A stretch of 64,000 bases of DNA, taken from positions 1 through 64,000 of the forward strand of contig JAWXBP010000223.1 in the NCBI GenBank assembly GCA_034440135.1. Direction: 5' to 3'. This stretch comes from Planctomycetia bacterium (lineage in GTDB: Bacteria; Planctomycetota; Planctomycetia; Pirellulales; JALHLM01). Below, piece after piece: positions 1 through 64,000 of this stretch (position 1 is the first letter of the stretch; every line of letters begins with the position of its first letter). The position numbers were made by a program, and so were the translations under genes. The notes under the pieces are model-generated. The model did no database searches. It saw nothing but the letters and a program-made list of their open reading frames with translations, and was not told the DNA's origin.

Positions 1-20
1 CTCCGCCAGCAATACCACGA

Positions 21-487
21 TCAACCCCTCAAACGCTCCTTCTTCCAAGCCGCCGAGCTAAAGTTGTGACGGCGGACATTGGCAGCGCAGGGGTCAATAA
101 TGCGGGCGTGGCAGCGCCAGAAACTTGCACAGTACGCAGCGAAGAGTTCGCACCCTGCGGAGACGCCGTCGCCGAGATCATATATGATGCGCGCACTTGG
201 GGGCAATGTCACGACTTCGTGAATCTCGCCCGTGCCGGACGGTGAGGCGGTTGCGCCGCCTGTCGTCACGCTGGTCCACGTTAAACCGATGAGGTCGTTC
301 GCAGCGACAAGTTCGACAATAGCGTTGTCGGTCGAGTTCTGTGAACGGTTCTCCACGACGAGGGTATAGGTCAATGACGCGCTGCGATACCCCAGGACTT
401 TCGGAAAGCGGCGAACGAGGCACGGCTTTGTCGGCGAGCCATCCTGGTCGGCGACGAAATCCCCTGTAAAGGTGCGATCGACGTCCA
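21..487 (-). pseudogene. Decayed DUF11-type (conserved repeat domain) fragment
   Basis: No intact gene is recognised here. On the minus strand one frame translates a stretch beginning near TFTGDFVADQDG and continuing, after an unrelated-looking insert, with LTYTLVVENRS and then VTTGG..SPSGTG..VTLPPSA. This order matches the DUF11/beta-sandwich adhesin-like repeat (YTxxVxN core, then a conserved glycine turn and a final VTLxPG strand). The expected end of the domain (ISATASPQG..) is found only in a neighbouring frame near 140-180, and the stretch between the two matched blocks also looks frame-shifted. I infer a remnant of a secreted repeat protein whose other end lies outside the window. The open frame runs past 487 into the next gene on the other strand, which is another sign that it is no longer coding. 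Confidence is limited because the match is by eye. Confidence 0.4.
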
Positions 488-1075
488 ATGAACATCCTGC
501 CGCCCATCGAATCCTCCGAGTCAACTAGCGCTATTCCGACATTGAAACCGACGCGGTTGACAATTCTGGACGTGCTCGTGCTCACCGGTTGTTGTGCGTT
601 GGGGATGGGAATTGCGCGATGGTTAGCATCCAGTGAAAGTGACGCGAATCCGTTCGGATCCAGCGTCGAAGCGTTTGTCTTCGGAGTGGCGTTGCCTTGC
701 CTGTTCGGCGGCGTAGTGTTTGGGCATCCAGCGCTGTTGGCGACGCTCACAATCACCGACCGCAGGCCCCATGATCTCACCTTTGGAGAAATCCTGGGAC
801 TGATGCCGGCGATCTCCTGCCTCGCGTCCTTGGCTTTCGTCGCGATGTTCCGCTCGTCGTCGAATCCCTTGAGTCCGGAAGAACTCATGGCCAACTTATT
901 CTTTTTCTTCTTCCTGCTGAATTTGTTCGGCGGTTTCGCCGCGGCGGCGCTCATGTGTTATCGTATCACGACGCGAGCAGGCATGCCATGGACGGACTAC
1001 TTCGGCATTCTGGTGGCGATGATGCCGACCGCGTTGGTGGTGTTGCTGTTATTTGCGTCGGTGCTCGTCGGTTAG
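488..1075 (+). CDS. Four-helix membrane protein, first of a tandem paralogous pair
   Basis: A 195-residue protein of unknown function. After a short polar N-terminus it has hydrophobic segments near residues 28-50, 60-85, 100-125 and 135-195, so an inner-membrane protein is likely. Shared blocks with the next gene are ILDVLVLTGCCALGMGIARW, a central LTFGEILGLMPA block, and a C-terminal membrane hairpin ending in a run of L and V. The two genes have the same length and are only 21 bases apart, so they look like a recent tandem duplication and probable operon. The ATG at 488 is the first start codon and no strong Shine-Dalgarno is visible. No catalytic or ligand-binding motif was seen. Confidence 0.75.
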   Translation: MNILPPIESSESTSAIPTLKPTRLTILDVLVLTGCCALGMGIARWLASSESDANPFGSSVEAFVFGVALPCLFGGVVFGHPALLATLTITDRRPHDLTFGEILGLMPAISCLASLAFVAMFRSSSNPLSPEELMANLFFFFFLLNLFGGFAAAALMCYRITTRAGMPWTDYFGILVAMMPTALVVLLLFASVLVG

Positions 1076-1096
1076 TCTTGAAACAAGGCAAGAGCG

Positions 1097-1684
1097 ATGG
1101 ACGACCTCCCCAACATCCACTGGCGGACCGAGCGCAACGTCGGGCTTAAGCCGATGAGCCCGCGGATGGCGATTGTGGATGTGTTCGTGTTGACGGCGTG
1201 CTGCGCCGTGGGGATGGCGTTTTCGCGCTGGAATTTCGGCGAAAATAATCTGAACAACGATTACGAAAGCGATCTCGGCTGGACGTTCTTTGGAATGACG
1301 CTGATGTGCCTGTTCAGCGGCCTCCTCCTGGGGTGTCCCATGATCATGGCGCTGCATTTCGTGACCGGTCGACGCAGCGGGCCGCTCACGTTCGGAGAAG
1401 TCGCCGGACTCGTTCCGGGCCTCTCGATACTCACACTGGTCGCGTGCGCGTTCGTCGGTGAGGCCGTCGGCGATACGATTTCGCTCGACGCCTTTTTCGT
1501 CCTCATTTTCGGCAGCTGCATGTTGCTGAACCTTGGCGCCAGCATTCTGGCCATGCTGTATATCGCGATGCTGATTACCAATCGCGATCTAGTGACGTGG
1601 ACATCGTGCCTGGGCACAGCAAGTGCTCTCGTACCGGGCGCAATCGTGCTACTGTTTTGCATCGTGCTAATCTTAAATGCATGA
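1097..1684 (+). CDS. Four-helix membrane protein, second of a tandem paralogous pair
   Basis: A 195-residue membrane protein clearly homologous to the preceding gene. It shares AIVDVFVLTACCAVGMAFSR, a middle LTFGEVAGLVPGLS segment and the closing hydrophobic hairpin. The N-terminus is a little longer before the first helix. It begins 21 bases after the upstream stop codon and is probably cotranscribed. Polar residues differ between the copies while the hydrophobic skeleton is kept, which suggests that both are under selection as membrane proteins. Function is unknown, and I saw no motif linking it to transport or signalling. Confidence 0.75.
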   Translation: MDDLPNIHWRTERNVGLKPMSPRMAIVDVFVLTACCAVGMAFSRWNFGENNLNNDYESDLGWTFFGMTLMCLFSGLLLGCPMIMALHFVTGRRSGPLTFGEVAGLVPGLSILTLVACAFVGEAVGDTISLDAFFVLIFGSCMLLNLGASILAMLYIAMLITNRDLVTWTSCLGTASALVPGAIVLLFCIVLILNA

Positions 1685-1702
1685 GACTTGGCATCCATTT
1701 TC

Positions 1703-1899
1703 GTAGGTCAGGCACCCCGGTCGAAGCCAAGGCGCGTTGCGCCTTGTTGAGGTCAACCAACATCCCCAATTCAGGCTCGCTATTTGCCTGACAGATCGAC
1801 GCTTGGTCCCGTCAGGCAATTGGCCAGCATCGATTCCGGATGCCGCCGTGGTTGATTTCGATGCCGCCCTTTTTTCTTCAACTGGGGTGCCTGACCTAC
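1703..1899. repeat. R1 palindromic element, copy a (BIME-like, 197 bp)
   Basis: Perfect 16-bp terminal inverted repeats, GTAGGTCAGGCACCCC and its complement, bound the element. In the middle (1784-1819) lies a second inverted pair, TTGCCTGAC and GTCAGGCAA. Each half can therefore be read as GTAG followed by a hairpin whose arms are GTCAGGCA and TGCCTGAC, with the halves in opposite orientation. Other copies are at 19961-20158, 40068-40270 and 40897-41099. It fills the gap between convergent genes. Confidence 0.85.
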
Positions 1900-1916
1900 G
1901 GGATCTCATGGAACAA

Positions 1917-1955
1917 GAAAACGGCACGGAAGCCAGATTGCTTCCGTGCCGTTTT
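1917..1955 (-). terminator. Bidirectional rho-independent terminator of fba
   Basis: A perfect 13-bp stem (ACGGCACGGAAGC and complement) encloses a six-base loop. It is flanked by an A-tract on the left and a T-tract on the right, so it can terminate transcripts from both sides. It lies 28 bases beyond the aldolase stop codon on the minus strand. Confidence 0.85.
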
Positions 1956-1982
1956 GAGCTTATTCGATTCCTGTCTTCCGCG

Positions 1983-3020
1983 TCAGTTATAAAACGCGGC
2001 CATCTCCGAGCAGCTTTTTGACTTGATCTTCGAGGCGTTCCCGGCCTGCCCGAAGGCCACCATGCGGTCGACGCAGACTTGTTTCATGGCGTCACGGGCG
2101 GGCTTCAGGTAATCGCGCGGGTCGAATTTTTCCGGGGATTCGGCGAGGACCTTGCGAATCGCGCCGGTGATCGCCAGGCGGTTGTCGGTGTCGACGTTGA
2201 TTTTGCGGACGCCCGACTTGATGCCGCGTTGGATTTCTTCGACCGGCACGCCCCAGGTTTGCTTGAGGCTTCCGCCGAACTTGTTGATGATGTCCTGCAA
2301 CTCTTGCGGGACGCTTGACGAGCCGTGCATCACCAAGTGGCAGTTCGGCAGCCGGCGGTGAATTTCTTCGATGCGGCTCATTGCCAGCACTTCGCCGTCC
2401 GGCTTGCGGGTGAACTTATACGCGCCGTGGCTGGTGCCGATTGCAACGGCCAATGCGTCGACGCCGGTTTCCTTGACGAAGCGTTCGGCTTCATCCGGAT
2501 CGGTGAGCAACTGATCGTGCGAGAGCGTGCCGGTGGCGCCGTGGCCGTCCTCTTGTTCGCCGGAGCCGTGTTCCAGCGAACCGAGGCAACCCAGTTCCCC
2601 TTCCACGCTGACGCCGACCTTATGGGCGAGCTTCACCACTTCGCGCGTGACTTGCACGTTGTAGTCGTAATCGGCTGGCGAGGCGCCGTCTTCCTTGAGC
2701 GAGCCGTCCATCATCACGCTCGTGAAGTTCATGTCGATCGCGCTCTTGCACGTGGCCGGGCTGTTGCCGTGGTCCTGGTGCATGGCGATGGGGATCTGCG
2801 GATAGAGTTCCGCCGCGGCCGTCATCAGGTTGCGCAGGTAGACGTCTTCGGCGTACTTTCGCGCGCCGCGCGAGGCCTGCACGATGACCGGGGAGTTGGT
2901 CTCCTTCGCGGCCATCATGATCGACTGGATCTGTTCCATGTTGTTGACGTTGAACGCGGCCAGGCCGTACCCGTTTTCGGCGGCGTGGTCGAGCAACAGA
3001 CGCAAGGGAACGAGCGGCAT
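1983..3020 (-). CDS. fba: Class II fructose-1,6-bisphosphate aldolase
   Basis: Cytosolic zinc enzyme that cleaves fructose 1,6-bisphosphate to dihydroxyacetone phosphate and glyceraldehyde 3-phosphate, and runs in reverse for gluconeogenesis. At 345 residues it has the length of the long (class IIB, Calvin-type) subfamily. Visible active-site elements are HQDHG at 81-85 (zinc and base residues), VEGELG at 139-144, GTSHG at 195-199 with a zinc histidine, MHGSSS at 231-236 and the phosphate-binding NVDTDN at 275-280. The start is the ATG at 3020, with a purine-rich stretch just upstream. GAPDH follows upstream on the same strand but is separated by a large palindromic repeat, so the two may be transcribed separately. 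A strong terminator follows the gene. Confidence 0.97.
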
Positions 3021-3149
3021 GGCGGAAACTCCTCGGCGAAATGTGCTGTTTATGTGACGGGGCGCAATTCTGCCCCGGCGGGAAAGCGCGGATTTCTAGC
3101 GGGAAGAAATTCTACCGCGCGCGAATCTGAGGCGTCAGGGGCGGAGTGG

Positions 3150-3348
3150 CCCGCGAAACACGCAAAAAACGCAAAAACGGGAGGGAGGTTGGTCCACGGA
3201 AAACGCGGAAGGACACGGAAAGTGGAGGAGAGCTAGCAGTCACAAACAATGTTTGCGTATGAACCAACCTGTCCTCTGACTTCATCCGTGTCTTCCGTGG
3301 ACGACCTCCAACTTCCCTTTTCGCGTCATTTCGCGTGTTTCGCGGGCT
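3150..3348. repeat. R6 palindromic element, copy a (about 199 bp)
   Basis: Outer arms CCCGCGAAACACGC and complement enclose a second pair, GTCCACGGAA.. with GGACACGGAA near 3193-3222 and its complement near 3284-3302. It fills the 344-base gap between fba and gap. The paralogous copy is at 4550-4762 on the other side of gap, and a lone right arm lies at 29071-29099. Confidence 0.85.
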
Positions 3349-3364
3349 CTCTCAGCTACCGTCG

Positions 3365-4546
<1,182 letters not shown>

Positions 4547-4549
4547 TTA

Positions 4550-4762
4550 GCCCGCGAAACACGCAAAACACGCGAAATGGGGCGGAGGAACATAGTCCAC
4601 GGAATACACGGAAGCACACGGAAGAATTGTGTGAGAGGTTTGTTAGAACGCGATGCTTGGTTCCGCTCGCCGCTTTCCGTCCTCCCCTTTCCGTGTGCTT
4701 CAGTGTATTCCGTGGACAATGTTCCACTGTTCCCTTTCGCGTCCTTTCGCGTGTTTCGCGGG
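4550..4762. repeat. R6 palindromic element, copy b (about 213 bp)
   Basis: Outer arms GCCCGCGAAACACGC and complement. The inner pair GTCCACGGAATACACGGAAG (near 4593) and complement (near 4691-4718) has the same nested layout as copy a. With the terminator that follows it occupies most of the 494-base gap between gap and the next gene. Confidence 0.85.
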
Positions 4763-4773
4763 CAGCCCAACTG

Positions 4774-4819
4774 CAAAAAAACGATAAGCCGGGACGTCCT
4801 TGCGGAGCGGCCCGGCTTT
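4774..4819 (-). terminator. Rho-independent terminator after the PEP-CTERM gene
   Basis: Read on the minus strand, a stem AAGCCGGG with complement CCCGGCTT is followed by a run of seven T. It lies about 70 bases beyond the stop codon of the gene ending at 4888. Confidence 0.75.
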
Positions 4820-4887
4820 CGTGTGCTTCTCGGTTCCTAACTCTCTCTCGCTCTCTACTCTGCTTCCACTTCTCTGTTCTGCACGCA

Positions 4888-5550
4888 CTACTTGCGGCGA
4901 CGCGCCACGAGACCCGCCGCGGCAATGCCCAGACCGAGCAGCGCGATCGACGAAGGCTCGGGGACCACCGGTCCAAAGCTGGCCGCTTGCGCGACGCTGC
5001 CGTCAATGATCGACGCCACAACCTGCTGATAACCGCGGGCGTTCGTATGTACGATCAACTCGGAGCTCATGTCGCCCGGATTCAGGAAGCCCGTGTGCGG
5101 GTCGCCCTGAAAGGTGAAGAAGCTGAAACCCACGATCGCGCCGTTGACGCCACGATCGGCGTAGACCGGCGCGACGGCGTCGTCGTCCACCAGGTAGCTG
5201 ACGTCCGTCTGCTCGATGCCGATGAAACTATCGATGGCCAACCGGCCGATCGAGTTCGAGCCTTCCTGGCCGTCGTTCAAGATTTGGTAGATGAACGTCA
5301 GACCGCCATACGGATTCCGGGAATCGTTCTCGATGACCAGCGTGGTCAGTTCGCCACTGAAGGCGTTGTTCGCGCCGAAGCCGGCGACAATGGAATTGAC
5401 CGTGTTGCCATCCGAGGGGTTCAACTCTTGCGGGACGGGAAGCAACAGCCCGCTCGCGCTCAGGGGGTCGGCATGGACCGGCGCGGCCAGGACCAAGCCC
5501 AGCAGACCGACCATCGCCGCGCCACAAATTCGACGCAGTGACAAACTCAT
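4888..5550 (-). CDS. PEP-CTERM secreted protein
   Basis: A 220-residue exported protein. It has an N-terminal signal peptide (RRIC, then a hydrophobic run ending near APVHA) and a typical C-terminal sorting signal: VVPEPSSIALLGLGIAAAG, then an RRRK tail. PEP-CTERM signals are recognised by exosortases, which cut the protein and move it to the envelope or an extracellular matrix. The central part is a beta-rich domain of unknown function with many G, D and N turns. The start at 5550 (MSLSLRR) is preferred over an in-frame ATG 24 codons earlier, because GGAG lies ten bases upstream and the signal peptide then begins properly. A terminator follows. No exosortase gene is in the window. Confidence 0.85.
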   Translation of the reverse strand: MSLSLRRICGAAMVGLLGLVLAAPVHADPLSASGLLLPVPQELNPSDGNTVNSIVAGFGANNAFSGELTTLVIENDSRNPYGGLTFIYQILNDGQEGSNSIGRLAIDSFIGIEQTDVSYLVDDDAVAPVYADRGVNGAIVGFSFFTFQGDPHTGFLNPGDMSSELIVHTNARGYQQVVASIIDGSVAQAASFGPVVPEPSSIALLGLGIAAAGLVARRRK

Positions 5551-5780
5551 GAAGCAAAATCTCCGGTGAAAATGGCCGTCGCGACCGCCAATAAGTGCGT
5601 GCGGTTCTCGCCGCAGAGGCAAACCGCTACAAGATTCCAGCGTAGTTGCGGAGCGCGCTGGTCCAAGTTAGAAGTGCGGCGAGGGTTGCAGAAATGCCGC
5701 GCGACTGGCGAGATGTAGCGGCGGTAGGGATTACGCGGCTAGAATCGCACGTGTCTTTCGTCCAAATACCGAAGGATCAA

Positions 5781-6119
5781 ATGCCGCTCGTACCTACGTC
5801 ACAAAGTCAGCCCCTCTCCAAATCGGAATTCCATACGCGACTTCGCGAATGGATTGAAACCACCAACGAATCGCGGGTCGGAGATCCCGACGACGACAAT
5901 CGCAAGCCATGCGCGTATATTTCCGACGGCGGCAAAGTGTTTCGCCTGCACTCTGATACGAAGCGCAAGGGCGTCGAGGAGTACCTCACGATCGTTGACG
6001 CCCGCGGCGACGACTTGCCTTGGTATATCGTAGAGTCTCGAACAGGCAAAAAAGTTGCAGTCGCTTTCGACTCCGATTCATCACCACTGCACCACTTCTA
6101 TCTCTACCTTGATAGTTAG
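5781..6119 (+). CDS. Hypothetical small soluble protein
   Basis: A 112-residue polar protein with no signal peptide or membrane helix. Its order is a short lead, a helix (SEFHTRLREWIETTNE), an acidic linker, and a beta-rich half containing ISDGGKVFRLHSDTK and LPWYIVES. I do not recognise the family. The ATG at 5781 is chosen because AAGGA lies just upstream; the longer open frame from 5646 has an atypical Arg-rich start. It stands alone between two minus-strand genes and is followed by an R2 palindrome. Confidence 0.55.
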   Translation: MPLVPTSQSQPLSKSEFHTRLREWIETTNESRVGDPDDDNRKPCAYISDGGKVFRLHSDTKRKGVEEYLTIVDARGDDLPWYIVESRTGKKVAVAFDSDSSPLHHFYLYLDS

Positions 6120-6220
6120 CGCCAATCCGTCGCACGACGCTGATCGCTTCGCGAATTCGTCCAACGCGATGCGCTCCGGGCGCTGACGCTTCCGGCTCAA
6201 GACTATGCACATGTGCGCGC

Positions 6221-6369
6221 CGCGGGTGCCTGGGGCTGAGGCAAGCGAACAAAGTGTGCAAGGCCGACAGAGCTGGGGAATCGAGGCGTTCTGTTGACGC
6301 ACTCAGCGAAGCCCCAGATGTTTGACCATGGTGAGCTCGAACTTTTTTCCCCTGCCCCAGGCACCCGCG
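6221..6369. repeat. R2 palindromic element, copy a (149 bp)
   Basis: Terminal inverted repeats CGCGGGTGCCTGGGGC and its exact complement. Inside lies a smaller pair (GCTGGGG and CCCCAG near 6282-6316) and a TGACCATGGTGA palindrome. The second copy at 20881-21030 keeps the same order of internal blocks. It fills the gap between a plus-strand gene and the convergent aroF. Confidence 0.85.
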
Positions 6370-6391
6370 CTACAGCACACGCAAGCTACGC

Positions 6392-7411
6392 TTACCCGCC
6401 GAGCTTTTTATCGAGTGCTTTTGCCACTTTCCGGCAGCGGTCCATCGTGGCGGTGAATTGCGGGAAGCTCAGCGATTGATAGCCGTCGCTGAGTGCGTTT
6501 TCCGGGTCCGGGTGGACTTCCAGGATCAAGCCATCTGCGCCGGCCGCGACGCTGGCGGCGGCCATGTCCGGCACGAGATACGTGTGTCCGGTGCCGTGGC
6601 TGGGATCGACGACAATCGGCAAGTGCGTCTTGGCGCGCAGGTACGGGACGGACGCCAGCGGCAACGTGAATCGCGTGTGCGTCTCGAACGTGCGAATGCC
6701 GCGCTCGCAGAGCATCACGTTGGGGTTGCCGGCGTCGAGGATGTATTCCGCGGCGAGCAGCAATTCCTCCATCGTCGCCGACGGCCCGCGCTTGAGCAGC
6801 ACCGGCACGCCGGACTTGCCGGCGGCTTCGAGCAAGCGGTAGTTCTGCATATTGCGCGCGCCGATTTGCAACACGTCGCTGTATTTGGCGACGAGGTCCA
6901 CGTCCTCGGTGGCGACGACTTCGGTGACGATCGCCAGGCCCGTGGCATCGCGCGCCGCGGCCAGCAATTTAAGCCCCTGTTCCTTCAGCCCTTGGAAGCT
7001 ATACGGACTGGTGCGTGGCTTGAACGCGCCGCCGCGAAGCGCCGTTGCGCCGGCCGCTTTGACCGCTTGCGCCGACTTCAGAATCTGCTCCTCGGTCTCC
7101 ACGGAGCAAGGCCCGGCGATGACGCCGATCTGTCCATTGCCAACGACGAGGCTGCCGGCAGTCACGACGGTCGGCTCTTTCTTCACTTCACGGCTGGCGA
7201 CCTTATAGGGCGCGAGAATCGGCACCACCTCGGCGACGCCGGGCGAACTCTCCAGCGACAGCTTGTGTTCGGCGCGCTTCTCGCCGATCGCGGCGATCAC
7301 CGTGCGCTCCGTCCCTTGAATGATGTGCGCCTTGAGACCAAGCGACTCCACGCGCTCAGCCGTATGACGAATCTCCTGCTCCGACGCGCCGGGCTTCATG
7401 ACAACAATCAC
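6392..7411 (-). CDS. aroF: 3-deoxy-7-phosphoheptulonate synthase, type I-beta
   Basis: First enzyme of the shikimate pathway; it condenses phosphoenolpyruvate and erythrose 4-phosphate to DAHP in the cytosol. The 339-residue protein begins with a ferredoxin-like regulatory domain (about 1-70, [14 protein letters not shown]), as in the I-beta class. The TIM-barrel then shows GPCSVE at 100-105, [11 protein letters not shown] at 131-141, the IGARNMQN block and VDPSHGTGH near the end, all typical substrate and metal ligands. The start at 7411 is supported by the conserved N-terminus. aroA and an aroE-like gene lie elsewhere in the window, so the pathway is not arranged as an operon here. Confidence 0.96.
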
Positions 7412-7456
7412 GGGACGATCTCCTGGCTTTGGGTGTGGCGATAGTTATTTCGTTGA

Positions 7457-7811
7457 TTCACCACGGAGAGCACGGAGGACACGGAGCAGAGAGTGATTTC
7501 GTTTTTCACCGCGGAGGCGCTGAGACGCAGAGGAGAGAGGGAGGGAGGGAATGTCGAAGTTCGAAATCCGAATGTCGAATCAAATCCGAATGACGAATGC
7601 TTAAATGTCCCGCTACCGACCAGCGCACTCGAATCGTGATGGCACTTGGCCTTCAGTCCTTCGTCATTCAGACATTCGACATTCATTCGTCATTCGGATT
7701 TCGAACTTCGACATTCCCCCCACTCCTTTCTCTCTCCGCGTCTCAGCGCCTCTGCGGTGAAAAATGCCACTCCCCTCTCTCCTCCGTGTCCTCCGTGTTC
7801 TCCGTGGTGAA
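7457..7811. repeat. Concentric triple palindrome (R7 with nested families, about 355 bp)
   Basis: Three unrelated palindromes are nested. The outermost arms are TTCACCACGGAGAGCACGGA and onward (7457-7486), matched by its complement at 7782-7811 with one mismatch in 30. The middle arms are TTCACCGCGGAGGCGCTGAG and onward (7506-7535), matched at 7731-7764. The inner arms are GGAATGTCGAAGTTCGAAAT and onward (7548-7590), matched at about 7667-7717; this is the R8 family found alone at 30686, 34595 and 50022. With a terminator to its right it explains most of the 617-base gene-free stretch 7412-8028. Confidence 0.85.
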
Positions 7812-7827
7812 CTTCTGCATTGGTCCA

Positions 7828-7864
7828 ACAAAAAAACCCCGCGAGCTGGTTGGCTCGCGGGGTC
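7828..7864 (-). terminator. Rho-independent terminator (minus strand)
   Basis: Stem ACCCCGCGAG with complement CTCGCGGGGT and an A-tract on the left, which reads as a T-tract on the minus strand. It lies 165 bases beyond the gene ending at 8029, the only minus-strand gene that could use it. Confidence 0.7.
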
Positions 7865-8028
7865 TGGTGGTTGTTCGGTCAGGCTGCGATTAGCTACAGA
7901 CCGGCTCCAGACCCGCGCGAGACGCGGTAAAGTGGAACCAAAATCGATAGCCACGGGCAGCGTTCATATCGGTATTCTGCCTCGCGATCGGCGGTCTGGC
8001 AAGGGAAAAGTTCTTGTCCCGGCCCACC

Positions 8029-8799
8029 CTACCGCGAATACACAGGAACGTTCACGTCGGTACCGAAGTCCAGCAAAGGTTCTTCTTCCTGGATGATCAT
8101 CTGCGGACTGACGCCCCCGAAGGTGACCGTACCGGAGCCGGGCACATACCCCCGACCGGATTCCCGGCCGCCGTAGGCGCTGCTGGCCGTGGCGTTGATT
8201 GGCCAGTGCGTTTTGCCGTCCGCGTCGACCAGGCCGATCGCGTCGATTTCATTCCACCCGGGCGCGGCCGGCGAGTCGAGGTAGATCTTCACTTTTCGGG
8301 TTTTCCAGATCGTGCTGACCGGGAGTTTCGACAACCCGCCGGCGGCGGGCGGCTGCGTGGGGTCGGCCCCTTCCCAGACGACGACTTCGCGGCCGAAGCT
8401 GTCGAAGATGCTGGCCTTCACCAACGCGCCGGGATTGTAGGTTTCGTAGACCTCGATCGACTTCGGTGAAACTTCCTCGGCGTAGTCGACGACGATCCAC
8501 TCTGCCTGGCCGTCGGTGGTGCCGGGCGCCCAGGCCGTGACTTGGTCGCCGTAGCTTTCCGTATCCGGCTCGCCCAACAATTGTTCGACGCCCCAGCGGG
8601 CGTTGGCGCGGTCCCGACGCATCTGCTCGCCGCGTAGCTGGGCGATCTCGGAATGGAGTTCCAGGTGATCGCGCCGCCACGAGAGCAGCACCGCGGCCAG
8701 CGCGACGAGCAGCAACAACGTCGCGAAACTAAAGCGGCGCGGCAACGACGGGAGCCGTAGTCGGAAGGTCAGAAATGGCGTCGAGAATCCGAATCGCAT
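8029..8799 (-). CDS. Membrane-anchored protein with F5/8-type-C-like domain
   Basis: A 256-residue protein. A basic N-terminus precedes one membrane helix (about residues 20-42), followed by a short heptad-like stretch (HSEIAQLRGEQMRRD) and an outside domain. That domain carries AWAPGTTDGQAEWIVVDYAE, VYETYNPGALVK, VWEGADP, and a final KIYLDSPAAPGWNEIDAIG. These blocks resemble the pappalysin/discoidin-like carbohydrate-binding fold common in Planctomycetes exported proteins; a binding role is inference. The ATG at 8799 with AGGCGA upstream is preferred to a TTG six codons earlier. It is transcribed away from the cobalamin riboswitch region. Confidence 0.75.
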   Translation of the reverse strand: MRFGFSTPFLTFRLRLPSLPRRFSFATLLLLVALAAVLLSWRRDHLELHSEIAQLRGEQMRRDRANARWGVEQLLGEPDTESYGDQVTAWAPGTTDGQAEWIVVDYAEEVSPKSIEVYETYNPGALVKASIFDSFGREVVVWEGADPTQPPAAGGLSKLPVSTIWKTRKVKIYLDSPAAPGWNEIDAIGLVDADGKTHWPINATASSAYGGRESGRGYVPGSGTVTFGGVSPQMIIQEEEPLLDFGTDVNVPVYSR

Positions 8800-8901
8800 G
8801 GTCGAGTCGCCTCGCAATGATTCCAGCTCGATTATAGACGATTGAGCTGGCGGAAAGGATTGCTCGGCAAATGGTTTGTCGAATCACGCGCCGTCTCCGA
8901 C

Positions 8902-8966
8902 AAGCCCAGGGAAGGCCACCAAAGTCTTAACCAATGGAGAAGACTCCGAGGGCCTTCCCTGGGCTT
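8902..8966. repeat. R5 palindromic element, copy a (65 bp)
   Basis: Arms AAGCCCAGGGAAGGCC and GGCCTTCCCTGGGCTT enclose about 33 bases. The other copy is at 27859-27922, and the sequence next to the arms (TTAACG..GCTCG) is also shared but in inverted orientation. It lies 44 bases upstream of the putative promoter of the riboswitch transcript, in the 519-base gene-free stretch 8800-9318. Confidence 0.8.
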
Positions 8967-9009
8967 AACGCGCTCGACGCGGTTTAATTCGAACGGAGTT
9001 CCGTTGCGC

Positions 9010-9038
9010 TTGACAAACGGAATTGCCCCAGTTAGCGT
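9010..9038 (+). promoter_or_regulatory. Putative promoter of the riboswitch transcript
   Basis: A consensus TTGACA at 9010-9015 is followed, after 17 bases, by a weak TAGCGT at 9033-9038. A transcript starting about seven bases later would begin just where the riboswitch fold begins. The -10 element is poor, so this is tentative. Confidence 0.35.
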
Positions 9039-9044
9039 GATGGG

Positions 9045-9245
9045 CGATGTGTGCTGGTGGTCGGTCGTGAAATCGCTTTCCGATCGACGAACAGGGAACT
9101 CCGGTGAGATTCCGGGACGGCCCCGCCGCTGTAAGTGAGCACACGGTCGCCACTCTTAGAAACCATTGCCACCTTGATGACTTGGTCGTCGCGGCGGCGA
9201 GAAGGTCTGGCGAACCGGCTCACGAGTCAGAAGACCTACCAGTGC
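9045..9245 (+). promoter_or_regulatory. Cobalamin (B12) riboswitch
   Basis: The conserved boxes of the cobalamin aptamer appear in order. They are AGGGAA at 9092-9097, CCGGTGAGATTCCGGGACGG at 9101-9120 with CCCCGCCGCTGTAAG following, GCCACT at about 9148, the GGCGAGAAGG block near 9195-9204, and the terminal ACGAGTCAGAAGACCTACC near 9222-9240, the B12-box equivalent. Such RNAs bind adenosylcobalamin or related corrinoids and normally lower downstream expression when the ligand is abundant. The first gene downstream is the DUF1559 protein starting at 9319, so the cluster of three exported proteins is the likely target. I could not fold the expression platform reliably. Confidence 0.92.
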
Positions 9246-9318
9246 GTTAACGGCGGATTGTTTCGCGAGGGCGAAACCCGCAACGACCGTTCGCTCTAAC
9301 CCCAGTCGACGGTAGGTC

Positions 9319-10209
9319 ATGCCATTTTCGGATTTGCGCTGCGCGCATCGGCGCGCGCGTGGGATTCGCGCTGCGCGCCGGTCACGGGGCTTCACGCTCG
9401 TGGAGTTGCTCGTCGTCATCGCGATCACGAGCGTGGTTGCAGCGCTCGTGTTGCCGGCGCTGACACAGTCGCGCGAAAGCGCTCGCCGCATTGACTGCCA
9501 AAGTCGCTTACGGCAACTCGGACTGGCGGTGACGACGCACGAACACGCGCGCCGCGCCTATCCCACGGGGTGCGTCGGTTGTCGATTCGGCGGACCGAAC
9601 CAGTTGCGATTTCTTTCTTGGAACGTGCAACTACTGCCCTACCTGGAACAGGACGCGCTCTTCCGGCGCTTTGATCTGGAGACCAAATCGTACTCCAGTC
9701 CCAATCGTGAAGCGGGCGCGATGACGCTGCCCGTCTTTCTCTGTCCGAGCACCGCTGGCGATACGCTGGTGAATCGGATCGGACTGTGGCGCGGCATGGC
9801 GTTCACCGATTTCGCCGGCATCTATGGCGTGGAGGGCGTCGGGCGCACGGATAATCGTGAAAACGCTCCCCACTGGCTCCAGCCGGAGTTCTTGGGCGTG
9901 ATGCTTTACGAGACGCCGGTGCGGATGCGTGAAATCAAGGATGGCGCATCGAACACGGCCTTGATCGGCGAAGCCCGCGATCGCCGCGCTACGGAAATGG
10001 AATGGGCGAACGGTCACAACGTCTTTGCGCAAGAAGGCGCCACGCCGATCAACACCGCATCGGGGCTCGGCAATGAGTTAGGCGGGCCGCACCGCGGCGG
10101 CGCTTCGGTCGTGTTTTGCGACGGCCATGTCGCGTTTCTCTCGGACGCCACGGAGCAGGGCGTGCTGAACTCGCTGCTCACCAAGGCGGGTCAAGAGAAC
10201 GTGCGTTAG
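9319..10209 (+). CDS. DUF1559 / prepilin-type N-terminal methylation protein
   Basis: A 296-residue pseudopilin-like exported protein. After a basic leader it has the prepilin cleavage and methylation signal RGFTLVELLVVIAITSVVAA (about 23-42), then the DUF1559 block ALTQSRESARRIDCQSRLRQ. Near the C-terminus is the family's GGPHRGGASVVFCDGHVAFL (the H-x9-DG motif). Such proteins are numerous in Planctomycetes and are thought to be pseudopilin or envelope structural proteins; their exact role is unknown. It starts about 75 bases after the cobalamin riboswitch and is therefore probably controlled by corrinoid. The next exported-protein gene starts 55 bases later on the same strand. Confidence 0.9.
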   Translation: MPFSDLRCAHRRARGIRAARRSRGFTLVELLVVIAITSVVAALVLPALTQSRESARRIDCQSRLRQLGLAVTTHEHARRAYPTGCVGCRFGGPNQLRFLSWNVQLLPYLEQDALFRRFDLETKSYSSPNREAGAMTLPVFLCPSTAGDTLVNRIGLWRGMAFTDFAGIYGVEGVGRTDNRENAPHWLQPEFLGVMLYETPVRMREIKDGASNTALIGEARDRRATEMEWANGHNVFAQEGATPINTASGLGNELGGPHRGGASVVFCDGHVAFLSDATEQGVLNSLLTKAGQENVR

Positions 10210-10264
10210 CCAAAGTCATACGCGTGGTAACGTTTCGCTGGTTATTTCAACGAGAGTCTGCATC

Positions 10265-11152
10265 GTGCGTTGTTATCTAAGTTTGTTGTTGCTCGCTTTA
10301 ACCTCGACGGCCGTCGGTGGGCCGGTCGATAACTTTGACGACATTCAATTCTGGACAGGCGATGGCGCCCATCGCGCGGCGTTGGTTGTCGACTGGGTTG
10401 AAGGCTCCGCCGAGGACGAAAGTCGTGTCTGGGGTTATCGCTGGGACGGCGAGGCCAAAGGTTCCGACATGTTCCTGGCGATCCTGGAAGCCGATCCTCG
10501 ATTCTTTGCCAAAGTGCCAGGAAACAGCGGTACCATCAGCGTTGTCTTCGGCATCGGTTATGACGACGGCGACCTGGATTTCGCGCTCGACGACGGCACG
10601 GCGTTCGATGACAAGGGCCTCGCCGACGTCTCGGGATCAGCGGACGGCGCTGTTCCTTTGGATCCTGAAGACGTCTATGAGGAAGGTTGGTTCCTCGGCT
10701 TCTGGCATTACGGCGTGGCAGACAGCAGCCCGTTCGGCGGCGGCGCGTGGTCGAGTTCCGGACTTGGCGCATCGAGTCGCGTGCTCACCGACGGCGCCTG
10801 GGACAGTTGGGCCTTCACGCCAACGTTCGATTTCAGCGCGTTTGCGGAGAATCCCCATGCTGCGCTGCGTGCAATTAACGCCGTGCTTGGCGACACGGAC
10901 GGGGACGGCCAGGTGAACGTCGAGGACCTGAACAACGTTCGCAACCATTTCGGCGGCGGCGGATTGGGCGATACGGACGGAGATGGCGCCGTCAACGTGA
11001 GTGATCTGAACAACGTGCGTAACAACTTTGGCGCAGGAGTTCCCACCGCCGTCGTGCCGGAGCCCGCTTCCTGGGCGTTATTGTCGATCGGACTAGCGGC
11101 GATTAGCTCGCGTCTCTTACGTCGAAATCGCTTCGGCCTGGTCCAGCATTGA
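10265..11152 (+). CDS. Secreted PEP-CTERM protein with two dockerin-type repeats
   Basis: A 295-residue exported protein with a short signal peptide ending near TAVGG. The main domain contains WTGDGAHRAALVVDWVEG, VWGYRWDGEAKGSDM and AILEADPRFF. By recollection, similar WGYRWDG domains occur in exported proteins next to corrinoid-regulated genes in other phyla; I could not check this. Two dockerin-like calcium loops follow, DTDGDGQVNVEDLNNVRNHF near 210 and DTDGDGAVNVSDLNNVRNNF near 236. The protein ends with a VPEPASWALLSIGLAAIS sorting signal and an Arg-rich tail. The start is the GTG at 10265. It is probably cotranscribed with its neighbours under the riboswitch. A surface protein able to dock to cohesin-like partners is inference. 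Confidence 0.82.
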   Translation: MRCYLSLLLLALTSTAVGGPVDNFDDIQFWTGDGAHRAALVVDWVEGSAEDESRVWGYRWDGEAKGSDMFLAILEADPRFFAKVPGNSGTISVVFGIGYDDGDLDFALDDGTAFDDKGLADVSGSADGAVPLDPEDVYEEGWFLGFWHYGVADSSPFGGGAWSSSGLGASSRVLTDGAWDSWAFTPTFDFSAFAENPHAALRAINAVLGDTDGDGQVNVEDLNNVRNHFGGGGLGDTDGDGAVNVSDLNNVRNNFGAGVPTAVVPEPASWALLSIGLAAISSRLLRRNRFGLVQH

Positions 11153-11250
11153 CACGCGATTCAGAACGTGAATAGCGCTCGCCAATTCGTTCGCAAGTCC
11201 CGGAACTACTGAATACTGTTTTCCTAAGTTTTTTACTCTGAGGAATCACC

Positions 11251-12117
11251 ATGAACATGCGCAGTTGGATCGTTCTCTTGACCGTCATGTTGGCAACGAG
11301 ATCTGAAGTGCGCGCCGCATCATTCGCCGCGCAAGTAAACGAGTTCGTCGTCGGCCAAGGCGCCGCGGCCGGATTCGATAATCCCGCGACCGCGCTCGGT
11401 TCGCCCGCGCGTTTCACCGGCGTCGGCGTGTTTCCGGGCGTCGTCAGTGCTTTCAATCCGCCCTACCTGGCGAGCGAAGTCGTGTCGATCGGCGAAGGCG
11501 GCGTGCTCGAACTGCAGTTGGCGAACTTCATTCTGCCGTCGGCCCTGGGTCGCGATCTGGGAGTCTTCGTCAACGTCGGGCTGATCGACAACGATTACCC
11601 GAACGGCGTCGCCTCGAACCCACTTAGCGCCACCGCCGGGACGTTCAGCGCGGATGCCGTACTGTTGGAAGTCAGCGCCAACGGCCACGATTGGGTCTCG
11701 CTCGGCAGCCAACTCTTCGACGTACCCACGATTGGTTATAGCGACGTCGTGAGCCCGTTCGCCGACACGCCCGGCAGTGCGCCGAGCGATTTTGGCCTGC
11801 CGTTCGACGGCGCTCTCGCCGATCTCGCCGGACTTACTTACTTCGACGCCGTCGCGCCGGACATCTTGGACCTGTTCGCCGGCTCGGGCGGCGGAACCTG
11901 GCTTGATCTCGAATCGACGGGGCTCGAACGCATCGGCTGGGTGCGATTCAGCGTCCTCGATGACGGCAATCCAAGCACCTCGCCCAAGTTCGATTTGGAC
12001 GCAGTCTCGGTTGCGAACAGCGCCGTCGGGCCCGCGGTGCCCGAGCCGAGTGCGATTGCCTTGGCCCTGATCGGACTGACGGCATTCGCGGCAGCGAATC
12101 GCCGGCGACGCTGCTGA
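11251..12117 (+). CDS. Secreted PEP-CTERM protein of the riboswitch cluster
   Basis: A 288-residue exported protein. The signal peptide ends near VRAAS. The domain starts with a characteristic GQGAAAGFDNPATALGSPAR, followed by VVSIGEGGVLELQL, an Asp-rich middle, LLEVSANGHDWVSLGS, a TIGYSDVVSPFADTPGSAPS block and LFAGSGGGTWLDLESTGLER. The C-terminus is VPEPSAIALALIGLTAFAAA plus an Arg-rich tail. I recognise the domain as one recurring in exported bacterial proteins but know no name for it. The ATG at 11251 has GAGGA eight bases upstream. It follows the dockerin protein after 98 bases and is followed by an R12 hairpin that may end the transcript, making it the last gene of the probable corrinoid-responsive cluster. 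Confidence 0.82.
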   Translation: MNMRSWIVLLTVMLATRSEVRAASFAAQVNEFVVGQGAAAGFDNPATALGSPARFTGVGVFPGVVSAFNPPYLASEVVSIGEGGVLELQLANFILPSALGRDLGVFVNVGLIDNDYPNGVASNPLSATAGTFSADAVLLEVSANGHDWVSLGSQLFDVPTIGYSDVVSPFADTPGSAPSDFGLPFDGALADLAGLTYFDAVAPDILDLFAGSGGGTWLDLESTGLERIGWVRFSVLDDGNPSTSPKFDLDAVSVANSAVGPAVPEPSAIALALIGLTAFAAANRRRRC

Positions 12118-12125
12118 ATCTACGC

Positions 12126-12189
12126 GGTCCCGAAGGGGCGACGCAGACTTTGACGCGCACCATGATTGGCGTGTCGCCCCGACGGGACC
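12126..12189. repeat. R12 palindrome (64 bp), possible transcript end
   Basis: Arms GGTCCCGAAGGGGCGAC and GTCGCCCCGACGGGACC (mismatches in the centre) enclose a 30-base loop. It sits nine bases after the stop codon of the PEP-CTERM gene. No T-tract follows, so terminator function is uncertain. Only this copy was seen in the window. Confidence 0.6.
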
Positions 12190-12322
12190 TGAAAGCAAAA
12201 TCCGGCCGCAATTTCTGGAGGTGCAGCTTTGCGGAGCTCGTTGCGCGAATGCCCTCTGCTGCCGGGTTCACCACTTTGCAATATGATGGAGACCTTTGCC
12301 GATAGCGATTGAGACTTGCCAA

Positions 12323-13144
12323 ATGTCCGACGATCGACCGATTCGCCCCGCCGCCGTCCGGGAACACAATCGCCGGGCCTGGGATGCGCGGGTAGCCGCG
12401 CGCGGGCGATTTACAAAGCCCGCCGGCGACGAGGACTTCTTCGATCCGCTGCGCAACGTCGACGGCGTCGGCTGGCTGGGCGACAGCATCGCTGGCAAGC
12501 GCTTGCTGTGCCTTGGCGCGGGCGGCGGCAAACATAGCGTGATTTATGCCGCGGCCGGCGCCGAAGTGACCGTCGTCGATATCAGCCCCGCAATGTTGGC
12601 GCTCGATCGCGAAGTGGCGACGGAGCGGCGCTTGCAAGTCCGCACCGTCGAAGCCTCGATGGACGACCTCACGTCGTTGGGCGCGGGCGAGTTCGAGATC
12701 GTCGTCCATCCGGTGAGCACTTGTTACTTGCCAGACATTCGCGCGGTGTATCGCGAAGTCGCGCGCGTGACGGCGATCGGCGGTGTCTATGTCAGCCAAC
12801 ACAAGCAACCGGTCAGCTTGCAAGCAGACGTGAAGCCCACGGATCAAGGCTACCTGGTGCGCGAGCCGTACTATCGCGCCGGACCGCTCCCTCCGGTGGC
12901 GCACAGCCTGCATCGTGAGGAAGGCACGCTGGAGTTTCTACACCGCTGGGAAGACTTGCTCGGCGGACTCTGTCGCGCGGGCTTCATGATCGAAGATCTG
13001 CTGGAACCATTCCACGCGAATCCCAAAGCCGAAGCCGGCACGTTCTCACATCGAAGTCAGTTTGTGCCGCCGTATGTGCGGATTAAGGCACGCCGCATGG
13101 GAATCGCGCCGGCGGCCACCGGCCGGGTTTGGACGCCAAGCTAA
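12323..13144 (+). CDS. Class I SAM-dependent methyltransferase
   Basis: A 273-residue soluble protein with the Rossmann methyltransferase signature. Motif I is LLCLGAGGGKHS (glycine-rich SAM loop), followed by VTVVDISPAMLALDRE (ribose-binding Asp) and EIVVHPVSTCYLPDI in the motif IV position. The C-terminal half is an insert with PVAHSLHREEGTLEFLHRWE and a final HRSQFVPPYVRIKARR. The substrate cannot be read from the sequence. The ATG at 12323 is preferred over a TTG nine codons upstream. It converges with the next gene, sharing the CTAA that holds both stop codons. Confidence 0.85.
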   Translation: MSDDRPIRPAAVREHNRRAWDARVAARGRFTKPAGDEDFFDPLRNVDGVGWLGDSIAGKRLLCLGAGGGKHSVIYAAAGAEVTVVDISPAMLALDREVATERRLQVRTVEASMDDLTSLGAGEFEIVVHPVSTCYLPDIRAVYREVARVTAIGGVYVSQHKQPVSLQADVKPTDQGYLVREPYYRAGPLPPVAHSLHREEGTLEFLHRWEDLLGGLCRAGFMIEDLLEPFHANPKAEAGTFSHRSQFVPPYVRIKARRMGIAPAATGRVWTPS

Positions 13145-13938
13145 CTAAGCGCACGACTTGCTTCGCCTTGTCGAACGTTGCGCACCAGCCGAATGCCGCC
13201 GACGCGCATCGATTGCAACGTCAATACGCTCGCGGCGATGTGGGACGTACTGATGAGTATGTTGAGCCCATCGGGCCCGGAAATGGCTGTGCCGCGGACC
13301 ATGACGCTCGCCACGCTCACCACCGCGAGCAACGCGGCGCGCAACCAGGCGTTGGACTTCGGGCGCAGCCAAGTGTAAGTCAACGCCGCGTCGGTCAGCA
13401 CCGCTACGGAGATGTAGACCACGAGCTCATTGGCGTATTGCTTCCAGGTCGCGGTGAAATAGCGAGCCAGCGCGCAGCCGATCGCTGCCAGCGTCGTCAA
13501 GATGATCAGAAAGAGCAGCGAAAACTGCCGCGTCTCCAGCGAGCCGGCGGGCGCACCTGTCACGGCCGTGTTTTGCAGGCGCTCGAAGCGGTAGCCAAAG
13601 AACAACCGCGCGCCGCCCGCGATCAACGCCGTGATCGCGGCCATCGGCGTGCAGAGCGCCAGCCACTGCGTGAGGCCATTCCGCATGTAACCATGAATCC
13701 AGGACCAAGCCAGTACCGGGGGCACAATCCACAGCACGCGCCAAAACCATCGCATCGGGGCCAGTACCGGCCAGGCCGCGGCGGAGTTAATCTGGCAGCA
13801 CGCCACGCCGAACGTGAAGGCGATCAGTCCCTCCATGCCGGTCGCATCAAGGGGCACTGCAAAGCAGGCGACCGCGACGCAAACATGCGCCAATACGAGC
13901 AGCCGCAGGATTTTGGATTGCCATTCCATTCGTGCCAT
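13141..13938 (-). CDS. Polytopic membrane protein of unknown function
   Basis: A 265-residue protein with about seven hydrophobic segments (near 10-30, 35-55, 65-85, 90-110, 140-160, 170-190 and 200-240), very few charged residues and short basic loops. No recognised transporter or enzyme motif was seen. It overlaps the convergent methyltransferase by four bases, with the stop codons interlocked as CTAA. A very long plus-strand open frame over this region is antisense to it and does not look protein-like, whereas this frame gives a coherent membrane topology. The ATG at 13938 has no strong Shine-Dalgarno. Confidence 0.7.
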   Translation of the reverse strand: MARMEWQSKILRLLVLAHVCVAVACFAVPLDATGMEGLIAFTFGVACCQINSAAAWPVLAPMRWFWRVLWIVPPVLAWSWIHGYMRNGLTQWLALCTPMAAITALIAGGARLFFGYRFERLQNTAVTGAPAGSLETRQFSLLFLIILTTLAAIGCALARYFTATWKQYANELVVYISVAVLTDAALTYTWLRPKSNAWLRAALLAVVSVASVMVRGTAISGPDGLNILISTSHIAASVLTLQSMRVGGIRLVRNVRQGEASRALS

Positions 13939-14083
13939 TCTGCCTCAGCCCTGCGCGGAGTGCCACGTCAATTGCGTCGTTCGGCGCGCGACCTCGTTGA
14001 AGTTCCGCTCCGCAATCGCGAGAATGCCGGTGGCACACTCCTCCTATCGCCACGATCGCAGCGCAAGGGCAGGCGCGCTCGTT

Positions 14084-14926
14084 ATGCAGGATTCATCCCA
14101 GGGCGTGATCGCCCTTTTGACGCAACCGGTCGCCGGGAACCCAGCGCAATTCGTCATCGAGCGCGCGCTCGCGGCGTGGGGTTGGGACACGCGTTTCTTG
14201 TCGCTGGAAGTCAGCCCGGACAGCCTGGCAGCCGCAATCGCCGGCGCTTGGGCGATGGGCTTCCGCGGCTTGCACCTCGACGACCCACATCGCGAGTCCG
14301 TCGTTTCACTGGCCACGACGACGTCAGACTCTGCCGCACGTACGCAAGTCGCCAATTGCCTGGTGCGCGACACCGATGGATGGCGCGCGACAAATACGCT
14401 TGGCGCCGGAGTCGTGGCGGCACTGACCAACCTCGGGCCGCTCACCGGCAAGCGTGTCGTACTACTCGGCGCCGGCAAGTTGGCACGGAGCGTCGCCGCC
14501 GAACTTGCCACAACGGGCATCGCTCGATTACTGGTCGTCAATCGCACGCAAGAGCGCGGCGAAGCCCTCTCCGCGCTGATGCGGGACGCCTACCACCTCG
14601 ACTGTACCTATGATCGCTGGGAACAACCGCTCGCCATTCCGGATGATTGCGACGTCTTGGTGAACGCCACTTCGATTGCATCGAATGATCCGCACGCTCG
14701 TGTTCCGTTGCGCGTGGAAACTTTGCGACGGGAAACGATTGTCGCCGACGCGACGATGCATCCCACGACGCAACTCTTACGCGACGCCCGCGCCCAAGGT
14801 TGCCCGACGGTAGATGGGCTGGCGATCTACGTGCGGCACGTGGCGGCCTCGCTCGCCCTCTGGACCGGCCGAAAACCGGATCTGGCAATCATGCGCGAGG
14901 CACTGGAAGAGTTCCTGGAACTCTAA
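14084..14926 (+). CDS. Shikimate dehydrogenase-like protein lacking catalytic residues
   Basis: A 280-residue protein with the two-domain shikimate dehydrogenase fold: an N-terminal substrate domain, then the NADP Rossmann domain LTGKRVVLLGAGKLARSVAA with VVNRTQERG as the cofactor-specificity loop. Known AroE enzymes use a Lys-Asp dyad. Here the Lys-bearing block reads GLHLDDPHRE (Lys replaced by Arg), and the Asp of the GxNTDxxG block is Leu in ATNTLGAG. It is therefore probably an AroE paralogue with another or no dehydrogenase activity. The ATG at 14084 gives the usual family length; a longer frame upstream is unrelated. Its stop codon overlaps that of the convergent PEP-CTERM gene. True AroE activity may be encoded elsewhere. 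Confidence 0.82.
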   Translation: MQDSSQGVIALLTQPVAGNPAQFVIERALAAWGWDTRFLSLEVSPDSLAAAIAGAWAMGFRGLHLDDPHRESVVSLATTTSDSAARTQVANCLVRDTDGWRATNTLGAGVVAALTNLGPLTGKRVVLLGAGKLARSVAAELATTGIARLLVVNRTQERGEALSALMRDAYHLDCTYDRWEQPLAIPDDCDVLVNATSIASNDPHARVPLRVETLRRETIVADATMHPTTQLLRDARAQGCPTVDGLAIYVRHVAASLALWTGRKPDLAIMREALEEFLEL

Positions 14927-15642
14927 TCAGCCTTCACGCGTGGTTTTGATTTGCCCACTACCATGGCGGCGCACGATGCCGCGAGCACGCACGTCAAGTA
15001 GATCGACGCCGGCTCAGGCACTTGTCGCAGCGTGAACGACATGCCGGCCTGCCCGTCCGGCGAACCGCCGCCGCCGCTCAAAAAACCGCTGGCCGAAGCG
15101 ATCGCGGAAATCGAATAGGTGTCGCCCGGTTTCAGCAAGAAGCCTTCGATGCGTGACGACTCGAATGTCGTGTCCCAATAAGTGCTAACGCCGCCCCCCT
15201 CTTCCGTGAGAATCAACGACGCCGAGCCGTTGTTGTTCGCGGAACCGGACAGATAGAGCTTGTAGCGGCCCGGAGTGTCGACCGCGAACTCCAAATCAAA
15301 ATGTGACGAACTGCCGCCATCGGCGCCGTCGTCAATTCCAAACGCGCCGACAAACGCGTCGGCCGATAACGTGGCGTTCACAGCCCCTGGCTTGATCGTG
15401 GATTTCTGCGACGCGAAGCCGTCGGACGAGGCCGAACCCGCGCGGGCCGCATGTCCGACCAGGTCGTCGAACAAACCGAAATCGGCAGCCGCCGATTGAT
15501 CGCCATCGCTGTCGCTTTCCTCCGGCGTCGTGGCGTTGCCAAAGGACAGAACGGTGCGCGACTGTGCCAGCGGAATCATCGCCGCTTGAGTCATGGTCGC
15601 GGGCAAACCAATCAACGTCGCCAGCACAAGCCATCGCCGCAT
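14923..15642 (-). CDS. PEP-CTERM secreted protein
   Basis: A 239-residue exported protein. The signal peptide (MRRWLVLATLIGLPATMTQA) is followed by a beta-rich domain with HFDLEFAVDTPGRYKLYLSG, resembling a jelly-roll or carbohydrate-binding fold. The C-terminal sorting signal is QVPEPASIYLTCVLAASCAA, and the tail GKSKPR is less Arg-rich than usual. The ATG at 15642 is preceded by GAGG five bases upstream and is preferred to one nine codons earlier. Its stop interlocks with that of the AroE-like gene as CTAA. Function unknown. Confidence 0.8.
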   Translation of the reverse strand: MRRWLVLATLIGLPATMTQAAMIPLAQSRTVLSFGNATTPEESDSDGDQSAAADFGLFDDLVGHAARAGSASSDGFASQKSTIKPGAVNATLSADAFVGAFGIDDGADGGSSSHFDLEFAVDTPGRYKLYLSGSANNNGSASLILTEEGGGVSTYWDTTFESSRIEGFLLKPGDTYSISAIASASGFLSGGGGSPDGQAGMSFTLRQVPEPASIYLTCVLAASCAAMVVGKSKPRVKAD

Positions 15643-15947
15643 CTTTGCCTCGTCTCTATTGTTGTGCATCCAATGGAAGTCCTGACATTCTAGTCAAAGC
15701 TTTGTCACCCGCCAGACTGGCGGACACGTCCCCGCGCGCCGCGGCTAGCAGGTCGCAACGGCCTTGGCAAGTATCTGAAAGTGGCGAATTGGGGAAACTT
15801 TCGCCCGACAAAAACATCGTGAAAAATTTCGCAAGTCGGCTTGCCTTCCTTCTTGCGAGGGGTTTAGGATGAAGTTGTCGGCCTCACCGAGGAATGCGTG
15901 CCTCGATAAGGCGCCGGCAATTTACACCGTCGGGAAAATCTACGGCC
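15643..15947. other. Gene-free stretch, nothing recognised
   Basis: 305 bases between divergent genes. I saw no palindrome, coding frame or convincing promoter. It must hold the promoters of both flanking genes. Confidence 0.5.
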
Positions 15948-16256
15948 ATGATTCACTTCTCGTGCGACCTCTGCGGACGCGAAATGGATGCGGAGAACGA
16001 GTTGCGGTTTGTCGTGAAGCTCGAAGTCTATGCCGCCTACGATCCGCTCGCTCAAGACGACCTGGACGAGGATCGCGATCACCTGCAGGAAATTCACGAA
16101 ATCCTGGAACGCTCCGAAGTCGCCGATTGCGCCGATATCGGCGAAGACGTGTACCAGCAGCTCCGCTTCGATCTCTGCCCGGAATGCCGCAAGCGGTTCG
16201 TCAAGAACCCGCTGGGCCGCAAGCACACGGAGCAGTTCGACTTCAGCCAGAACTAG
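15948..16256 (+). CDS. Small conserved protein with two Cys pairs
   Basis: A 102-residue protein beginning MIHFSCDLCGRE and carrying DLCPECRKRF near residue 80. The two CxxC pairs could bind one zinc ion as a split zinc ribbon. Between them is a very acidic helical region (DDLDEDRDHLQEIHEILE). No DNA-binding motif is obvious. The ATG at 15948 fits the first CxxC; the frame is open further upstream but without protein character. The thermonuclease gene begins 24 bases downstream, so cotranscription is likely. Function unknown; a regulatory or adaptor role is only a guess. Confidence 0.65.
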   Translation: MIHFSCDLCGREMDAENELRFVVKLEVYAAYDPLAQDDLDEDRDHLQEIHEILERSEVADCADIGEDVYQQLRFDLCPECRKRFVKNPLGRKHTEQFDFSQN

Positions 16257-16280
16257 CAGTTGGCTCGGCGTGGGTCGCCC

Positions 16281-16814
16281 ATGATGCCTTCGCCATTCAA
16301 TCGCCGACGTCGCGTGCGACCGCCGCGCGTCGGCTTGGCCGTGCTGGTCATCATCCTCATCGTGCTGCTGGGGCGATACGCTGTCGAAGCGCCGCGGCAC
16401 GATGCGCCGCCCGTGAAGCTGGACCAGGTTCGCATCGCGCGCGTCGTCGACGGCGATACGCTCCTGTTGGCCGATCGCACGCGTGTGCGATTGATCGGCG
16501 TCAACACGCCCGAAACGGTCAAACCGGAGACGCCGCCCGAGCCCTGGGGCGCGGAAGCCTCGCAGTTCACGCGCGATTTTCTCGCCGGCGGCGTCGCGCG
16601 CCTGGAGTTCGACGAAGAGCGGCTCGATCAACACGGCCGCACGCTGGCGTTCGTTTGGGTCGGCGACAAACAGCTCAACGAGGAACTACTCCGCGCCGGC
16701 CTCGCCCGCGCGGAGTTTCACTTTCGTTACGCCCCCGCGATGAAGGACCGCTTTCGTGCCGCGCAGAACGAGGCGAAACGGGCGAAACGCGGGATGTGGG
16801 GGAGGAGAGAGTAG
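16281..16814 (+). CDS. Membrane-anchored thermonuclease (SNase family)
   Basis: A 177-residue protein. A basic start and one membrane helix (about 17-35) place the domain outside the inner membrane. The staphylococcal-nuclease fold shows RVVDGDT at 54-60 (calcium Asp), RVRLIGVNTPE at 68-78 (catalytic Arg and acidic residues) and DQHGRTLAFVW at 116-126 (second catalytic Arg). It ends in a basic helix (AKRAKRGMW). It probably hydrolyses nucleic acid in the periplasm. The ATG at 16281 is preferred to a TTG seven codons earlier. The TAG stop codon lies inside the left arm of palindrome R10. Confidence 0.9.
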   Translation: MMPSPFNRRRRVRPPRVGLAVLVIILIVLLGRYAVEAPRHDAPPVKLDQVRIARVVDGDTLLLADRTRVRLIGVNTPETVKPETPPEPWGAEASQFTRDFLAGGVARLEFDEERLDQHGRTLAFVWVGDKQLNEELLRAGLARAEFHFRYAPAMKDRFRAAQNEAKRAKRGMWGRRE

Positions 16815-16916
16815 GTGAAGTAGTTAGTAGGTGCAGTAGGCGGAGTAGACGATTGCCCGAAACTCCTGCTACTGCACCTACTCCTCCTACTGCACCTACG
16901 ACCTACTTCACCTACT
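16810..16916. repeat. R10 palindrome (107 bp) supplying two stop codons
   Basis: Arms AGTAGGTGAAGTAG and complement. Inner arms AGTAGGTGCAGTAGGCGGAG and its near-complement make almost the whole element double-stranded. The TAG of the left arm ends the thermonuclease and, read on the other strand, the TGA of the right arm ends the adenosyltransferase. A lone arm of the same type lies at 41484-41540. Confidence 0.85.
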
Positions 16917-17465
16917 TTTTCTCGCTTCCCACGGAACGTCTGCCACGCCCGTCGCTTGATTGACGGCTCGCGCGAGCACGAACAGCCAGTCGCTGAGGCG
17001 GTTCACGTAGGTCACCGCCAAAGGTTCGATGTGTTCGCTTTGCTCAGCGGCCAGTGTGACCAGCCGCCGTTCAGCGCGCCGGCAGACCGTGCGAGCTATA
17101 TGCACGTGAGCTCCGGCCAGCGAGCCGCCGGGCAGAATGAATTGCCGGAGCGGCGGCAGCGTGGCTTCCCAGGCGTCGATCTCTTGTTCCAGCGCGACGA
17201 TCTCCTGCTCGCCGATGCCTGACACGCGCAGTTTTTCCGGATCGGGCGAAGCCAACTCCGCGCCGAGATCGAAAAGTTGGTGTTGCACGCGCGCCACAGA
17301 GGCGTCGAACGCCGCCGGCAACTCGCTCGCGCGGACTACGCCCAACACGGCGTTCAACTCGTCGAGCGTCCCGTAGGCCTCGATCCGCGGCGCATCCTTC
17401 GACACCCGCGGGCCGCCGAACAACCCCGTCTCGCCAGCGTCGCCGGTCTTGGTGTAGATCTTCAT
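16908..17465 (-). CDS. pduO: PduO-type cob(I)alamin adenosyltransferase
   Basis: Transfers the adenosyl group of ATP to cob(I)alamin, giving adenosylcobalamin in the cytosol. The 185-residue helical protein begins MKIYTKTGDAGETGLFGG and continues VSKDAPRIEAYGTLDELNA, the PduO/MMAB ATP-binding region. It also has RRAERR and YVNRLSDWLFVLAR, which is the cobalamin-contacting helix. The ATG at 17465 fits the family; the longer frame upstream does not. The gene gives the organism a use for corrinoid and complements the riboswitch 7 kb away. Its TGA is supplied by palindrome R10, so the last residues (WEARKSR) may have changed when the repeat arrived. Confidence 0.93.
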   Translation of the reverse strand: MKIYTKTGDAGETGLFGGPRVSKDAPRIEAYGTLDELNAVLGVVRASELPAAFDASVARVQHQLFDLGAELASPDPEKLRVSGIGEQEIVALEQEIDAWEATLPPLRQFILPGGSLAGAHVHIARTVCRRAERRLVTLAAEQSEHIEPLAVTYVNRLSDWLFVLARAVNQATGVADVPWEARKSR

Positions 17466-17518
17466 CGTAGATTCGCCATGAGAATGCCGAGTTGTGGAGC
17501 GCAGCGTCACAATGCATC

Positions 17519-17623
17519 ACACTAGCCCGTAGCGCCAGCGAGGGGGAGAGGACGTCGGCGAGAGTATCCGGCTCAAACTCTCAACAGCGCTGCTTCCCCC
17601 TCGCTGGCGCGTCAGGCTCGTGT
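17519..17623. repeat. R3 palindromic element, copy a (105 bp)
   Basis: Left arm ACACTAGCCCGTAGCGCCAG then CGAGGGGGAG; right arm CTTCCCCCTCGCTGGCGC then CTCGTGT. Related copies are at 22322, 43393 and 60984, with eroded ones at 44131 and 49207. It lies between divergent genes. Confidence 0.85.
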
Positions 17624-17717
17624 CGGAATGTCGCACTTTCCGCCGGTTGAAACCCCACCCTGACCCGCATATCTTTCATTCATCCGCCATCCCATCGCCA
17701 TCGAGAACGCCACCGCC

Positions 17718-18104
17718 ATGGACGCCGCCGCTCAAGAAATTGTCACGCTCACGCAGCGCTTGCTCGACAGCATCGCCAAGGCCGATTGGAAGACCTACGC
17801 CGAGCTGTGCGATGCGTCGATTTCCTGCTTCGAGCCGGAAGCGCGCGGGCATCTCGTGGAAGGCATGCCGTTTCACGAGTACTACTTCAAACTCGGCGCG
17901 GACCCGAATCCGAGGACGACGACGCTGGCTCAGCCGCACGTCCGCCTGCTGGGTGCCGACGCGGCCGTGATCGCCTATTCACGGCTCGTGCAAAAGCTCG
18001 ATGGCGCCGGAGGCCCCACGGTGGCCTTCAGCCAGGAAACCCGCGTCTGGCAGAAAAAAGACGGCCGCTGGAAGCACGTGCATTTCCATCGGTCGGTGGA
18101 GTGA
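17718..18104 (+). CDS. CaMKII-association-domain-like (NTF2-fold) protein
   Basis: A 128-residue soluble protein. It has an N-terminal helix (EIVTLTQRLLDSIAKADWKTYAELCD), FEPEARGHLVEGMPFHEYYF, then VIAYSRLVQ, TRVWQKKDGRWKHVHFHRS. This is the SnoaL/NTF2-like cone with the ending typical of the calcium/calmodulin kinase II association domain. In bacteria such proteins are stand-alone oligomeric proteins of unknown function. The ATG at 17718 lies just after a weak GAGAA sequence. It converges on hisG, with an R9 palindrome between them. Confidence 0.85.
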   Translation: MDAAAQEIVTLTQRLLDSIAKADWKTYAELCDASISCFEPEARGHLVEGMPFHEYYFKLGADPNPRTTTLAQPHVRLLGADAAVIAYSRLVQKLDGAGGPTVAFSQETRVWQKKDGRWKHVHFHRSVE

Positions 18105-18113
18105 GGTTTAGGA

Positions 18114-18184
18114 AGTGATGAGTGCGGAGTGATGAGTGATGAATAGCGTTTGGCGAACGAAATCATCGCTCCGCACTCATCACT
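18114..18184. repeat. R9 palindrome (71 bp)
   Basis: Arms AGTGATGAGTGCGGAG and its near-complement. It lies between the stop codons of two convergent genes, nine bases after one and two bases before the other, so it exactly fills the gap. Confidence 0.75.
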
Positions 18185-18185
18185 C

Positions 18186-19046
18186 TCACAACCGGCAATT
18201 CTTGATTTCCGTCTCCAGGATCGCCGAGGCCCCGAGGGTTTCCAGGCGCTCCATGATTTCGATCACTTCCTGGCGCTTGACCATCACACGGACCGCGCAC
18301 CAAGCCGGGTCTTCGAGGGCGCTGACCGTCGGCGAATTAAAGCCGGGCGTGATTTTTTCCGCTTCCGGCAATTTCGCGCGCAGGACGTTGTATTCTAGCA
18401 ACGAATAACTGCGGGCGATCACCACGCCTTCCAAGCGGCGCACGACGCGGTCGGCGACGTCGGCGTTGCGGCGATTGTTGTTTTGCACCAAGATCGTTTC
18501 GTATTGCCCGATCTGGCCGAGCATCCGCAGGCGATTCGCCGCGAGCGTGCTGCCGGTCTCGACCAGGTCGACGATCGCATCGGCGACGCCGAGCGCAATC
18601 ATGACTTCCACGGAACCGCTCAGGCAGACCAGGTGCGTGTCTACCTTGTGCCCGGTGAAGAACGTGCGCGTGACATGTGGAAAACTGGTGGCGATCCGCG
18701 CGCCGGCCAATTGCTGCGGGGTTGTCACGGGGCTGTCGTCCGGAACGCAGATCGCCAGCCGGCAGTTGCCGACGCCGAGCCGCAGCCGTTCGACCAGCGC
18801 GACGTTCGCCTCGGCGACCAGGTCGCTCCCGGTGATGCCCATATCGATGGCCCCTTCGGCCACCAGGACCGGAATGTCCTCGGTGCGCAGGAAGGTGATG
18901 TCGACCGGCAATTCACGACAGCGCGCGAACAGGCTCCGCTCCTGACGGCGAAAGCTCAGGCCGGCTTCTTTCAATAACTCGGCGGCGATCTCGGCCAGTC
19001 GCCCTTTGCTGGGCACGCCGATTCGCAGTGGCACGTCGTTGCTCAT
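18186..19046 (-). CDS. hisG: ATP phosphoribosyltransferase, long form
   Basis: Catalyses the first step of histidine synthesis, joining ATP and PRPP. The 286-residue protein is the long, self-regulated type. It starts with IGVPSKGRLAEIAAELLKEAG; the two periplasmic-binding-like lobes follow, with AEGAIDMGITGSDLVAE, the PRPP-binding region DAIVDLVETGSTLAANRL, and a C-terminal PII-like domain (about 210-286) that binds histidine for feedback inhibition. Its start overlaps the end of hisE by four bases (ATGA), so the two are translationally coupled. The other his genes are not in the window. Confidence 0.96.
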   Translation of the reverse strand: MSNDVPLRIGVPSKGRLAEIAAELLKEAGLSFRRQERSLFARCRELPVDITFLRTEDIPVLVAEGAIDMGITGSDLVAEANVALVERLRLGVGNCRLAICVPDDSPVTTPQQLAGARIATSFPHVTRTFFTGHKVDTHLVCLSGSVEVMIALGVADAIVDLVETGSTLAANRLRMLGQIGQYETILVQNNNRRNADVADRVVRRLEGVVIARSYSLLEYNVLRAKLPEAEKITPGFNSPTVSALEDPAWCAVRVMVKRQEVIEIMERLETLGASAILETEIKNCRL

Positions 19047-19390
19047 TCGTTCGCGCCCGAGGTATCGCCCCGAGCGGCCTTTTCATCGAGACCCGAGATG
19101 CCAAACCGGCGGGCCAACTCCGCCTCGACCTCGCCGAGCGGAATCTCCTTGTGCCCCAGCATCACGAACAAGTGATAGATCAAATCGGCCGCCTCGTAAA
19201 CGAGATGTTTTCGACCTTCGTCCCCCGTCTCGCCCGCCGCCTCGACCACCTCGGCGGCCTCCTCAACGATCTTCTCGCCGATCTTGGACACGCCGCCGGC
19301 AAAAAGGCTCGTCGTGTAAGACTTCGCCGGCGGATTCTTCCGCCGGTCTTCGATGGTGGCCATGAGTTGGGAGAGGATGCTCGTAGCCAT
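19043..19390 (-). CDS. hisE: Phosphoribosyl-ATP pyrophosphatase
   Basis: Catalyses the second step of histidine synthesis, hydrolysing phosphoribosyl-ATP to phosphoribosyl-AMP and pyrophosphate. The 115-residue all-helical protein has the MazG-like metal motif KIVEEAAEVVEA (Glu 43, 44 and 47) and the second acidic helix YEAADLIYHLFVML (Glu66, Asp69). Here it is a single-domain enzyme rather than the hisIE fusion. It is first in a two-gene operon with hisG. About 60 bases upstream the sequence becomes A+T-rich and probably holds the promoter, although I could not assign boxes. Confidence 0.95.
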   Translation of the reverse strand: MATSILSQLMATIEDRRKNPPAKSYTTSLFAGGVSKIGEKIVEEAAEVVEAAGETGDEGRKHLVYEAADLIYHLFVMLGHKEIPLGEVEAELARRFGISGLDEKAARGDTSGANE

Positions 19391-19527
19391 ATGATTTTGA
19401 TATGCTTAGCGGGACATTCAGCGCCCAGTTCTCGCGAAAACCGTGCCTGACGAGATAGACGGGCCAAGAATCAGTTTAGCTTGGTTTCAAGGGTTTGCTA
19501 TCACCCCATCTCATTGAGCGACTTCTG

Positions 19528-19947
19528 ATGCGATCAAGCATGGAATGGTTCATCGCATCCGTCGTGGTCGTTGGGATCCTGATTTTCGTCGCCATCAAAT
19601 GGCGTAAGTTTCTCGAGCGTCTGGACCGCATTCGCGTCCGAGAGTACCTCGACGTCCGCGGTTGTCGATTCATCGACATGGAGGCGACGGCCGAGTTACC
19701 GATTCCGTGCGGCGAATACTACGAGCGAGACTATCGCCTTGTTTACGAAGACCGCGAAGGAAATGCCCATGACGTCTGTTGCCGCACGAGCATGTGGTCC
19801 GGCGTCTATTTCACCGACGATCGCCTTCAGCAGCCATCGCAACCGCCATCGCTGTCAACGTCGCCGAGCGACGACTGGACGAACTTGCGCGAAGAAAACC
19901 AGCGACTGGGCGAGGAATTGGGGCGATTGCGGCGGCGCGATGCCTGA
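19528..19947 (+). CDS. Single-pass membrane protein with C-terminal coiled coil
   Basis: A 139-residue protein of unknown function. The membrane helix is near residues 7-23 (FIASVVVVGILIFVAI), then a basic amphipathic stretch (RKFLERLDRIRVREYLDVRG). A small beta-rich region follows (YYERDYRLVYEDREGNAHDV), then a Ser/Pro-rich linker and a coiled coil (NLREENQRLGEELGRLRRR). The ATG at 19528 is preferred over a TTG 11 codons earlier; another ATG lies four codons on. It is followed 13 bases later by an R1 element. Confidence 0.6.
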   Translation: MRSSMEWFIASVVVVGILIFVAIKWRKFLERLDRIRVREYLDVRGCRFIDMEATAELPIPCGEYYERDYRLVYEDREGNAHDVCCRTSMWSGVYFTDDRLQQPSQPPSLSTSPSDDWTNLREENQRLGEELGRLRRRDA

Positions 19948-19960
19948 TGTTCGCAAGTTC

Positions 19961-20158
19961 GTAGGTCAGGCACCGCCGCCGAAGCCGAAATCGCGGCAGC
20001 TTTGTATTCGCATCCAGCGTCCAAAATGCATGCGCATGGCGTGCCTGACATGGAAACGGCGCCGTCCATTGTCAGGCACAGATTCCGCATCGTTTCGGAC
20101 GTCAAGATATCGTCGCAGAGCGCCGCGCGAATCGCTTCGGCTGCGGTGCCTGACCTAC
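19961..20158. repeat. R1 palindromic element, copy b (198 bp)
   Basis: Arms GTAGGTCAGGCACCGC and complement; the pairing continues to about 25 bases with one mismatch. Inner pair GTGCCTGAC at 20041 and GTCAGGCAC at 20071. It has the same outer and inner layout as the other three copies, and it lies between convergent genes. Confidence 0.85.
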
Positions 20159-20192
20159 TCGATATCGATTTGACGCCCGACGACCGAAATAA

Positions 20193-20753
20193 TTATTTCG
20201 CAAGAATGCCTTCGAGAGCATCTCTAAGCCGCTGAGTCTTTTGAGGATCGCTGTCGTTTCCAGGAACTCCAAAGTAGAACCAATGCTCACGCCATTTGCC
20301 CGAATCAGAGCCCGCCCCCGGATAAGAGGCACCCTTCGACAGGAATACCCTATTGGGTCCAACTCGATCGCTCGCCACAGCAGGGGTCACATGAACGAGC
20401 GCTCTGTCCGCCGTAGAGACCACGGTACTGTGCCATTGCCGCAGCGCGCTGTCATCGTTCACAATCAACACTCCGTTGCTCGGAATATGGAAGCTGTATT
20501 CCGCCTTGCCGGGCATCGTAACACCTTGATTAACACGCGCGACGATTACGAATGGGCCATCGAAGTCCGCAGGGAGAGTAAAGTTTACCGTCGCGGCTTT
20601 GGAAAATGGCAACCGGATAGAGCCTACCAACGCCAAGCCGGCGACGATCCCCACTAACAGGATGACGCAACCGACAATCGTCGCAGAGGCACTCAGTCCC
20701 CGCTCCTTGCTGGCCGATACTTCAACGACATCACCACTTCGGAGTTGTTGCAT
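20193..20753 (-). CDS. Membrane-anchored hypothetical protein (DUF6843-like)
   Basis: A 186-residue protein with a short cytosolic N-terminus, one membrane helix (about 24-45, ATIVGCVILLVGIVAGLALV) and an outside beta domain. That domain has VNFTLPADFDGPFVIVARVN, YSFHIPSNGVLIVNDD and LRQWHSTVV. The pattern (LPxDFxGP, then IPxxGVLxV, then WH) is what I remember of the DUF6843 family, whose function is unknown. It is preceded by an R2 element and followed by an R1 element. The ATG at 20753 gives a natural N-terminus. Confidence 0.65.
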   Translation of the reverse strand: MQQLRSGDVVEVSASKERGLSASATIVGCVILLVGIVAGLALVGSIRLPFSKAATVNFTLPADFDGPFVIVARVNQGVTMPGKAEYSFHIPSNGVLIVNDDSALRQWHSTVVSTADRALVHVTPAVASDRVGPNRVFLSKGASYPGAGSDSGKWREHWFYFGVPGNDSDPQKTQRLRDALEGILAK

Positions 20754-20880
20754 TGATGATTTTTTCCTTCGTTCCAGAACTCAAGGTGTGCGAGTTCGAT
20801 CCGATTAGCAAACTCCAAATACCGTCGTTTGTTGCCGACTATTAACTGAGACTCGTACCCGTGATTGCGTTGCCGAGTGA

Positions 20881-21030
20881 CGCGGGGTGTCTGGGGCTGG
20901 GGCAAGCGACGAGATTTCGCCGAGCCGAACAAGCTGGGGCATCGTGGCGGTCTGTTGATGAATCCAACGAAGCCCCAATGGTTGGGCCATGGTGACCGCG
21001 CATTGAGTGCCGCTGCCCCAGGCACCCGCG
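20881..21030. repeat. R2 palindromic element, copy b (150 bp)
   Basis: Left arm CGCGGGGTGTCTGGGGC and right arm GCCCCAGGCACCCGCG; the left arm carries one inserted G and one transition relative to copy a. The internal blocks GGCAAGCGA, AGCTGGGG, TCTGTTGA, GAAGCCCCA and CCATGGTGA occur in the same order as at 6221-6369. It lies 15 bases beyond the stop of the next minus-strand gene. Confidence 0.85.
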
Positions 21031-21044
21031 TTATCGCAGATCGT

Positions 21045-21341
21045 TCATTTGACAAGAAAAGTCTGTGCGGATTCGTTCGATCCAAATCCTTCCATATGGA
21101 TCGGATTCGTGCTGAGGTCCTTTGGCCCTCCTTCGAGGCAGGCAATGAGTCCTAAGCGTTTTGCGGCCGCGTAGAAACTCTCCCGCGCTGATTCATTGGC
21201 AACGGTCGGCGCGTGCGAACCATACGAGGCCAACGCGTCGTTGATGACGCTCGGCCAAGGCGCTCCGGCCTCGTCCGCCAACTTGGCGACTAGTTGGCGC
21301 TGCTCTTCGCTGAGTTGGATTGCGTTCGGATCGGTGGCCAT
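21045..21341 (-). CDS. Small antitoxin-like protein
   Basis: A 98-residue protein. The N-terminal half (LSEEQRQLVAKLADEAGAPWPSVINDAL) resembles the helical part of small DNA-binding antitoxins. The C-terminal half is ESFYAAAKRLGLIACLEGGP, then DLSTNPIHMEGFG. The last block is familiar from many short Planctomycetes proteins that look like antitoxins, but I know of no demonstrated function. No toxin-like gene is adjacent; the next gene upstream is a rhodanese. The ATG at 21341 is preferred over a start 12 codons earlier. Confidence 0.6.
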   Translation of the reverse strand: MATDPNAIQLSEEQRQLVAKLADEAGAPWPSVINDALASYGSHAPTVANESARESFYAAAKRLGLIACLEGGPKDLSTNPIHMEGFGSNESAQTFLVK

Positions 21342-21385
21342 ACCCCAAGTATATCGCGCCCCAGAACAGGAGGCCAACTCGCCCT

Positions 21386-22246
21386 CTACGGCTCCGCCCC
21401 CACCTTAATCGGCGCCCCGACCAGATTCCCCCATTCCGTCCACGAGCCGTCGTAGTTCTTCACCTTGCCGTAGCCCATCAGGTATTTGAGGACGAACCAG
21501 GTGTGGCTGCTGCGTTCGCCGATGCGGCAGTAGGCGATGACTTGTTGCGGGCGTTTGATGCCGCATTCTTTTTGATAGATCTTTTCCAGCTCGTGGAGCT
21601 TTTTGAACGTGCCGTCCTCGTTCACCGCGCGGGCCCAGGGGACGCTCACCGCGCCGGGGATGTGACCGCCGCGGAGCGCGCCTTCTTGCGGGTAGTCGGG
21701 CATGTGGAGCATCTCGCCCGTGTACTCGCCCGTGCTGCGGACGTCGATGAGGGGCTTACCGGATTTCTGGTGCTTGGCCACTTCGTCGCGGAACGCGCGG
21801 ATCGATTTGTCCGGCTCCTGAGCCTGATAGTTGGTGCGCGGGAATTGCGGCGCGGGACCGCGGGTCCATTCGCGCTTGTCGAGTTCCCAGCGCTTGCGGC
21901 CGCCGTCCATCACGCGGCAATCGGCATGGCCGTAAAGTTTGAAGACCCAGAAGGCGTAGCAGGCCCACCAGTTGTTCTTGTCGCCGTAGAAGACCACGGT
22001 CGTGTCGTTCGAGATTCCGTGCGCGCGGCAGAGTTCCTCGAACCGCGATTTGTCGATGTAGTCGCGGATCAACTGGTCCTGCAGATCGGTGTGCCAGTCG
22101 ATTTTCACCGCTTCGGCGAGGTGCCCTTGCTCGTACAGCAACACGTCTTCGTCCGACTCCACGATGCGGACGTTCGGGTCGCGGCGGTGCTCCTCCACCC
22201 AAGCGGTGCTGACAAGAACTTCGGGGTGCGCGTAGGCTCTGGCCAT
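21386..22246 (-). CDS. sseA: Thiosulfate/3-mercaptopyruvate sulfurtransferase (rhodanese)
   Basis: A two-domain rhodanese of 286 residues that moves sulfane sulfur from thiosulfate or mercaptopyruvate to an acceptor. The N-terminal domain is inactive ([20 protein letters not shown]). The C-terminal domain carries the catalytic loop [11 protein letters not shown] with Cys240, preceded by the family block [11 protein letters not shown] and the [12 protein letters not shown] segment. The [11 protein letters not shown] loop is closer to thiosulfate sulfurtransferases than to mercaptopyruvate enzymes (CGSGVTA), so thiosulfate is the likelier donor. No signal peptide is seen, so it is cytosolic. 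An R3 palindrome lies upstream, between it and the convergently placed end of the peptidase gene. Confidence 0.92.
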
Positions 22247-22321
22247 CGATCGGGGCTCCTGGGCAAGCTCGTGGGTGACCCTGCAAACTACCCCCGATGG
22301 AAGGCCCGGGGAAGGGGTAAG

Positions 22322-22480
22322 ACACTAGCCCGTAGCGCCAACGAGGGAGAGTTGGCGTGGTGAACAAGTTCACAAAACTCTCAACGACGTCGAATCAAGT
22401 TACTGACAGCGTCGCCGAGGACTTGATCTTGATCCTGATTGCAACGTCATCTCTCCCTCGTTGGCGCAACGGGCTAGTAT
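22322..22480. repeat. R3 palindromic element, copy b (159 bp), overlapping a coding end
   Basis: Left arm ACACTAGCCCGTAGCGCCAA then CGAGGGAGAG; right arm CTCTCCCTCGTTGGCGCAAC then GGGCTAGTAT. The interior also pairs in part (ATCAAGTT and related bases). The right half lies inside the last codons of the subtilisin-like gene that reads leftward through it. Confidence 0.85.
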
Positions 22481-25463
22481 TGCGTTTTCGCCTCCGAAAC
22501 AGACCAAAGCTCCCGAGCGCCACCATCGCCAGGCCGACGGTCCCCGGCTCCGGCACGCGGACGATGTCGAGGGCGTCGAGGTCGCTGCCGGCGATGCCGA
22601 GGAACTGGGCCCGAGCATAGAGACTGCCGCCCGCCCCGATGCGGACATTGGGGCGAAACATGCCATCGAAGCGGGTGAAGAAGACGTCGCCGCCGGTCGC
22701 GGCTCCGGCCAGCGACGGGCTGCCCGTGGCCAGGCTGAAGAGCGCCGTGTCGCGCGTCAGCGCGCCGGCCGCGCGATCGAGTGCGCCGATCGTGTCGACG
22801 TCCGAGAGTACGAGGGCGTCGATGATATCGCCTGCCTGCAGGCCGATCGTTCCGCCTTCGGCAAAGATATTGAAGGCGAATGCGCCGGTGGGCTCTAACT
22901 GAAAAGCGTTGCTGGCGTCGCGGATCACGGAAACAAAAATGTCGTCCGTCGTTCGCGCGCCGGTGAGCGATGGCGAACCGTTTCGCAATGTGAAATACGT
23001 GGCGAGATTCGGCATCCCGTCGCCGTCAGAATCGACCGCGCGCAATGGTCCGGCGCCGTCCGTATCTTTGAGCGGGCTATCAAGTTCCAGCGCGTCAAGG
23101 TCATCGGCGGGCATGACGCCGGCGGCGTCGGCAAGACCCAAACTCGAGGCCGTAGCGTAGAGCGCATTGCCAGCGCTGGCTGGCGTCAGTCGCTCGGAGG
23201 CGTAGCGGCCGAAGGCCGGCAACTTACGCGACTTTCGCAACGCTCCGCTTCCGGCGGTGGAGAACACCAGCACGCCCGGCTGCATGCCGGGCGGGCCTTC
23301 GTCGTCGAGCGTGCCGTCGTGCCCCCAACTCAACCCCGCCAGGTCGTCGGTCCGCGCCGCGGTGTCGTCGGTCGTCAATCCCAGCACGCCGGGCTGATTG
23401 AGCATCACGCCGAGCGACGCAGGCGGCGCGTTGTGCGGACCGACACGGCTGCGCGTGTTGAGCGCGCCGCTCAAGCGTTGCATGTTCTGTCCGGGCGCGT
23501 TGTCCGTGCTCGCCGTACCGGAAACGAAGATTTCGCTCTGCGTTTGGAAATTGGCTGGTCCCTCCGTGCCGAGGGAGTTGACGTCGTTGGGGAAAGGATT
23601 CGCGCCGTTGAGCGGCTGAAGACCGCGCGACCCAGACCTGACGCTGAACGATAGGCCGTCCGTCGATCCCGCCGAGAAGGCCAAGCCAAACGGCGCGGCG
23701 TTGCCGCCGCCATTGCGCACGCGTAGTTCATAGCTGCCTTCGCGCGGCACGTTGAAGTAGAGGTGCTCGACGCTATCCACGGCGCTGTTGCTCGTGGCCA
23801 CGATCGCTTCAGCGCCGGGCGCCGTACGAACGAGTTCCAGGCTCAAGTTGTCAAAAGCCTGAACCGTGTAGGCGGAGACATTGTCGCGATCGTTCGCCGT
23901 GGCGTTGACGACGCGATCCCAGGTGAGCGTCGCCACGACCAGCGACCCGGCATGCAGCGCCCGGCCGCCGAACAGTCCGACGTTTTGCGCTCCACCGGCG
24001 GCAACGTTGCCAGCGCGCAAGCCCAGATCGTCGCGCGCCGCCGGCTGCAATTGCCGCAGTGCCGCGATCGCGTTCACCTGGCCGACGCCGATATCGGCGT
24101 CCAACGGTTGCGCGAAGTTCGTGGTGACTACGCCTGGCGCGCCGTTGAGGTCGTTGTAGCGGACCGGCCAGGCCACGCCGTTTGCCGCCGCCGGTACGAC
24201 GGGAAAGGGGACTACTGCGCCGGCGGGAGGAACCGGAATGGCCGCGAAGCCGGCGGGATTCATCGGAATCTTGCTCATCATGTGCTTCGATGCGCTATTC
24301 AACAATGCCGCTTTATTTTGCAGATGATCGAGCGCCAAGCCCGCGTTCGTGGCCCGCTGTTGCATCAGGCCGAGCGTGCCGCTGACAATCGGCGCGGCAA
24401 AGCTCGTGCCCGCGCTACTTTGCACACCCGTCGAGTCGAAGAAGCCGTCCGGATTGCCGGCCGGTACGTTGTCGATCAATGACGGCATCTGCGGATCGGA
24501 AGTCGCGACGACCGCTCTGGGCGCGGCTTGAAAGGTTACCATGCCAGCACCGACGACGAAGGTTTCGGGCAGGAAGACTTCATTCGGTCCCAATACTGGC
24601 GGAAAAACATGCACGGCGCGGCGAGTCCGCGTTACGGTGTTGAGAACAGACTCCTGGACGTTCGATCCGCCCGGCGCAACGATGTCAGTCTTGGTGCGGC
24701 CATCCACGGTCTGGTTCGACGTATTGAAATTTGTCACCTGATCGAACCGCCCGCCCGCTGCACGCTGCGTCGTCGCGCCAACGACGATGCCGTTGAACGC
24801 GTCAACCGGAATCGAGATGGGATTGTTGTTGAACGTATCTTCGTTTCCGGCGATCACGAACAGCATGTCATCCGCGCGCGTCGCGAGGTCGATATAGAGC
24901 GAGAGCAAATTGTTGCCGTCAAGTTGCGCCGCGGCCGGCACGGGCGGAGGGCCGCCGGCGGGAAGATATTGAAGGCTGTCGAGCACTTCGCCGTAGCTCA
25001 TATTGATGATCCGCGTGCCGCCCCCTTGAGTGCGCACCCACTCCGAGGATGTCACTCCGAATGGCTGGCCGCCGAAGGTCGAGGAACTGAATAGCGTGGC
25101 ATTGGGGGCGACACCGACGCCTACCCCCGCGGCGCCGGCGGCCGTCATGACGCCTGCCACCTGTGTGGCATGGTTGCCGACGCGCGTGTTGGGCGATGGC
25201 GGCGCGATATTGAAATCGGCCACGCCCACGGCGCCGCCGCCGGGATTGACCTGCGGGTGGAAGAAGTTGGGGACGGTGTTATCGAGTTGCGGATCGCCCG
25301 GCCGTTTCGGCTCAACCTGGCCAAGGTTGACGCCCGCGCCGTTGACGCCGAATTGCGTCTTGGCGCGATTCACCTGAACGCCGTTCACGCCAAGGGCGTT
25401 ATCAATCGCCCTAGCCGGGTTCACCAGCAATATTCCAATGACGAGCGCGGCGCACTTCCTCAT
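22395..25463 (-). CDS. Subtilisin-like (S8) peptidase with PEP-CTERM signal
   Basis: A 1022-residue exported protein with a signal peptide ending near residue 20. The S8-like domain follows, with GNHATQVAGVM (His98), a glycine-rich stretch, IAGNED (oxyanion Asn208) and SSAGTSFAAPIVSG (Ser355). The block where S8 enzymes have Asp reads GVNLGQVEP, so Glu51 may replace it, or Asp83 may serve; this is uncertain. A long beta-rich region of repeated DDLDALELDSP-type modules leads to VPEPGTVGLAMVALGSFGLF and RRRK. Normally the protein would end there; instead about 25 more residues are read from palindrome R3. The ATG at 25463 is preferred, with GGGAG upstream. It probably acts at the envelope or outside. 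Confidence 0.87.
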   Translation of the reverse strand: MRKCAALVIGILLVNPARAIDNALGVNGVQVNRAKTQFGVNGAGVNLGQVEPKRPGDPQLDNTVPNFFHPQVNPGGGAVGVADFNIAPPSPNTRVGNHATQVAGVMTAAGAAGVGVGVAPNATLFSSSTFGGQPFGVTSSEWVRTQGGGTRIINMSYGEVLDSLQYLPAGGPPPVPAAAQLDGNNLLSLYIDLATRADDMLFVIAGNEDTFNNNPISIPVDAFNGIVVGATTQRAAGGRFDQVTNFNTSNQTVDGRTKTDIVAPGGSNVQESVLNTVTRTRRAVHVFPPVLGPNEVFLPETFVVGAGMVTFQAAPRAVVATSDPQMPSLIDNVPAGNPDGFFDSTGVQSSAGTSFAAPIVSGTLGLMQQRATNAGLALDHLQNKAALLNSASKHMMSKIPMNPAGFAAIPVPPAGAVVPFPVVPAAANGVAWPVRYNDLNGAPGVVTTNFAQPLDADIGVGQVNAIAALRQLQPAARDDLGLRAGNVAAGGAQNVGLFGGRALHAGSLVVATLTWDRVVNATANDRDNVSAYTVQAFDNLSLELVRTAPGAEAIVATSNSAVDSVEHLYFNVPREGSYELRVRNGGGNAAPFGLAFSAGSTDGLSFSVRSGSRGLQPLNGANPFPNDVNSLGTEGPANFQTQSEIFVSGTASTDNAPGQNMQRLSGALNTRSRVGPHNAPPASLGVMLNQPGVLGLTTDDTAARTDDLAGLSWGHDGTLDDEGPPGMQPGVLVFSTAGSGALRKSRKLPAFGRYASERLTPASAGNALYATASSLGLADAAGVMPADDLDALELDSPLKDTDGAGPLRAVDSDGDGMPNLATYFTLRNGSPSLTGARTTDDIFVSVIRDASNAFQLEPTGAFAFNIFAEGGTIGLQAGDIIDALVLSDVDTIGALDRAAGALTRDTALFSLATGSPSLAGAATGGDVFFTRFDGMFRPNVRIGAGGSLYARAQFLGIAGSDLDALDIVRVPEPGTVGLAMVALGSFGLFRRRKRNTSPLRQRGRDDVAIRIKIKSSATLSVT

Positions 25464-25922
25464 GGCATGAAACTCCCAAGAGATTTCGACACGGTCTGCG
25501 ATCGGCCGCGCAATGCGAATCCGCCCAGAGGAGGCGATGATGGAGACAGGCGCAGAAATTTCCGCGACGCGCAAGGCGACGAAGTCGATCGCATAGCCGC
25601 CCCCGATCGCCGGTCGAAAGTCTGCGCGACGAGTTATCGAATGCAGCGCAATCGGGCCGGCGCGCTCAGCATATCGGCGGCGGCAACGCAGTCAAGGAAA
25701 AACGCTGGAATTAAATCCGCTGCGCATTTCGCACTCGATTACTGGCCTTTGGTGTGAGATAGTTGTTTGAGGAGTATGTGATTCCGACGTTTCGATTGAC
25801 GACGTGCCGCGAGAACCGCATATTCGCCAGACAATCGCTGCGCATTACCCCCCGTTGGCGATCTAACTTCTCCCCGCCGCGATCGCCATTTTGCACCGCC
25901 GTTTCGCTAAGGATCACGCCCG
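25464..25922. other. Gene-free stretch between divergent genes
   Basis: 459 bases. No palindrome of the families seen elsewhere and no convincing coding frame. The part around 25700-25790 is A+T-richer and may hold the promoters of the flanking genes. Confidence 0.5.
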
Positions 25923-27821
25923 ATGATTCGCTTCCGTGTCTTGGCCGTTATTGCCCTGCTGCTGTGGATGTCATCGCCCGTCGTGGCGCATGAAGGGCCG
26001 GACCCCGTGTCGCATTGGCTCTTCACCAAGACGACCATGCAAGGTGGCAAGGTGAAGGCGCGATTGGGGCTCGACGCGACGATCCACGGCGCGCCCGTGC
26101 TCGTCGACGACGACCACGGCTCGGCGCTCCGCTTCGATGGTGCGCAGGACGCGTTGGTGATCGGCGAAGGCTCGCGCGACGTAGGCGACTACTTGCCGAA
26201 CAAAAATCTCACCGTGTCCGCCTGGGTGACCATCGAAGCACCCCGGCCGCATGGCGGCATTGTCGGCATCTCCGAAGAAGACGGCGAAGGAGAACGCGGC
26301 TGGCGACTCGGGTACAACGAGCAATCGTTCACCTTCGCACTCTCGGCCTTCGGCGCGAACGACGGCAACGGTCGCATCACCAAGCTTGTCGGGCAGACCG
26401 CCTACGAAGTCGGCAAGTATTACCACGTCGTCGGCACCTATGACGGCGCACGGATGCGCATCTACGTCAATGGTAAGCTCGACGGCGAAAGCGACGAGCA
26501 GAGCGGACCCATTTACTATTCCCGCACCGCGCCCTACATCATCGGCGCGGTGGCGGATCGGGACGAGCGGCATTTTCATCAAGGCTCAATTCGCGACGTC
26601 GCGGTCTACGATCTCGTGGCCACCCAGAAATGGGTCGACCATGAATTCGAACATGGCAGCGAGCTCGTGACACTCGCCGCGCGGGCCGTGCCAGACGAGT
26701 TGACGTTTATCATCAAGCCGTACCTGCAAAACGTGACGCAGGATGGCATCACCGTGATGTGGGAAACGTCACGCCCGGCCGATGGCAAAGTCGAGTTCGG
26801 CGAAAACGACAAGTTCGGTCTTTCGGCCTCGGGCACAATCGGCGTCACAGTCCACGAGATTCGCTTGGAAGGGCTGAAGGCGGAGACCGGCTATTACTAC
26901 AAAGTCACCGCGACCGACGATCGCGGGCGCACGATTCAAAGCGAATTGTCCTCCTTTCAGTCGGCGAACAAGCTGGAAACGCCGTTCGCGTTCGGCGTGA
27001 TCGCCGACACGCAAGGCAACCCGGGCGTGTGCAAGACGCTCAGCGACATGATGTGGATGCAGCGGCCGAACTTCTTCATCATCCCCGGCGACCTGGTCGA
27101 CAGCGGCCCAAACAAAAAGCACTGGACCGAGCACTTTTTTCCGGGCCTGGATCCCATCGCCTCGCGCGTGGCGTTTTTCCCGGTCATCGGCAACCACGAG
27201 CGGAATCACCGCTTCTACTACGACTACGTCTCCTGCCCCGCGCCGGAGTATTACTACACGTTCACATACGGCAACTCGCAGTTCTTCATGATCGATTCCA
27301 ACAAGGAATGCGGCCCGGACAGCGAGCAGTACAAATGGCTGGAAGCGGAGTTGGCCAAGTCGACGGCGCTCTGGAAGTTCGTTTCGTACCATCATCCGTC
27401 GTATTCATCCGACGAAGACGATTACGGCGATATGTGGCATGGCAAGTCGGAACATGGCGACCTGCGCTTGCGCCCGCTGTCGGTGCTCTATGACAAGTAC
27501 GGCGTCGACATGGTCTGGAACGGTCACATCCATTCCTACGAGCGCACCTGGCCGCTCAAGGACGACAAACCGGTCGAGCGCACCGGCACGATCTACATGG
27601 TCACCGGCGGCGGCGGCGGCGGACTGGAGACCGCGGGGCCGATCAAGCCGTACTTCCAGAACAACGTCAAACACGGCCACCACTACTGCCTGGTCGGCGT
27701 GAACGGCCGGACGCTGGAATTCAAAGCCTTCGACCTGGAAGGGCGTTTGTTCGACTACATGAAGATCGACAAGAGCGCAGCGACGGTGGACGCCACACCA
27801 ACCGAGACTGCGGCCAAGTAA
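25923..27821 (+). CDS. LamG domain fused to purple-acid-phosphatase-like metallophosphoesterase
   Basis: A 632-residue exported protein with a signal peptide ending at VVAHE. A concanavalin/LamG domain (about 30-240) shows ALRFDGAQDALVIG, LTVSAWVTIEA and the GTYDGARMRIYVNGKLDGE motif. A fibronectin-type N-terminal phosphatase domain follows (PYLQNVTQDGITVMWET). The dinuclear-metal domain then shows FGVIADTQG, IPGDLVDSG, VIGNHERN, YHHPSYSSDED and GHIHSYERTWP, which are the five metal-ligand blocks of purple acid phosphatases. It probably removes phosphate from sugar phosphates or phosphorylated polymers outside the cell. The ATG at 25923 is the first. An R5 hairpin follows within 40 bases and may end the transcript. 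Confidence 0.92.
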   Translation: MIRFRVLAVIALLLWMSSPVVAHEGPDPVSHWLFTKTTMQGGKVKARLGLDATIHGAPVLVDDDHGSALRFDGAQDALVIGEGSRDVGDYLPNKNLTVSAWVTIEAPRPHGGIVGISEEDGEGERGWRLGYNEQSFTFALSAFGANDGNGRITKLVGQTAYEVGKYYHVVGTYDGARMRIYVNGKLDGESDEQSGPIYYSRTAPYIIGAVADRDERHFHQGSIRDVAVYDLVATQKWVDHEFEHGSELVTLAARAVPDELTFIIKPYLQNVTQDGITVMWETSRPADGKVEFGENDKFGLSASGTIGVTVHEIRLEGLKAETGYYYKVTATDDRGRTIQSELSSFQSANKLETPFAFGVIADTQGNPGVCKTLSDMMWMQRPNFFIIPGDLVDSGPNKKHWTEHFFPGLDPIASRVAFFPVIGNHERNHRFYYDYVSCPAPEYYYTFTYGNSQFFMIDSNKECGPDSEQYKWLEAELAKSTALWKFVSYHHPSYSSDEDDYGDMWHGKSEHGDLRLRPLSVLYDKYGVDMVWNGHIHSYERTWPLKDDKPVERTGTIYMVTGGGGGGLETAGPIKPYFQNNVKHGHHYCLVGVNGRTLEFKAFDLEGRLFDYMKIDKSAATVDATPTETAAK

Positions 27822-27858
27822 ATACGGACGCCGCAAAGTCGAACCGCTCGCGCTCGTT

Positions 27859-27922
27859 AAGCCCAGGGAAGGCCACCGAAATCGATCCATTGCCAACGAT
27901 ATCTAGGGCCTTCCCTGGGCTT
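27859..27922. repeat. R5 palindromic element, copy b (64 bp)
   Basis: Arms AAGCCCAGGGAAGGCCACC and GGGCCTTCCCTGGGCTT, as at 8902-8966. It lies between the convergent phosphatase and folE genes and could act as a terminator hairpin for both, although no long T-tract is present. Confidence 0.8.
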
Positions 27923-27949
27923 GGTGCGATCGGCGAACTGTCACACGCG

Positions 27950-28600
27950 TTACCGCTGCCCGCCATAAATCAGCGTCATCACTTCGCTGCGGCTCGAAAG
28001 ATGTGAACGGAATATCCCGCGCATTGCAGAGGTGACGCACAGACTGCCAGGGCGGCGGATGCCGCGGATCGTCATGCAGGTGTGCGTCGCTTCGACCACT
28101 ACGGCGACGCCTTTGGCGTCCAACTCGGACACCAAGAGATCCGCGATCGTCTCCGTCATCCGCTCCTGCACTTGCGGGCGGCGTGAAACCACTTCCACGA
28201 CGCGGGCCAACTTGCTGAGCCCGATCACGCGGCCGTTCGGCAGGTAGCCGATGTGGGCCACGCCCATGAACGGCAACAGGTGGTGCTCGCAGACACTGTT
28301 GAAGCTGATGTCTTTCACCAGCACGACTTCGTCGTACTTTTCGATGAAGAATTTTTTCAAGTGTTGCTTGGGGTCTTCGCGCAAACCGGTAAACAGTTCG
28401 GCGTACATCCGCGCCACCCGGGCGGGGGTTTCCAGCAGCCCGTCGCGATCGGGATCTTCGCCCACGGCGGCCAGAATCTCGCGCACTGCCTTCTCGATCC
28501 GCGGCAAGTCGACCGGCGCCGGCAAGTGGCCGTTTGCGCCTTCGTCCAACTCGCCCAAGAGGCTGCCGTGGTCCCGCTCGCTGGAATTCGTTCCGCTCAC
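27950..28600 (-). CDS. folE: GTP cyclohydrolase I
   Basis: Converts GTP to dihydroneopterin triphosphate, the entry to folate and queuosine-type pathways. The 216-residue cytosolic enzyme has an N-terminal helix pair ([34 protein letters not shown]), the zinc site CEHHLLPF (Cys104, His107) with Cys175 in THTCMTIRG, and the substrate loop [15 protein letters not shown]. The C-terminus [15 protein letters not shown] is typical. The start at 28600 is followed by a variable polar leader as in homologues. The Rieske-type gene is divergent, 86 bases away. Confidence 0.96.
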
Positions 28601-28686
28601 TAGCTCGCTCCCGCCATTGGAATAATGGAGATATTATAGCCGGACCGGCGAGTGCCGATGATTGCCCAACCTGGACCCCGCGCGCG

Positions 28687-29022
28687 ATGTCTGAATTCAC
28701 CACCGTTTGCAAAGTCGGGGCCATTCCCGAAGGCCAGGGCCGAACGTTCACCGTCAACGACCGGCTGGTGGCGGTCTTTTTCGAGCGCGGCGAGTACCAG
28801 GCCATCGACGACCTTTGCCCCCATATGGGCGCGTCCCTCGGCGACGGCCCCGTGATCGACGGCATCGTCACCTGCCCCTGGCACGCCTGGCGTTTCCGCA
28901 CCTCGGACGGCACCTGGTGCGATAACCCGCGGATCAAGATCGACAGCTTTCCTGTCCGCGTCGTCGGCGACGAAGTGCAGGTGAACGTCCCCGCCAAAGC
29001 GCTACCAATGGGGCCTGGCTAA
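28687..29022 (+). CDS. Rieske [2Fe-2S] ferredoxin-like protein
   Basis: A 111-residue soluble protein with the two cluster-binding loops CPHMGAS (Cys44, His46) and CPWHAWRF (Cys63, His66). The domain has the length and order of NirD/BphA3-type ferredoxins. These transfer electrons to reductases or dioxygenases. No partner oxygenase or reductase is adjacent, so the partner is unknown. The PhyH dioxygenase 2 kb away does not need such a donor. The ATG at 28687 fits homologues; a longer frame upstream is not supported. The TAA is followed by 240 bases with a lone R6 arm. Confidence 0.88.
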   Translation: MSEFTTVCKVGAIPEGQGRTFTVNDRLVAVFFERGEYQAIDDLCPHMGASLGDGPVIDGIVTCPWHAWRFRTSDGTWCDNPRIKIDSFPVRVVGDEVQVNVPAKALPMGPG

Positions 29023-29070
29023 CTGCAGAAACAGTAGAAATCGACGCTTTCAAAATCCTTGCCCACTCCC

Positions 29071-29099
29071 CTTTCGCGTCATTTCGCGTGTTTCGCGGG
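29071..29099. repeat. R6 single arm
   Basis: CTTTCGCGTCATTTCGCGTG plus TTTCGCGGG, equal to the right arm of the R6 elements at 3348 and 4762. No left arm was found nearby, so it is probably a decayed or half element. Just downstream (29135-29175) is an A+T-rich island containing TTGACT and TTGTAAT that may be a promoter. Confidence 0.7.
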
Positions 29100-29262
29100 A
29101 AAAATCCTGCCCAACGCCGGCCGGCAGTTTTGTGCAATGATTGACTGTAAATTTGTACACAAAATTGTTGTAATTGGCCGCGCGCCGTCTTAGGATGCCG
29201 GTCGTGCTGCGGGTTGTTTATCGGTAAACCCGCCGTTTCGCCCTTCTCGCGGAGCCTCCACC

Positions 29263-29514
29263 ATGATCGCCTCCCCAGCTTTTCCGCGCGACGTAATAGT
29301 GGACATTTGTACCGTATTCAAGCGGTCGCCTGCTGTCGTTTCGCCTGCCAACACCGCGGAATGGGATGACGAAGACGGCGACGGACACGACGGCGAGGAC
29401 ATCGAGATGCCTTTTCCAGAGGAAGACCCGGACTGGGGATTTGAAGAAGAAGAGGCGCAGCCAGAGCAGGGAGATTTTTGGTTGGACTCCGACGACGACG
29501 AGGACGCGCTATGA
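29263..29514 (+). CDS. Small, very acidic protein
   Basis: An 83-residue protein. The first 30 residues are ordinary, and the rest is almost all Asp, Glu and Pro with Trp (AEWDDEDGDGHDGEDIEMPF, DPDWGFEEEE). It has no membrane helix or known motif. Its last bases overlap the start of the next gene (ATGA), so the two proteins are made together, one strongly acidic and one basic, DNA-binding-like. It could be a partner or inhibitor of the second protein; that is inference. The upstream region carries a GGAG sequence 11 bases before the ATG. Confidence 0.55.
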   Translation: MIASPAFPRDVIVDICTVFKRSPAVVSPANTAEWDDEDGDGHDGEDIEMPFPEEDPDWGFEEEEAQPEQGDFWLDSDDDEDAL

Positions 29515-29813
29515 TTCATCCCGCCCCAGTGCAGTTGGTCGAGTTGATGTTAAGCGAACGCAAGCACTCGTTTCGTACCATATCTCGCTTAACCGGCGTG
29601 AGCCGCGGCTCGGTCAGCTTAATTGCGGCCGGCCGCAGACCCGACTACGAAGCCACGCGACGCCAGGATCCGGACGACGATTGGCAGCCTACCGGGCCGA
29701 TCATGCGCTGTCCCAACTGCGGCGGCCGCGTCTTTTCCCCCTGCCGCCTTTGTCACGTCCGCGCTGAAACGGGCCAACCCGATAAGCGGAAACAACGGCT
29801 GCCGGGTAAGTAG
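29511..29813 (+). CDS. Helix-turn-helix and zinc-ribbon protein
   Basis: A 100-residue basic protein. Residues 1-50 contain LMLSERKHSFRTISRLTGVS and RGSVSLIAAGRRP, which fits a helix-turn-helix of the Xre/resolvase type. Residues 65-85 contain MRCPNCGGRVFSPCRLCHVR, a zinc ribbon with two CxxC pairs. A DNA-binding regulator is likely. The ATG at 29511 overlaps the TGA of the acidic gene by four bases, so translation is coupled. It ends in a lysine-rich tail. It is followed by an R7-type palindrome. Confidence 0.7.
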   Translation: MIHPAPVQLVELMLSERKHSFRTISRLTGVSRGSVSLIAAGRRPDYEATRRQDPDDDWQPTGPIMRCPNCGGRVFSPCRLCHVRAETGQPDKRKQRLPGK

Positions 29814-29825
29814 TCTTTTCAGGTT

Positions 29826-30005
29826 TTTCACCACGGAGGTCACGGAGAACACGGAGGCGTGTGCCGTTTTGAACCGCGGAGACGCTGAGAGAGTTTGAAC
29901 TGTTCAGTTTTCAGTTACTGGACGCAAAGTCCTCCCTGAAAACTGAACACTGAAGACTTCAAACTCTCCCTCCCCCTCCGAGTTCTCCGTGCCCACTGTG
30001 GTGAA
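29826..30005. repeat. R7 palindromic element, copy b, nested (180 bp)
   Basis: Outer arms TTCACCACGGAGGTCACGGA and onward, with an imperfect complement at 29977-30005. Inside is a partial middle arm (GAACCGCGGAGACGCTGAGA) and an inner palindrome, TTTGAACTGTTCAGTTTTCA with its complement at about 29937-29967. The nesting repeats the principle seen at 7457-7811 with a different core. It accounts for part of the 421-base gene-free stretch 29814-30234. Confidence 0.8.
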
Positions 30006-30234
30006 TCTCCGAATAGACGCCGCGCGACTTCGTGAAACTTTGCACAAGCCTTGAGTTTTCTTTTCGCGAAGCGCTTTGACGGCTGCGCTGCGCGCGAAGT
30101 AAGATAGGCTTGTTGGTCGGGGCAGAGGCGCTAGTTCGATTTCGCGGCGTTCGCCGTTGCGTCAAGCCAGTCTTGGCGCGCCCACACTTTTCGACAGACT
30201 CCCTCTTATCACCACTCACGGGAGAGCCACGGCC

Positions 30235-30678
30235 ATGACGTTGTTGGACATTCTGAATCACAAGGGGCACGCGGTCCTGAGCATCGAACCGACCGCGACG
30301 TTGGCCGAGGTGGTTCGCACCTTGGTCGAACACAACTGCGGCTCCTTGATCGTCTGCGCTACCTCGGGCGACGGACTCCGCTCGCGCATGGTCGGCATCA
30401 TCACCGAACGCGATATCCTCCGCGCCTGCGCCGCGGGCAAGGCGCCGCTGGAACGGCAGCACGTGCACGACGTGATGTCCTCCAACCCGGTCACCGGCCG
30501 CCCGAACGATTCGGTCGAAGACACGATGGGCGTCATGACCGATCGTCGCATCCGCCACTTGCCCGTGCTCGACGGCGGCATGCTGGCCGGCATCATCTCC
30601 ATCGGCGACCTGGTCAAGGCGCAACACGACGCCATGACGATGGAGAACCACTACTTGAAGAGCTACCTGCATGGGTAG
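30235..30678 (+). CDS. CBS-domain pair protein
   Basis: A 147-residue cytosolic protein formed of two CBS motifs (about 10-70 and 78-135). The first has VVRTLVEHNCGSLIV..RMVGIITERDIL and the second VMTDRRIRHLPVLDGGMLAG, then IISIGDLVKA. Such pairs bind adenosyl ligands (AMP, ATP, SAM) and act as energy sensors or regulatory subunits; the partner is unknown. The ATG at 30235 has GGGAG 11 bases upstream. Its stop lies eight bases before an R8 palindrome, which separates it from the convergent PhyH gene. Confidence 0.93.
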   Translation: MTLLDILNHKGHAVLSIEPTATLAEVVRTLVEHNCGSLIVCATSGDGLRSRMVGIITERDILRACAAGKAPLERQHVHDVMSSNPVTGRPNDSVEDTMGVMTDRRIRHLPVLDGGMLAGIISIGDLVKAQHDAMTMENHYLKSYLHG

Positions 30679-30685
30679 TGGAAGA

Positions 30686-30815
30686 GGAATGTCGAGTTTC
30701 TAAATCCGAATGTCGAATCAAGTCGGAATGATTGAATGACGAATGGCCCGGCGCCTGATGAGGTTGCCGGGCCATTTCTCATTTGAGTATTCCGTAATTC
30801 GACCTTCGTCATTCC
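30686..30815. repeat. R8 palindromic element, copy b (130 bp) with central terminator-like hairpin
   Basis: Left arm GGAATGTCGAGTTTCTAAAT then CCGAATG; right arm CCTTCGTCATTCC. At 30743-30776 a strong stem (AATGGCCCGGC and complement) is followed by TTTCTCATTT and could terminate transcripts in both directions. The right arm, read on the minus strand, supplies the TGA of the PhyH gene. Confidence 0.75.
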
Positions 30816-31573
30816 GCCGTCCACGTTTTGATCGCGGCGTCGCTGACCTTCTCCAGCTTCGTGTACGCTGGATGCCGCGTCACCTTGTAGGGGCTGTTGC
30901 GGGCGGCGTTGTAGCAGCAAATCAGCGACCAGCGCGGGTGATCGGAAAGATTCTGGTCGGAGCGGTGCAGCAGGTTGCCGTCGAAGAAGAGCGCGTCGCC
31001 GGGCTGGCACTCGACGTAGCTTAGTTCCATGCGTTCGAGCGCGGCGTTGACGCGTTCCATGTCGGCGCCGGTTTGATCGCCGGTTTTGCCGTGGTCGATG
31101 CGGCCCAATTGTTGCGAGCCGCGCAAGACCTGCAGGCAGCCGTTCTCCCGGTTGGAAGGCGTGACGGCGATCAGGCAGCTCGCCAACAACGGAAACAGGC
31201 AGCCGTTGTGATACCAGTAGCCGTAGTCCTGATGCCATTCCCAGGCGCCACCGACGCGCGGTTCTTTCAGCATCATCTTCATGTGCCAGTGGTAGACTTC
31301 GCCGCCGAGCAATTGCTCCATCCGATCGACAACGCGCGGCGAACGGGCAAACATGCCGTACAAATTCTCGCCCGGTTCGTTCCAAAGCGCGAGCTTCGTC
31401 TCCATGCCGGTCGCGTCTTTGCGTCCGTAAGCCGAAGCCGAGAGCGCGGGATCCTGTTGGGCGAACTCCAGGAGTCGCGACATTTCATCGTCGTGGAACA
31501 GTTTGCGCACGAGGATGAATCCGTCGCGCTGGTACTGAGCCAGTTCATCGGGCGTGAGCGGACCTGCGGACAT
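30809..31573 (-). CDS. Phytanoyl-CoA dioxygenase (PhyH) family protein
   Basis: Fe(II)/2-oxoglutarate-dependent oxygenase, 254 residues, cytosolic. The jelly-roll carries the iron facial triad as WHQDYGYW (His114, Asp116) and LLHRSDQN (His203). DHPRWSLICCYN (Arg214) binds oxoglutarate. The N-terminus LTPDELAQYQRDGFILVRKLF is typical of the family. The substrate cannot be inferred; Planctomycetes have many such genes. The TGA stop lies in the right arm of palindrome R8, and the last codons (WTAE) run up to it. The start at 31573 is supported by length and by the conserved N-terminus. Confidence 0.9.
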   Translation of the reverse strand: MSAGPLTPDELAQYQRDGFILVRKLFHDDEMSRLLEFAQQDPALSASAYGRKDATGMETKLALWNEPGENLYGMFARSPRVVDRMEQLLGGEVYHWHMKMMLKEPRVGGAWEWHQDYGYWYHNGCLFPLLASCLIAVTPSNRENGCLQVLRGSQQLGRIDHGKTGDQTGADMERVNAALERMELSYVECQPGDALFFDGNLLHRSDQNLSDHPRWSLICCYNAARNSPYKVTRHPAYTKLEKVSDAAIKTWTAE

Positions 31574-31650
31574 AAGAGGGCCTCGCGAATGATGTCGATC
31601 GAGAGCGCGATTATATCACAACCGCTCAACGACGAGAGCACGCGCCGCAG

Positions 31651-32952
31651 TTACTTAAGCGACGCCAAATCCTGAAAAAATTCCGGATAGGTCTTCGCCG
31701 TGCAGCCGGGGTCGTTGATGACGACGCCGGGGATGCGCAGGCCGGCCAGGGCGAGGCTCATCGCCATGCGGTGATCGTCATAGGTGTCGATTGCCGCGCC
31801 GTGCAACGGCCCGGGAGTAATCTTCATCCCGTCGGCGAATTCTTCGACCGTCGCGCCGAGCTTGCGCAATTCGGTCGCCATCGCCGCGATGCGATCCGTC
31901 TCTTTGTGGCGGATGTGGCCGACGCCGGTGATCGTCGTCGGGCCGTCAGCGAAGAGAGCCACCGCGCCGAGCGTTTGCACGGTATCGCTGATCGCGTTCA
32001 TGTTGACGTCGGTCCCGTGGAGCGCACCGCTGCGCACCGTGGTGCGATTGTGAACATCGTCGAACTCGACGTCGCAGCCCATTTGCGCGAGGACGTCGGC
32101 AAAGGCGATGTCTCCTTGGAGGCTTTGTCGCGAGAGCCCGTCCACTGTGGCCTGGCCGCCGGCGATCGCTGCGGCGCCGAAGAAGTAGCTGGCCGCCGAG
32201 GCGTCCGGTTCGATGGCGTACTCGCGCGGCTCGTAGCGCCGCGCGCCGCGAATCTTGAAGTGACTCAGATCCGGTGCGATTTCGACGGCGATGCCAAAGG
32301 ACCGCATCACCGCCAGCGTCATGTGAATGTACGGTTGCGAGACGAGTACGCCGTCGACGGACAACTCGACGTCCGACAACGCGCAGGGCGCCGTCATCAA
32401 GAGTCCGCTCAGGAACTGGCTCGAAACATCGCCGCGCACGCGGGACTTACCGCCGGGTAGTCCATTCGCTTCGACGCGGACCGGCGGGCAGCCCGTGCCG
32501 AGCTCGCACGTCAGCTTCGCGCCAAGTTGTCGCAAAGCGTCGAGCTGATCCTCGATCGGCCGCTCACGCATTCGCGCGACGCCGTCCAGTCGATACACGC
32601 CACGGCCCAGCGTGACGAGCGCCGTGAGGAAGCGGACCGTCGTACCGCTATTGCCGACGAAGAGATCGGCTTCCCTCGCGGAAATGCGCCCGCCGCAACC
32701 ATCTACCGTCAGCGTTCGCGCCTCGGCGCTGTGATCCACAGCGATGCCGAGCTTGCGGAGGCAATCGACCATCACGCGCGTGTCGTCGCTGTCGAGTGCG
32801 CCGGAGAGCGTCGAGCGCCCAGCCGCGAGCGCCGCGCAGACCAGCGCGCGATTCGTGATACTCTTCGACCCCGGCGGGCGAATCGTGGCGTTTAAGGGGC
32901 CACGGGGCGTAATCGCGATACTTGGGGACAAGGGAGTTCTGCCGCGAGCCAT
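31651..32952 (-). CDS. aroA: 3-phosphoshikimate 1-carboxyvinyltransferase (EPSP synthase)
   Basis: Sixth step of the shikimate pathway: phosphoenolpyruvate plus shikimate 3-phosphate gives EPSP. The 433-residue enzyme shows PPGSKSITNRALV (Lys30, Ser31, Arg35), FVGNSGTTVRF, the PYIHMTL block, EPDASAASYF, and near the end HKETDRI and DTYDDHRMAMS. The block after the first glycine loop (LDSDDTRVM) is the class I/II-shared region. The ATG at 32952 (MARGRTPLS) gives the normal length; the open frame extends about 166 codons upstream through a palindrome and is not part of the gene. It stands apart from the other aro genes. Confidence 0.96.
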   Translation of the reverse strand: MARGRTPLSPSIAITPRGPLNATIRPPGSKSITNRALVCAALAAGRSTLSGALDSDDTRVMVDCLRKLGIAVDHSAEARTLTVDGCGGRISAREADLFVGNSGTTVRFLTALVTLGRGVYRLDGVARMRERPIEDQLDALRQLGAKLTCELGTGCPPVRVEANGLPGGKSRVRGDVSSQFLSGLLMTAPCALSDVELSVDGVLVSQPYIHMTLAVMRSFGIAVEIAPDLSHFKIRGARRYEPREYAIEPDASAASYFFGAAAIAGGQATVDGLSRQSLQGDIAFADVLAQMGCDVEFDDVHNRTTVRSGALHGTDVNMNAISDTVQTLGAVALFADGPTTITGVGHIRHKETDRIAAMATELRKLGATVEEFADGMKITPGPLHGAAIDTYDDHRMAMSLALAGLRIPGVVINDPGCTAKTYPEFFQDLASLK

Positions 32953-32992
32953 CGGCAGGATACAAAGAATAATGTTGGTGACGCCTGCCTTG

Positions 32993-33048
32993 ATTGTCGC
33001 CTTTCGCTCTGCGAAAGGAAGCCCTTTCGCGGAGCGAAAGGCGACAAT
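32993..33048. repeat. R14 palindrome (56 bp)
   Basis: Arms ATTGTCGCCTTTCGCTC and complement, with an inner GCGAAAGG and CCTTTCGC pair, make an almost continuous hairpin with a four-base loop. It lies between two genes on the minus strand, just upstream of aroA, where it could act as a terminator or processing site. Only this copy was seen. Confidence 0.75.
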
Positions 33049-33077
33049 GGCCAGCTCGCAATCGCATGATTCGCTGC

Positions 33078-34547
33078 CTAGCCCGGCCCGATCGGCGTGG
33101 TCGGCTCGCTCCCGTCTTCCACCCAGATCCAGCCGTATTGCGTGTTCGTGGGGCTGGGGTTGCGGTCGTATTCTTTGCGGAGTTGACTGAAGCGGTCGTG
33201 TTCGATGGCCTTGCGCTGGGCGTTGGGGTCCAGCTCGAACAGCTTCGCCGCGTTGAGGCCGAAGATTTGGTTTTTGATCTCGGGCGTCAGGTCGGAGTAG
33301 CCGAACTTGTCGCGGAGTTCGTCGGTCATTTTCAGGCGGCGCAAGCGTTCGATCTGGCTCTGCGGACTGCCGCCCCAGATGGAATCGGTGCCCCAGAGGA
33401 TGTGATCGGCCCCGGAGACCTGGATCATCTGCCCGAGCATGTGCAAGCACTTTTCCGGTGCGAATGCGGAGAGTTGATTAAACGTGCTGCCGAGCTCGAA
33501 GTAGATGTTCTTGATGTTCGGGTTGGCCTTCAAGTCCTTAAGCAGGTCGCTCGTCCAGGGGATGTACTGCGGATCGCCTTCTTTCATCCACTTCGCGTCG
33601 CCGCCGAAGCCCACGAACGCGGAGTGATAGACGATGAAGTTCAAATCCGGCCAATCGCGGGCCGCTTTCACGAGGTCTTTCGGCCGGCAGTGTTCTTCGT
33701 TGAAGAGGCCGAGCGGCAAACCCTTGTGGACGCAGCAGTTCTTGATGCCGAGGGCCTTGGTTTTTTCCCAGCAGGGATAGGCGACCTTTTCGTCGTCCAT
33801 CCACCAGGCTTCTTCACCGATTTCGGCGCCGGTGTACATCTTCCAGGCGCGGATGCCGAGCACCTTGACCTGGCGCTCCATTTCGTCCAGTTCGCTGCTG
33901 CCGAGATTCGGGCGCACGAGACCGTGGGCGAGCACGCGCTCCGAACCCGCCAGGCGATTCACGTGATCGCGCGTGGCCGCCATCTGATCCGGCGGCAACG
34001 GGTTTTTGTTCCATTCGCGCGTCGGCACGCCGGAGATGACGGCCATCACCGTGTCGCTGTCGAAGAAGATCTCTTTGACGTAGTGATCCAGATTGAGCCG
34101 GTTGAGACTGTCGTCCAGATCGCCTTCGATGCGGATCAGCTTGAAGAACTCGGCGAATTTCTTGCCGTCGGGCGTGTCGTTGTACCAATTCTTGTTGACG
34201 TCGACGTGATGCGTCTGCACGTCGAAAATGAATTGCTCTTTGGGCCAACGCTCGCGGACCTTGCCCATGTCTTCCAGTTCGTCGGCCTGCACTTCGTAGT
34301 ACGGGCCGTAGACCTGGTTCAGCGCGAGCATGGCGGCGGCCATCCCGCAGCCGGTGCGGAGAAAATCGCGCCGGCTCATGTTCAATCGCGTGGCGGCGCG
34401 CTCGGCTAATGCCCAGAGACGCAGTTCGACTTGCTTCTGTTCATCCGACTGCGGCGGCGGCACAAATTCTTCGTTGGACGCGATCCGCATCGGAATCGGC
34501 GGACGCTCCTCAACATTCGCGTCCAATTCACACTGTCGAACCCACAT
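33078..34547 (-). CDS. Amidohydrolase with internal Tat-like signal
   Basis: A 489-residue protein of the amidohydrolase-2 superfamily. Residues 57-81 read MSRRDFLRTGCGMAAAMLAL, then NQVYG, a twin-arginine export signal with an RRxFL core, but it is preceded by about 56 polar residues (RIASNEEFVPPPQSDEQKQV). The catalytic barrel contains FIFDVQTHHVD (near the usual HxH position), GLVRPNLGS, WKMYTGAEIGEEAWWMDD, VHKGLP, FIVYHSAF and ILWGTDSIWGGSP with the final metal Asp. Export through Tat would carry a folded metalloenzyme to the periplasm. The ATG at 34547 is preceded by CGAGGCGG; a shorter start at the Met of the Tat signal cannot be excluded. Substrate unknown. Confidence 0.88.
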   Translation of the reverse strand: MWVRQCELDANVEERPPIPMRIASNEEFVPPPQSDEQKQVELRLWALAERAATRLNMSRRDFLRTGCGMAAAMLALNQVYGPYYEVQADELEDMGKVRERWPKEQFIFDVQTHHVDVNKNWYNDTPDGKKFAEFFKLIRIEGDLDDSLNRLNLDHYVKEIFFDSDTVMAVISGVPTREWNKNPLPPDQMAATRDHVNRLAGSERVLAHGLVRPNLGSSELDEMERQVKVLGIRAWKMYTGAEIGEEAWWMDDEKVAYPCWEKTKALGIKNCCVHKGLPLGLFNEEHCRPKDLVKAARDWPDLNFIVYHSAFVGFGGDAKWMKEGDPQYIPWTSDLLKDLKANPNIKNIYFELGSTFNQLSAFAPEKCLHMLGQMIQVSGADHILWGTDSIWGGSPQSQIERLRRLKMTDELRDKFGYSDLTPEIKNQIFGLNAAKLFELDPNAQRKAIEHDRFSQLRKEYDRNPSPTNTQYGWIWVEDGSEPTTPIGPG

Positions 34548-34594
34548 GGCCGCCTCGGGATATTGTTGCTGTGAGCCGGAATTCGGTCAGCGGC

Positions 34595-34738
34595 GGAATG
34601 ACGAATTTCTAAATCTGAATGTCGAATGAACGACGAATGCCTAAATGTCGAATGAGTTTGGCCATGCTTTGGCTTAGGTCATTCGAGCTTCGTCATTCGG
34701 ACTTGATTCGACATTCGGATTTAGAAATTCGTCATTCC
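34595..34738. repeat. R8 palindromic element, copy c (144 bp)
   Basis: Arms GGAATGACGAATTTCTAAAT continuing to 33 bases, matched by the complement with one mismatch. Part of the interior also carries half-copies (GACGAATGCC, AAATGTCGAATGAG). It lies between two genes on the minus strand. Confidence 0.85.
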
Positions 34739-34772
34739 TCACTACGCCGGTTCTGGAATAAGCGCTCTGTAA

Positions 34773-36587
34773 CTACGGCTTCGGCGTATCCAGCACGTCT
34801 TCGCCGGGCGCGGCGACGTCGGCCGCTGCCTTCGGCACGCCGTCGGCCAGCATGTAGTCCATGTAGCCGATCATCATTTCTTCCCAGGTCTGATCGCCCC
34901 AGTGGACTTCAATCTTGGGGTCCGGATTCGCCGGGTTGTTGGGCGAGTTGTCGTAGTGCGCCACGCACTGAATCTTCGTGCCCTGGGGGACGAACCGTGG
35001 TTCCGGCAGCCGGTAGGTGCTCTGCCAGTTGAAGTCGTACTGGGGCACGGAAAGCAGGACTTCCTGCTTTCCATCCGGGAACGTGGCCTTGTACTCGAAA
35101 TCTTTGCCGCGCACGTGCATGTGCGGGGAGAAGGAAAGCAGATAGACGTCGGCCGGCACCGTCAACTGCGACTTTACTTCGTGATGCGAGGCCCCCGGCG
35201 GAATCTGCAAGCGCACGTTGGCCAAGCCGCGCGTGCGGGCTTCGTACTTGGGCGGCTCGTCTCCCTTGTAAAGAATCAGCCCGATTTGCGAGCGATCTTT
35301 CTCTTCCTTGCCGGTGGGCGTGTAATGCATTTGCCAGACGATTTTGGATCCCTTCGGAATCTTGCGCGCCACGCCCGGCGGCAGCACGAGCGGCATATCT
35401 CCCGGCGCCGTGGCGACGATCCATTGATCCTCGAAACGGCGCGACGGTTCTTTGCCCGGCTCTTGGTAGAAGGCGATGATGTGATGCACCGCAGCGCGGT
35501 TGCCCGGGCGTGCTTCGGCGGCTTGAATCCAAACGTCCTCTTCAAAGTTCGTTTCGGTCGTGAAGTAGCGATACGGCACGGTGCCAGAGGCGGGGACGCT
35601 TACGTCTTCCGGCATTTCGAAGATGATGTCCGGCTTGCCGATCGTCCAGCCGTCGGCGTATTCGACGGTCGTCGGCAGATCCTTGTCGTCGCCGCGCGGC
35701 ATGCCAGCGTCGACCCAGGCGACCAGCGTGTCGATTTCCTGTTCGGTCAGCCGTCGATCATTCGAGAACGTGCCGTAACGCGGGTCGGCGTGCCAAGGCG
35801 GCATCTGGCGGCGCTGCACGACTTCCTTGATCATCTCGCCGTGGTTCATCACGTCGTCGAACGAGAGCATCTCAAACGGCGCGGCGGTGCCGGCGTGGTG
35901 GCATTTCTGGCAGTTCTCTTGGACGATCCGCGCGACTTCCTTCGAGTATGTCACGTCGGCATTGATTTCTTTCGCGGACGGGAACGAGATCAGGCAGCCG
36001 ACCGGTTCGGTTTCGGCGATGGTCACTGGCTTGCCGGCCAAATGCTCGTCGATGGCTTCCGCCAAGTCGTGGCGCGTGGCTTCGTTGCGCTTGTAGTCGA
36101 CGCCGTAGCGATCGTCGATGCGCCCGCGATAGCGCACCGCGGCGCGGTCGTCGAGCAACAACACTTCGGGCGTGCGAGTGACGCCCAATGTCTGGGCGAC
36201 ACGTCCGCCGGCGTCGATCCAGACCGGCAACTTGAGGCCGAACTCTTCGGCGTGTTTGGCGATCTCTTCGGCCGTGTCGGTCGGGTTGGCATTGATCGCA
36301 ATGAACCGGACCCCTTGGTCGCGATACTTCTCCTGCATGGCGACCAAGTCCGGGACGTACAGATTCGCCACCGGGCATTCGGTCCCCAAGAACACGAGCA
36401 CGACTGCTTTCTGGTCGCGGAAATCCGCCAGGGCTTGCGTCTGGCCGGCAGCGTCAGCCAGCACGAAGTTGGGCACCCGAGTGCCGACCGGTACATTCGC
36501 CCTGGCCTGCGGCCCGAAAGCCGAAATCGCGGTGAGCAGGGTGAGAGCTACCGAACACGCGCCGCGAACCGTCCCGAATTGCCGCAT
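34773..36587 (-). CDS. Redoxin - cytochrome c - copper type II monooxygenase-like fusion
   Basis: A 604-residue exported protein with a signal peptide of about 30 residues. It begins with a thioredoxin/AhpC-TSA domain (about 35-185) with a peroxidatic-type cysteine in GTECPVANLYVPDL (Cys71). A c-type haem site CQKCHH follows (Cys226, Cys229, His230). The rest resembles the peptidylglycine-monooxygenase-like copper domain: AVHHIIAFY (His369-370), WQMHYTP (His421) and SFSPHMHVRGKDFEY (His489, His491). Electron flow from the thiol and haem part to the copper centre is inferred from the fusion. The ATG at 36587 has AGGAGG nine bases upstream and is preferred to a TTG six codons earlier. Such fusions are typical of Planctomycetes; the substrate is unknown. 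Confidence 0.9.
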   Translation of the reverse strand: MRQFGTVRGACSVALTLLTAISAFGPQARANVPVGTRVPNFVLADAAGQTQALADFRDQKAVVLVFLGTECPVANLYVPDLVAMQEKYRDQGVRFIAINANPTDTAEEIAKHAEEFGLKLPVWIDAGGRVAQTLGVTRTPEVLLLDDRAAVRYRGRIDDRYGVDYKRNEATRHDLAEAIDEHLAGKPVTIAETEPVGCLISFPSAKEINADVTYSKEVARIVQENCQKCHHAGTAAPFEMLSFDDVMNHGEMIKEVVQRRQMPPWHADPRYGTFSNDRRLTEQEIDTLVAWVDAGMPRGDDKDLPTTVEYADGWTIGKPDIIFEMPEDVSVPASGTVPYRYFTTETNFEEDVWIQAAEARPGNRAAVHHIIAFYQEPGKEPSRRFEDQWIVATAPGDMPLVLPPGVARKIPKGSKIVWQMHYTPTGKEEKDRSQIGLILYKGDEPPKYEARTRGLANVRLQIPPGASHHEVKSQLTVPADVYLLSFSPHMHVRGKDFEYKATFPDGKQEVLLSVPQYDFNWQSTYRLPEPRFVPQGTKIQCVAHYDNSPNNPANPDPKIEVHWGDQTWEEMMIGYMDYMLADGVPKAAADVAAPGEDVLDTPKP

Positions 36588-36919
36588 CGCAGCCAACCTC
36601 CTCAAAAGTGTCGAGTGTCCCGAGGGCGCGCAGCCAAAGCGCGGTCGGAAGCCCGATTATAACGGAAATACCCGAGCCAAGTGATGGCGGTTTCACGCTT
36701 GTTTTTTGTGACAATTCGACCGCTCAAGCGCTTTAATGCTTAAGTGACGCCTTCCACCACGGCGTTGCGCACGCGCTTTGTGTCCAAAAACTGGCCGCCC
36801 ATGGCTAATTTGTGTACGCTAGAAGGAGGAGCGGCGCACGTCGGGGGAGGGATTCTGACGGAAGTCCGTGCCGACCCTCCTTTCCGACGGAACAGCGGCA
36901 ATTTTCGGCAGCAGCCACG
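36588..36919. other. Gene-free stretch between divergent genes
   Basis: 332 bases. No member of the palindrome families is present. Around 36805-36830 the sequence GCTAATTTGTGTACGCTAGAA looks promoter-like for the plus-strand gene, but no convincing pair of boxes could be fixed. Confidence 0.4.
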
Positions 36920-38485
36920 ATGTCCGACCAGGACTCCTCCAGTACGTCGACCGCCGTTGCGGAGCCCGAGAGCGCCGCCACGGCTGCGCCCCGTTCCGAA
37001 ACGCTGGAGCAGCTCGACCAACTGGAGCAGGCCGGCAAGCTCGACTGGCTGACCACGGCCCCCAGTTGGCTGTTCAGCGCCGTCGTCCATTTACTGGTAA
37101 TCCTGGCCCTTGGGCTGATGATGCTGCCCGAGATCAAGCAGCAGGTGCGGAACCTGGTCGCCACGACGGTCAGCGACGAAGAGGGCCTGACCGACGTGGC
37201 GGCGCTCGATTTGCCGCAGCCGGCCTCGCTCGACGCCACGGAAACCGAACTGTCCGTGCCGACCGAGGTCACCGGGTTGAGCGAGAGCATCGGCGTCTCC
37301 GAAATCAGCGATGCGCCCGCCGCGAGTCTGGCGGTGGAACTCGACGCCCCGGGGCTGAATTCCGGCTCGTCGGATCTGATGAGCGAAATCGGCAGCTCCG
37401 TCGGGTCAGGGCTTGCGGGACGTGGCGAGGGGATGCGCAAGCGGCTCGTCATCGAACGCGGCGGCACAGGCGAAAGCGAAGCTGCGGTGGCTCGGGCGCT
37501 CGCATGGCTGGCCGCCCATCAGAACCAGGACGGCAGTTGGAGCTTCGATCACACACAGGGCGATTGCCAAGGCCGCTGCGGCAATCCTGGCATGCTCGGC
37601 AACCGCGCGAATCTTGGCGCAACCGGCATCGCATTGATGCCGTTTCTGGGGGCCGGCAACACGCACCGCGAAGGGAAGTACAAGGAGGTCGTGCAAAGCG
37701 GCCTGTACTTCCTGATGAACAACATGCACGCGCACGAAAACGTGCCGGGCGCTCTGAATGACCCGGTCCCGGCTGGCATGTATTCACATGGTATTTGCGC
37801 CATCGCGCTGTGCGAAGCCTACGGTATGACCGACGACAAAGGCCTGGAAGGTCCGGCTCAGGCTTCGCTCGATTTCATCACCTACGCGCAAGACCCGGTC
37901 GGTGGCGGGTGGCGTTATCTGCCGAGACAACCAGGCGACACGTCGGTGGTCGGTTGGCAGTTGATGGCGCTCAAGAGTGGGCAGCTGTCGTATTTGCGAA
38001 TTGATCCGCGGACCGTGGCCGGCGCGAGCCATTTTCTCGACACGGTGCAAACCGACAGTGGCGCCGGCTACGGATATCAGAACCCGCCCGCCGGCACGGC
38101 GACGACCGCCATTGGTTTGCTGTGCCGCATGTACATGGGCTGGAAGCGGGACCACGCTGCTTTGATGCGCGGCGTGCAAACGCTGAGCGATCGCGGGCCT
38201 TCCGATAGCGACATGTATTACAACTACTACGCCACGCAGGTGATGAGCCACTTCGGCGGCGACCCGTGGGAGAAGTGGAATCCCAAAATGCGGGACTTCC
38301 TCGTCAAGGAACAGGCCGCTGGCGGACATGAATTGGGCAGCTGGCATTTCAGCGGCGGCGCTCACGGCGACCGAGAAGGAGGCCGGCATTATTCGACCGC
38401 CCTGTCGACGATGATCCTCGAAGTCTATTACCGCCACATGCCGATCTACCAGGAACAGGCCGGCGAAGAGAAATTCCAGGATTGA
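36920..38485 (+). CDS. Membrane-anchored squalene-cyclase/prenyltransferase-fold protein
   Basis: A 521-residue protein. After a Ser/Glu-rich N-terminus and a coiled-coil-like stretch (SETLEQLDQLEQAGKLDWL) there is one membrane helix (about 47-66, LFSAVVHLLVILALGLMMLP). A long acidic linker (about 75-175) leads to an alpha/alpha toroid. Its repeats include ALAWLAAHQNQDGSWSFDHT, ATGIALMPFLGAG, CEAYGMTDDKGLEGPAQASL and GGGWRYLPRQPGDTSVVGWQ. The toroid is typical of terpene cyclases and prenyltransferases but no DxDD cyclase motif was seen, so it is probably a binding or structural relative, as in many Planctomycetes proteins. The ATG at 36920 is preferred; a longer frame reaches back to 36812 without protein character. 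Confidence 0.85.
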   Translation: MSDQDSSSTSTAVAEPESAATAAPRSETLEQLDQLEQAGKLDWLTTAPSWLFSAVVHLLVILALGLMMLPEIKQQVRNLVATTVSDEEGLTDVAALDLPQPASLDATETELSVPTEVTGLSESIGVSEISDAPAASLAVELDAPGLNSGSSDLMSEIGSSVGSGLAGRGEGMRKRLVIERGGTGESEAAVARALAWLAAHQNQDGSWSFDHTQGDCQGRCGNPGMLGNRANLGATGIALMPFLGAGNTHREGKYKEVVQSGLYFLMNNMHAHENVPGALNDPVPAGMYSHGICAIALCEAYGMTDDKGLEGPAQASLDFITYAQDPVGGGWRYLPRQPGDTSVVGWQLMALKSGQLSYLRIDPRTVAGASHFLDTVQTDSGAGYGYQNPPAGTATTAIGLLCRMYMGWKRDHAALMRGVQTLSDRGPSDSDMYYNYYATQVMSHFGGDPWEKWNPKMRDFLVKEQAAGGHELGSWHFSGGAHGDREGGRHYSTALSTMILEVYYRHMPIYQEQAGEEKFQD

Positions 38486-38514
38486 CAGCGGCGAAAATCG
38501 CCTTCCGCCATCGA

Positions 38515-38618
38515 CTGTGGGAGGCGTCTCCGACGCCGATGAAACGGACGCGGGCGGTGAATTCGCGTCGTTTTGCTAGACCTGCTTTCCCAATCGGCGT
38601 CGGAGACGCCTCCCACAG
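38515..38618. repeat. R11 palindrome (104 bp)
   Basis: A perfect 26-base inverted repeat, starting CTGTGGGAGGCGTCTCCGAC on the left and its exact complement on the right, encloses about 52 bases. It lies 29 bases after one gene and 69 before uvrC on the same strand. Only this copy was seen in the window. Confidence 0.85.
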
Positions 38619-38687
38619 GCACGTGTCGTATCTCGCCGTTGCCGTATAATTCGGTTCGACGCCACTGAACCGGACCCTCTCTCGCCC

Positions 38688-40064
38688 ATGGACGAGCCTC
38701 TTCCTCAGCAGGACGCCGAACTTCCGCCCGATGGCGGCGTTGATAGCGTCGGCACCTTTGGGTTCCGCCGCGCCTTGTCGAAGGTGCGCGAGTTTCCCCG
38801 CGCGCCAGGCATTTATCTGATGAAGGACTCGGCCGGCCGGGTGATCTACATCGGCAAGGCCAAGAATCTCCGTGCCCGGGCCGGGAGTTACTTTCTCAAG
38901 GCGGCGGCCGCGGACCGGCGGACGACCGACCTAGTGCGGGAAATCTGCGACATCGATTTCATTGCCGCCGAGAGCGAGGTGGACGCATTGTTGCTCGAAG
39001 CGCGATTGGTGAAGGACGTTCAGCCGAAATACAACAAAGACCTGCGCGACGACAAGTCGTTCCCGTATTTGCAGATCACGACCGGCGAGGATTTCCCCAC
39101 GGTCGAGTTCACGCGGGAGCCGGCGCAAAAGGGCGTCAAGCTCTACGGCCCGTTCCTGAGCGCCGGCAGTCTGCGCGGCGCGATTCAGGTGTTGCAGAAG
39201 ATTTTCAAGTTCCGCAACTGCACGCTGGACATCCGCGACGGCGACCCGCGCTGGCGGTGGTATCGCCCCTGTTTGCTGGCGAGCATCAACCAATGCACCG
39301 CGCCGTGCAACCTGCGAATCACGAAAGAGGAATATCGCAAGGACATCGATCGGCTGCGGATGTTTCTGGAAGGCAAGAAAGAAGCGCTGTTGAAATCGAT
39401 GCGCGAAGAAATGGCGTCCGCCTCGAAGGAACTGCGGTTCGAAAAAGCGGCGCGGTTGCGGGATGAAATCCAGATGCTGAAAACCCTCGACCGCCGCGGC
39501 AAACTCGACAAGCACGTCCAGCCGGAGGTGTTCTTCATCGACCCGAAGAAGGGACTCGCCGGCTTGAAAAAAGTGCTCAAGCTGGAGAAGAAGCCGCGCG
39601 TGATTGAAGGGGTCGATATCGCCCATCTCGGCGGCGGCGAAACGGTGGCCAGCCTAGTGCAGTTCATCGACGGGCTACCGTTCAAGCCCGGCTACAAGCG
39701 GTTCCGCATCCGGGGCGTCGAGGGGATCGACGATTTCCAGAGCATCCACGAAGTGGTGCTGCGCCGCTTCACGCGGCTGCGCGACCAGGACGAGTCCTTC
39801 CCGGACATCCTGCTAATCGACGGCGGCAAAGGCCAGCTCAACGCCGGCATGGACGCCTTCCGCACGCTCGGCGTGGAACCGCCGACGGTAATCTCGCTGG
39901 CGAAAAAGGAAGAAGAAATCTTCCGCCCCGGCGAAAGCGAACCACTCAAGCTCAGCCGCCACGCGTACGCCTTGCGGTTACTACAATACGTCCGCGACGA
40001 GGCCCACCGCTTCGCGCAGCATTATCATCACATCTTGCGGAAGAAGTCTCAGTTGGGGGATTGA
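38688..40064 (+). CDS. uvrC: UvrC-type excinuclease subunit without HhH tail
   Basis: Nucleotide-excision-repair nuclease subunit that makes both incisions around a UvrB-bound lesion. The 458-residue protein has the GIY-YIG nuclease for the 3' cut (GIYLMKD at 41, VIYIGKA at 53), a Cys-rich centre (CTAPC), a UVR helix (KELRFEKAARLRDEIQMLKT at about 247-266) and the RNase H-like 5' nuclease (GVDIAHLGG with Asp310, IDGGKGQLNAG at 377-387). It ends soon after DEAHRFAQHYH. UvrC proteins are usually about 600 residues with a C-terminal helix-hairpin-helix pair, which is absent here. An R1 repeat starts three bases after the stop. Confidence 0.94.
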   Translation: MDEPLPQQDAELPPDGGVDSVGTFGFRRALSKVREFPRAPGIYLMKDSAGRVIYIGKAKNLRARAGSYFLKAAAADRRTTDLVREICDIDFIAAESEVDALLLEARLVKDVQPKYNKDLRDDKSFPYLQITTGEDFPTVEFTREPAQKGVKLYGPFLSAGSLRGAIQVLQKIFKFRNCTLDIRDGDPRWRWYRPCLLASINQCTAPCNLRITKEEYRKDIDRLRMFLEGKKEALLKSMREEMASASKELRFEKAARLRDEIQMLKTLDRRGKLDKHVQPEVFFIDPKKGLAGLKKVLKLEKKPRVIEGVDIAHLGGGETVASLVQFIDGLPFKPGYKRFRIRGVEGIDDFQSIHEVVLRRFTRLRDQDESFPDILLIDGGKGQLNAGMDAFRTLGVEPPTVISLAKKEEEIFRPGESEPLKLSRHAYALRLLQYVRDEAHRFAQHYHHILRKKSQLGD

Positions 40065-40067
40065 GAA

Positions 40068-40270
40068 GTAGGTCAGGCATACCGCGCCCAATGCCCGCGC
40101 GTGTTCTTGCACGACAACGTAAGCGGAGGAACGTTCCATCATGCGGGGATTGCCTGACGGGAGCGACGTCGATACTAAGTCAGGCAATCCCAGCTCGGCG
40201 CTTCGGTAGTCGCTGCCAACCACCGCCTTGGGCATGCATCACCTATCAGTATGAATTTTACCTGACCTAC
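40068..40270. repeat. R1 palindromic element, copy c (203 bp)
   Basis: Left arm GTAGGTCAGGCAT, right arm ATTTTACCTGACCTAC (one mismatch). Inner hairpin GGGATTGCCTGAC at 40146 and GTCAGGCAATCCC ending at 40191. Very close to copy d at 40897-41099 and the same length. It begins three bases after the uvrC stop codon. Confidence 0.85.
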
Positions 40271-40338
40271 AATTCTGCATATCACCAAATAATGATGGAG
40301 TCAGAGCGGGGATTGCCTCGCAGAATTGGAGCTACTTG

Positions 40339-40887
40339 ATGCGACGAGCCCTAACGCTATTGGAAGTCCTGATTGTCCTATTCATCATTGCCGGCCTACT
40401 GGCGTTGCTGACACCGGCGCTCATGCGATCAAGAGAATCCGCGCGGCGGGCGAATTGCGAGAGCAATCTTCGCCAACTCAGCATGGCGATGCGGATGTAC
40501 ATTGACGCTTATCGGCGCGTGCCGGAGCGGCCTGACGGAGTTCAACTGGGCGGATGGTCGGTGGCCTTATTGCAATTCCTGGAGCAGAAGGAGACGGCGG
40601 CGGCGATTATGGCCGGCTCGCCGGTGGCGAACGAATTGCCCACGATCTTGCGCTGCCCTTCCGTAGTGCGAGAAACAGAATCTGGAATCCCCCGTGCACA
40701 TTACGCCTTGGCGACCAACTCCAACCGCGATGTCTGGAGGATTGGCGATGCTCCGTTGGGTTTCGGCGAGCACTGGCTATCCGGTCCAGAAGTTCATTTC
40801 GATGACTGGCGGACCAAGCCTGGCCCGCATAGTGGCGGTTCGCTCGTAACGAGTACCGATAGCTCCGTGGAATTTCACTCGCCTTGA
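40339..40887 (+). CDS. Short DUF1559/pseudopilin-like protein, degenerate C-terminus
   Basis: A 182-residue protein with a pseudopilin-type N-terminus (RRALTLLEVLIVLFIIAGLLAL) followed by the DUF1559 signature SRESARRANCESNLRQLSMA. The family normally extends to about 300 residues and ends with the H-x9-DG motif. Here the end reads KPGPHSGGSLVTSTDSSVEF: the His and glycines remain but the DGH part is lost, and the middle is shortened. The start is the ATG at 40339. The gene lies between two R1 copies, one beginning three bases after uvrC and the other nine bases after its own stop codon. Confidence 0.8.
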   Translation: MRRALTLLEVLIVLFIIAGLLALLTPALMRSRESARRANCESNLRQLSMAMRMYIDAYRRVPERPDGVQLGGWSVALLQFLEQKETAAAIMAGSPVANELPTILRCPSVVRETESGIPRAHYALATNSNRDVWRIGDAPLGFGEHWLSGPEVHFDDWRTKPGPHSGGSLVTSTDSSVEFHSP

Positions 40888-40896
40888 TTCAATTCG

Positions 40897-41099
40897 GTAG
40901 GTCAGGCATGTCGCGCCCAAAGCCAGCGCGCCGTCTTGCACGATTGTGAAAGCGATTGACAGTTCCATCATGCGGGGATTGCCTGACGGGAGCGACGTCG
41001 ATACCAAGTCAGGCAATCCCAACTCGGCGCACCGGCAGCCGCTGCTAACTACGGCCTTGGGCACGCAGCGCCTATCAGTATGAATTTTGCCTGACCTAC
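40897..41099. repeat. R1 palindromic element, copy d (203 bp)
   Basis: Same outer arms (GTAGGTCAGGCATG left, TTTTGCCTGACCTAC right) and the same inner hairpin (GGGGATTGCCTGAC at 40974, GTCAGGCAATCCC ending at 41020) as copy c. The block from CATCATGCGG to CTCGGCGC is almost identical in both, and the right ends share CCTATCAGTATGAATTTT. Confidence 0.85.
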
Positions 41100-41110
41100 A
41101 ATTTTTGACC

Positions 41111-41473
41111 ATGAAACCGATTCGGCGTTGGAATCAGTTCACGTTTCGCACGCTGTGGCTGGCGCTGACCGTGCTGTGCGTGGGGCTCGGCCTCGATGCT
41201 CATCATGGGCAATGGATTCGGCAGCGCCGCGCGGCCTTGAACATTCCTGGCGTGCAAAGCTTCTCGGCTTCCGGGCACGACCTCTTTGCACGATCGACGG
41301 CGCCGGGCGGATTGTGGCTGTTTGGCGATCGCGGCCGCACGATCATCCGAATCACGGTGGAACCATTTCCTGACGACCAGCTCCAACGGCTGCGGCGTCT
41401 CTTTCCCGAAGCGAAATTCGACGTGCTGCACAACGGCCGCTATCAACAGCTACCAGCATGGTCAAATAAATGA
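41111..41473 (+). CDS. Small membrane-anchored protein with N-terminal TM and Leu-rich end
   Basis: A 120-residue protein with an N-terminal helix (FRTLWLALTVLCVGLGLDAH). The helix is followed by HHGQWIRQRRAALNIPGVQS, a pattern seen in many small Planctomycetes proteins in which the anchor is followed by repeats around leucines. The C-terminal half (RRLFPEAKFDVLHNGRYQQL) resembles the end of a leucine-rich repeat unit. No enzymatic motif. The ATG at 41111 lies just after the R1 copy d, so the repeat may contribute the promoter-proximal sequence. Confidence 0.65.
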   Translation: MKPIRRWNQFTFRTLWLALTVLCVGLGLDAHHGQWIRQRRAALNIPGVQSFSASGHDLFARSTAPGGLWLFGDRGRTIIRITVEPFPDDQLQRLRRLFPEAKFDVLHNGRYQQLPAWSNK

Positions 41474-41483
41474 ACCGTCCCTA

Positions 41484-41540
41484 TGCAACCCCTACTTCAC
41501 CTACCCACTCCTACTTCGCCTACTTCCTCCGCTTCCTTGA
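41484..41540. repeat. R10 single arm
   Basis: The stretch CCCTACTTCACCTACCCACT and CCTACTTCGCCTACTTCCTC is equal to the right side of the R10 palindrome at 16810-16916. No left arm is visible. It lies just after the stop of a gene and is probably a decayed element. Confidence 0.65.
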
Positions 41541-41602
41541 CAACCGCCGCCTCTAACCGCGACACTTGGTAGCGGTATCTCCCGCTTTCCAAGGACCGTC
41601 TC

Positions 41603-42682
41603 ATGTTGCTCGCTCAGGCTCAGGATGAAATCGGGGTTGGCAGCTGGATCATCATCATCGGCTTGCTGATCGCGGCCGTCGTCGGTTTAGTGTTGTTCGC
41701 GATGCTGGTGCGGTTTTTCCGCCTGTATATCCAGTCGGTCACCACGGGGGCAGGCATCGGGCTCTTGGACCTGATCACCATGTCGATCCGCAAGGTGCGG
41801 CCCGAGGTGATCGTCCGCAGCAAGATCATGGCCGTGCAGGCGGGCATGGGGGATAGCACTGGGATCACCCGGCGAGCGCTGGAGGCCCATTACCTGGCGG
41901 GCGGAAACGTGCCGCTGGTCATCAAGGCCATTATCGCCGCCAACAAAGCCAAGATCATCGACCTGGATTTCAAGCTCGCCACGGCCATCGACCTGGCCGG
42001 GCGGAATATCCTCGAAGCGGTCCAGACCAGCGTTTATCCGAAGGTCATCGAGTGCCCCGGCAAAAACTCCGGCCGGGAATCGCTCGACGCCGTGGCCAAG
42101 AACGGCATCCAATTAAAGGTCAAAGCTCGCGTCACAGTGCGGGCGAATCTCAAGCAATTGATTGGCGGTGCGACCGAAGAGACCATTATCGCCCGCGTCG
42201 GCGAAGGTATCGTCAGCGCGATCGGTTCCGCCGAAACGCACCTGATGGTGCTGGAGAACCCGGACCGGATTTCCAAGGCGGTGCTGCACCGCGGGCTGGA
42301 CAGCCTGACGGCGTTCGCGATCGTTTCGATCGACATCGCCGATATCGACGTGGGGGATAACATCGGCGCGCGCTTGCAGGCCGACCAGGCCGAGGCGGAT
42401 ACACGGGTCGCCCGGGCAGCAGCCGAAAGCCGGCGCGCCATGGCCGTCGCTCAGGAGCAGGAAATGGTCGCCAAGATCGAAGAAAGCCGGGCCAAGCTCG
42501 TCGCGGCCGAGGCGGAAGTGCCAAAGGCGATCGCGGAATCGTTCCGCTCCGGGATGTTGGGCATCATGGATTACTACCGGCTGCGCAACGTGCAGGCCGA
42601 TACGGAAATGCGGAGCTCGATTGCCGGCACCGGCGCTCAGAGCAGGACGCAGCGGACCTCGGCGGGGGCGCCGGTATCATGA
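41603..42682 (+). CDS. floA: Flotillin-like protein FloA
   Basis: A 359-residue membrane protein of the FloA/YqfA family, thought to organise functional membrane microdomains. After a short N-terminus there is one hydrophobic hairpin (about 14-40, [20 protein letters not shown]). The SPFH-like domain then includes [40 protein letters not shown] and [20 protein letters not shown]. Later there is a long charged coiled coil ([20 protein letters not shown] and [20 protein letters not shown]). The ATG at 41603 is the natural start. It overlaps the next gene by four bases (ATGA), so the two are translationally coupled. Function by family; a specific cargo is unknown. Confidence 0.94.
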
Positions 42683-43374
42683 CGGATTGGGCGATCATAC
42701 TCGGCTGGGCGCCGCTCCTGGCGGCCGACCTCGAAACGTGGCTCAAGCTCACGTTCGCGGCCGTGGCGGGCTTGATCTGGATCGTCAACCAGTTGGTCAA
42801 CAACGCCAAAAAGAACCAGGCCCCGCCCGTTCCCCGTCCGGCGCAGCCGCCGGTGCCGCAGCGTCCGCAGCCAGGCTTGGAAGATGTGCAGGATTTTCTG
42901 CGCCGCGCCGCCGAGCAACGCCAACGCGAGGCACAGCGTGCCGCACAGCCGCCCAAGCCGAAGCAACAGCGACCGGCGACGCCGAAGAAAGCCCCCGCGC
43001 AGACCCCGAAGAAACCGCGACAGCTTGCCAAGCCGCTCTCGGCCGAGGTCGTGGCCGAACCGATGCGCGAACGCAGCGTCGGCGAACACGTGCAAAAACA
43101 CCTGGATTCGAGCCAGTTCCAGCAGCGCAGCAGTCACCTCTCGCAAGTGGCGGAAGCGCCGTCGCAAATCGGCTCGCACCTGCAGCACGTGTTCGATCAC
43201 CAGGTCGGCCGGCTCACGACGGGGACCGAGTCCGACGATGATCCTGCTACGGAGGGCGCCGCCGTCCCGGTCACGGCTGCGGCCGCGATTGCCCGGATGT
43301 TGTCCCAACCGGAATCGGCCAAACAGGCGTTCATCCTGGGCGAGATCTTCCGCCGTCCGGACAGTACGCGATAG
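42679..43374 (+). CDS. Proline-rich membrane protein coupled to floA
   Basis: A 231-residue protein. A membrane-active N-terminus ([20 protein letters not shown], about 21-40) is followed by a Pro/Gln-rich basic linker ([18 protein letters not shown], then [13 protein letters not shown]). A C-terminal region (about 135-231) is Ser/Gln-rich with helices ([20 protein letters not shown]) and ends with [18 protein letters not shown]. No known domain seen. The four-base overlap with floA suggests a linked role, perhaps as a scaffold partner; that is inference from the coupling. An R3 element follows 18 bases after the stop. Confidence 0.7.
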
Positions 43375-43392
43375 CTGCCCGTTCAAAGCACC

Positions 43393-43496
43393 ACACTAGC
43401 CCGACGCGCAAGCGAGGGGGAGTGGACGTCGACCATGAGTACGGCCGGTACTCTCAGTTCACGCCAACTCCCCCTCGCTTGCGCGTCGGGCTAGTT
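43393..43496. repeat. R3 palindromic element, copy c (104 bp)
   Basis: Left arm ACACTAGCCCGACGCGCAAG then CGAGGGGGAG; right arm CTCCCCCTCGCTTGCGCGTC then GGGCTAGT. This is the best-preserved R3 copy, with about 27 paired bases. It follows the coupled floA operon. Confidence 0.85.
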
Positions 43497-43546
43497 TAGA
43501 TGGGTCAGGGGCGACAATTCGGGAACTGGACCAGCGCGATCCATCC

Positions 43547-44023
43547 ATGAATGAGTTTGATGGGCAACTCGTGGACGAAGCGTGCTATCCGTGTACCAGG
43601 GCTCATCGATGGTTCGCGCGGGCGCAATGCGTTTTGTTGCTAACGATTCTGTACTTGGTTGTTTACCCTCGCGATACAAGGATGTTTTTCGTACTGGCGG
43701 GGTTTTTCGTGGTTCTCGGAGCCGGAAGCGAAATGATCTACTGGCATGTGCGCAAAACGTGCTCGGAAGTCCTCGCCCACGGCAAATGGAGCCCTGGCGT
43801 CGTGACCGCGAAGCGTTTCACGCGCCGGTGGTCCAATCAGTACATGACGGTCGCTGTCGAAGTAGATGGACAATCGTACGAACGTGAGGCCATCGTCGCT
43901 TCAAAAACGTATTATCGATTTCAAGTTGGGCAGGCGGTTCAAGTGCTTCGCGATCGCCAGCCGGGCGGCCGCTGGGTCCTTCTAAAGGACGCCGCCGACG
44001 TTCATGCCAAAGTCGATCGCTAA
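43547..44023 (+). CDS. Membrane protein, DUF3592-like
   Basis: A 158-residue protein with two adjacent membrane helices (about 26-45, CVLLLTILYLVVYP and 46-66, FFVLAGFFVVLGAG). These are followed by a soluble domain containing SPGVVTAKRFTRRWSNQYMT, VEVDGQSYEREAIVASKTYY and FQVGQAVQVLRDR. The last block resembles the end of DUF3592 and of related small domains that bind nothing known. The ATG at 43547 is the first; a longer start is not evident. No neighbour suggests a role. A decayed R3 element lies between it and gyrA. Confidence 0.65.
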   Translation: MNEFDGQLVDEACYPCTRAHRWFARAQCVLLLTILYLVVYPRDTRMFFVLAGFFVVLGAGSEMIYWHVRKTCSEVLAHGKWSPGVVTAKRFTRRWSNQYMTVAVEVDGQSYEREAIVASKTYYRFQVGQAVQVLRDRQPGGRWVLLKDAADVHAKVDR

Positions 44024-44130
44024 ACCCTTCTCAACACTGCATTTGCGACTTGTTCTTCGGCTGCGGCGGCGATTGAGAATTGGCTGGAAATCCGGTAAGA
44101 TAAGCGGCTCGCAAAGGCGGCTTGCCGGAT

Positions 44131-44238
44131 GCTGGCAAGACGCGCAAGCGATGGGGAAGGAACGCCGGGCTTCAGCGCGCGGTTTTCGGCCTTTGTCTCG
44201 CGCTTTCTCCCCCTCGCTGGCGCTGCGGGCTGGTGTGG
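44131..44238. repeat. R3 element, eroded copy e
   Basis: The right arm CTCCCCCTCGCTGGCGCTGC then GGGCTGGTGT is well kept. The left arm is reduced to GATGCTGGCAAGACGCGCAA then GCGATGGGGAAG. It lies about 30 bases before the gyrA start codon. Confidence 0.6.
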
Positions 44239-44269
44239 GCTGCTTGCTCATTCTTGAAAGGATTGATCC

Positions 44270-46987
44270 TTGGCTGACGACGACGATTCGGATGATGGCT
44301 TGCAGCCGGCGCCGCCGGTCGACGATCCGGGTGGCAACGCTCCGGGTACGCGGATTGTCGAGTTGCAGATCGAGGATGAGCTGAAGGACAGCTACCTGAC
44401 GTACGCGATGAGCGTGATCGTCAGCCGTGCGCTGCCGGACGTGCGCGACGGGCTTAAGCCGTCGCAACGGCGGATTCTGGTCGCCATGAACGACCTGAAC
44501 CTTACGCCGGGCGCGAGCCGCGTGAAATGCGCGAAGATCTCCGGCGACACCAGCGGCAACTACCACCCGCACGGCGAAAGCGTCATCTACCCGACGCTGG
44601 TGCGCATGGCGCAAGAGTGGAACATGCGCCATGTGCTGATCGATAAGCAGGGCAATTTCGGCTCCATCGCCGGTCTCCCCGCGGCCGCCATGCGATACAC
44701 GGAAGCCCGACTGTCGACCGCCGCGGCGATGATGCTGGAGGACTTGAAGCTCGATACGGTCGACTACATTCCGACCTATGACGAGCGTCACATGGAGCCG
44801 GTCGTGTTGCCGGCCAAGTTTCCGAACTTGCTGATCAACGGCGCGATCGGCATCGCCGTCGGCATGACGGCTTCGATCCCGCCGCACAACTTGCGCGAGG
44901 TCTGCGCCGCGGTGGTCCGCCTGATCGACGAACCGGCCACGTCGATCGACGAATTGATGGAGATTATCCCCGGCCCCGACTTCCCCACGGGCGGCATCGT
45001 CTGCGGGCGCTCGGGCATTCGCCGCGGCTACTACACCGGCCGCAGCACGATCGTGCTCCGCGCGCGGACGCGCGTCGAGGCACACGGCAAGGGACGCACG
45101 CGGATCATCGTCAGCGAGATCCCGTATCAGCAGGCGCGCGATCGCGTGGAAGAGCGGATTGCGCAGTTGATCAACGAGGACAAGATCAAGGGCATCTCCG
45201 CCCAGCGCAACGAAAGCGATCTGAACGAGCCGGTGCGGTTGGTGCTGGAACTGAAGCGTGACGCCGATCCGGATATCGTGCTGAACCAACTTTACCAGTT
45301 CTCGCCGCTGCAGGAATCGTTCTCGTTCATCCTGCTGGCGCTGGTCGACGGCAAGCCGCGGACGCTGAACCTCAAAGAACTGCTGGAAGAGTTCATTCGT
45401 CACCGTGTGACGGTGATCCGCCGGCGGACCGAGTTCCTGCTCAACAAGGCGCGGCAGCGGAAGCACACGGTCGAAGGGTTGTTGCTCGCGCACGCCAACA
45501 TCGACGAGATCATTCGCATCATCCGCTCGTCGAAGACGCAGCCGGAAGCCAAGACGCGCTTGATGGGGGTCGAATGCCCGGCGGCGATGATGAAACGCGC
45601 GTTGGGCGACGACGGCTTCGCGGTATTTCAAGCGGAGCGCGGCGTGGCAGGCGTGTATACGCTGACCGCAGTGCAAGCCGACGCGATTCTGCGAATGACG
45701 CTCGGGCAGTTGGTCAATTTGGAGCAAGAAAAGCTCGGCGAGGAATATCGCGAGCTGCTGGCGGAGATCACTGAGTATCTGCGGCTCCTCTCGGACGAGC
45801 AGCATATTCTGAGGATCATCCGCAACGACATGGAGGAAGCGACCAAGAAACTCGGCGACGATCGGCGGACCGAAATCTCCGGCGAAGAACTCGGCGATAT
45901 CGACCTGGAAGATCTAATCACCGAAGAGAACATGGTGGTCACGATCAGCCATCAGGGCTACATCAAGCGCACGCCGGCCAGCACTTATCGTGCACAGCGC
46001 CGCGGCGGCAAGGGCTTGAAGGGCGCATCGGCCGACGAAGAAGATCCCATCCAGCATCTGTTCGCCGCCAGCACGCACGACTACCTGCTGTTCTTCACGA
46101 ACCGCGGCCGCGTTTACTGGCAAAAGGTCTACGGACTCCCGCAACTCGCTCGGGAAAGCCGCGGCCGGGCGATTGTCAATTTGCTGAACCTGGCCGAAGG
46201 CGAACGGATCGCGGAGTGCATGAATGTCCGCGATTTCGATCAGCCCGATCACTACTTGATCATGGCCACGCGCTTGGGGTTGGTGAAGAAGACCGACCTG
46301 TCCGCGTTCCGTCGGCCGCTCAAGGGAGGCATCATCGCTATCAAGCTCCGCGAAGACGACGAGCTGGTGGACGTGGCGATCACCAAGCCCGGCGATGAAA
46401 TTGTGCTTTCTACTTCGACCGGCATGGCGATTCGTTTCAAGCAGGAAAGCGCCCGATCCATGGGACGCAATTCCAGCGGCGTGAAGGGGATTAAGCTCAG
46501 CGCCGGTGACGCGGTGGTCGGCATGGTGGTGGCGGACCCCGACGCGACGCTGCTCACCGTTTGCGAGAACGGCTACGGCAAGCGTACCCCGTTCGGCCCG
46601 AACAGCGCGGACGAGATCGCCGATGAAGACGCCGGCGAGGAAGTAACCGCCGTCGAGCCAGCCCCCGCCGAAGAACCAGACGAAGCCGCGGAAGGGAATA
46701 CGTCGGGCCAGCGCTATCGCACGCAGGGGCGCGGCGGCAAGGGCCTGCGCGACATCAAGGCCACGAAGCGCAACGGCCCCGTGGTGAGCGTGGTGAGCGT
46801 GAACGACGAAGACGAACTGCTGATGATCACCGCTCGCGGCAAGCTCCAACGCATGGCGGTGAACGAGATCAGCATCATCGGCCGCAATACGCAAGGCGTA
46901 CGGATCATGGCGCTCGACGAGGAAGACACCGTGGCCGGCGTGGTCCGCGTTCCACGCGATGAAAGCACGACGGAAGAAGCAAGCTAG
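44270..46987 (+). CDS. gyrA: DNA gyrase subunit A
   Basis: Breakage-reunion subunit of gyrase, which introduces negative supercoils with GyrB. The 905-residue protein has the catalytic tyrosine in [11 protein letters not shown] (Tyr143). The quinolone region reads [20 protein letters not shown], with Ser104 at the Ser83 position and Pro108 where E. coli has Asp87. The tower and coiled coil follow, then the CTD pinwheel with the GyrA box [10 protein letters not shown]. One CTD blade carries an acidic insert of about 40 residues (near 776-815, [20 protein letters not shown]) just before a second GRGGKG-like sequence. Translation starts at a TTG, 44270, with AAAGGA eight bases upstream. gyrB is not adjacent. 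Confidence 0.96.
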
Positions 46988-47039
46988 TGCGGCCGCCATC
47001 TGCCTAAAATAGAGCCGGGAGCGTCAGCGACCGGAGTGA

Positions 47040-48158
<1,119 letters not shown>

Positions 48159-48225
48159 AGCTGGGAATCGGCCCTGCCGCGACCAATTGCCATTTAGCTT
48201 CGCTGCCCCACCACTCTCCCTCTTA

Positions 48226-48254
48226 CCTCTGCGTCTCAGCGCCTCCGCGGTGAA
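48226..48254. repeat. Single arm of the R7 middle palindrome
   Basis: CCTCTGCGTCTCAGCGCCTC then CGCGGTGAA, as in the right middle arm at 7731-7764. It lies directly before the next gene's start codon, so this arm forms the 5' leader. No left arm was found. Confidence 0.7.
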
Positions 48255-48266
48255 GCGGTTTTGCCC

Positions 48267-49205
48267 GTGAAAGCATTCATTACAGGAATCACGGGTTTCG
48301 TCGGCGGACACCTCGCGGAGCATTTGCTCGCGACCGGCGACGAAGTGATGGGGCTATCAACGTCAGGCCGTTGGCCAGAACGGACGCCGGATGAACTGGT
48401 TCGCCACGTGCGCCTCGTGCAAGGCGATCTATCGTCGGACGAAATGTTGCAAAGCCTGAATCAGGCGGCTCGCGACTTCGCCCCCGACTGCGTTTATCAC
48501 CTGGCGGCGATCAGCGTGCCGAGCGAATGCGGCGGCGCGGAGCCGACGCCCCGAGCGATCGCGGCGAACGTCGACGGCACGCGGCGCGTGTTGGAATGGG
48601 CGGCGGCGCGATCGATTCGCGTGCTCGTCGTCAGCACCAGCCATGTCTATGCTCAGCCCAGTTCGCGCGACGCGCGAGCCAGCGAGGATGATCCGCCGCG
48701 GCCAAAGAACGCGTATGGAACAACCAAGTTGTTGGCGGAGCGAATCGCGCTCGAAGTCGTCCGCGCCGGCCACGTGGATGCCATCGTCGCCCGGGCGTTT
48801 CAACATACCGGGCCGCGACAAGGCGGACGTATGATGCTGCCGGAATGGTCGGCGCAGCTTGCCAGCGGGGCAGACAAAATTACGGTGCGCAATCGCGATA
48901 CCTGGATCGACCTGAGCGACGTCCGCGACGTGGTGCGGGCCTACCGACTATTAGTGGAACATGGTCGAAGGGGCGAGATCTACAACGTGGGAAGCGGCGT
49001 TCCGCGGCGCACGGGAGATATTCTTGGCCAGCTTATCCAACTCGCCGGACGAGCGGTCGAAGTTGAAGAAAAGACGCCCGGCGAACGCTTCGACGCGATC
49101 GCCGCTATTGGCAAGATACAACAAGTGACCGCCTGGCAGCCAGAAGTGCCCATCGAGCAAACGATTCGCGACGTGTGGGCGTGGCATACCAACCCGAAGC
49201 GCTAA
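48267..49205 (+). CDS. NAD-dependent epimerase/reductase, GDP-4-keto-6-deoxymannose reductase-like
   Basis: A 312-residue SDR enzyme beginning KAFITGITGFVGGHLAEHLL. It has the catalytic sequence KNAYGTTKLLAE (Tyr and Lys), HLAAISVPSECGG, and RAFQHTGPRQGGRMMLP, which resembles the substrate region of Rmd/RfbD-like GDP-sugar reductases. Following gmd directly, it most likely reduces the 4-keto intermediate to GDP-D-rhamnose or an epimer; which sugar is made cannot be told. The start is the GTG at 48267 (a TTG two codons earlier is less likely). The leader contains one arm of a palindromic repeat. Confidence 0.83.
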   Translation: MKAFITGITGFVGGHLAEHLLATGDEVMGLSTSGRWPERTPDELVRHVRLVQGDLSSDEMLQSLNQAARDFAPDCVYHLAAISVPSECGGAEPTPRAIAANVDGTRRVLEWAAARSIRVLVVSTSHVYAQPSSRDARASEDDPPRPKNAYGTTKLLAERIALEVVRAGHVDAIVARAFQHTGPRQGGRMMLPEWSAQLASGADKITVRNRDTWIDLSDVRDVVRAYRLLVEHGRRGEIYNVGSGVPRRTGDILGQLIQLAGRAVEVEEKTPGERFDAIAAIGKIQQVTAWQPEVPIEQTIRDVWAWHTNPKR

Positions 49206-49206
49206 C

Positions 49207-49290
49207 GAAGAGGAGTAGACGTCGGTCTCAGCGCAAAGCTCAGCGCAAAAGCAGTGTAATCTCCCCCTCACTGGTGATTCGGGTTGGTGT
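49207..49290. repeat. R3 element, eroded copy f
   Basis: The right arm CTCCCCCTCACTGGTGATTC then GGGTTGGTGT is recognisable with several changes. The left arm is reduced to AGGAGTAGACGTCGG-like sequence. It starts just after the stop codon of one gene and ends 12 bases before the start of the next. Confidence 0.5.
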
Positions 49291-49302
49291 AGAATTCCTG
49301 AC

Positions 49303-50019
49303 GTGAAAATCGCGCTCATGATTACCTGCCTGGGAGACGTGCTGCGGCCCGAGGCTGGGCAGGCGACAGTGCGGCTGTTGCGCCGGCTGGGACATGAGGT
49401 CAGCTTTCCCGAGCGGCAAACCTGTTGCGGGCAACCGTTCTACAACAGTGGGTTCAGCGACTACGCCCGGGAGCAAGCAAAGTTCACCATCGAGGTATTT
49501 GAACACGCCGAGGTCGTGGTCGCGCCGTCCGGATCGTGCGCGGCGATGGTCAGGGTGGAATACCCGCACTTGCTCGAAGCCGAGCCGGAGTGGCATGCGC
49601 GCGCGCAGCGGCTGGCCGAGAAGACCTATGAGCTGAGCGAGTTTCTGGTAAACCGGCTGGGCGTCGTCGACGTCGGCGCGCGATACGAAGGTCGCGTGAC
49701 GTATCACTACGCCTGCCACCTGCGCGGGTTGGGCATGACGGACGAGGTCGAGCGGTTGATTCGCCACGTGGCTGGCGTGACCTTCGTACCGATTGAGCGC
49801 GCCGATCAATGCTGCGGCTTCGGCGGCTCCTTCGCCGTGCGCTATCCGGACATCTCCACGGCCATGGTCGACGGCAAAGTCGAATGCATCACCGCAACCA
49901 GCGCCGACGTGGTCGTCTCCACGGACGCCGGCTGCCTGATGAACATCGGGGGGCGACTACGGAGACTCGGCAAGCCGATCGAGGTGCTGCATATCGCGGA
50001 GTTGCTGGAGAGAAGGTAG
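49303..50019 (+). CDS. LutA-like (Fe-S)-binding protein with two CCG domains
   Basis: A 238-residue cytosolic protein with two cysteine-rich CCG domains. The first has MITCLGD (Cys9) and TCCGQPFYNSG (Cys41-42). The second has YHYACHLRG, then DQCCGFGGSFAV. It matches LutA/YkgE, the non-flavin part of the L-lactate oxidation complex LutABC, and related glycolate oxidase subunits. The LutB and LutC partners are not adjacent, so whether lactate is the substrate is open. The GTG at 49303 begins the conserved sequence. An R8 palindrome starts three bases after its stop codon. Confidence 0.86.
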   Translation: MKIALMITCLGDVLRPEAGQATVRLLRRLGHEVSFPERQTCCGQPFYNSGFSDYAREQAKFTIEVFEHAEVVVAPSGSCAAMVRVEYPHLLEAEPEWHARAQRLAEKTYELSEFLVNRLGVVDVGARYEGRVTYHYACHLRGLGMTDEVERLIRHVAGVTFVPIERADQCCGFGGSFAVRYPDISTAMVDGKVECITATSADVVVSTDAGCLMNIGGRLRRLGKPIEVLHIAELLERR

Positions 50020-50021
50020 GG

Positions 50022-50130
50022 GGAAATGACGAATTTCTAAATTCGAATGTCGAATCAAATCCGAATGCCCAAATGACGAAGGATCGCGATGGCGCGCTTC
50101 AGTCATTTGAGTTTCGACATTCGTCATTCC
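50022..50130. repeat. R8 palindromic element, copy d (109 bp)
   Basis: Left arm GGAAATGACGAATTTCTAAA then TTCGAATGTCGAATC; right arm GTTTCGACATTCGTCATTCC. It fills the gap between two convergent genes. The right arm supplies the TGA of the TolC-family gene, and the left arm starts three bases after the stop of the other gene. Confidence 0.85.
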
Positions 50131-51425
50131 TTCAAACTGTCCGTCAGCAGCAGTCCTTCGATTTCGATGACGCTCGCGCGAAGATCGCCGAGCGCGGTGA
50201 GGTAGGCCAGATTGACCTGGAAAAATGTGCGCTGCGACGTGAGGCGGGTGAGGTAATCGAACTCGCCCTGTTGCCAGCCCGCGGTGACGAGCCGCAGTGA
50301 TTCCTCGGCGGCCGGCAGGATGGACTTCTCGTAGCGATCCACTTGCTGCCGCGCGTTGCTGTAGCGCTCGAAGGCGGCGGCTAGGCGTTGTTGCAGATCC
50401 AACTCGACGCGGCTGACGTTGGTCTGCGCGGCGGCCACGTCGGCCTGAGCGCGGCGGACGCCTCCTTGATTGCGATTCCAGAGCGGCAGCGGAAACGTCG
50501 CCTGCACGCTGATGTTCGCTTCGTCCGTCACCTGGTTTTGCTGAATCAACGTCTGCACGTTGATATTCGGCGTCGGTTCCGCGAGTTCTCGCTGCAGCGT
50601 CCAACGCGCGCGGACGACCTGAGCGAGCGAGGCGGCCCGTTCCGGGCTTTCCGCGTAGAGGCGATCGACCATGGAATTGAAGTCGAGCGTCGGGATGGCG
50701 CCCTGCAAGCTGCCGGCCAGCGGTTGGGGCGCCAGATACGGCATTCCGACCACTGCCGCCAGTTGTCGCCAGGCGGAAAGGTAACGATTTCCGGCATTGA
50801 TCGCGGTGATCTGCGCGTTTTGAACTTCAATCTGCGCTTGCAGCAAGTCGATGCGGTTGCCTTCCTCGGCCTTGCGCAACGCCTCGGCCGTGCGAGCACC
50901 TTCTTCGGCAACGAATTGCAATCTTCCCGCCAAGTCACGGGACTGCTGCGCGACCAGCACGTCGTAGAAGCGCAGCCGCACGTCGTTGACGACGCGCATT
51001 TGCATCCCGCGCAATTGCTGGTCGCGGGTGCGGACCTCGGCCGCGGCGGCGGCGCGATTCAAGCGCAGCTTGCCACCGGTGACAAACTCCTGTTCGACGT
51101 ATCCGCCTTGCTGGCCGGCCGTGCCGAGATCGCCCATCTGATTACCGGAATAGCCCACGACCGGGTTTGGCGGCAGGCCGGATTGAAGCCAATCGCCCCG
51201 AGCCGCCCTGAGCTGCGCCGTCGCACGCCCGAGGCCAGGGTGATTCGACATCGCGAAGTCTTCTAGCTCTGCCAACGTCATGGCCGGCCGCTGCGCCCGT
51301 GCGGCGTTTTGAACAACACGGAGATTCGCCACCGTTGCGTCGCGCTCCGGCTGCGCAGCGACGCAAATCGCCGGCGCGATAGCAACCAGGGCGAACAACG
51401 GCAGTGTGGCAAACGTGGTGCGCAT
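50124..51425 (-). CDS. Outer-membrane efflux protein, TolC/CusC family
   Basis: A 433-residue exported protein with a signal peptide (TLPLFALVAIAPAICVA). The OEP architecture follows: two long helical hairpins that mirror each other (about 60-235 and 255-430), with SNHPGLGRATAQLRAARGDW, VEQEFVTGGKLRLNRAAAAA and LPLWNRNQGGVRRAQADVAA (an internal repeat of the same kind). These proteins trimerise to form a channel for metal or drug efflux pumps; the pump and adaptor genes are not in the window. The ATG at 51425 is preferred over one 31 codons upstream. Its stop codon is inside the arm of an R8 palindrome (the last codons are SLKE). Confidence 0.9.
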   Translation of the reverse strand: MRTTFATLPLFALVAIAPAICVAAQPERDATVANLRVVQNAARAQRPAMTLAELEDFAMSNHPGLGRATAQLRAARGDWLQSGLPPNPVVGYSGNQMGDLGTAGQQGGYVEQEFVTGGKLRLNRAAAAAEVRTRDQQLRGMQMRVVNDVRLRFYDVLVAQQSRDLAGRLQFVAEEGARTAEALRKAEEGNRIDLLQAQIEVQNAQITAINAGNRYLSAWRQLAAVVGMPYLAPQPLAGSLQGAIPTLDFNSMVDRLYAESPERAASLAQVVRARWTLQRELAEPTPNINVQTLIQQNQVTDEANISVQATFPLPLWNRNQGGVRRAQADVAAAQTNVSRVELDLQQRLAAAFERYSNARQQVDRYEKSILPAAEESLRLVTAGWQQGEFDYLTRLTSQRTFFQVNLAYLTALGDLRASVIEIEGLLLTDSLKE

Positions 51426-51558
51426 TCGGGAACAGTCCGATGACTCAGCGGCCGCCGTGAGAGTCGGCAACGGGCAATATCGATCATCGGACCGCGAGAA
51501 TCGCCAGCCCGAGAGCATTCGGCGCAGCCGCGAAAGCTTGCGCAGCTTGCCACTTTAG

Positions 51559-51688
51559 AGCCAATCCCAGAACCTAATGGGGTGGCTGGGGTCGAATGTA
51601 CTCATTCGCCCCAGGCGCTACACGCTGGAGGCGAGCGAGTACGCTCGTCCCCAGCCACTCACGCTTAATTCAGATTCTGGGATTGGCT
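51559..51688. repeat. R13 nested palindrome (130 bp)
   Basis: Outer arms AGCCAATCCCAGAA and complement; inner arms GTGGCTGGGG and CCCCAGCCAC. Between them, ATGTACTCATTCGCC and GAGCGAGTACGCTCGTCC pair partly. It sits between two minus-strand genes and ends one base before the stop codon of the epimerase. Only this copy was seen. Confidence 0.8.
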
Positions 51689-51689
51689 G

Positions 51690-52673
51690 TTAACCAAGTG
51701 CATTCAAATACGGCCGCGGCCGCTGCAGATGTTCGCGGACATAGTCGCGCACCGAGTCTTCCAGGCTGGGGAAATCGACCGGGCAGCCCGTTGCGCGGAG
51801 TTTGCCCATTTCTGCTTGGGTGAAATACTGATAGCGGCCGCGGAGCGCCTCGGGCAGGTCGATGTACTCGATCCGCGCGGGAAGCTCCATCGCGGCGAAA
51901 ACCGCCCGAACCAGGTCGTTCCAAGTGCGGGCGACGCCGGCGCCGAGATTGAACAGGCCGCCGACTTGGCGATGTTCGATCAGCCAGGCGATGGCGTCGA
52001 CGCAGCTTTTCACATAGATGAAATCGCGCTGCTGGCCGCCGTCGGGATAGTCGGGCCGCTCGGACTTGAATAACCGCACGACGCCTTGCGCGCGAATCTG
52101 GTGGAACGCTTTGAAGACGACACTCGCCATGTCCGCTTTGAGGTACTCGTTCGGCCCGAAGACATTGAAGAACTTGAGGCCGACGATCTTGTCGAACGCG
52201 CCGTTGCGTAGCGCCCAAAGATCGAAGAGTTGTTTGGAGTAACCGTATTTGTTGAGCGGCAACAGAGTCGGCGTCGCGCGATCGTCGTCCGAGTAACCAC
52301 GGTCGCCGTCGCCATAGGTGGCGGCGCTGCTGGCGTAGATGAAGCGGACGTCGCGCGCCAGGCACCACTCGGCCAACGTGCGCGTGTAGCGATAGTTGTT
52401 CCGCATCAGGAAATCGGCGTCCCGCTCCGTCGTGCTGGAGCACGCGCCCAGGTGGACGATGGCCTCCGGCCGTGTTTCCCAGCGATCCTCTTCGACGCGA
52501 CGAAGAAATTCGTCTTTGTGCAGATAGTCGGCGAATCGCAGCGCGGAGATATTTTGCCACTTCTCGTCGCACCCCAATTCGTCGACGACGAGCAAATCCG
52601 TGCGGCCGAGTTGATTCAGCTTCCAGACGAGCGCGCTGCCGATAAAACCTGCTCCGCCGGTGACGACAATCAT
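51690..52673 (-). CDS. hldD: ADP-glyceromanno-heptose 6-epimerase (HldD-like)
   Basis: A 327-residue SDR enzyme. In Gram-negative bacteria it epimerises ADP-D-glycero-D-manno-heptose to the L-glycero form used for lipopolysaccharide core. The protein has IVVTGGAGFIGSALVWKLNQ, then SSTTERDADFLMRNNY, NKYGYSKQLFDLWAL (catalytic Tyr and Lys), KFFNVFGPNEYLKADMASVV and FKSERPDYPDGGQQRDFIYV, all family-typical. The ATG at 52673 is right by alignment. It ends directly at a palindromic repeat (R13). Some Planctomycetes have a lipopolysaccharide-like outer layer, which fits. Confidence 0.93.
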   Translation of the reverse strand: MIVVTGGAGFIGSALVWKLNQLGRTDLLVVDELGCDEKWQNISALRFADYLHKDEFLRRVEEDRWETRPEAIVHLGACSSTTERDADFLMRNNYRYTRTLAEWCLARDVRFIYASSAATYGDGDRGYSDDDRATPTLLPLNKYGYSKQLFDLWALRNGAFDKIVGLKFFNVFGPNEYLKADMASVVFKAFHQIRAQGVVRLFKSERPDYPDGGQQRDFIYVKSCVDAIAWLIEHRQVGGLFNLGAGVARTWNDLVRAVFAAMELPARIEYIDLPEALRGRYQYFTQAEMGKLRATGCPVDFPSLEDSVRDYVREHLQRPRPYLNALG

Positions 52674-52831
52674 GCTGGTTCGCTCAATCCGTGTCGAGAT
52701 TCGTTGCGCGGCGGATTATAGCCCGGCGGGGAAGTTGCTTGAAAGCGGAAAACGGGGCACCTATGCTGGAACCCGCGCGGCTTGGCGCGGGTTTCTCCGG
52801 ATATTCACCACAGAGAGCACGGAGGGTTGGA

Positions 52832-52934
52832 GTTGTGGCACGGTCTCCCGACCGTGCCGCCGGTCCGACCGAAGGTCTCCAAGACCGGACATTGCCAGGC
52901 CCGCCGTGACACGGTCGGGAGACCGTGCCACAAC
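52832..52934. repeat. R4 palindromic element, copy b (103 bp), next to an R7 half-arm
   Basis: Left arm GTTGTGGCACGGTCTCCCGA then CCGTG, right arm its complement; 25 bases paired. It has the same length and the same core as copy a. A half-arm of R7 (TTCACCACAGAGAGCACGGA) lies just before it at 52804-52823. It ends 46 bases before the next start codon, and with the rest of the 307-base gap 52674-52980 forms the upstream region of that gene. Confidence 0.85.
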
Positions 52935-52980
52935 AGTGTTGATGGTGGAAGTGTGAATTGGTTCGGGGTTGGAGCTGAAT

Positions 52981-55900
52981 ATGCGTTGCTTGGTGGCATT
53001 GGTTCTGGTGGGGTTGATGGTCGAGCCGTTGGCGGCTCAGGATCTTGTCGCGCCGACCGAGGCGTTGTCGGCGGCAGAGCAACTGGCCAAATTTCATTTG
53101 CCGCCGGGCTTTGAGATTCAATTGGTGGCCGCGGAACCGGAGATCTTCAAGCCGATCAATTTGGCTTGGGACGCCGCTGGGCGGATGTTGGTCACGCATT
53201 CGCTGGAATATCCCTATCCCGCCGGCAAGGATCAGCCGCATCGCGATGCGGTCGAGATCCTGGAAGACACCAACGGCGACGGCCGGGCGGATCGCTTCAC
53301 ACGATTCGCGGACCAGCTCAATATTCCGATTGGCGTCACGGCCCTGCCGGATGCGGTGATGTACTACAGCATCCCGTCGATTCGCCGCGCGGTCGACCGC
53401 GACGGCGACGGCAAGGCGGACGAAACGCAGGAGCTATATCGCGAGTTTGGCTACCGAGACACACACGGTATGGGCAGTTCGTTTCGCCCCTGGATCGATG
53501 GCTGGATTTATTGCTGTCACGGGTATGCCAATACCTCCACGCTGACCGACCTGAACGGCAACTCGATCACGATGAACTCCGGCAACACGTTCCGGATTCG
53601 CGCGGATGGCTCGCGGATCGAGCAATGGACCCACGGCCAGGTGAATCCCTTCGGCCTCGCGTTCGATCCGCTCGGCAATTTGTATTCCTCGGATTGCCAC
53701 TCGCTGCCGGCGTATATGCTGCTGCGCGGGGCGTACTATCCGAGCTTCGGCAAGCCGCACGACGGGCTTGGATACGGTCCGACGATGATCAATCACGATC
53801 ATGGCTCGACGGGCATCGCCGGCATCTCCTATTACGCGGCCGATCATTTTCCGCCGAAGTACCGCGATACGCTGTTCATCGGCAATCCGGTCACCGGGCG
53901 CGTGAATCACGATCACTTGGAACAGCATGGCTCGACGTACCAGGCGATCGAGCAGCCGGATTTTATCTCTTGCGACGATCCTTGGTTCCGTCCGGTGGAC
54001 GTGCAAGTCGGCCCCGACGGGGCGCTCTACATTGCCGATTTCTACAACTGCATTATCGGCCACTACGAAGTGCCGCTGACGCATCCGCGCCGCGACCGAT
54101 TTCGCGGACGGATTTGGCGCGTCGTCTACAAAGGAACGGACGGACAATCGCCGGTGCCGCGCTCCGTGCCAGACTTGCCACGCGCATCGAACGATGAACT
54201 GGTCGCTCTGCTAGCTGATCCGAATCTTTGGGTGCGCTGTCAAGCGACGGAGCAATTGGTGAGTCGCAAGCTCGACGAGGATGCGCTGTGGCAGTTCGAA
54301 TTGTTGAGCCGCGGCAATGCACCCGCGGAGCAGCGCGTGCATGCGATGTGGGTCATCGAGCGGAGTGCGCCGCAGGGTTGCGAGGCGGAATTGTTGGGTT
54401 TGCTGGCCAATGACACCGCGCGCGAGGTGCGCGTGCATGTGATGAAGCTGTTGGCCGAGCGGCCGGAATGGGCTAGCCAGGACATGGCCATGCTTGCCCG
54501 CGGCGGCCTGGAAGACGACGACGCCTTTGTGCAACGCGCCGCGGCCGATGCCCTGGGGCGGCATCCCGCCAAGGCGAACCTGAAACCGCTCCTGGCGGCT
54601 TGGAAACTCGCGGATTCGCAGGACACGCATTTGATCCACGTTGTGCGCATGGCGCTGCGCGATCACCTGCTGGCGCCGGGCATGTACGTCCTCGCGGCCT
54701 CGTTAGCGCAGGACCCGGAAGCTGCCGCACGGTTTGCAGAGCTCAGTTTGGGAACGCCAACGGCCGGCGCTGCCGACTACCTGCTGCAATGGTGTGCGCA
54801 ACAGTATGCCGCTGGACAACTACACGGTGGCACGCACGCCGATTACCTGCACCAGTTAGTGCGCTATGCAGCGGACGAACGACTGGACGCGGCACTGCGG
54901 TTGATCGCCGAGTTGGAGGTATCGTCCACCGATTCGCAGCGCGGGGCAATCGCCGCGACCTTTCGCGCTTGTTCCGAGCGTGGGCATGATGTGCCGGAAG
55001 CATTCCAGTCCTGGGGCGCGCGGTTGACGCGAACCCTGTTGAGCCAGCCTGACACGGCCGCGCAAGGCGTCGAACTGGCGCGCGAGCTGCGTTCCGCATC
55101 CGTGCATGAAGCGTTGAGCCATGTCTGCGGCGACGCGGCACTGGAACCGGCGTTACGCGCCGCGGCCTTGGATGCCTGCGCCGCGATCGACGCCGGAAAG
55201 ACGCTTGAGTTGGCTAAGCGATTACTCACGAATAGCGACGAACCGATCACCGTGCGGGAGCGCGCCGCGCTGGCCATCGCTGCGGCCAACGACGTCGCGG
55301 GACGCGAGTTGCTGGCGACTTCGTTGGCATCGGCGCCGGAGCGACTGTCGAAAGCGATGGCCTTGGCGCTCGTGCTGAGCCCGGAAGGTTCTAAGTTGCT
55401 GTTGATGAACATCGCGGCCGGCAAGGCCTCGGCGACGTTGCTGCAGGAGCCGGTGATCGAGAGCCAGTTGCGTAATCATAATTTGCCGGATTTTGCGGCG
55501 CGCTTGAGCAAGCTGACCGAAAACATTCCCGCGCGGGACGAGCGCGTGAACCAACTGATCGCGGCGCGGCTGGCGGCGTTCGATCAGCAACCGCACGATG
55601 CGGCGCTCGGCAAGCAGTTGTTCACCAAGCATTGCGCCGCGTGCCATCGGTTGGAGGACCAGGGGAACAAGGTCGGGCCGGACCTGGCGGGCGTCGGGTT
55701 GCGTGGCGCGGAACGATTGCTCGAAGACACGCTCGATCCGAATCGCAACGTCGACCAGGCCTTCCGCGCCACCATTATCAACACCACGGCTGGGCAACCA
55801 CTGACCGGACTCGTGCTGCGCGAAGAAGGGCAAGTACTCATCTTCGTCGACAGCCAGGGCAAGGAGCAACGCATCGATGTCGAAGACATCGAAGAGCGCG

Positions 55901-56010
55901 CCCAGGTCGGCCTTTCCCCAATGCCGGCCAACGTCGCGGAATTGATTCCCGAGACGGAGTTCTATCATTTACTGGCCTATTTGCTGAGCCAGCGGCAATC
56001 TCCGCCGTAG
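52981..56010 (+). CDS. PVC-type membrane-bound dehydrogenase-like protein with C-terminal cytochrome c
   Basis: A 1009-residue exported protein of the large family common in Planctomycetes and Verrucomicrobia. After a signal peptide (RCLVALVLVGLMVEPLAAQ) there is a glucose/sorbosone-dehydrogenase-like beta propeller (about 30-370), with FEIQLVAAEPEIFKPINLAW, DTHGMGSSFRPWIDGWIYCC, WTHGQVNPFGLAFDPLGN, NHDHGSTGIAGISYYAAD and VQVGPDGALYIADFYN. A HEAT-like helical region (about 380-860) follows, and a c-type haem site HCAACHRLEDQGNKVGPDLA with Cys885 and His889 near the end. It is thought to oxidise sugars or polymers outside the inner membrane and pass electrons to the haem. The ATG at 52981 has GGAG seven bases upstream. 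Confidence 0.93.
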   Translation: MRCLVALVLVGLMVEPLAAQDLVAPTEALSAAEQLAKFHLPPGFEIQLVAAEPEIFKPINLAWDAAGRMLVTHSLEYPYPAGKDQPHRDAVEILEDTNGDGRADRFTRFADQLNIPIGVTALPDAVMYYSIPSIRRAVDRDGDGKADETQELYREFGYRDTHGMGSSFRPWIDGWIYCCHGYANTSTLTDLNGNSITMNSGNTFRIRADGSRIEQWTHGQVNPFGLAFDPLGNLYSSDCHSLPAYMLLRGAYYPSFGKPHDGLGYGPTMINHDHGSTGIAGISYYAADHFPPKYRDTLFIGNPVTGRVNHDHLEQHGSTYQAIEQPDFISCDDPWFRPVDVQVGPDGALYIADFYNCIIGHYEVPLTHPRRDRFRGRIWRVVYKGTDGQSPVPRSVPDLPRASNDELVALLADPNLWVRCQATEQLVSRKLDEDALWQFELLSRGNAPAEQRVHAMWVIERSAPQGCEAELLGLLANDTAREVRVHVMKLLAERPEWASQDMAMLARGGLEDDDAFVQRAAADALGRHPAKANLKPLLAAWKLADSQDTHLIHVVRMALRDHLLAPGMYVLAASLAQDPEAAARFAELSLGTPTAGAADYLLQWCAQQYAAGQLHGGTHADYLHQLVRYAADERLDAALRLIAELEVSSTDSQRGAIAATFRACSERGHDVPEAFQSWGARLTRTLLSQPDTAAQGVELARELRSASVHEALSHVCGDAALEPALRAAALDACAAIDAGKTLELAKRLLTNSDEPITVRERAALAIAAANDVAGRELLATSLASAPERLSKAMALALVLSPEGSKLLLMNIAAGKASATLLQEPVIESQLRNHNLPDFAARLSKLTENIPARDERVNQLIAARLAAFDQQPHDAALGKQLFTKHCAACHRLEDQGNKVGPDLAGVGLRGAERLLEDTLDPNRNVDQAFRATIINTTAGQPLTGLVLREEGQVLIFVDSQGKEQRIDVEDIEERAQVGLSPMPANVAELIPETEFYHLLAYLLSQRQSPP

Positions 56011-56144
56011 GGCCGGAAGCGCAGGTCTACCCCGAAGGGACACTTTCCCCTGGCCCCCGGGCGTCTAGAATGGGTCGTTGCCGGCTGTGGTTCGCTTTGG
56101 CCGGTCCCGCCCTGATTCTCCTCGGACGAGAGCGAGGTGTTCCG

Positions 56145-56888
56145 ATGTCGACTCGATTCCTGACCGCGCTCCCCGTCTTTAACGAGGAATCGCACGTCCA
56201 GGCCGTGCTGGCCGAAGTCCGGCGTTACGCGCCGAACATCCTGGTGGTGAACGACGGTTCGACCGACGGGACCGCCGCGTTACTTGCGACGGAGCCAGGC
56301 ATCCAAGTAGTAACGCACGCGAAGAATCGTGGTTACGGCGCCGCGCTCATTACGGCGTTCGACTCCGCGATTCGCGAGGGTTACGACGTGCTGGTCACCA
56401 TCGACTGCGACGGGCAGCACGAGCCGCAGCGGATCCCGGAATTCGTCGCCGCCTGCACCGACGTGGATATCGTGTCGGGCAGCCGATATCTGCAAGATTT
56501 CGAGGGGGACAACGCCGCGCCCGAGGATCGGCGACGGATCAACATGCAAGTCACCCAGGAACTGAACCGGCGGCTCGGTTACCAACTCACCGACTCGTTT
56601 TGCGGTTTCAAAGCCTACCGCGCCGAAGGCTTGGCGAAGCTCAAACTAACTGAAGCGGGCTACGCGATGCCGCTGGAGCTTTGGGTTCGCGCGGCGGCAG
56701 CAGGATTGAAAGTGAAGGAGCTGCCGGTGCCGCGGATTTACTTGGAGGAGAAACGCTCGTTCGGCGGCGCGCTCGACGACGCGGCGACGCGCGTGCAGTA
56801 CTATCACCTCGTGCTCGACCGGAGCGTGGCGGCGCTGGAAGACGCGTACGACTGCGCAGGCGTACTCTGTACCGGAGCGAGTGATTGA
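56145..56888 (+). CDS. Glycosyltransferase family 2 protein
   Basis: A 247-residue GT2 enzyme of the dolichol-phosphate-mannose-synthase type: STRFLTALPVFNEESHVQAV, ILVVNDGSTDGTAALL (first nucleotide-binding Asp), VTIDCDGQHEPQRIPEFV (metal-binding D-x-D region) and the acceptor-binding SGSRYLQDFEGDNAAPEDRR. No membrane helix is seen, so it is cytosolic and probably acts on a lipid-linked or small acceptor. The ATG at 56145 has GAGG eight bases upstream; the longer open frame starts inside the previous gene and is not used. Its TGA overlaps the ATG of the next gene (TGATG), coupling the two. Confidence 0.9.
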   Translation: MSTRFLTALPVFNEESHVQAVLAEVRRYAPNILVVNDGSTDGTAALLATEPGIQVVTHAKNRGYGAALITAFDSAIREGYDVLVTIDCDGQHEPQRIPEFVAACTDVDIVSGSRYLQDFEGDNAAPEDRRRINMQVTQELNRRLGYQLTDSFCGFKAYRAEGLAKLKLTEAGYAMPLELWVRAAAAGLKVKELPVPRIYLEEKRSFGGALDDAATRVQYYHLVLDRSVAALEDAYDCAGVLCTGASD

Positions 56889-58492
56889 TGGCCGCGGCCG
56901 ACGAGCCTTCGTTTGGCCGGCGCTGGCGCGCCCCGCGCGCCGACCGCGCATTTCTGGCCGATCCGCCGCTCGCGGACGCGGCCGGCTTGGTCGCAGCAAA
57001 TCAGGCGTTGCGAGAACAATGGCCCCAACGCACGATGCCGTGGGGAGCGCTGGCGCGCGACGCGCGTCAGGAATTACTCGCAGCGGCGCGGGCCCACAGC
57101 GAGACCTATCTCGATCCCGCCGATCAACCGCTCGATGGTCCGCTGATCATCGCCGGCCATCAGCCCGGCATGTTTCATCCCGGCGTGTGGTGTAAGAACT
57201 TTCTGATCTCGGCCATGGCCCGCGCGCTCGGTGGCGCGGCGATCAACCTGGTCATCAACACCGACACGTTGAAGACGCCCAGTCTGCGCGTGCCGTCCGG
57301 CGGCGCCGACGCACCGTACTGGGAGACGCTCCCCTTCGACGAAACGACCGAGGAAATGCCGTTCGAGGAGCGGCGAATCGTTGATCGCGAATTGTTCGAA
57401 TCGTTCGGCCGCAGTGCGCAGGCGGCAATGTCGGGCGTCGCGCGGGAGACGTTGCTGGAAAAATTCTGGCCGCAGGCGGTAGAGCGCGGCCGCGCGACGG
57501 GCAATCTTGGCAGCGCTTTGGCCGAAAGCCGGCATCGCCTGGAACGCGACTGGGGGCTCGCTACCTGGGAGATCCCTTGGAGCGATGTCCTCGAACTGCC
57601 GGCCACGCGACGTCTCACCGCGATGATCCTATCTGATGGCTGTCGATTGCGCAGTCATTACAACGAAGCGATTCTGGCGTATCGCCGCGTCTATCGAATT
57701 CGCAGCCGCAACCACCCAGCGCCTCTGTTGGAATTGAACGCCGATTGGTGCGAAGCGCCGTATCGCGTCTGGCGCGCTGATGTACCGCGACGCCAACGAT
57801 TGTTCGTGCGTCATCAGGGGGACGAACTTCAACTCACCGACCGCGCCCGGTGGTCGGCGAATCTGCCAGCGCCGCGCACTCCGGACGACACGCGAACCGC
57901 CGAGGCCCTCGGCGCGCTTGCGCGGCAAGGCGTGAAGCTTCGCACGCGAGCTTTGGCGACGACTTTGTATGCACGGCTGCTGTTCGCCGATCTGTTCGTA
58001 CATGGCATTGGCGGGGGGCTTTACGATCAGGTCACCGACCGCTGGATGTGGAGGGCGTGGGGAATTTCTCCGCCGTCCTATCTAGTGGCGACCGCGACAC
58101 TGTACCTGCCGCTTCAAGGCGGTGATCGGGCGACGACCACGCTCCCTGGTCGTGCGGCGATGCGGGATTTGACCTATCACCCCGAACGCTTTCTTGGAAC
58201 GGACACATTGCCGTCAGAAGCGCGCGAAGCCCTGGAATTAAAGCGGCGTTGGATCGCCACGAAACAGACGCGCGAGAACGCTCGAGAGCGCTGCCGAGCG
58301 ATTCGCCAGGCCAACGAACAATTGCAGCCGTATCTTGGCGAACGCCGAGCGCAGATGGAGTCCGAAGGAGAGCGTGAAGGGCTGCGGCGTCGTACGGAGT
58401 TGGTCGCGCGGTGGCGCGAATACGGCTTCCCCCTCTACAAGGAGGAAACTTTGCGGAAATTTCTGCTGGAAATTCCGTTCCATAAGGTTTAG
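56888..58492 (+). CDS. Conserved protein of unknown function, faintly BshC-like
   Basis: A 534-residue soluble protein translationally coupled to the glycosyltransferase. The recognisable part is LIIAGHQPGMFHPGVWCKNF followed by NLVINTDTLKTPS. The GHQPGxFxxGVxxKN block resembles the phosphate-binding loop of bacillithiol ligase BshC (TGQQxGLLTGPLYTIYK), and the length agrees. But the rest (a long helical C-terminus with ELKRRWIATKQTRENAR) is not clearly similar, so I do not assign that function. If it were BshC, a bacillithiol-type thiol would be expected. The start is the ATG at 56888. The next gene begins 52 bases downstream. Confidence 0.75.
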   Translation: MAAADEPSFGRRWRAPRADRAFLADPPLADAAGLVAANQALREQWPQRTMPWGALARDARQELLAAARAHSETYLDPADQPLDGPLIIAGHQPGMFHPGVWCKNFLISAMARALGGAAINLVINTDTLKTPSLRVPSGGADAPYWETLPFDETTEEMPFEERRIVDRELFESFGRSAQAAMSGVARETLLEKFWPQAVERGRATGNLGSALAESRHRLERDWGLATWEIPWSDVLELPATRRLTAMILSDGCRLRSHYNEAILAYRRVYRIRSRNHPAPLLELNADWCEAPYRVWRADVPRRQRLFVRHQGDELQLTDRARWSANLPAPRTPDDTRTAEALGALARQGVKLRTRALATTLYARLLFADLFVHGIGGGLYDQVTDRWMWRAWGISPPSYLVATATLYLPLQGGDRATTTLPGRAAMRDLTYHPERFLGTDTLPSEAREALELKRRWIATKQTRENARERCRAIRQANEQLQPYLGERRAQMESEGEREGLRRRTELVARWREYGFPLYKEETLRKFLLEIPFHKV

Positions 58493-58544
58493 GTTATGGG
58501 CGCAAGATGGAGCGACCAGCTCTTGTGTGGAGGGATTCACGCTG

Positions 58545-60002
58545 ATGTGCGCCGTTTCCTCGACGTTAGGAATGGCCGACCGCACGATGGCGGCCGGTAA
58601 AACAAAGGCGAAACTCCTCGATCTTGAGGAGTGCGATCGACCCACCGCTGGTGGCCTAGAGCCTGCGGCGACGTTGCCACTCGCACCATTCGTCTGGGGC
58701 AAGCTCGAACACCTGCCCGAGTCGCCCGTGATTGTCGAAGGGCGCGCGGCCGATCACCCTGCCGTGCAATGCTTCCTCGGCGAGGCGTTTCACGGCGTCC
58801 AGCGCGACGCCTTCGTGGCTTCGCTGGAAGATCCGTTCTACGAGCCGCGCGATCGGCTGCTCGTCAAACGCGGAACGCAAATTCTCGGGCACGCCACGCT
58901 CGCGCATCGCGTCCAGCGCTGGGGCGAGCGCCGCATTCCTTGCTCCGAATTGCGGCGCGTGGCCACGGCCCCATGTTCGCGCAAACTCGGCGTGGCCAGC
59001 GCGCTGATGGAAACCGCCGAGCGCCGCATTCGCGAAGATGGGTCCGAACTGGCGGTGCTTTCCACGCAAATTCCGCATTTCTTCCGCCGTTTCAACTATG
59101 CGGTTTGTGGACGCTCCAACACCTGGCAAATGGCGGCGCAACAGGTGCTGGCCGCCTTGCCGGAAGCGGCGTGGCGTTCCGATGGGCATGCGAAGATCAC
59201 CACGCGACCGTGGCGGCAAATCGAATTGCCGGCGTTGATGCGGATCTATCGGACAGCGCTCGACGGCGTCCACGGCCCGCTGGAGCGAACCGAAGCCTAT
59301 TGGCGCTGGCTCATCAGCCGGCAGCAGTTCGATCGCATCTACGTCGCGATCTCCGGGCGCGATCGTTGCGAATTGCAACGCGACGAGTCGGACGCAGAAC
59401 AATCGCCGATCGTCGGGTACGCCGTGATTCGCGAGGACTGCGTGCTGGAATTGCTCACGCTGCCCGGCCAAACCGCCGCGGCGGAGCAATTGCTCGCCCG
59501 CGCGGCGGCGGAGACGATCGAACTGGATCGCCAGGTCGTCACGGTCCACGCCCCGCCCATGCATTCGCTGAATGCGATCTTCCACCGCGCCGGCGGCCTG
59601 CGGCAGTATCAGGAGTACTGGCAAGGCGCGGTGACGATGGTCAAGTTGCTCGCACCGGCGAAGTTTCTCCATTCCCTGCGCGATTCGCTCCACGAACGCG
59701 CGCGGGCTGTCGGCCAAACGGCCCCGTGGGATTTGACGCTCGCGGTCGAAGATACGCGTTACCAATTGAGCGGTACGCGTCGCACGGTAAAAGTGCAAGA
59801 AGGCGCCGGCTCGGCCAAGCGCCGCGGGCTCTCGATGAATCGCACCGATTTCACCCGCCTGGCGCTCGGGCATCTCGATCTCCGCGGCGCACACGCCGCG
59901 GGCCGCATCCGGGCGTCATCTGGCGCGGCGTTGGAACTCGCCGCCGCGCTCTTCCCAGCGTTGCCGCTGTGGACGCCGCCTTGGGATGGCTTGGGGCTGT
60001 AG
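58545..60002 (+). CDS. GNAT acetyltransferase, Eis-like
   Basis: A 485-residue protein with an N-terminal GNAT domain (about 55-200) and further domains of the Eis type. The acetyl-CoA loop is RRVATAPCSRKLGVASALME, preceded by GHATLAHRVQRWGERRIPCS. A second GNAT-like region follows (VGYAVIREDCVLELLTLPGQ), then an SCP2-like C-terminal domain (WDLTLAVEDTRYQLSGTRRT). Eis enzymes acetylate amine groups of diverse substrates; the substrate here is unknown. The ATG at 58545 has GGAGGG ten bases upstream. A longer frame upstream overlaps the previous gene and is not used. Confidence 0.82.
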   Translation: MCAVSSTLGMADRTMAAGKTKAKLLDLEECDRPTAGGLEPAATLPLAPFVWGKLEHLPESPVIVEGRAADHPAVQCFLGEAFHGVQRDAFVASLEDPFYEPRDRLLVKRGTQILGHATLAHRVQRWGERRIPCSELRRVATAPCSRKLGVASALMETAERRIREDGSELAVLSTQIPHFFRRFNYAVCGRSNTWQMAAQQVLAALPEAAWRSDGHAKITTRPWRQIELPALMRIYRTALDGVHGPLERTEAYWRWLISRQQFDRIYVAISGRDRCELQRDESDAEQSPIVGYAVIREDCVLELLTLPGQTAAAEQLLARAAAETIELDRQVVTVHAPPMHSLNAIFHRAGGLRQYQEYWQGAVTMVKLLAPAKFLHSLRDSLHERARAVGQTAPWDLTLAVEDTRYQLSGTRRTVKVQEGAGSAKRRGLSMNRTDFTRLALGHLDLRGAHAAGRIRASSGAALELAAALFPALPLWTPPWDGLGL

Positions 60003-60023
60003 CAACACGATCGCGGTGCGACG

Positions 60024-60881
60024 CTATTCGCGCGCCAACCGGTGGAACCGCTGCTTCAAGTCGCGGGTCATTTTGCCGGGCGTGCCGGCCCCGATCACGC
60101 GGCTGTCTACCTTCACGACAGGAATCACTTCCGCCGCGGTGCCGGTGAGAAAACATTCGTCAGCGATGTAGACATCGTGCTTGGTGAGCGGAATCTCGCG
60201 GACCTGGATACCGGCCTGCGTGGCGAGCTCCATGACGGCTTCACGCGTCACGCCTTCCAGGATGCCGGCTTCTTTCGGCGGCGTGGAGAGCACGCCGTCG
60301 CGGACCAGGAAGATATTGTCGCCGGTGCATTCGGCGACTTCGCCTTTGTGGTTCAACATCAAGGCCTCGATGCAGCCGGCCTGCAGGCCTTCGATCTTGG
60401 CCAGGATATTATTCAAGTAGTTAAGCGACTTGATCCGCGGGCTGAGCGCCGCCGGGTGATTGCGCTGCGTGTTGACCGTGACGATCTCCAGGCCCTTTTC
60501 GTACAGCTCCTCGGGGTAGAGCTGAATCTTGTCGGTGATGATGATCACCTGCGGGTGGCTGGTGCGATTCGGGTCGAGTCCCAGGGAGCCGGCGCCACGC
60601 GTGACGATCAGGCGGATGTAAGCGTCGGTCAGCTTGTTGGCCCGCAATGTCTCGTTGATCGCGGCGGCCATCGCCTCGCGGCTCATGGGGATTTCCAGCC
60701 AGATCGCCTTGGCGGAATCCCACAGGCGGCGGAGATGCTGCTCCATGCGGAAGACCCGGCCGCTGTAGCTGCGCAGGCCCTCGAAAACGCCGTCCCCGTA
60801 GAGCAGCCCGTGGTCGTAGACGCTGATCTTGGCGTCGTCTTTATCGAACAATTGACCGTTGATGAAAATCTTCAGCGACAT
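60024..60881 (-). CDS. ilvE: Branched-chain amino-acid aminotransferase
   Basis: PLP enzyme of fold type IV, 285 residues, cytosolic, interconverting branched-chain keto acids with Leu, Ile and Val. It starts KIFINGQLFDKDDAKISVYD and has HGLLYGDGVFEGLRSYSG. The PLP Lys151 is in SPRIKSLNYLNN, the phosphate cup is AECTGDNIFLV, and the C-terminal block is ECFLTGTAAEVIPVV. The sequence is also compatible with a D-amino-acid or 4-amino-4-deoxychorismate relative, but the YGDGVFEGLR and LTGTAAEV blocks favour IlvE. The ATG at 60881 begins the conserved N-terminus. No other ilv gene is near. Confidence 0.92.
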   Translation of the reverse strand: MSLKIFINGQLFDKDDAKISVYDHGLLYGDGVFEGLRSYSGRVFRMEQHLRRLWDSAKAIWLEIPMSREAMAAAINETLRANKLTDAYIRLIVTRGAGSLGLDPNRTSHPQVIIITDKIQLYPEELYEKGLEIVTVNTQRNHPAALSPRIKSLNYLNNILAKIEGLQAGCIEALMLNHKGEVAECTGDNIFLVRDGVLSTPPKEAGILEGVTREAVMELATQAGIQVREIPLTKHDVYIADECFLTGTAAEVIPVVKVDSRVIGAGTPGKMTRDLKQRFHRLARE

Positions 60882-60983
60882 CAGGGCGCTCGCGCTAGGA
60901 TGGGGCGATTCAAGGGAGGGTCACGCAGCCGGGCGGCGGGGTTCGCGCCGCCCAGAATAATCTAGCACGCGAGGGCGAATTCG

Positions 60984-61136
60984 ACACTAGCCCGGAGTGC
61001 CAGCGAGGGGGTGTTGGCGTCGGTGATAGGTTGACGGAAACGCCGATCCGACTGATTGGCAAGAAGGGCCACTTGGCGAATTCGATATGACTATCCCCGT
61101 CGTCAATTCTCCCTCGCTGGCGCTACGGTCTAGTGT
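60984..61136. repeat. R3 palindromic element, copy d (153 bp)
   Basis: Left arm ACACTAGCCCGGAGTGCCAG then CGAGGGGG; right arm CTCCCTCGCTGGCGCTACGG then TCTAGTGT. The interior carries another set of weak repeats. It lies between a minus-strand gene and the start of ilvE, 20 bases beyond the stop codon at 61157. Confidence 0.85.
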
Positions 61137-61156
61137 CAGAAGTGCAGTCGAGTTCG

Positions 61157-62548
61157 CTACTTCGTCGAAGCAGCGGCGGATCGGGCGTCGCGGACACGGC
61201 GCTGCAGCATTTCGACGTCGGCGGGATTCAGGTACCGACCTAGCAGTTTGGCCGTGTCGTCGAACAGCCGGTCGATCTTTCGCTGCACCGAAGGGTCTTC
61301 CGAAGTGAAGCGGCGGCGCTCCGTGGCGATTCGCTGCTGGAGTTGTTCGCGCGTTTCCATTCGGCGGAGTTGCTCGATCAGCTTTTCGGCCTCGGCTAGA
61401 TCCTTTGCATCCAGCCGCGATTCAGCCCGTGCTAGCAAGACGGCGCGCCGCGCGACGAGATCGACGACCGATTCCTGCATGCCGACCACGAATGCTTCGA
61501 CCTCGAGTCGCTGCCGATCGTCCGGGATTCTCGCGGTGAGCACCGGCGATTGGCCCGGCGCCATCGGCAGCCGCGCGAGTAGTTCCTGGCCGTCGCGAAT
61601 CAGCAGAATGCGATAACGGCGTTCGCCCGCGGGAACGATCACGGCGCCTGTGCGATCGGTCCGCCCGATCCGCTCGACTTGCGTGCCTGCGCGGTCGGTC
61701 GAGTAGATGTCATATCCGGCCAACGGCCGCGCATCGGGCGTGCGCGAGCGGATTTCCAATCGCGTTGACTCCGAGCTGGGACGAATGCCAAGCGCGAAGA
61801 GCTCGAATCGCCCGCGGCGCGACGAGAGCGCGCCGCGCACACCAGTTTCCAAATGGCACATCACGCCGCGCGCGTCGACCGATTCTGCTTCGAGCAACGT
61901 CCAGGCGATCTCTTCCGCGGTGCGCGCCGCGCCCGAGCGCTCGCTCATTCGCAACACACAGCGAAACAAATCGCCCGGCGCGGCCCAAGGCCAGGCGGGA
62001 TCGCGCGGCTCGAATTCCGCGGCGCGCAGCTGCAAGCGGACCTGCTTGTCTTCCAACGGCTCGACGCGAGCCAAGGGCGTGAAGGCAGCAGTAAGCGCGA
62101 GGAACGCTTCACGGCGCAATCGCCATGGCTGAGCCACGGCGCGCCGCTGAATGGGTCCGAACTGTCGCGCACGGCAGTCGAACTCGCGCGCTTCGATCGC
62201 AGGAATTGCCCCGTCGTCGATCGCCAGCACCACGACCTTATCCGGCTCCGTTTCCGGCAATGGCACGTGTTCGGGCTTCAAGTTTCCCGAACCGCTTGCT
62301 AGCGCTTGCTTCAAAACGGGAGGCGCAACTTCCACGTGCAGTTTCCAACCACCACCGACAACTGTTTCCGCGCGGTCGCTGAGATGATCGGCAATTTCTT
62401 GAACTGCCGCGTCAGACGTCGAGCCGTTGAGCGCCAGATATACCTGAATGTTGTACGGCGTATGCTCCCAAGCGTCTTGCCCCTGCGCCTTGTTCGTCAC
62501 CAGGAGCGCCAGAACTGCGCCGACAAGAAAACATCTCGCGTGATTCAT
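61157..62548 (-). CDS. Secreted protein coupled to a solute-binding protein
   Basis: A 463-residue exported protein with a signal peptide (CFLVGAVLALLVTNKAQGQD). The N-terminal part is beta-rich (YNIQVYLALNGSTSDAAVQE, VVVLAIDDGAIPAIEAREFD). A middle region holds APGDLFRCVLRMS, then GYDIYSTDRAG.. and TGAVIVPAGERRYRILLIRD, a possible Ig-like or transthyretin-like domain. The C-terminus is a long charged coiled coil (EKLIEQLRRMETREQLQQRI). I recognise no family. Its start overlaps the stop of the upstream solute-binding gene by four bases (ATGA), so the two are translationally coupled and may act together at the envelope. Confidence 0.72.
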   Translation of the reverse strand: MNHARCFLVGAVLALLVTNKAQGQDAWEHTPYNIQVYLALNGSTSDAAVQEIADHLSDRAETVVGGGWKLHVEVAPPVLKQALASGSGNLKPEHVPLPETEPDKVVVLAIDDGAIPAIEAREFDCRARQFGPIQRRAVAQPWRLRREAFLALTAAFTPLARVEPLEDKQVRLQLRAAEFEPRDPAWPWAAPGDLFRCVLRMSERSGAARTAEEIAWTLLEAESVDARGVMCHLETGVRGALSSRRGRFELFALGIRPSSESTRLEIRSRTPDARPLAGYDIYSTDRAGTQVERIGRTDRTGAVIVPAGERRYRILLIRDGQELLARLPMAPGQSPVLTARIPDDRQRLEVEAFVVGMQESVVDLVARRAVLLARAESRLDAKDLAEAEKLIEQLRRMETREQLQQRIATERRRFTSEDPSVQRKIDRLFDDTAKLLGRYLNPADVEMLQRRVRDARSAAASTK

Positions 62549-64000
62549 GGCGTCCCCGTCGGCAGGCGAGGACTGACGCGCCAGTCGCGAACGTGCTGAT
62601 AAAGCGAGATCGGCTGCGACCCGACTCCCTCCAACGAACGATGATAGGCGCAATGATCGACGAGTTGCCACAGCGGCAGGAGCGTCGCGTCTTCGGCGAC
62701 CAGTCGATGCAACTCCCGCAGCCGGTCGCGGCTGGCCACGGAACTGTCGGCCTCTAGCAATTTCAGTAACGTGAGATCGAGATACGCGTTCGAGCTGCCG
62801 AGCGCGCCGTCCGAACCGAGCAAACGGCGAGCTTCGGCGACAGGTTCCCGTACCATCAGCTCGCGATATACCAGATCGCAAACGGCGAAGGCTTCCGCAG
62901 TGACGTCCGAATCGTATTCGACCAGTTCCAAGTCGATGCCGAGCGACTTCCATTGCCGCGCGAGCGACTTGGCGACCAGGCGCGGCACGTCGCTAGCGGG
63001 AATCGCCATCCGCAATGGCACCTGTTTTAACGCCTCCTCCTCGGCCTCTTGGAGGCTCTTGGCACGCGGCGTGGCCGCCAAACGCGCGACGCCGATGAGC
63101 GTCATGGCCAGGCGGGGATCATACGGCCGGACTTCGACTTGATTGTTGTGAGCGTACCCGCGCGGATCATCTGTCGAGGCCGGCGCCGGAAACGGACCGC
63201 TGATGACACGGTTGCCCGGCGGAACTGCGCCGCGCCAGATCAACTTCTGCAGCATCGATTGTCGATCGATCGCGTAGACGAGCGCGCGGCGAAAGTTGCG
63301 ATCGCTCATCAGCGGCCGATCGCGATTCGGGACCAGCACATGCAAAATCGGAGTCGCGTAAGTTTCGACGCGCAAGGTCTCGTCGCGTTGGACCGCCGCC
63401 AATTCCCAGGGGGTGACGCGATCCACCGCCGTGACCTCGCCGCCGCGCAAGGCTTCGAGCGCCTGGCGTCCATCCGGAAACGGCAGTTCCAGTATCTCGC
63501 GCGGCACGCCCTTCGCCGGCGGCGTTGGCGCGTTGAACGTAAAGCGCCGGCGCGCGCCGTCCGCTGGCTCGGGCAAGTAAGCACCAAGCGCGCCGCGTTC
63601 GCCATAGCCGGGTGTCAACTCGACTTCCAAGAGCGCCAGCGGCTTCGCGAACGGTCGTGTCAAGTCGCACTCAACGCGATAGACGTCATGCACGCTGACG
63701 GCGGCGAGTAACTCCGCAACTTCGGGCCGATAATCCGGATTTGCGCGCCGTGCGCAGGCCAGCAACGCCCGCGCGACTTCGACGCCGGTCAGTTCCGCTC
63801 CGTCGGCCGACCAGCGTACGCCTGGGCGCAGCGTGATGACCAATTTGCGGCCCAGTTCGGCCTGCTCGATCTCGGCCACGTCCGATGCGTATTCGGCGCC
63901 GTCCGCGCCATAGCCGCGCAGTTCCACGAGTCGCAGGCCGGTAAGCTGCTTGCGCCGGTAAGCGCCCTGATCCGCGAACCCGCCGGCGACATGCTCGAGC
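62545..64000 (-). CDS. Family 5 extracellular solute-binding protein, N-terminus outside the window
   Basis: At least 485 residues are present; the reading frame is open to the window edge at 64000, so the real start and any signal peptide lie beyond. The sequence is that of ABC-transporter solute-binding proteins of the dipeptide/oligopeptide type: an early ITLRPGVRWSADGAELTGVE (family: LRxGxxxxDG), VECDLTRPFAKPLALLEVEL, then MSDRNFRRALVYAIDRQSML, VISGPFPAPA and GIDLELVEYDSDV near the end of lobe 2. Lobe-2 segments are shortened. The membrane permease and ATPase genes are not visible. The following gene overlaps it by four bases. Ligand unknown. Confidence 0.85.
   Translation of the reverse strand, partial: LEHVAGGFADQGAYRRKQLTGLRLVELRGYGADGAEYASDVAEIEQAELGRKLVITLRPGVRWSADGAELTGVEVARALLACARRANPDYRPEVAELLAAVSVHDVYRVECDLTRPFAKPLALLEVELTPGYGERGALGAYLPEPADGARRRFTFNAPTPPAKGVPREILELPFPDGRQALEALRGGEVTAVDRVTPWELAAVQRDETLRVETYATPILHVLVPNRDRPLMSDRNFRRALVYAIDRQSMLQKLIWRGAVPPGNRVISGPFPAPASTDDPRGYAHNNQVEVRPYDPRLAMTLIGVARLAATPRAKSLQEAEEEALKQVPLRMAIPASDVPRLVAKSLARQWKSLGIDLELVEYDSDVTAEAFAVCDLVYRELMVREPVAEARRLLGSDGALGSSNAYLDLTLLKLLEADSSVASRDRLRELHRLVAEDATLLPLWQLVDHCAYHRSLEGVGSQPISLYQHVRDWRVSPRLPTGTP

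Follow-up and report, generated by a model that had tools for sequence, protein, structure and literature searches.

REP and BIME elements are mobile repeats that occur in hundreds of copies in bacteria. The closest described relatives of the repeat analysed here, R1, belong to the GTAG REP super-family with its REPtrons, which includes members in Planctomycetes (Di Nocera et al. 2013, PMC3733652); R1 shares with them the GTAG head, a stem of 8-9 bp, the arrangement in inverted doublets with GTAG outside, and a RAYT gene flanked by copies of the repeat. Loops in that super-family are mostly 2-15 nt long (with an inner complementary tract of up to 27 bp in Bradyrhizobium), whereas those of R1 measure 65-73 nt and display no conserved self-complementarity. 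The REPINs of Pseudomonas fluorescens SBW25 (Bertels and Rainey 2011, PMC3116915) are likewise replicating inverted doublets served by a RAYT in trans, as proposed here for R1, and their ends are better conserved than their interior, as in R1. However, they consist of two short hairpins and a spacer, whereas R1 carries variable DNA within each hairpin and a near-palindromic linker of 18-21 bp between the two.

The REPtrons of E. coli and Marinomonas (TnpA_REP group 2; PMC8266576, PDB 4er8) encode a nuclease homologous to that described below. Marinomonas REPs (38-42 nt) resemble R1 in their large, poorly conserved loops; E. coli REPs need a bulge in the stem, whereas R1 has perfect stems and a loop several times as long. 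The closest published idea to the turnover reported here is the REP orthoswitch of fluorescent pseudomonads and stenotrophomonads (Nunvar et al. 2013, PMC3686654), in which, as here, different REP classes go with the same RAYT lineage in related genomes and new classes partly replace old ones. The orthoswitch was deduced from RAYT-flanking REPs and copy numbers, whereas the replacement described below was followed at individual orthologous sites. Neither the spread of REPs nor the succession of one class by another has a known mechanism according to the literature (PMC3686654, PMC8266576). The sequence-only reading from which we started had considered a REP/BIME system with such long loops in Planctomycetota to be undescribed. 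Since GTAG REPs have already been reported from Planctomycetes (PMC3733652), novelty appears to be confined to the long loop and the in-place turnover, and no report of site-by-site REP replacement was found in the literature searched, outside which most subscription papers fell.

The window, that is the whole stretch of 64,000 nucleotides analysed, lies on contig C223 of a genome of 7.29 Mb in 534 contigs (G000). It was compared with G001, a Pirellulales MAG (JALHLM01, 83% complete) and the only other genome of the genus in the comparison. The window contains the following R1 features.

1703-1899: R1 copy 1, 197 bp, inverted pair, both halves of subfamily A; linker 1793-1810; inner arms 1785-1792/1811-1818
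1703-1792, plus strand: left half of copy 1; GTAG and stem GTCAGGCA (1707-1714)/TGCCTGAC (1785-1792), 70-nt loop
1811-1899, minus strand: right half of copy 1; GTAG and stem 1888-1895/1811-1818, 69-nt loop
19961-20158: R1 copy 2, 198 bp, both halves of subfamily B with a 9-bp stem; halves 19961-20049 (plus) and 20071-20158 (minus); inner arms 20042-20049/20071-20078
40068-40270: R1 copy 3, 203 bp, subfamily C; halves 40068-40158 (plus) and 40179-40270 (minus); inner arms 40151-40158/40179-40186
40336-40887, plus strand: open reading frame between copies 3 and 4, TTG start, 183 aa, DUF1559 (PF07596)
40897-41099: R1 copy 4, 203 bp, subfamily C; halves 40897-40987 (plus) and 41008-41099 (minus); inner arms 40980-40987/41008-41015

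All four copies proposed from the sequence alone are thus present, and each consists, as proposed, of a pair of inverted halves, each about 90 nt long and made up of GTAG, an 8-bp stem (GTCAGGCA/TGCCTGAC) and a long loop. Every copy has exact inner arms, TGCCTGAC...GTCAGGCA. The outer arms, GTAGGTCAGGCA/TGCCTGACCTAC, had been described as common to every copy; they are exact except for the right arm of the copy at 40068-40270, which reads GTAGGTCAGGTA (one mismatch). The four copies had also been treated as one uniform set, which did not hold: copies 3 and 4 belong to the divergent subfamily C with GGATTGCC inner ends, and resemble each other far more than they do copies 1 and 2. Copies 2 and 3 start 13 and 3 bp past the stop codon of an open reading frame, that of copy 3 being UvrC-like. 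The only Rfam match in the window was a cobalamin riboswitch (9038-9257, plus strand; RF00174, 81 bits), and none was obtained at R1. Two further repeats were seen in the window. At 7457-7811 an imperfect palindrome of about 355 bp with nested arms of 37-60 nt (79-95% complementary) and TTCACCACGGAG... ends represents a second dispersed family, unrelated to R1, with many copies on both strands of G001; the segment at about 10884-11034 has several 71-78% matches elsewhere in G001 and is another dispersed repeat.

Next we determined the abundance of R1. The window holds 13 matches to the outer 12-mer (up to 2 mismatches) against 2.5 expected, and none of 100 shuffles had as many; the whole-genome count in G000 gave 37 exact 12-mers versus 2 for the reversed pattern. 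Exact R1 halves numbered 32 in G000 and 128 in G001, with none for the reversed patterns in either, and a covariance model revealed at least 54 and at least 139 halves, respectively, so that the further copies looked for do exist. Weaker covariance-model matches occurred in G009 (30) and G184 (5), two genomes whose short-loop REPs have this stem; the long-loop form was not found in any searched genome besides G000 and G001. A GTDB-wide scan with subfamilies A and B, outside which the records of the window genome possibly fell, returned JALHLM01 only, together with two single chance-like hits.

An inverted partner was present for 91 of 100 anchor halves in G001 and 18 of 22 in G000, mostly at a spacing of 18-21 bp; the linker core of subfamily B has the consensus CGACGTCG. 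Subfamily A starts with GGCACCC and has AAATTGCC or TAATTGCC at its end; subfamily B starts with GGCACCG, and a G before its final TGCC closes a ninth pair (C-G); subfamily C mostly starts with GGCAAA and has GGATTGCC at its end, with A-T as ninth pair. Halves of A and B are combined within single elements. Solitary halves also occur (C72, C309 and L007/L168, the last conserved in both genomes), which makes the half, rather than the full element of 200 bp, the structural unit. R1 displays GTAG next to a palindrome, high copy number and inverted doublets with GTAG outside, all traits of GTAG REPs and BIMEs; the short unit of 20-40 nt with a short loop that marks canonical REPs is not seen. Because its halves measure about 84-95 nt and its loops mostly 65-73 nt, we regard R1 as a variant and not as a canonical REP.

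Among 183 distinct halves, GTAG and the 8-bp stem arms were conserved at about 94-100% per site (most sites above 97%), and loop identity between the genomes averaged 62%. All 20 arm bases were exact in 79 of 100 partner halves in G001, where a RAYT is present, and in 12 of 22 in G000, where none was found. RNAalifold recovered the stem only, with no conserved structure inside the loop, and no excess of pairing between the two outer flanks of R1 elements was detected. Single halves folded as DNA gave z values of about -0.5 to -2.9, which we count against the reading preferred below.

Mobilization by a RAYT had been proposed from the GTAG ends, with a RAYT gene flanked by copies of the same hairpin as the expected trace. 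Both RAYT genes of G001 have R1 on either side: the one on contig C21 lies between complete elements (L083:1212-1409 and 2019-2215), and that on C365 has an R1 half downstream and a subfamily C pair upstream. Their products, P0002 and P0003, match the NCBIfam model REP_Tyr_transpos (NF047646) with 186 and 191 bits (cut-off 80). P0002 aligns to TnpArep (PDB 4er8) with E=2.6e-42, its HuH motif DHLH falling on EHMH and its Y..NP motif HFDYIHFNPVKHG on HVDYIYINPVKHG. G001 thus shows the two-sided flanking and the HuH/Y1 transposase of the RAYT clade that characterize a REPtron, and the enclosure of both TnpArep homologues by R1 supports the REP/RAYT reading.

The situation in the window's own genome is different. 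No RAYT of the G001 lineage was detected in G000 at E<=1e-20, which again counts against the preferred reading. Where the ortholog would lie, the locus is disrupted: R1 relics remain on C437 (right-hand) and C214 (left-hand), and no RAYT is present; G000 has likely lost this gene, an assembly gap being a possible alternative reason. The case for R1 activity rests on the sister genome, not on the window's own species. A search for Y1_Tnp domains in G000 yielded five genes, of which only P0001 (C285) lies beside R1, with one half 66 bp behind its stop codon. We rejected P0001 as the cognate enzyme: it belongs to a distant RAYT lineage, and because such GTAG hairpins are missing near its closest relatives, in G009 and G184, the neighbourhood is treated as incidental. 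Directly upstream of P0001 lies an inverted repeat GGGTGCCACTGGCGGCTCGTCCGCCAGTG... (L034:1184-1362), possibly its own repeat.

The RAYT family of G001 was found in 46 of 196 genomes searched. GTAG hairpins (stem of at least 7, loop of 2-16 nt) were located within 400 bp of 21 of 31 RAYTs of this lineage, on both sides in 17, compared with 0 of 31 in controls at 900-1300 bp and 0.3% in shuffled flanks; perfect stem pairing was a condition of this search, and the evidence is the two-sided placement. Stems differed between genera while their pairing was maintained (GTCAGGC/GCCTGAC, GTCAGGT/ACCTGAC, GGTCCGC/GCGGACC, GTCATGC/GCATGAC, GCCGGGT/ACCCGGC and others). Mapped on the RAYT tree, the stem class changed 10 times against a shuffled mean of 17.9, with 0 of 200 shuffles as low, the class labels of a few loci resting on a one-sided hairpin. 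Covariation, suggested earlier as a check of the structure, was silent within R1 because the stem is nearly invariant; support came instead from these RAYT-flanking REPs of other genera. Long loops beside RAYTs were limited to G001 (66-71 nt) and, in another form, G009 (45 nt), and therefore GTAG plus the stem foot is the general signature in common and the long loop the innovation. The G009 case is an independent RAYT locus on C81 with at least three copies of GTAG REP doublets with 45-nt loops (L090:1309-1475, 2080-2245 and 2819-2973), and gives the order a second lineage of long-loop REPs.

We then compared R1 sites between the two genomes, which are about 80-95% identical in shared regions. 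Both also carry a short-loop BIME, named S, a pair of GTAG-GTCAGGCT-TTCC-AGCCTGAC hairpins in the layout GTAGGTCAGGCT-TTCC-AGCCTGAC, a spacer of about 22-55 bp, then the inverse; S halves number 51 in G000 and 16 in G001. S and R1 have the GTAG-GTCAGGC foot in common, with GTAGGTCAGGC at both ends. The joined flanks of 31 R1 elements of G001 were searched in G000, known R1/R1 sites being excluded, and both flanks were recovered together at ten sites, seven of which hold S in G000. At the other three (G001/G000), G000 has a different repeat (L143/L242), is empty (L146/L244), or is without R1 and about 45 bp (L159/L254). Two further sites from the reading of S loci brought the S/R1 sites to nine (G000/G001: L246/L129, L245/L134, L241/L137, L243/L145, L255/L161, L249/L170, L240/L127, L262/L154 and L258/L173), in a comparison of two MAGs of one genus whose loci were sampled via R1- or S-bearing contigs, which biases the proportions of site states. 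The flanks of the nine sites are 78-95% identical, and the alignments end 0-46 bp from the G000 junction, at 6 of 9 sites within 4 bp on at least one side.

The polarity of the replacement is based on remnants at three sites. At L127 the left hairpin of S remains in G001 and R1 occupies the place of the right one, and at L137 and L145 a truncated GTAGGTCA end is left outside R1; these remnants of an older GTAG element make R1 the newcomer at those sites. Ortholog flanks of the window copies at 1703 and 19961 were not found in the 83% complete G001, and six further R1 sites of G000 had at most one ortholog there. Two other sites deserve mention. A palindromic repeat CTAGCCCGACGCGCAAGCGAGGG... 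occupies L001:2535-2700 in G000 where G001 has R1 (L148:3157-3355), and replacement may thus extend beyond the two REP families S and R1. At L146:1245-1442, R1 is bordered by an imperfect direct repeat of about 23 bp (CTTGC..CATCGAGAC.GT.TAG) that is single in the empty G000 site L244, the only duplication-like insertion scar seen.

With regard to half swapping and REARRANGEMENT, orthologous R1 halves of G000 and G001 fall into two sets. In one, loop identity is 0.74-0.87 and none, or hardly any, of the 139 G001 halves is closer than the ortholog; in the other, identity is at the background level of 0.56-0.66 and 24-128 unrelated halves are closer. The left half of L028, whose inner arm is damaged in G001, fits neither set clearly. 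At L004/L143 the left half is kept and the right half is of another subfamily (A versus B). The extreme case is the window segment 40068-41099, where G000 has two subfamily C elements enclosing the DUF1559 gene and G001 a single subfamily B element with the same junctions. The two flanks of L010 have their G001 matches on different contigs (L160 and L140), and those of the G001 element L166 are split between two contigs of G000; rearrangement breakpoints therefore coincide with R1. Beside R1 we also observed a palindromic family, TTGTGGCACGGTCTCCCGACCGTGCCAC... (L006:1620-1780, L012:2079-2255, L003:430-530 and L007 near 940-1000), which at L006 stands in place of the right R1 half, the left half being orthologous in G001.

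Together, these data make it very probable that R1 is a GTAG-tagged REP doublet, a non-autonomous element of the BIME/REPIN type with a long variable loop, and that its dispersal depends in trans on a RAYT belonging to the TnpA_REP lineage. In such an element the usual short loop of each hairpin would be replaced by a variable one of 65-73 nt, and the RAYT would recognise GTAG and the stem foot and tolerate any loop. The enzyme would cleave single-stranded REP DNA beside the hairpins and could join the ends of different REPs with a common foot, so that new copies would often overwrite a resident REP, or half of one, instead of entering virgin DNA. For the exchange step we favour catalysis by the RAYT at the shared GTAG-GTCAGGC ends. 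By analogy this would be plausible because E. coli TnpA_REP cleaves and recombines single-stranded REPs between C and T in vitro, and the loop of E. coli REPs has a structural role only (PMC8266576). The broader proposal, that RAYT doublets spread largely by overwriting resident REPs and that R1 converts S sites half by half, is put forward tentatively, as possible but still doubtful.

The main rival for the exchange step is short-homology gene conversion, single-strand annealing via the 11-12 bp arms, or RecA acting via the roughly 70% similar elements, with no part for the RAYT. It may well be correct, and we place it only somewhat short of probable: the GTAGGTCAGGC ends common to S and R1, the 60-75% loop identity among R1 copies and the breakpoints inside R1 at L010 and L166 would all fit homologous recombination, and REP evolution by this route was proposed by Higgins et al. 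1988, as cited in PMC3116915. However, homology between S and R1 amounts to just 11-12 bp per end, the exchange of single halves extends across divergent subfamilies (L004/L143), and the R1 count is high and the arms are seemingly better preserved where the RAYT is present.

Independent insertion of S and R1 into shared hotspots, for instance a preferred target just 5' of GTAG or positions behind stop codons, is unlikely. Such hotspots would agree with a weak preference for YYC before GTAG, at both ends of the element, seen in R1 (C or T in 117 of 150 flanks at -1 and 128 of 150 at -2) and shared by S (C in 24 of 32 at -1). By our own estimate, however, the nine coincidences, given about 26 pairs of S and about 70 of R1, compare with about 0.4 expected by chance over about 5000 intergenic spacers, and GTAG ends or remains of S lie outside R1 at L127, L137 and L145. 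Moreover, GTAGGTCA remnants (up to 2 mismatches) occur just outside R1 in the same orientation at 26 of 148 flanks versus 2 in the opposite one (8 and 4 in distal controls). Finally, the view of R1 as a MITE whose 12-bp terminal inverted repeats serve a DDE transposase, for instance one with a TA target (G-TA...TA-C), and whose inner arms are subterminal binding sites, was rejected as highly improbable despite the perfect inverted ends, the length of about 200 bp and the TA within GTAG/CTAC, since, as the sequence-only reading had it, no target-site duplication was detected (flanking direct repeats of at least 3 bp in 0 of 75 elements with both flanks, about 1.2 expected by chance), every transposase between R1 copies is a RAYT, no DDE gene or parent element with the same ends was found in the R1 loci read, the G before TA is conserved in 181 of 183 halves, and solitary halves are conserved between genomes (L007/L168).

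Two sister genomes with different REP families at the same positions, partial replacements and remnants constitute a direct record of the process, and the R1/S sites supply concrete test substrates for REP spread and replacement. R1 further shows that GTAG and the stem foot persist with very diverse loops, so that hairpin searches limited to short loops miss such families. If exchange by the RAYT is correct, the REP orthoswitch would owe its physical mechanism to such overwriting, and the long loop would amount to passive or foreign DNA that a swappable hairpin cassette tolerates.

Follow-up and report, generated by a model that had tools for sequence, protein, structure and literature searches.

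Why should a cobalamin riboswitch stand in front of genes for a pilin-like protein and two exported PEP-CTERM proteins in a planctomycete? This question is raised by the 64,000-nucleotide stretch of DNA analysed here (hereafter, the window), in which a first-pass annotation had proposed a corrinoid-responsive surface module. We consider it probable that the locus is an operon for riboswitch-controlled capture of corrinoids at the cell surface, in which a DUF1559 protein works together with two PEP-CTERM proteins.

Cobalamin riboswitch and the genes behind it

An Rfam scan of the whole window detected one structured RNA, a full-length cobalamin aptamer whose score lies well above the RF00174 gathering score of 31.5 bits (Table 1). 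The match encloses the riboswitch that had been annotated by eye at 9045–9245 and is the only RF00174 match in the genome (7.29 Mb, 96% complete). The first three genes downstream encode, as annotated, a DUF1559 protein with a prepilin N-methylation motif and an H-X9-DG C-terminus (ORF1) and two PEP-CTERM proteins (ORF2 and ORF3), whose signal peptides were judged by eye. The dockerin repeats ascribed to ORF2 did not hold at the PF00404 cut-off. ORF2 has 128 other matches in the genome, essentially all of them to its dockerin and PEP-CTERM tail; because this tail is so common, it is uninformative on corrinoids. A cellulosome-like scaffold built on the repeats was rejected for the same reason and because of the score below the Pfam cut-off. 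The PduO-type adenosyltransferase noted in the neighborhood was recovered by two profiles as a separate gene on the opposite strand.

Table 1. Positions of the features in the window
Feature	Position	Strand	Evidence or remark
Cobalamin riboswitch aptamer (RF00174)	9038–9257	+	81.2 bits, E 1.9e-18, full length 1–189
GACCTACC, aptamer 3′ strand	9233–9240	+	Perfect complement of 9311–9318; predicted 8-bp helix
GGTAGGTC, candidate switch element over the ribosome-binding region	9311–9318	+	Abuts 5′ side of ORF1 ATG; sequence and computed folds
ORF1, DUF1559 pilin-like protein, 296 aa	9319–10209	+	PF07596 E 2.8e-40, N_methyl E 5e-9, HX9DG domain
ORF2, exported PEP-CTERM protein, 295 aa, GTG start	10265–11152	+	PEP-CTERM motif
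ORF2 domain (WGYRWDG-type), candidate corrinoid-binding	10325–10870	+	Recurs beside cobalamin riboswitches in about six phyla
Two dockerin-like/EF-hand repeats of ORF2	10886–11026	+	PF00404 18.3 bits, below cut-off of 22.9
PEP-CTERM sorting signal of ORF2	11054–11125	+	PF07589 22.5 bits, TIGR02595 17.9 bits, both above cut-off
ORF3, exported PEP-CTERM protein, 288 aa, BtuH-like	11251–12117	+	Profile, Foldseek, hhalign
PEP-CTERM sorting signal of ORF3	12034–12108	+	PF07589 26.9 bits, TIGR02595 20.8 bits, both above cut-off
Long GC-rich inverted repeat after ORF3	12126–12189	.	Fold −37.8 kcal/mol, z −2.9
SAM-dependent methyltransferase gene	12296–13144	+	PF08241 E 1e-14
PduO-type cob(I)alamin adenosyltransferase, separate gene	16908–17510	−	PF01923 E 4.4e-63; TIGR00636 199.8 bits, cut-off 108

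The 8-bp helix between GACCTACC and GGTAGGTC is present in the MFE fold. When the aptamer is formed in the computed folds, a different hairpin overlaps part of the bases of the candidate switch element, and the competing folds of the expression platform are compatible with both an ON and an OFF switch. In the window and in its closest relative, the aptamer 3′ strand and the start region pair strikingly well. Among 50 loci of relatives, six reached a pairing score of at least 18, compared with a mean of 1.0 and a maximum of 5 in shuffles; this enrichment is too weak for the pairing to be claimed as a general switch mechanism. No terminator-like site was found between the aptamer and ORF1, and over 8800–12400 such sites were no more numerous than in shuffles; no promoter was recognised in the same scan. 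Because no terminator was seen, the switch likely acts on the translation start of ORF1. We assume that it is OFF with ligand, as in Bacteroides, where the ligand turns the B12 operon OFF (PMC12751083). Just 5′ of the riboswitch, at 8901–8968, lies a near-perfect inverted repeat, AAGCCCAGGGAAGGCC ... GGCCTTCCCTGGGCTT, with a fold z-score of −5.6.

Conservation of the arrangement within the order

To see how often this gene order recurs in other Planctomycetota, as had been suggested with the first-pass annotation, 98 genomes of the same order were searched, and RF00174 was found in 92 of them. ORFs were called mechanically and then clustered at 121 riboswitch loci, namely 120 with downstream DNA and the window. 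A DUF1559 gene was located behind 73 of the 121 riboswitches, and in 56 of these 73 loci a PEP-CTERM-type surface family also followed the DUF1559 gene. Among cultured relatives, Lacipirellula limnantheis I41, Botrimarina colliarenosi Pla108, and Adhaeretor mobilis HG15A2 have the operon. Targets of the usual kinds, namely MetE, class I NrdA, a TonB receptor or a family judged TonB-like by eye, stood behind 31 riboswitches, and six riboswitches were followed by no DUF1559 gene, no surface family and no usual target. In no locus (0/121) was a DUF1559 gene found together with one of these usual targets. The TonB-like family (cluster 26, e.g., in G013, G029, and G077), which lies directly behind cobalamin riboswitches, consists of proteins that have a single membrane segment at the N-terminus and an extended Pro-rich region.

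In a tree of DUF1559 proteins, the riboswitch-linked members required 6 label changes, versus 23.4 in shuffles, and almost none of them mixed with the other DUF1559 proteins of the window genome. This separation speaks for a dedicated component of the operon and not for a chance insertion of an abundant family. Another PEP-CTERM family (cluster 35) follows the DUF1559 gene in six riboswitch loci (L141, L068, L082, L088, L095, and L101). It is possibly a beta-propeller, as judged by eye, and possibly a counterpart of BtuG; in the one member examined, no Pfam domain beyond PEP-CTERM was found.

The conserved order also bears on how far the control by the riboswitch extends. The intergenic gaps of 55 and 98 nt would fit a riboswitch that controls ORF1 alone or is a relic, with ORF2 and ORF3 under their own promoters. 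This arrangement is extremely improbable in our judgment, since the gene order is kept across many genera while the proteins behind the pilin gene change, the aptamers score well throughout, and the intergenic regions showed neither promoter-like sites nor an excess of terminator-like ones. The three genes are probably co-transcribed. The inverted repeat behind ORF3 has no U-run and is therefore not a standard terminator; it is a possible end of the operon transcript. The methyltransferase family is found downstream in 39 of the 121 loci, and the membership of its gene in the operon transcript is doubtful; we left it out because the repeat may end the transcript. A shikimate-dehydrogenase-like gene follows the module at 13814–14926, and a gene of the same kind is found in 26 of the 121 loci.

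Proteins encoded in the slot behind the pilin gene

The slot behind the pilin gene is most often occupied by a DUF4465 gene (36 riboswitches). All of the aligned slot proteins (30/30) match PF14717, and the best PDB matches of the DUF4465 slot proteins are the B12-bound structures 9HMU and 9FCT. B12 binding by DUF4465 proteins has been reported across phyla, for eight of eight reported members (PMC13398666; PMC12751083). One of the eight, the DUF4465 protein of the planctomycete Mucisphaera calidilacus, binds B12 in vitro (PMC13398666), which makes the earlier statement that a corrinoid-capturing surface module would be new for this phylum too strong. Among the 98 genomes, 38 DUF4465 genes were found, and 37 of them follow a same-strand riboswitch at a distance of at most 2.1 kb; the remaining one lies on another contig than the riboswitch of the same genome, which sits at a contig end.

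In nine genomes, including that of the window, the slot is occupied by the ORF2 family, and all nine ORF2-type genes found in the 98 genomes are located 1.0–1.3 kb behind a same-strand riboswitch. DUF4465 was present in none of the nine ORF2 genomes and in 35 of the 89 others (Fisher p = 0.024). Both kinds occur within the genus g45, with ORF2 in three genomes and DUF4465 in one. In five further loci, the slot is filled by a remote ORF2 relative (alignment A5, hhalign 97%). Since the pilins of these five loci are sister to the ORF2 pilins in the tree, the association of ORF2 with the riboswitch within the order is read as one inherited lineage, and for this reason the nine of nine do not represent nine independent events.

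DUF4465 proteins (BtuJ, PF14717), present in 35 of the 98 relatives, thus share the slot and the riboswitch with the window and mostly the preceding DUF1559 gene, whereas ORF2 and ORF3 themselves lack the NTPAY loop and gave no match to PF14717 at E values up to 1; no match was found elsewhere in the genome either. A relationship of ORF2 with DUF4465 or with ORF3, and one of ORF3 with DUF4465, were rejected, as the similarity found by hhalign was confined to the PEP-CTERM tails in each case.

Similarity of ORF3 to BtuH

The ORF3 family (clusters 6 and 13) follows about 37 riboswitches. Its profile, built from 20 members, matched one PDB chain, 8blw_B, at residues 387–517 with an E value of 2.1e-8; with a narrower alignment of the nine closest ORF3 relatives, the match dropped to E 0.016. 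The same chain was the top Foldseek match of the AlphaFold model of ORF3 (pLDDT 72), with an E value of 6.6e-5, and the sole match below 0.001; BtuH2 (7biz) appeared lower in the list with an E value of 0.069. Chain 8blw_B is BtuG1 of B. thetaiotaomicron, and residues 387–517 are its H-domain, which is homologous to BtuH2 (PMC10404256, PMC8941943). BtuH2 is a B12-binding surface protein (PMC8941943), and the H-domain of BtuG1 binds B12 on its own (PMC12751083). A comparison of the ORF3 family with the btuG-adjacent BtuH proteins of Bacteroidota by hhalign gave 94.5% over 71 columns. The Bacteroidota BtuH alignment itself matched BtuG1 (8blw_B) and BtuH2 (7biz) with E values of 3e-104 and 1e-70, respectively.

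The similarity spans about 70–130 residues and includes a core, VSLG-GG...F..xI.N..G.D...N, common to the ORF3 family and to BtuH and the BtuG1 H-domain (7BIZ, 8BLW), whereas ORF3 is much shorter and has no PKD domains. We compared the residues of BtuH2 that contact B12, namely Gln333, Asn399, His476, Tyr510, Trp511, and Trp577. Asn399, the Asn of the GNAF motif, aligns with the nearly invariant N108 of ORF3, and Gln333 is not kept. The other four residues fall outside the alignable part, as the C-terminal half of BtuH, which holds most of the B12 contacts, cannot be aligned with ORF3. The profile and model comparisons suggest that ORF3 is BtuH-like and a candidate corrinoid binder, not a proven BtuH.

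Occurrence of the ORF2 domain across phyla

The N-terminal domain of ORF2 (residues 21–202) gave no PDB match, and 26 diverse members gave no credible Pfam match. Foldseek with the ORF2 model (pLDDT 63) likewise gave no significant match. A divergent DUF4430/transcobalamin beta domain was considered and not adopted: on visual inspection its register seemed to fit, but hhalign gave 1.7%, and none of the 26 members had a DUF4430 match in Pfam, so this kinship is unproven. For the remote relatives (alignment A5), hhalign with DUF4430 gave 26.5%, and a merged profile was no better.

The search of GTDB genomes yielded 183 relatives of the ORF2 domain, 80 of which were kept; they are labelled as Planctomycetota, Armatimonadota, Verrucomicrobiota/Kiritimatiellia, Bacteroidota, Desulfosarcina, and Fibrimonadaceae. 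Among 24 loci chosen for diversity, 22 had a same-strand riboswitch of the cobalamin class (21 RF00174 and one AdoCbl-II). It lies upstream of the ORF2-type gene in 21 loci and between two such genes in Desulfosarcina; in the two loci without a riboswitch (L198 and L203), the operon start lies beyond the DNA examined. At L172 and L177, two loci of Phycisphaerales, the riboswitch adjoins an ORF2-type gene and no gene of the other families considered here. Within Bacteroides, the genus of L183, the domain was found in 3 of 60 sampled genomes.

Several of these loci have features of their own. The Fibrimonadaceae MAG locus L235 contains AdoCbl-II riboswitches (RF01689) at 702–783 and 3965–4044, one of which overlaps the start of the frame encoding the ORF2 domain. 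In Desulfosarcina cetonica (L190, 7401–7817), two ORF2-domain genes flank a tandem of a c-di-GMP-I and a cobalamin riboswitch, which are separated by 90 bases. Locus L203 is labelled Ruminococcus flavefaciens, but it encodes a TonB receptor and a type IX secretion tail, which makes mislabelling or mis-binning of a Bacteroidota contig probable.

The gene order of Flavobacterium and Chryseobacterium is btuB, btuG, btuH, and the ORF2-type gene. The product of the last gene combines the ORF2 domain with a type IX secretion tail and a BtuG-type DUF5074 propeller (E values down to 1.8e-120). Fusions of the domain with this propeller were found in proteins of Flavobacterium, Chryseobacterium, and Muribaculaceae. 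The window ORF2 differs from them in having no BtuG-type propeller (DUF5074, PF16819); a dockerin-like tail follows the domain instead. Nothing hints more strongly at corrinoid handling by the ORF2 domain than its propeller fusion, which parallels the natural fusion of BtuG and BtuH.

This evidence also weighs on a different division of labor, in which one surface protein alone (ORF3, or DUF4465 in the relatives) binds corrinoid and the ORF2 domain is an accessory, for example for docking to or assembly with the pilin or a receptor. ORF2 does not match any known binder, and B. thetaiotaomicron has two proteins, BtuL and BtuK2, that are encoded in B12 operons without being B12 binders (PMC12751083). 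We nevertheless consider an accessory role unlikely, since a binder, DUF4465, replaces ORF2 in the same slot of relatives, the riboswitches of L172 and L177 adjoin the ORF2-type gene alone of these families, and the domain occurs in fusions with BtuG-type propellers, like the binding H-domain of BtuG1. The broader proposal that the ORF2 domain is a new corrinoid-binding family of about six phyla, and that in planctomycetes it replaces, together with a dedicated pilin, the lipoprotein BtuG/BtuH/BtuJ set of Bacteroidota, is one that may equally well hold or fail.

A surface change regulated by corrinoids, not capture, would be another use of these proteins: an adhesive or pilus-like structure made when B12 is short, for instance for attaching to B12 producers. 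It would be in keeping with the pilin-like first gene, the dockerin-like repeats, and the PEP-CTERM anchoring. We regard it as very unlikely, because the slot proteins of the relatives are known B12 binders, ORF3 is BtuH-like, and the ORF2 domain of Bacteroidota belongs to uptake operons. Capture of corrinoids therefore remains our preferred reading. The surface module proposed in the first-pass annotation is well supported by comparison, namely by the conserved gene order, DUF4465 in the slot of ORF2, the BtuH-like character of ORF3, and the presence of the ORF2 domain in btuB-btuG-btuH operons of other phyla; its corrinoid-binding part, as far as ORF2 and ORF3 are concerned, is one that we infer.

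Proposed model of corrinoid capture and comparison with known systems

According to the capture model, the operon would be expressed when corrinoid is scarce and repressed when B12 is plentiful. ORF2, with its new domain, and ORF3, with its BtuH-like domain, would bind corrinoid outside the cell, and the bound corrinoid would be handed to an outer-membrane receptor encoded elsewhere. The pilin-like ORF1 would probably help assemble or display the module. There is no receptor gene in the operon. The genome contains five TonB plug matches, none of them near the operon, and three of these five proteins weakly resemble the riboswitch-linked receptors of relatives. Precorrin-8X methylmutase (CbiC) was not found in the 96% complete genome, and proteins with a B12-binding domain are present, one of which is MetH-like by reading of its sequence. 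On these grounds the cell probably depends on corrinoid salvage, with the reservation that one gene absent from a 96% complete genome is not proof.

The B12 uptake operons of B. thetaiotaomicron (btuB, btuG, btuH, btuJ, btuK, and btuL) likewise have a cobalamin riboswitch before several genes for surface-exposed B12-binding proteins, a function that in the window is putative. The BtuH-like domain is common to both systems, and DUF4465 (BtuJ) occurs in the sister loci. In contrast, the window operon has no BtuB receptor, ABC transporter, or BtuG; it has PEP-CTERM signals instead of a lipoprotein anchor, a DUF1559 pilin-like first gene, and the ORF2 domain. A surface-capture operon under a B12 riboswitch (in Bacteroides) and a planctomycete DUF4465 binder were thus already known, whereas the ORF2 domain and the riboswitch-DUF1559-PEP-CTERM architecture do not seem to have been described before. 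In the portions of the literature available to our search, nothing joined planctomycetes, PEP-CTERM, or DUF1559 with cobalamin riboswitches; one article contains both of the terms PEP-CTERM and cobalamin riboswitch (PMC12530212).

Gut Bacteroides are, to our knowledge, the only bacteria in which the capture of B12 at the surface has been well studied. The locus described here would extend it to a differently built, riboswitch-controlled surface operon that occurs across a whole planctomycete order. It would also suggest what one lineage of the DUF1559 family, which is abundant and unexplained, is likely to do, and, through the unannotated ORF2 domain, it may tie about six phyla to B12 acquisition.
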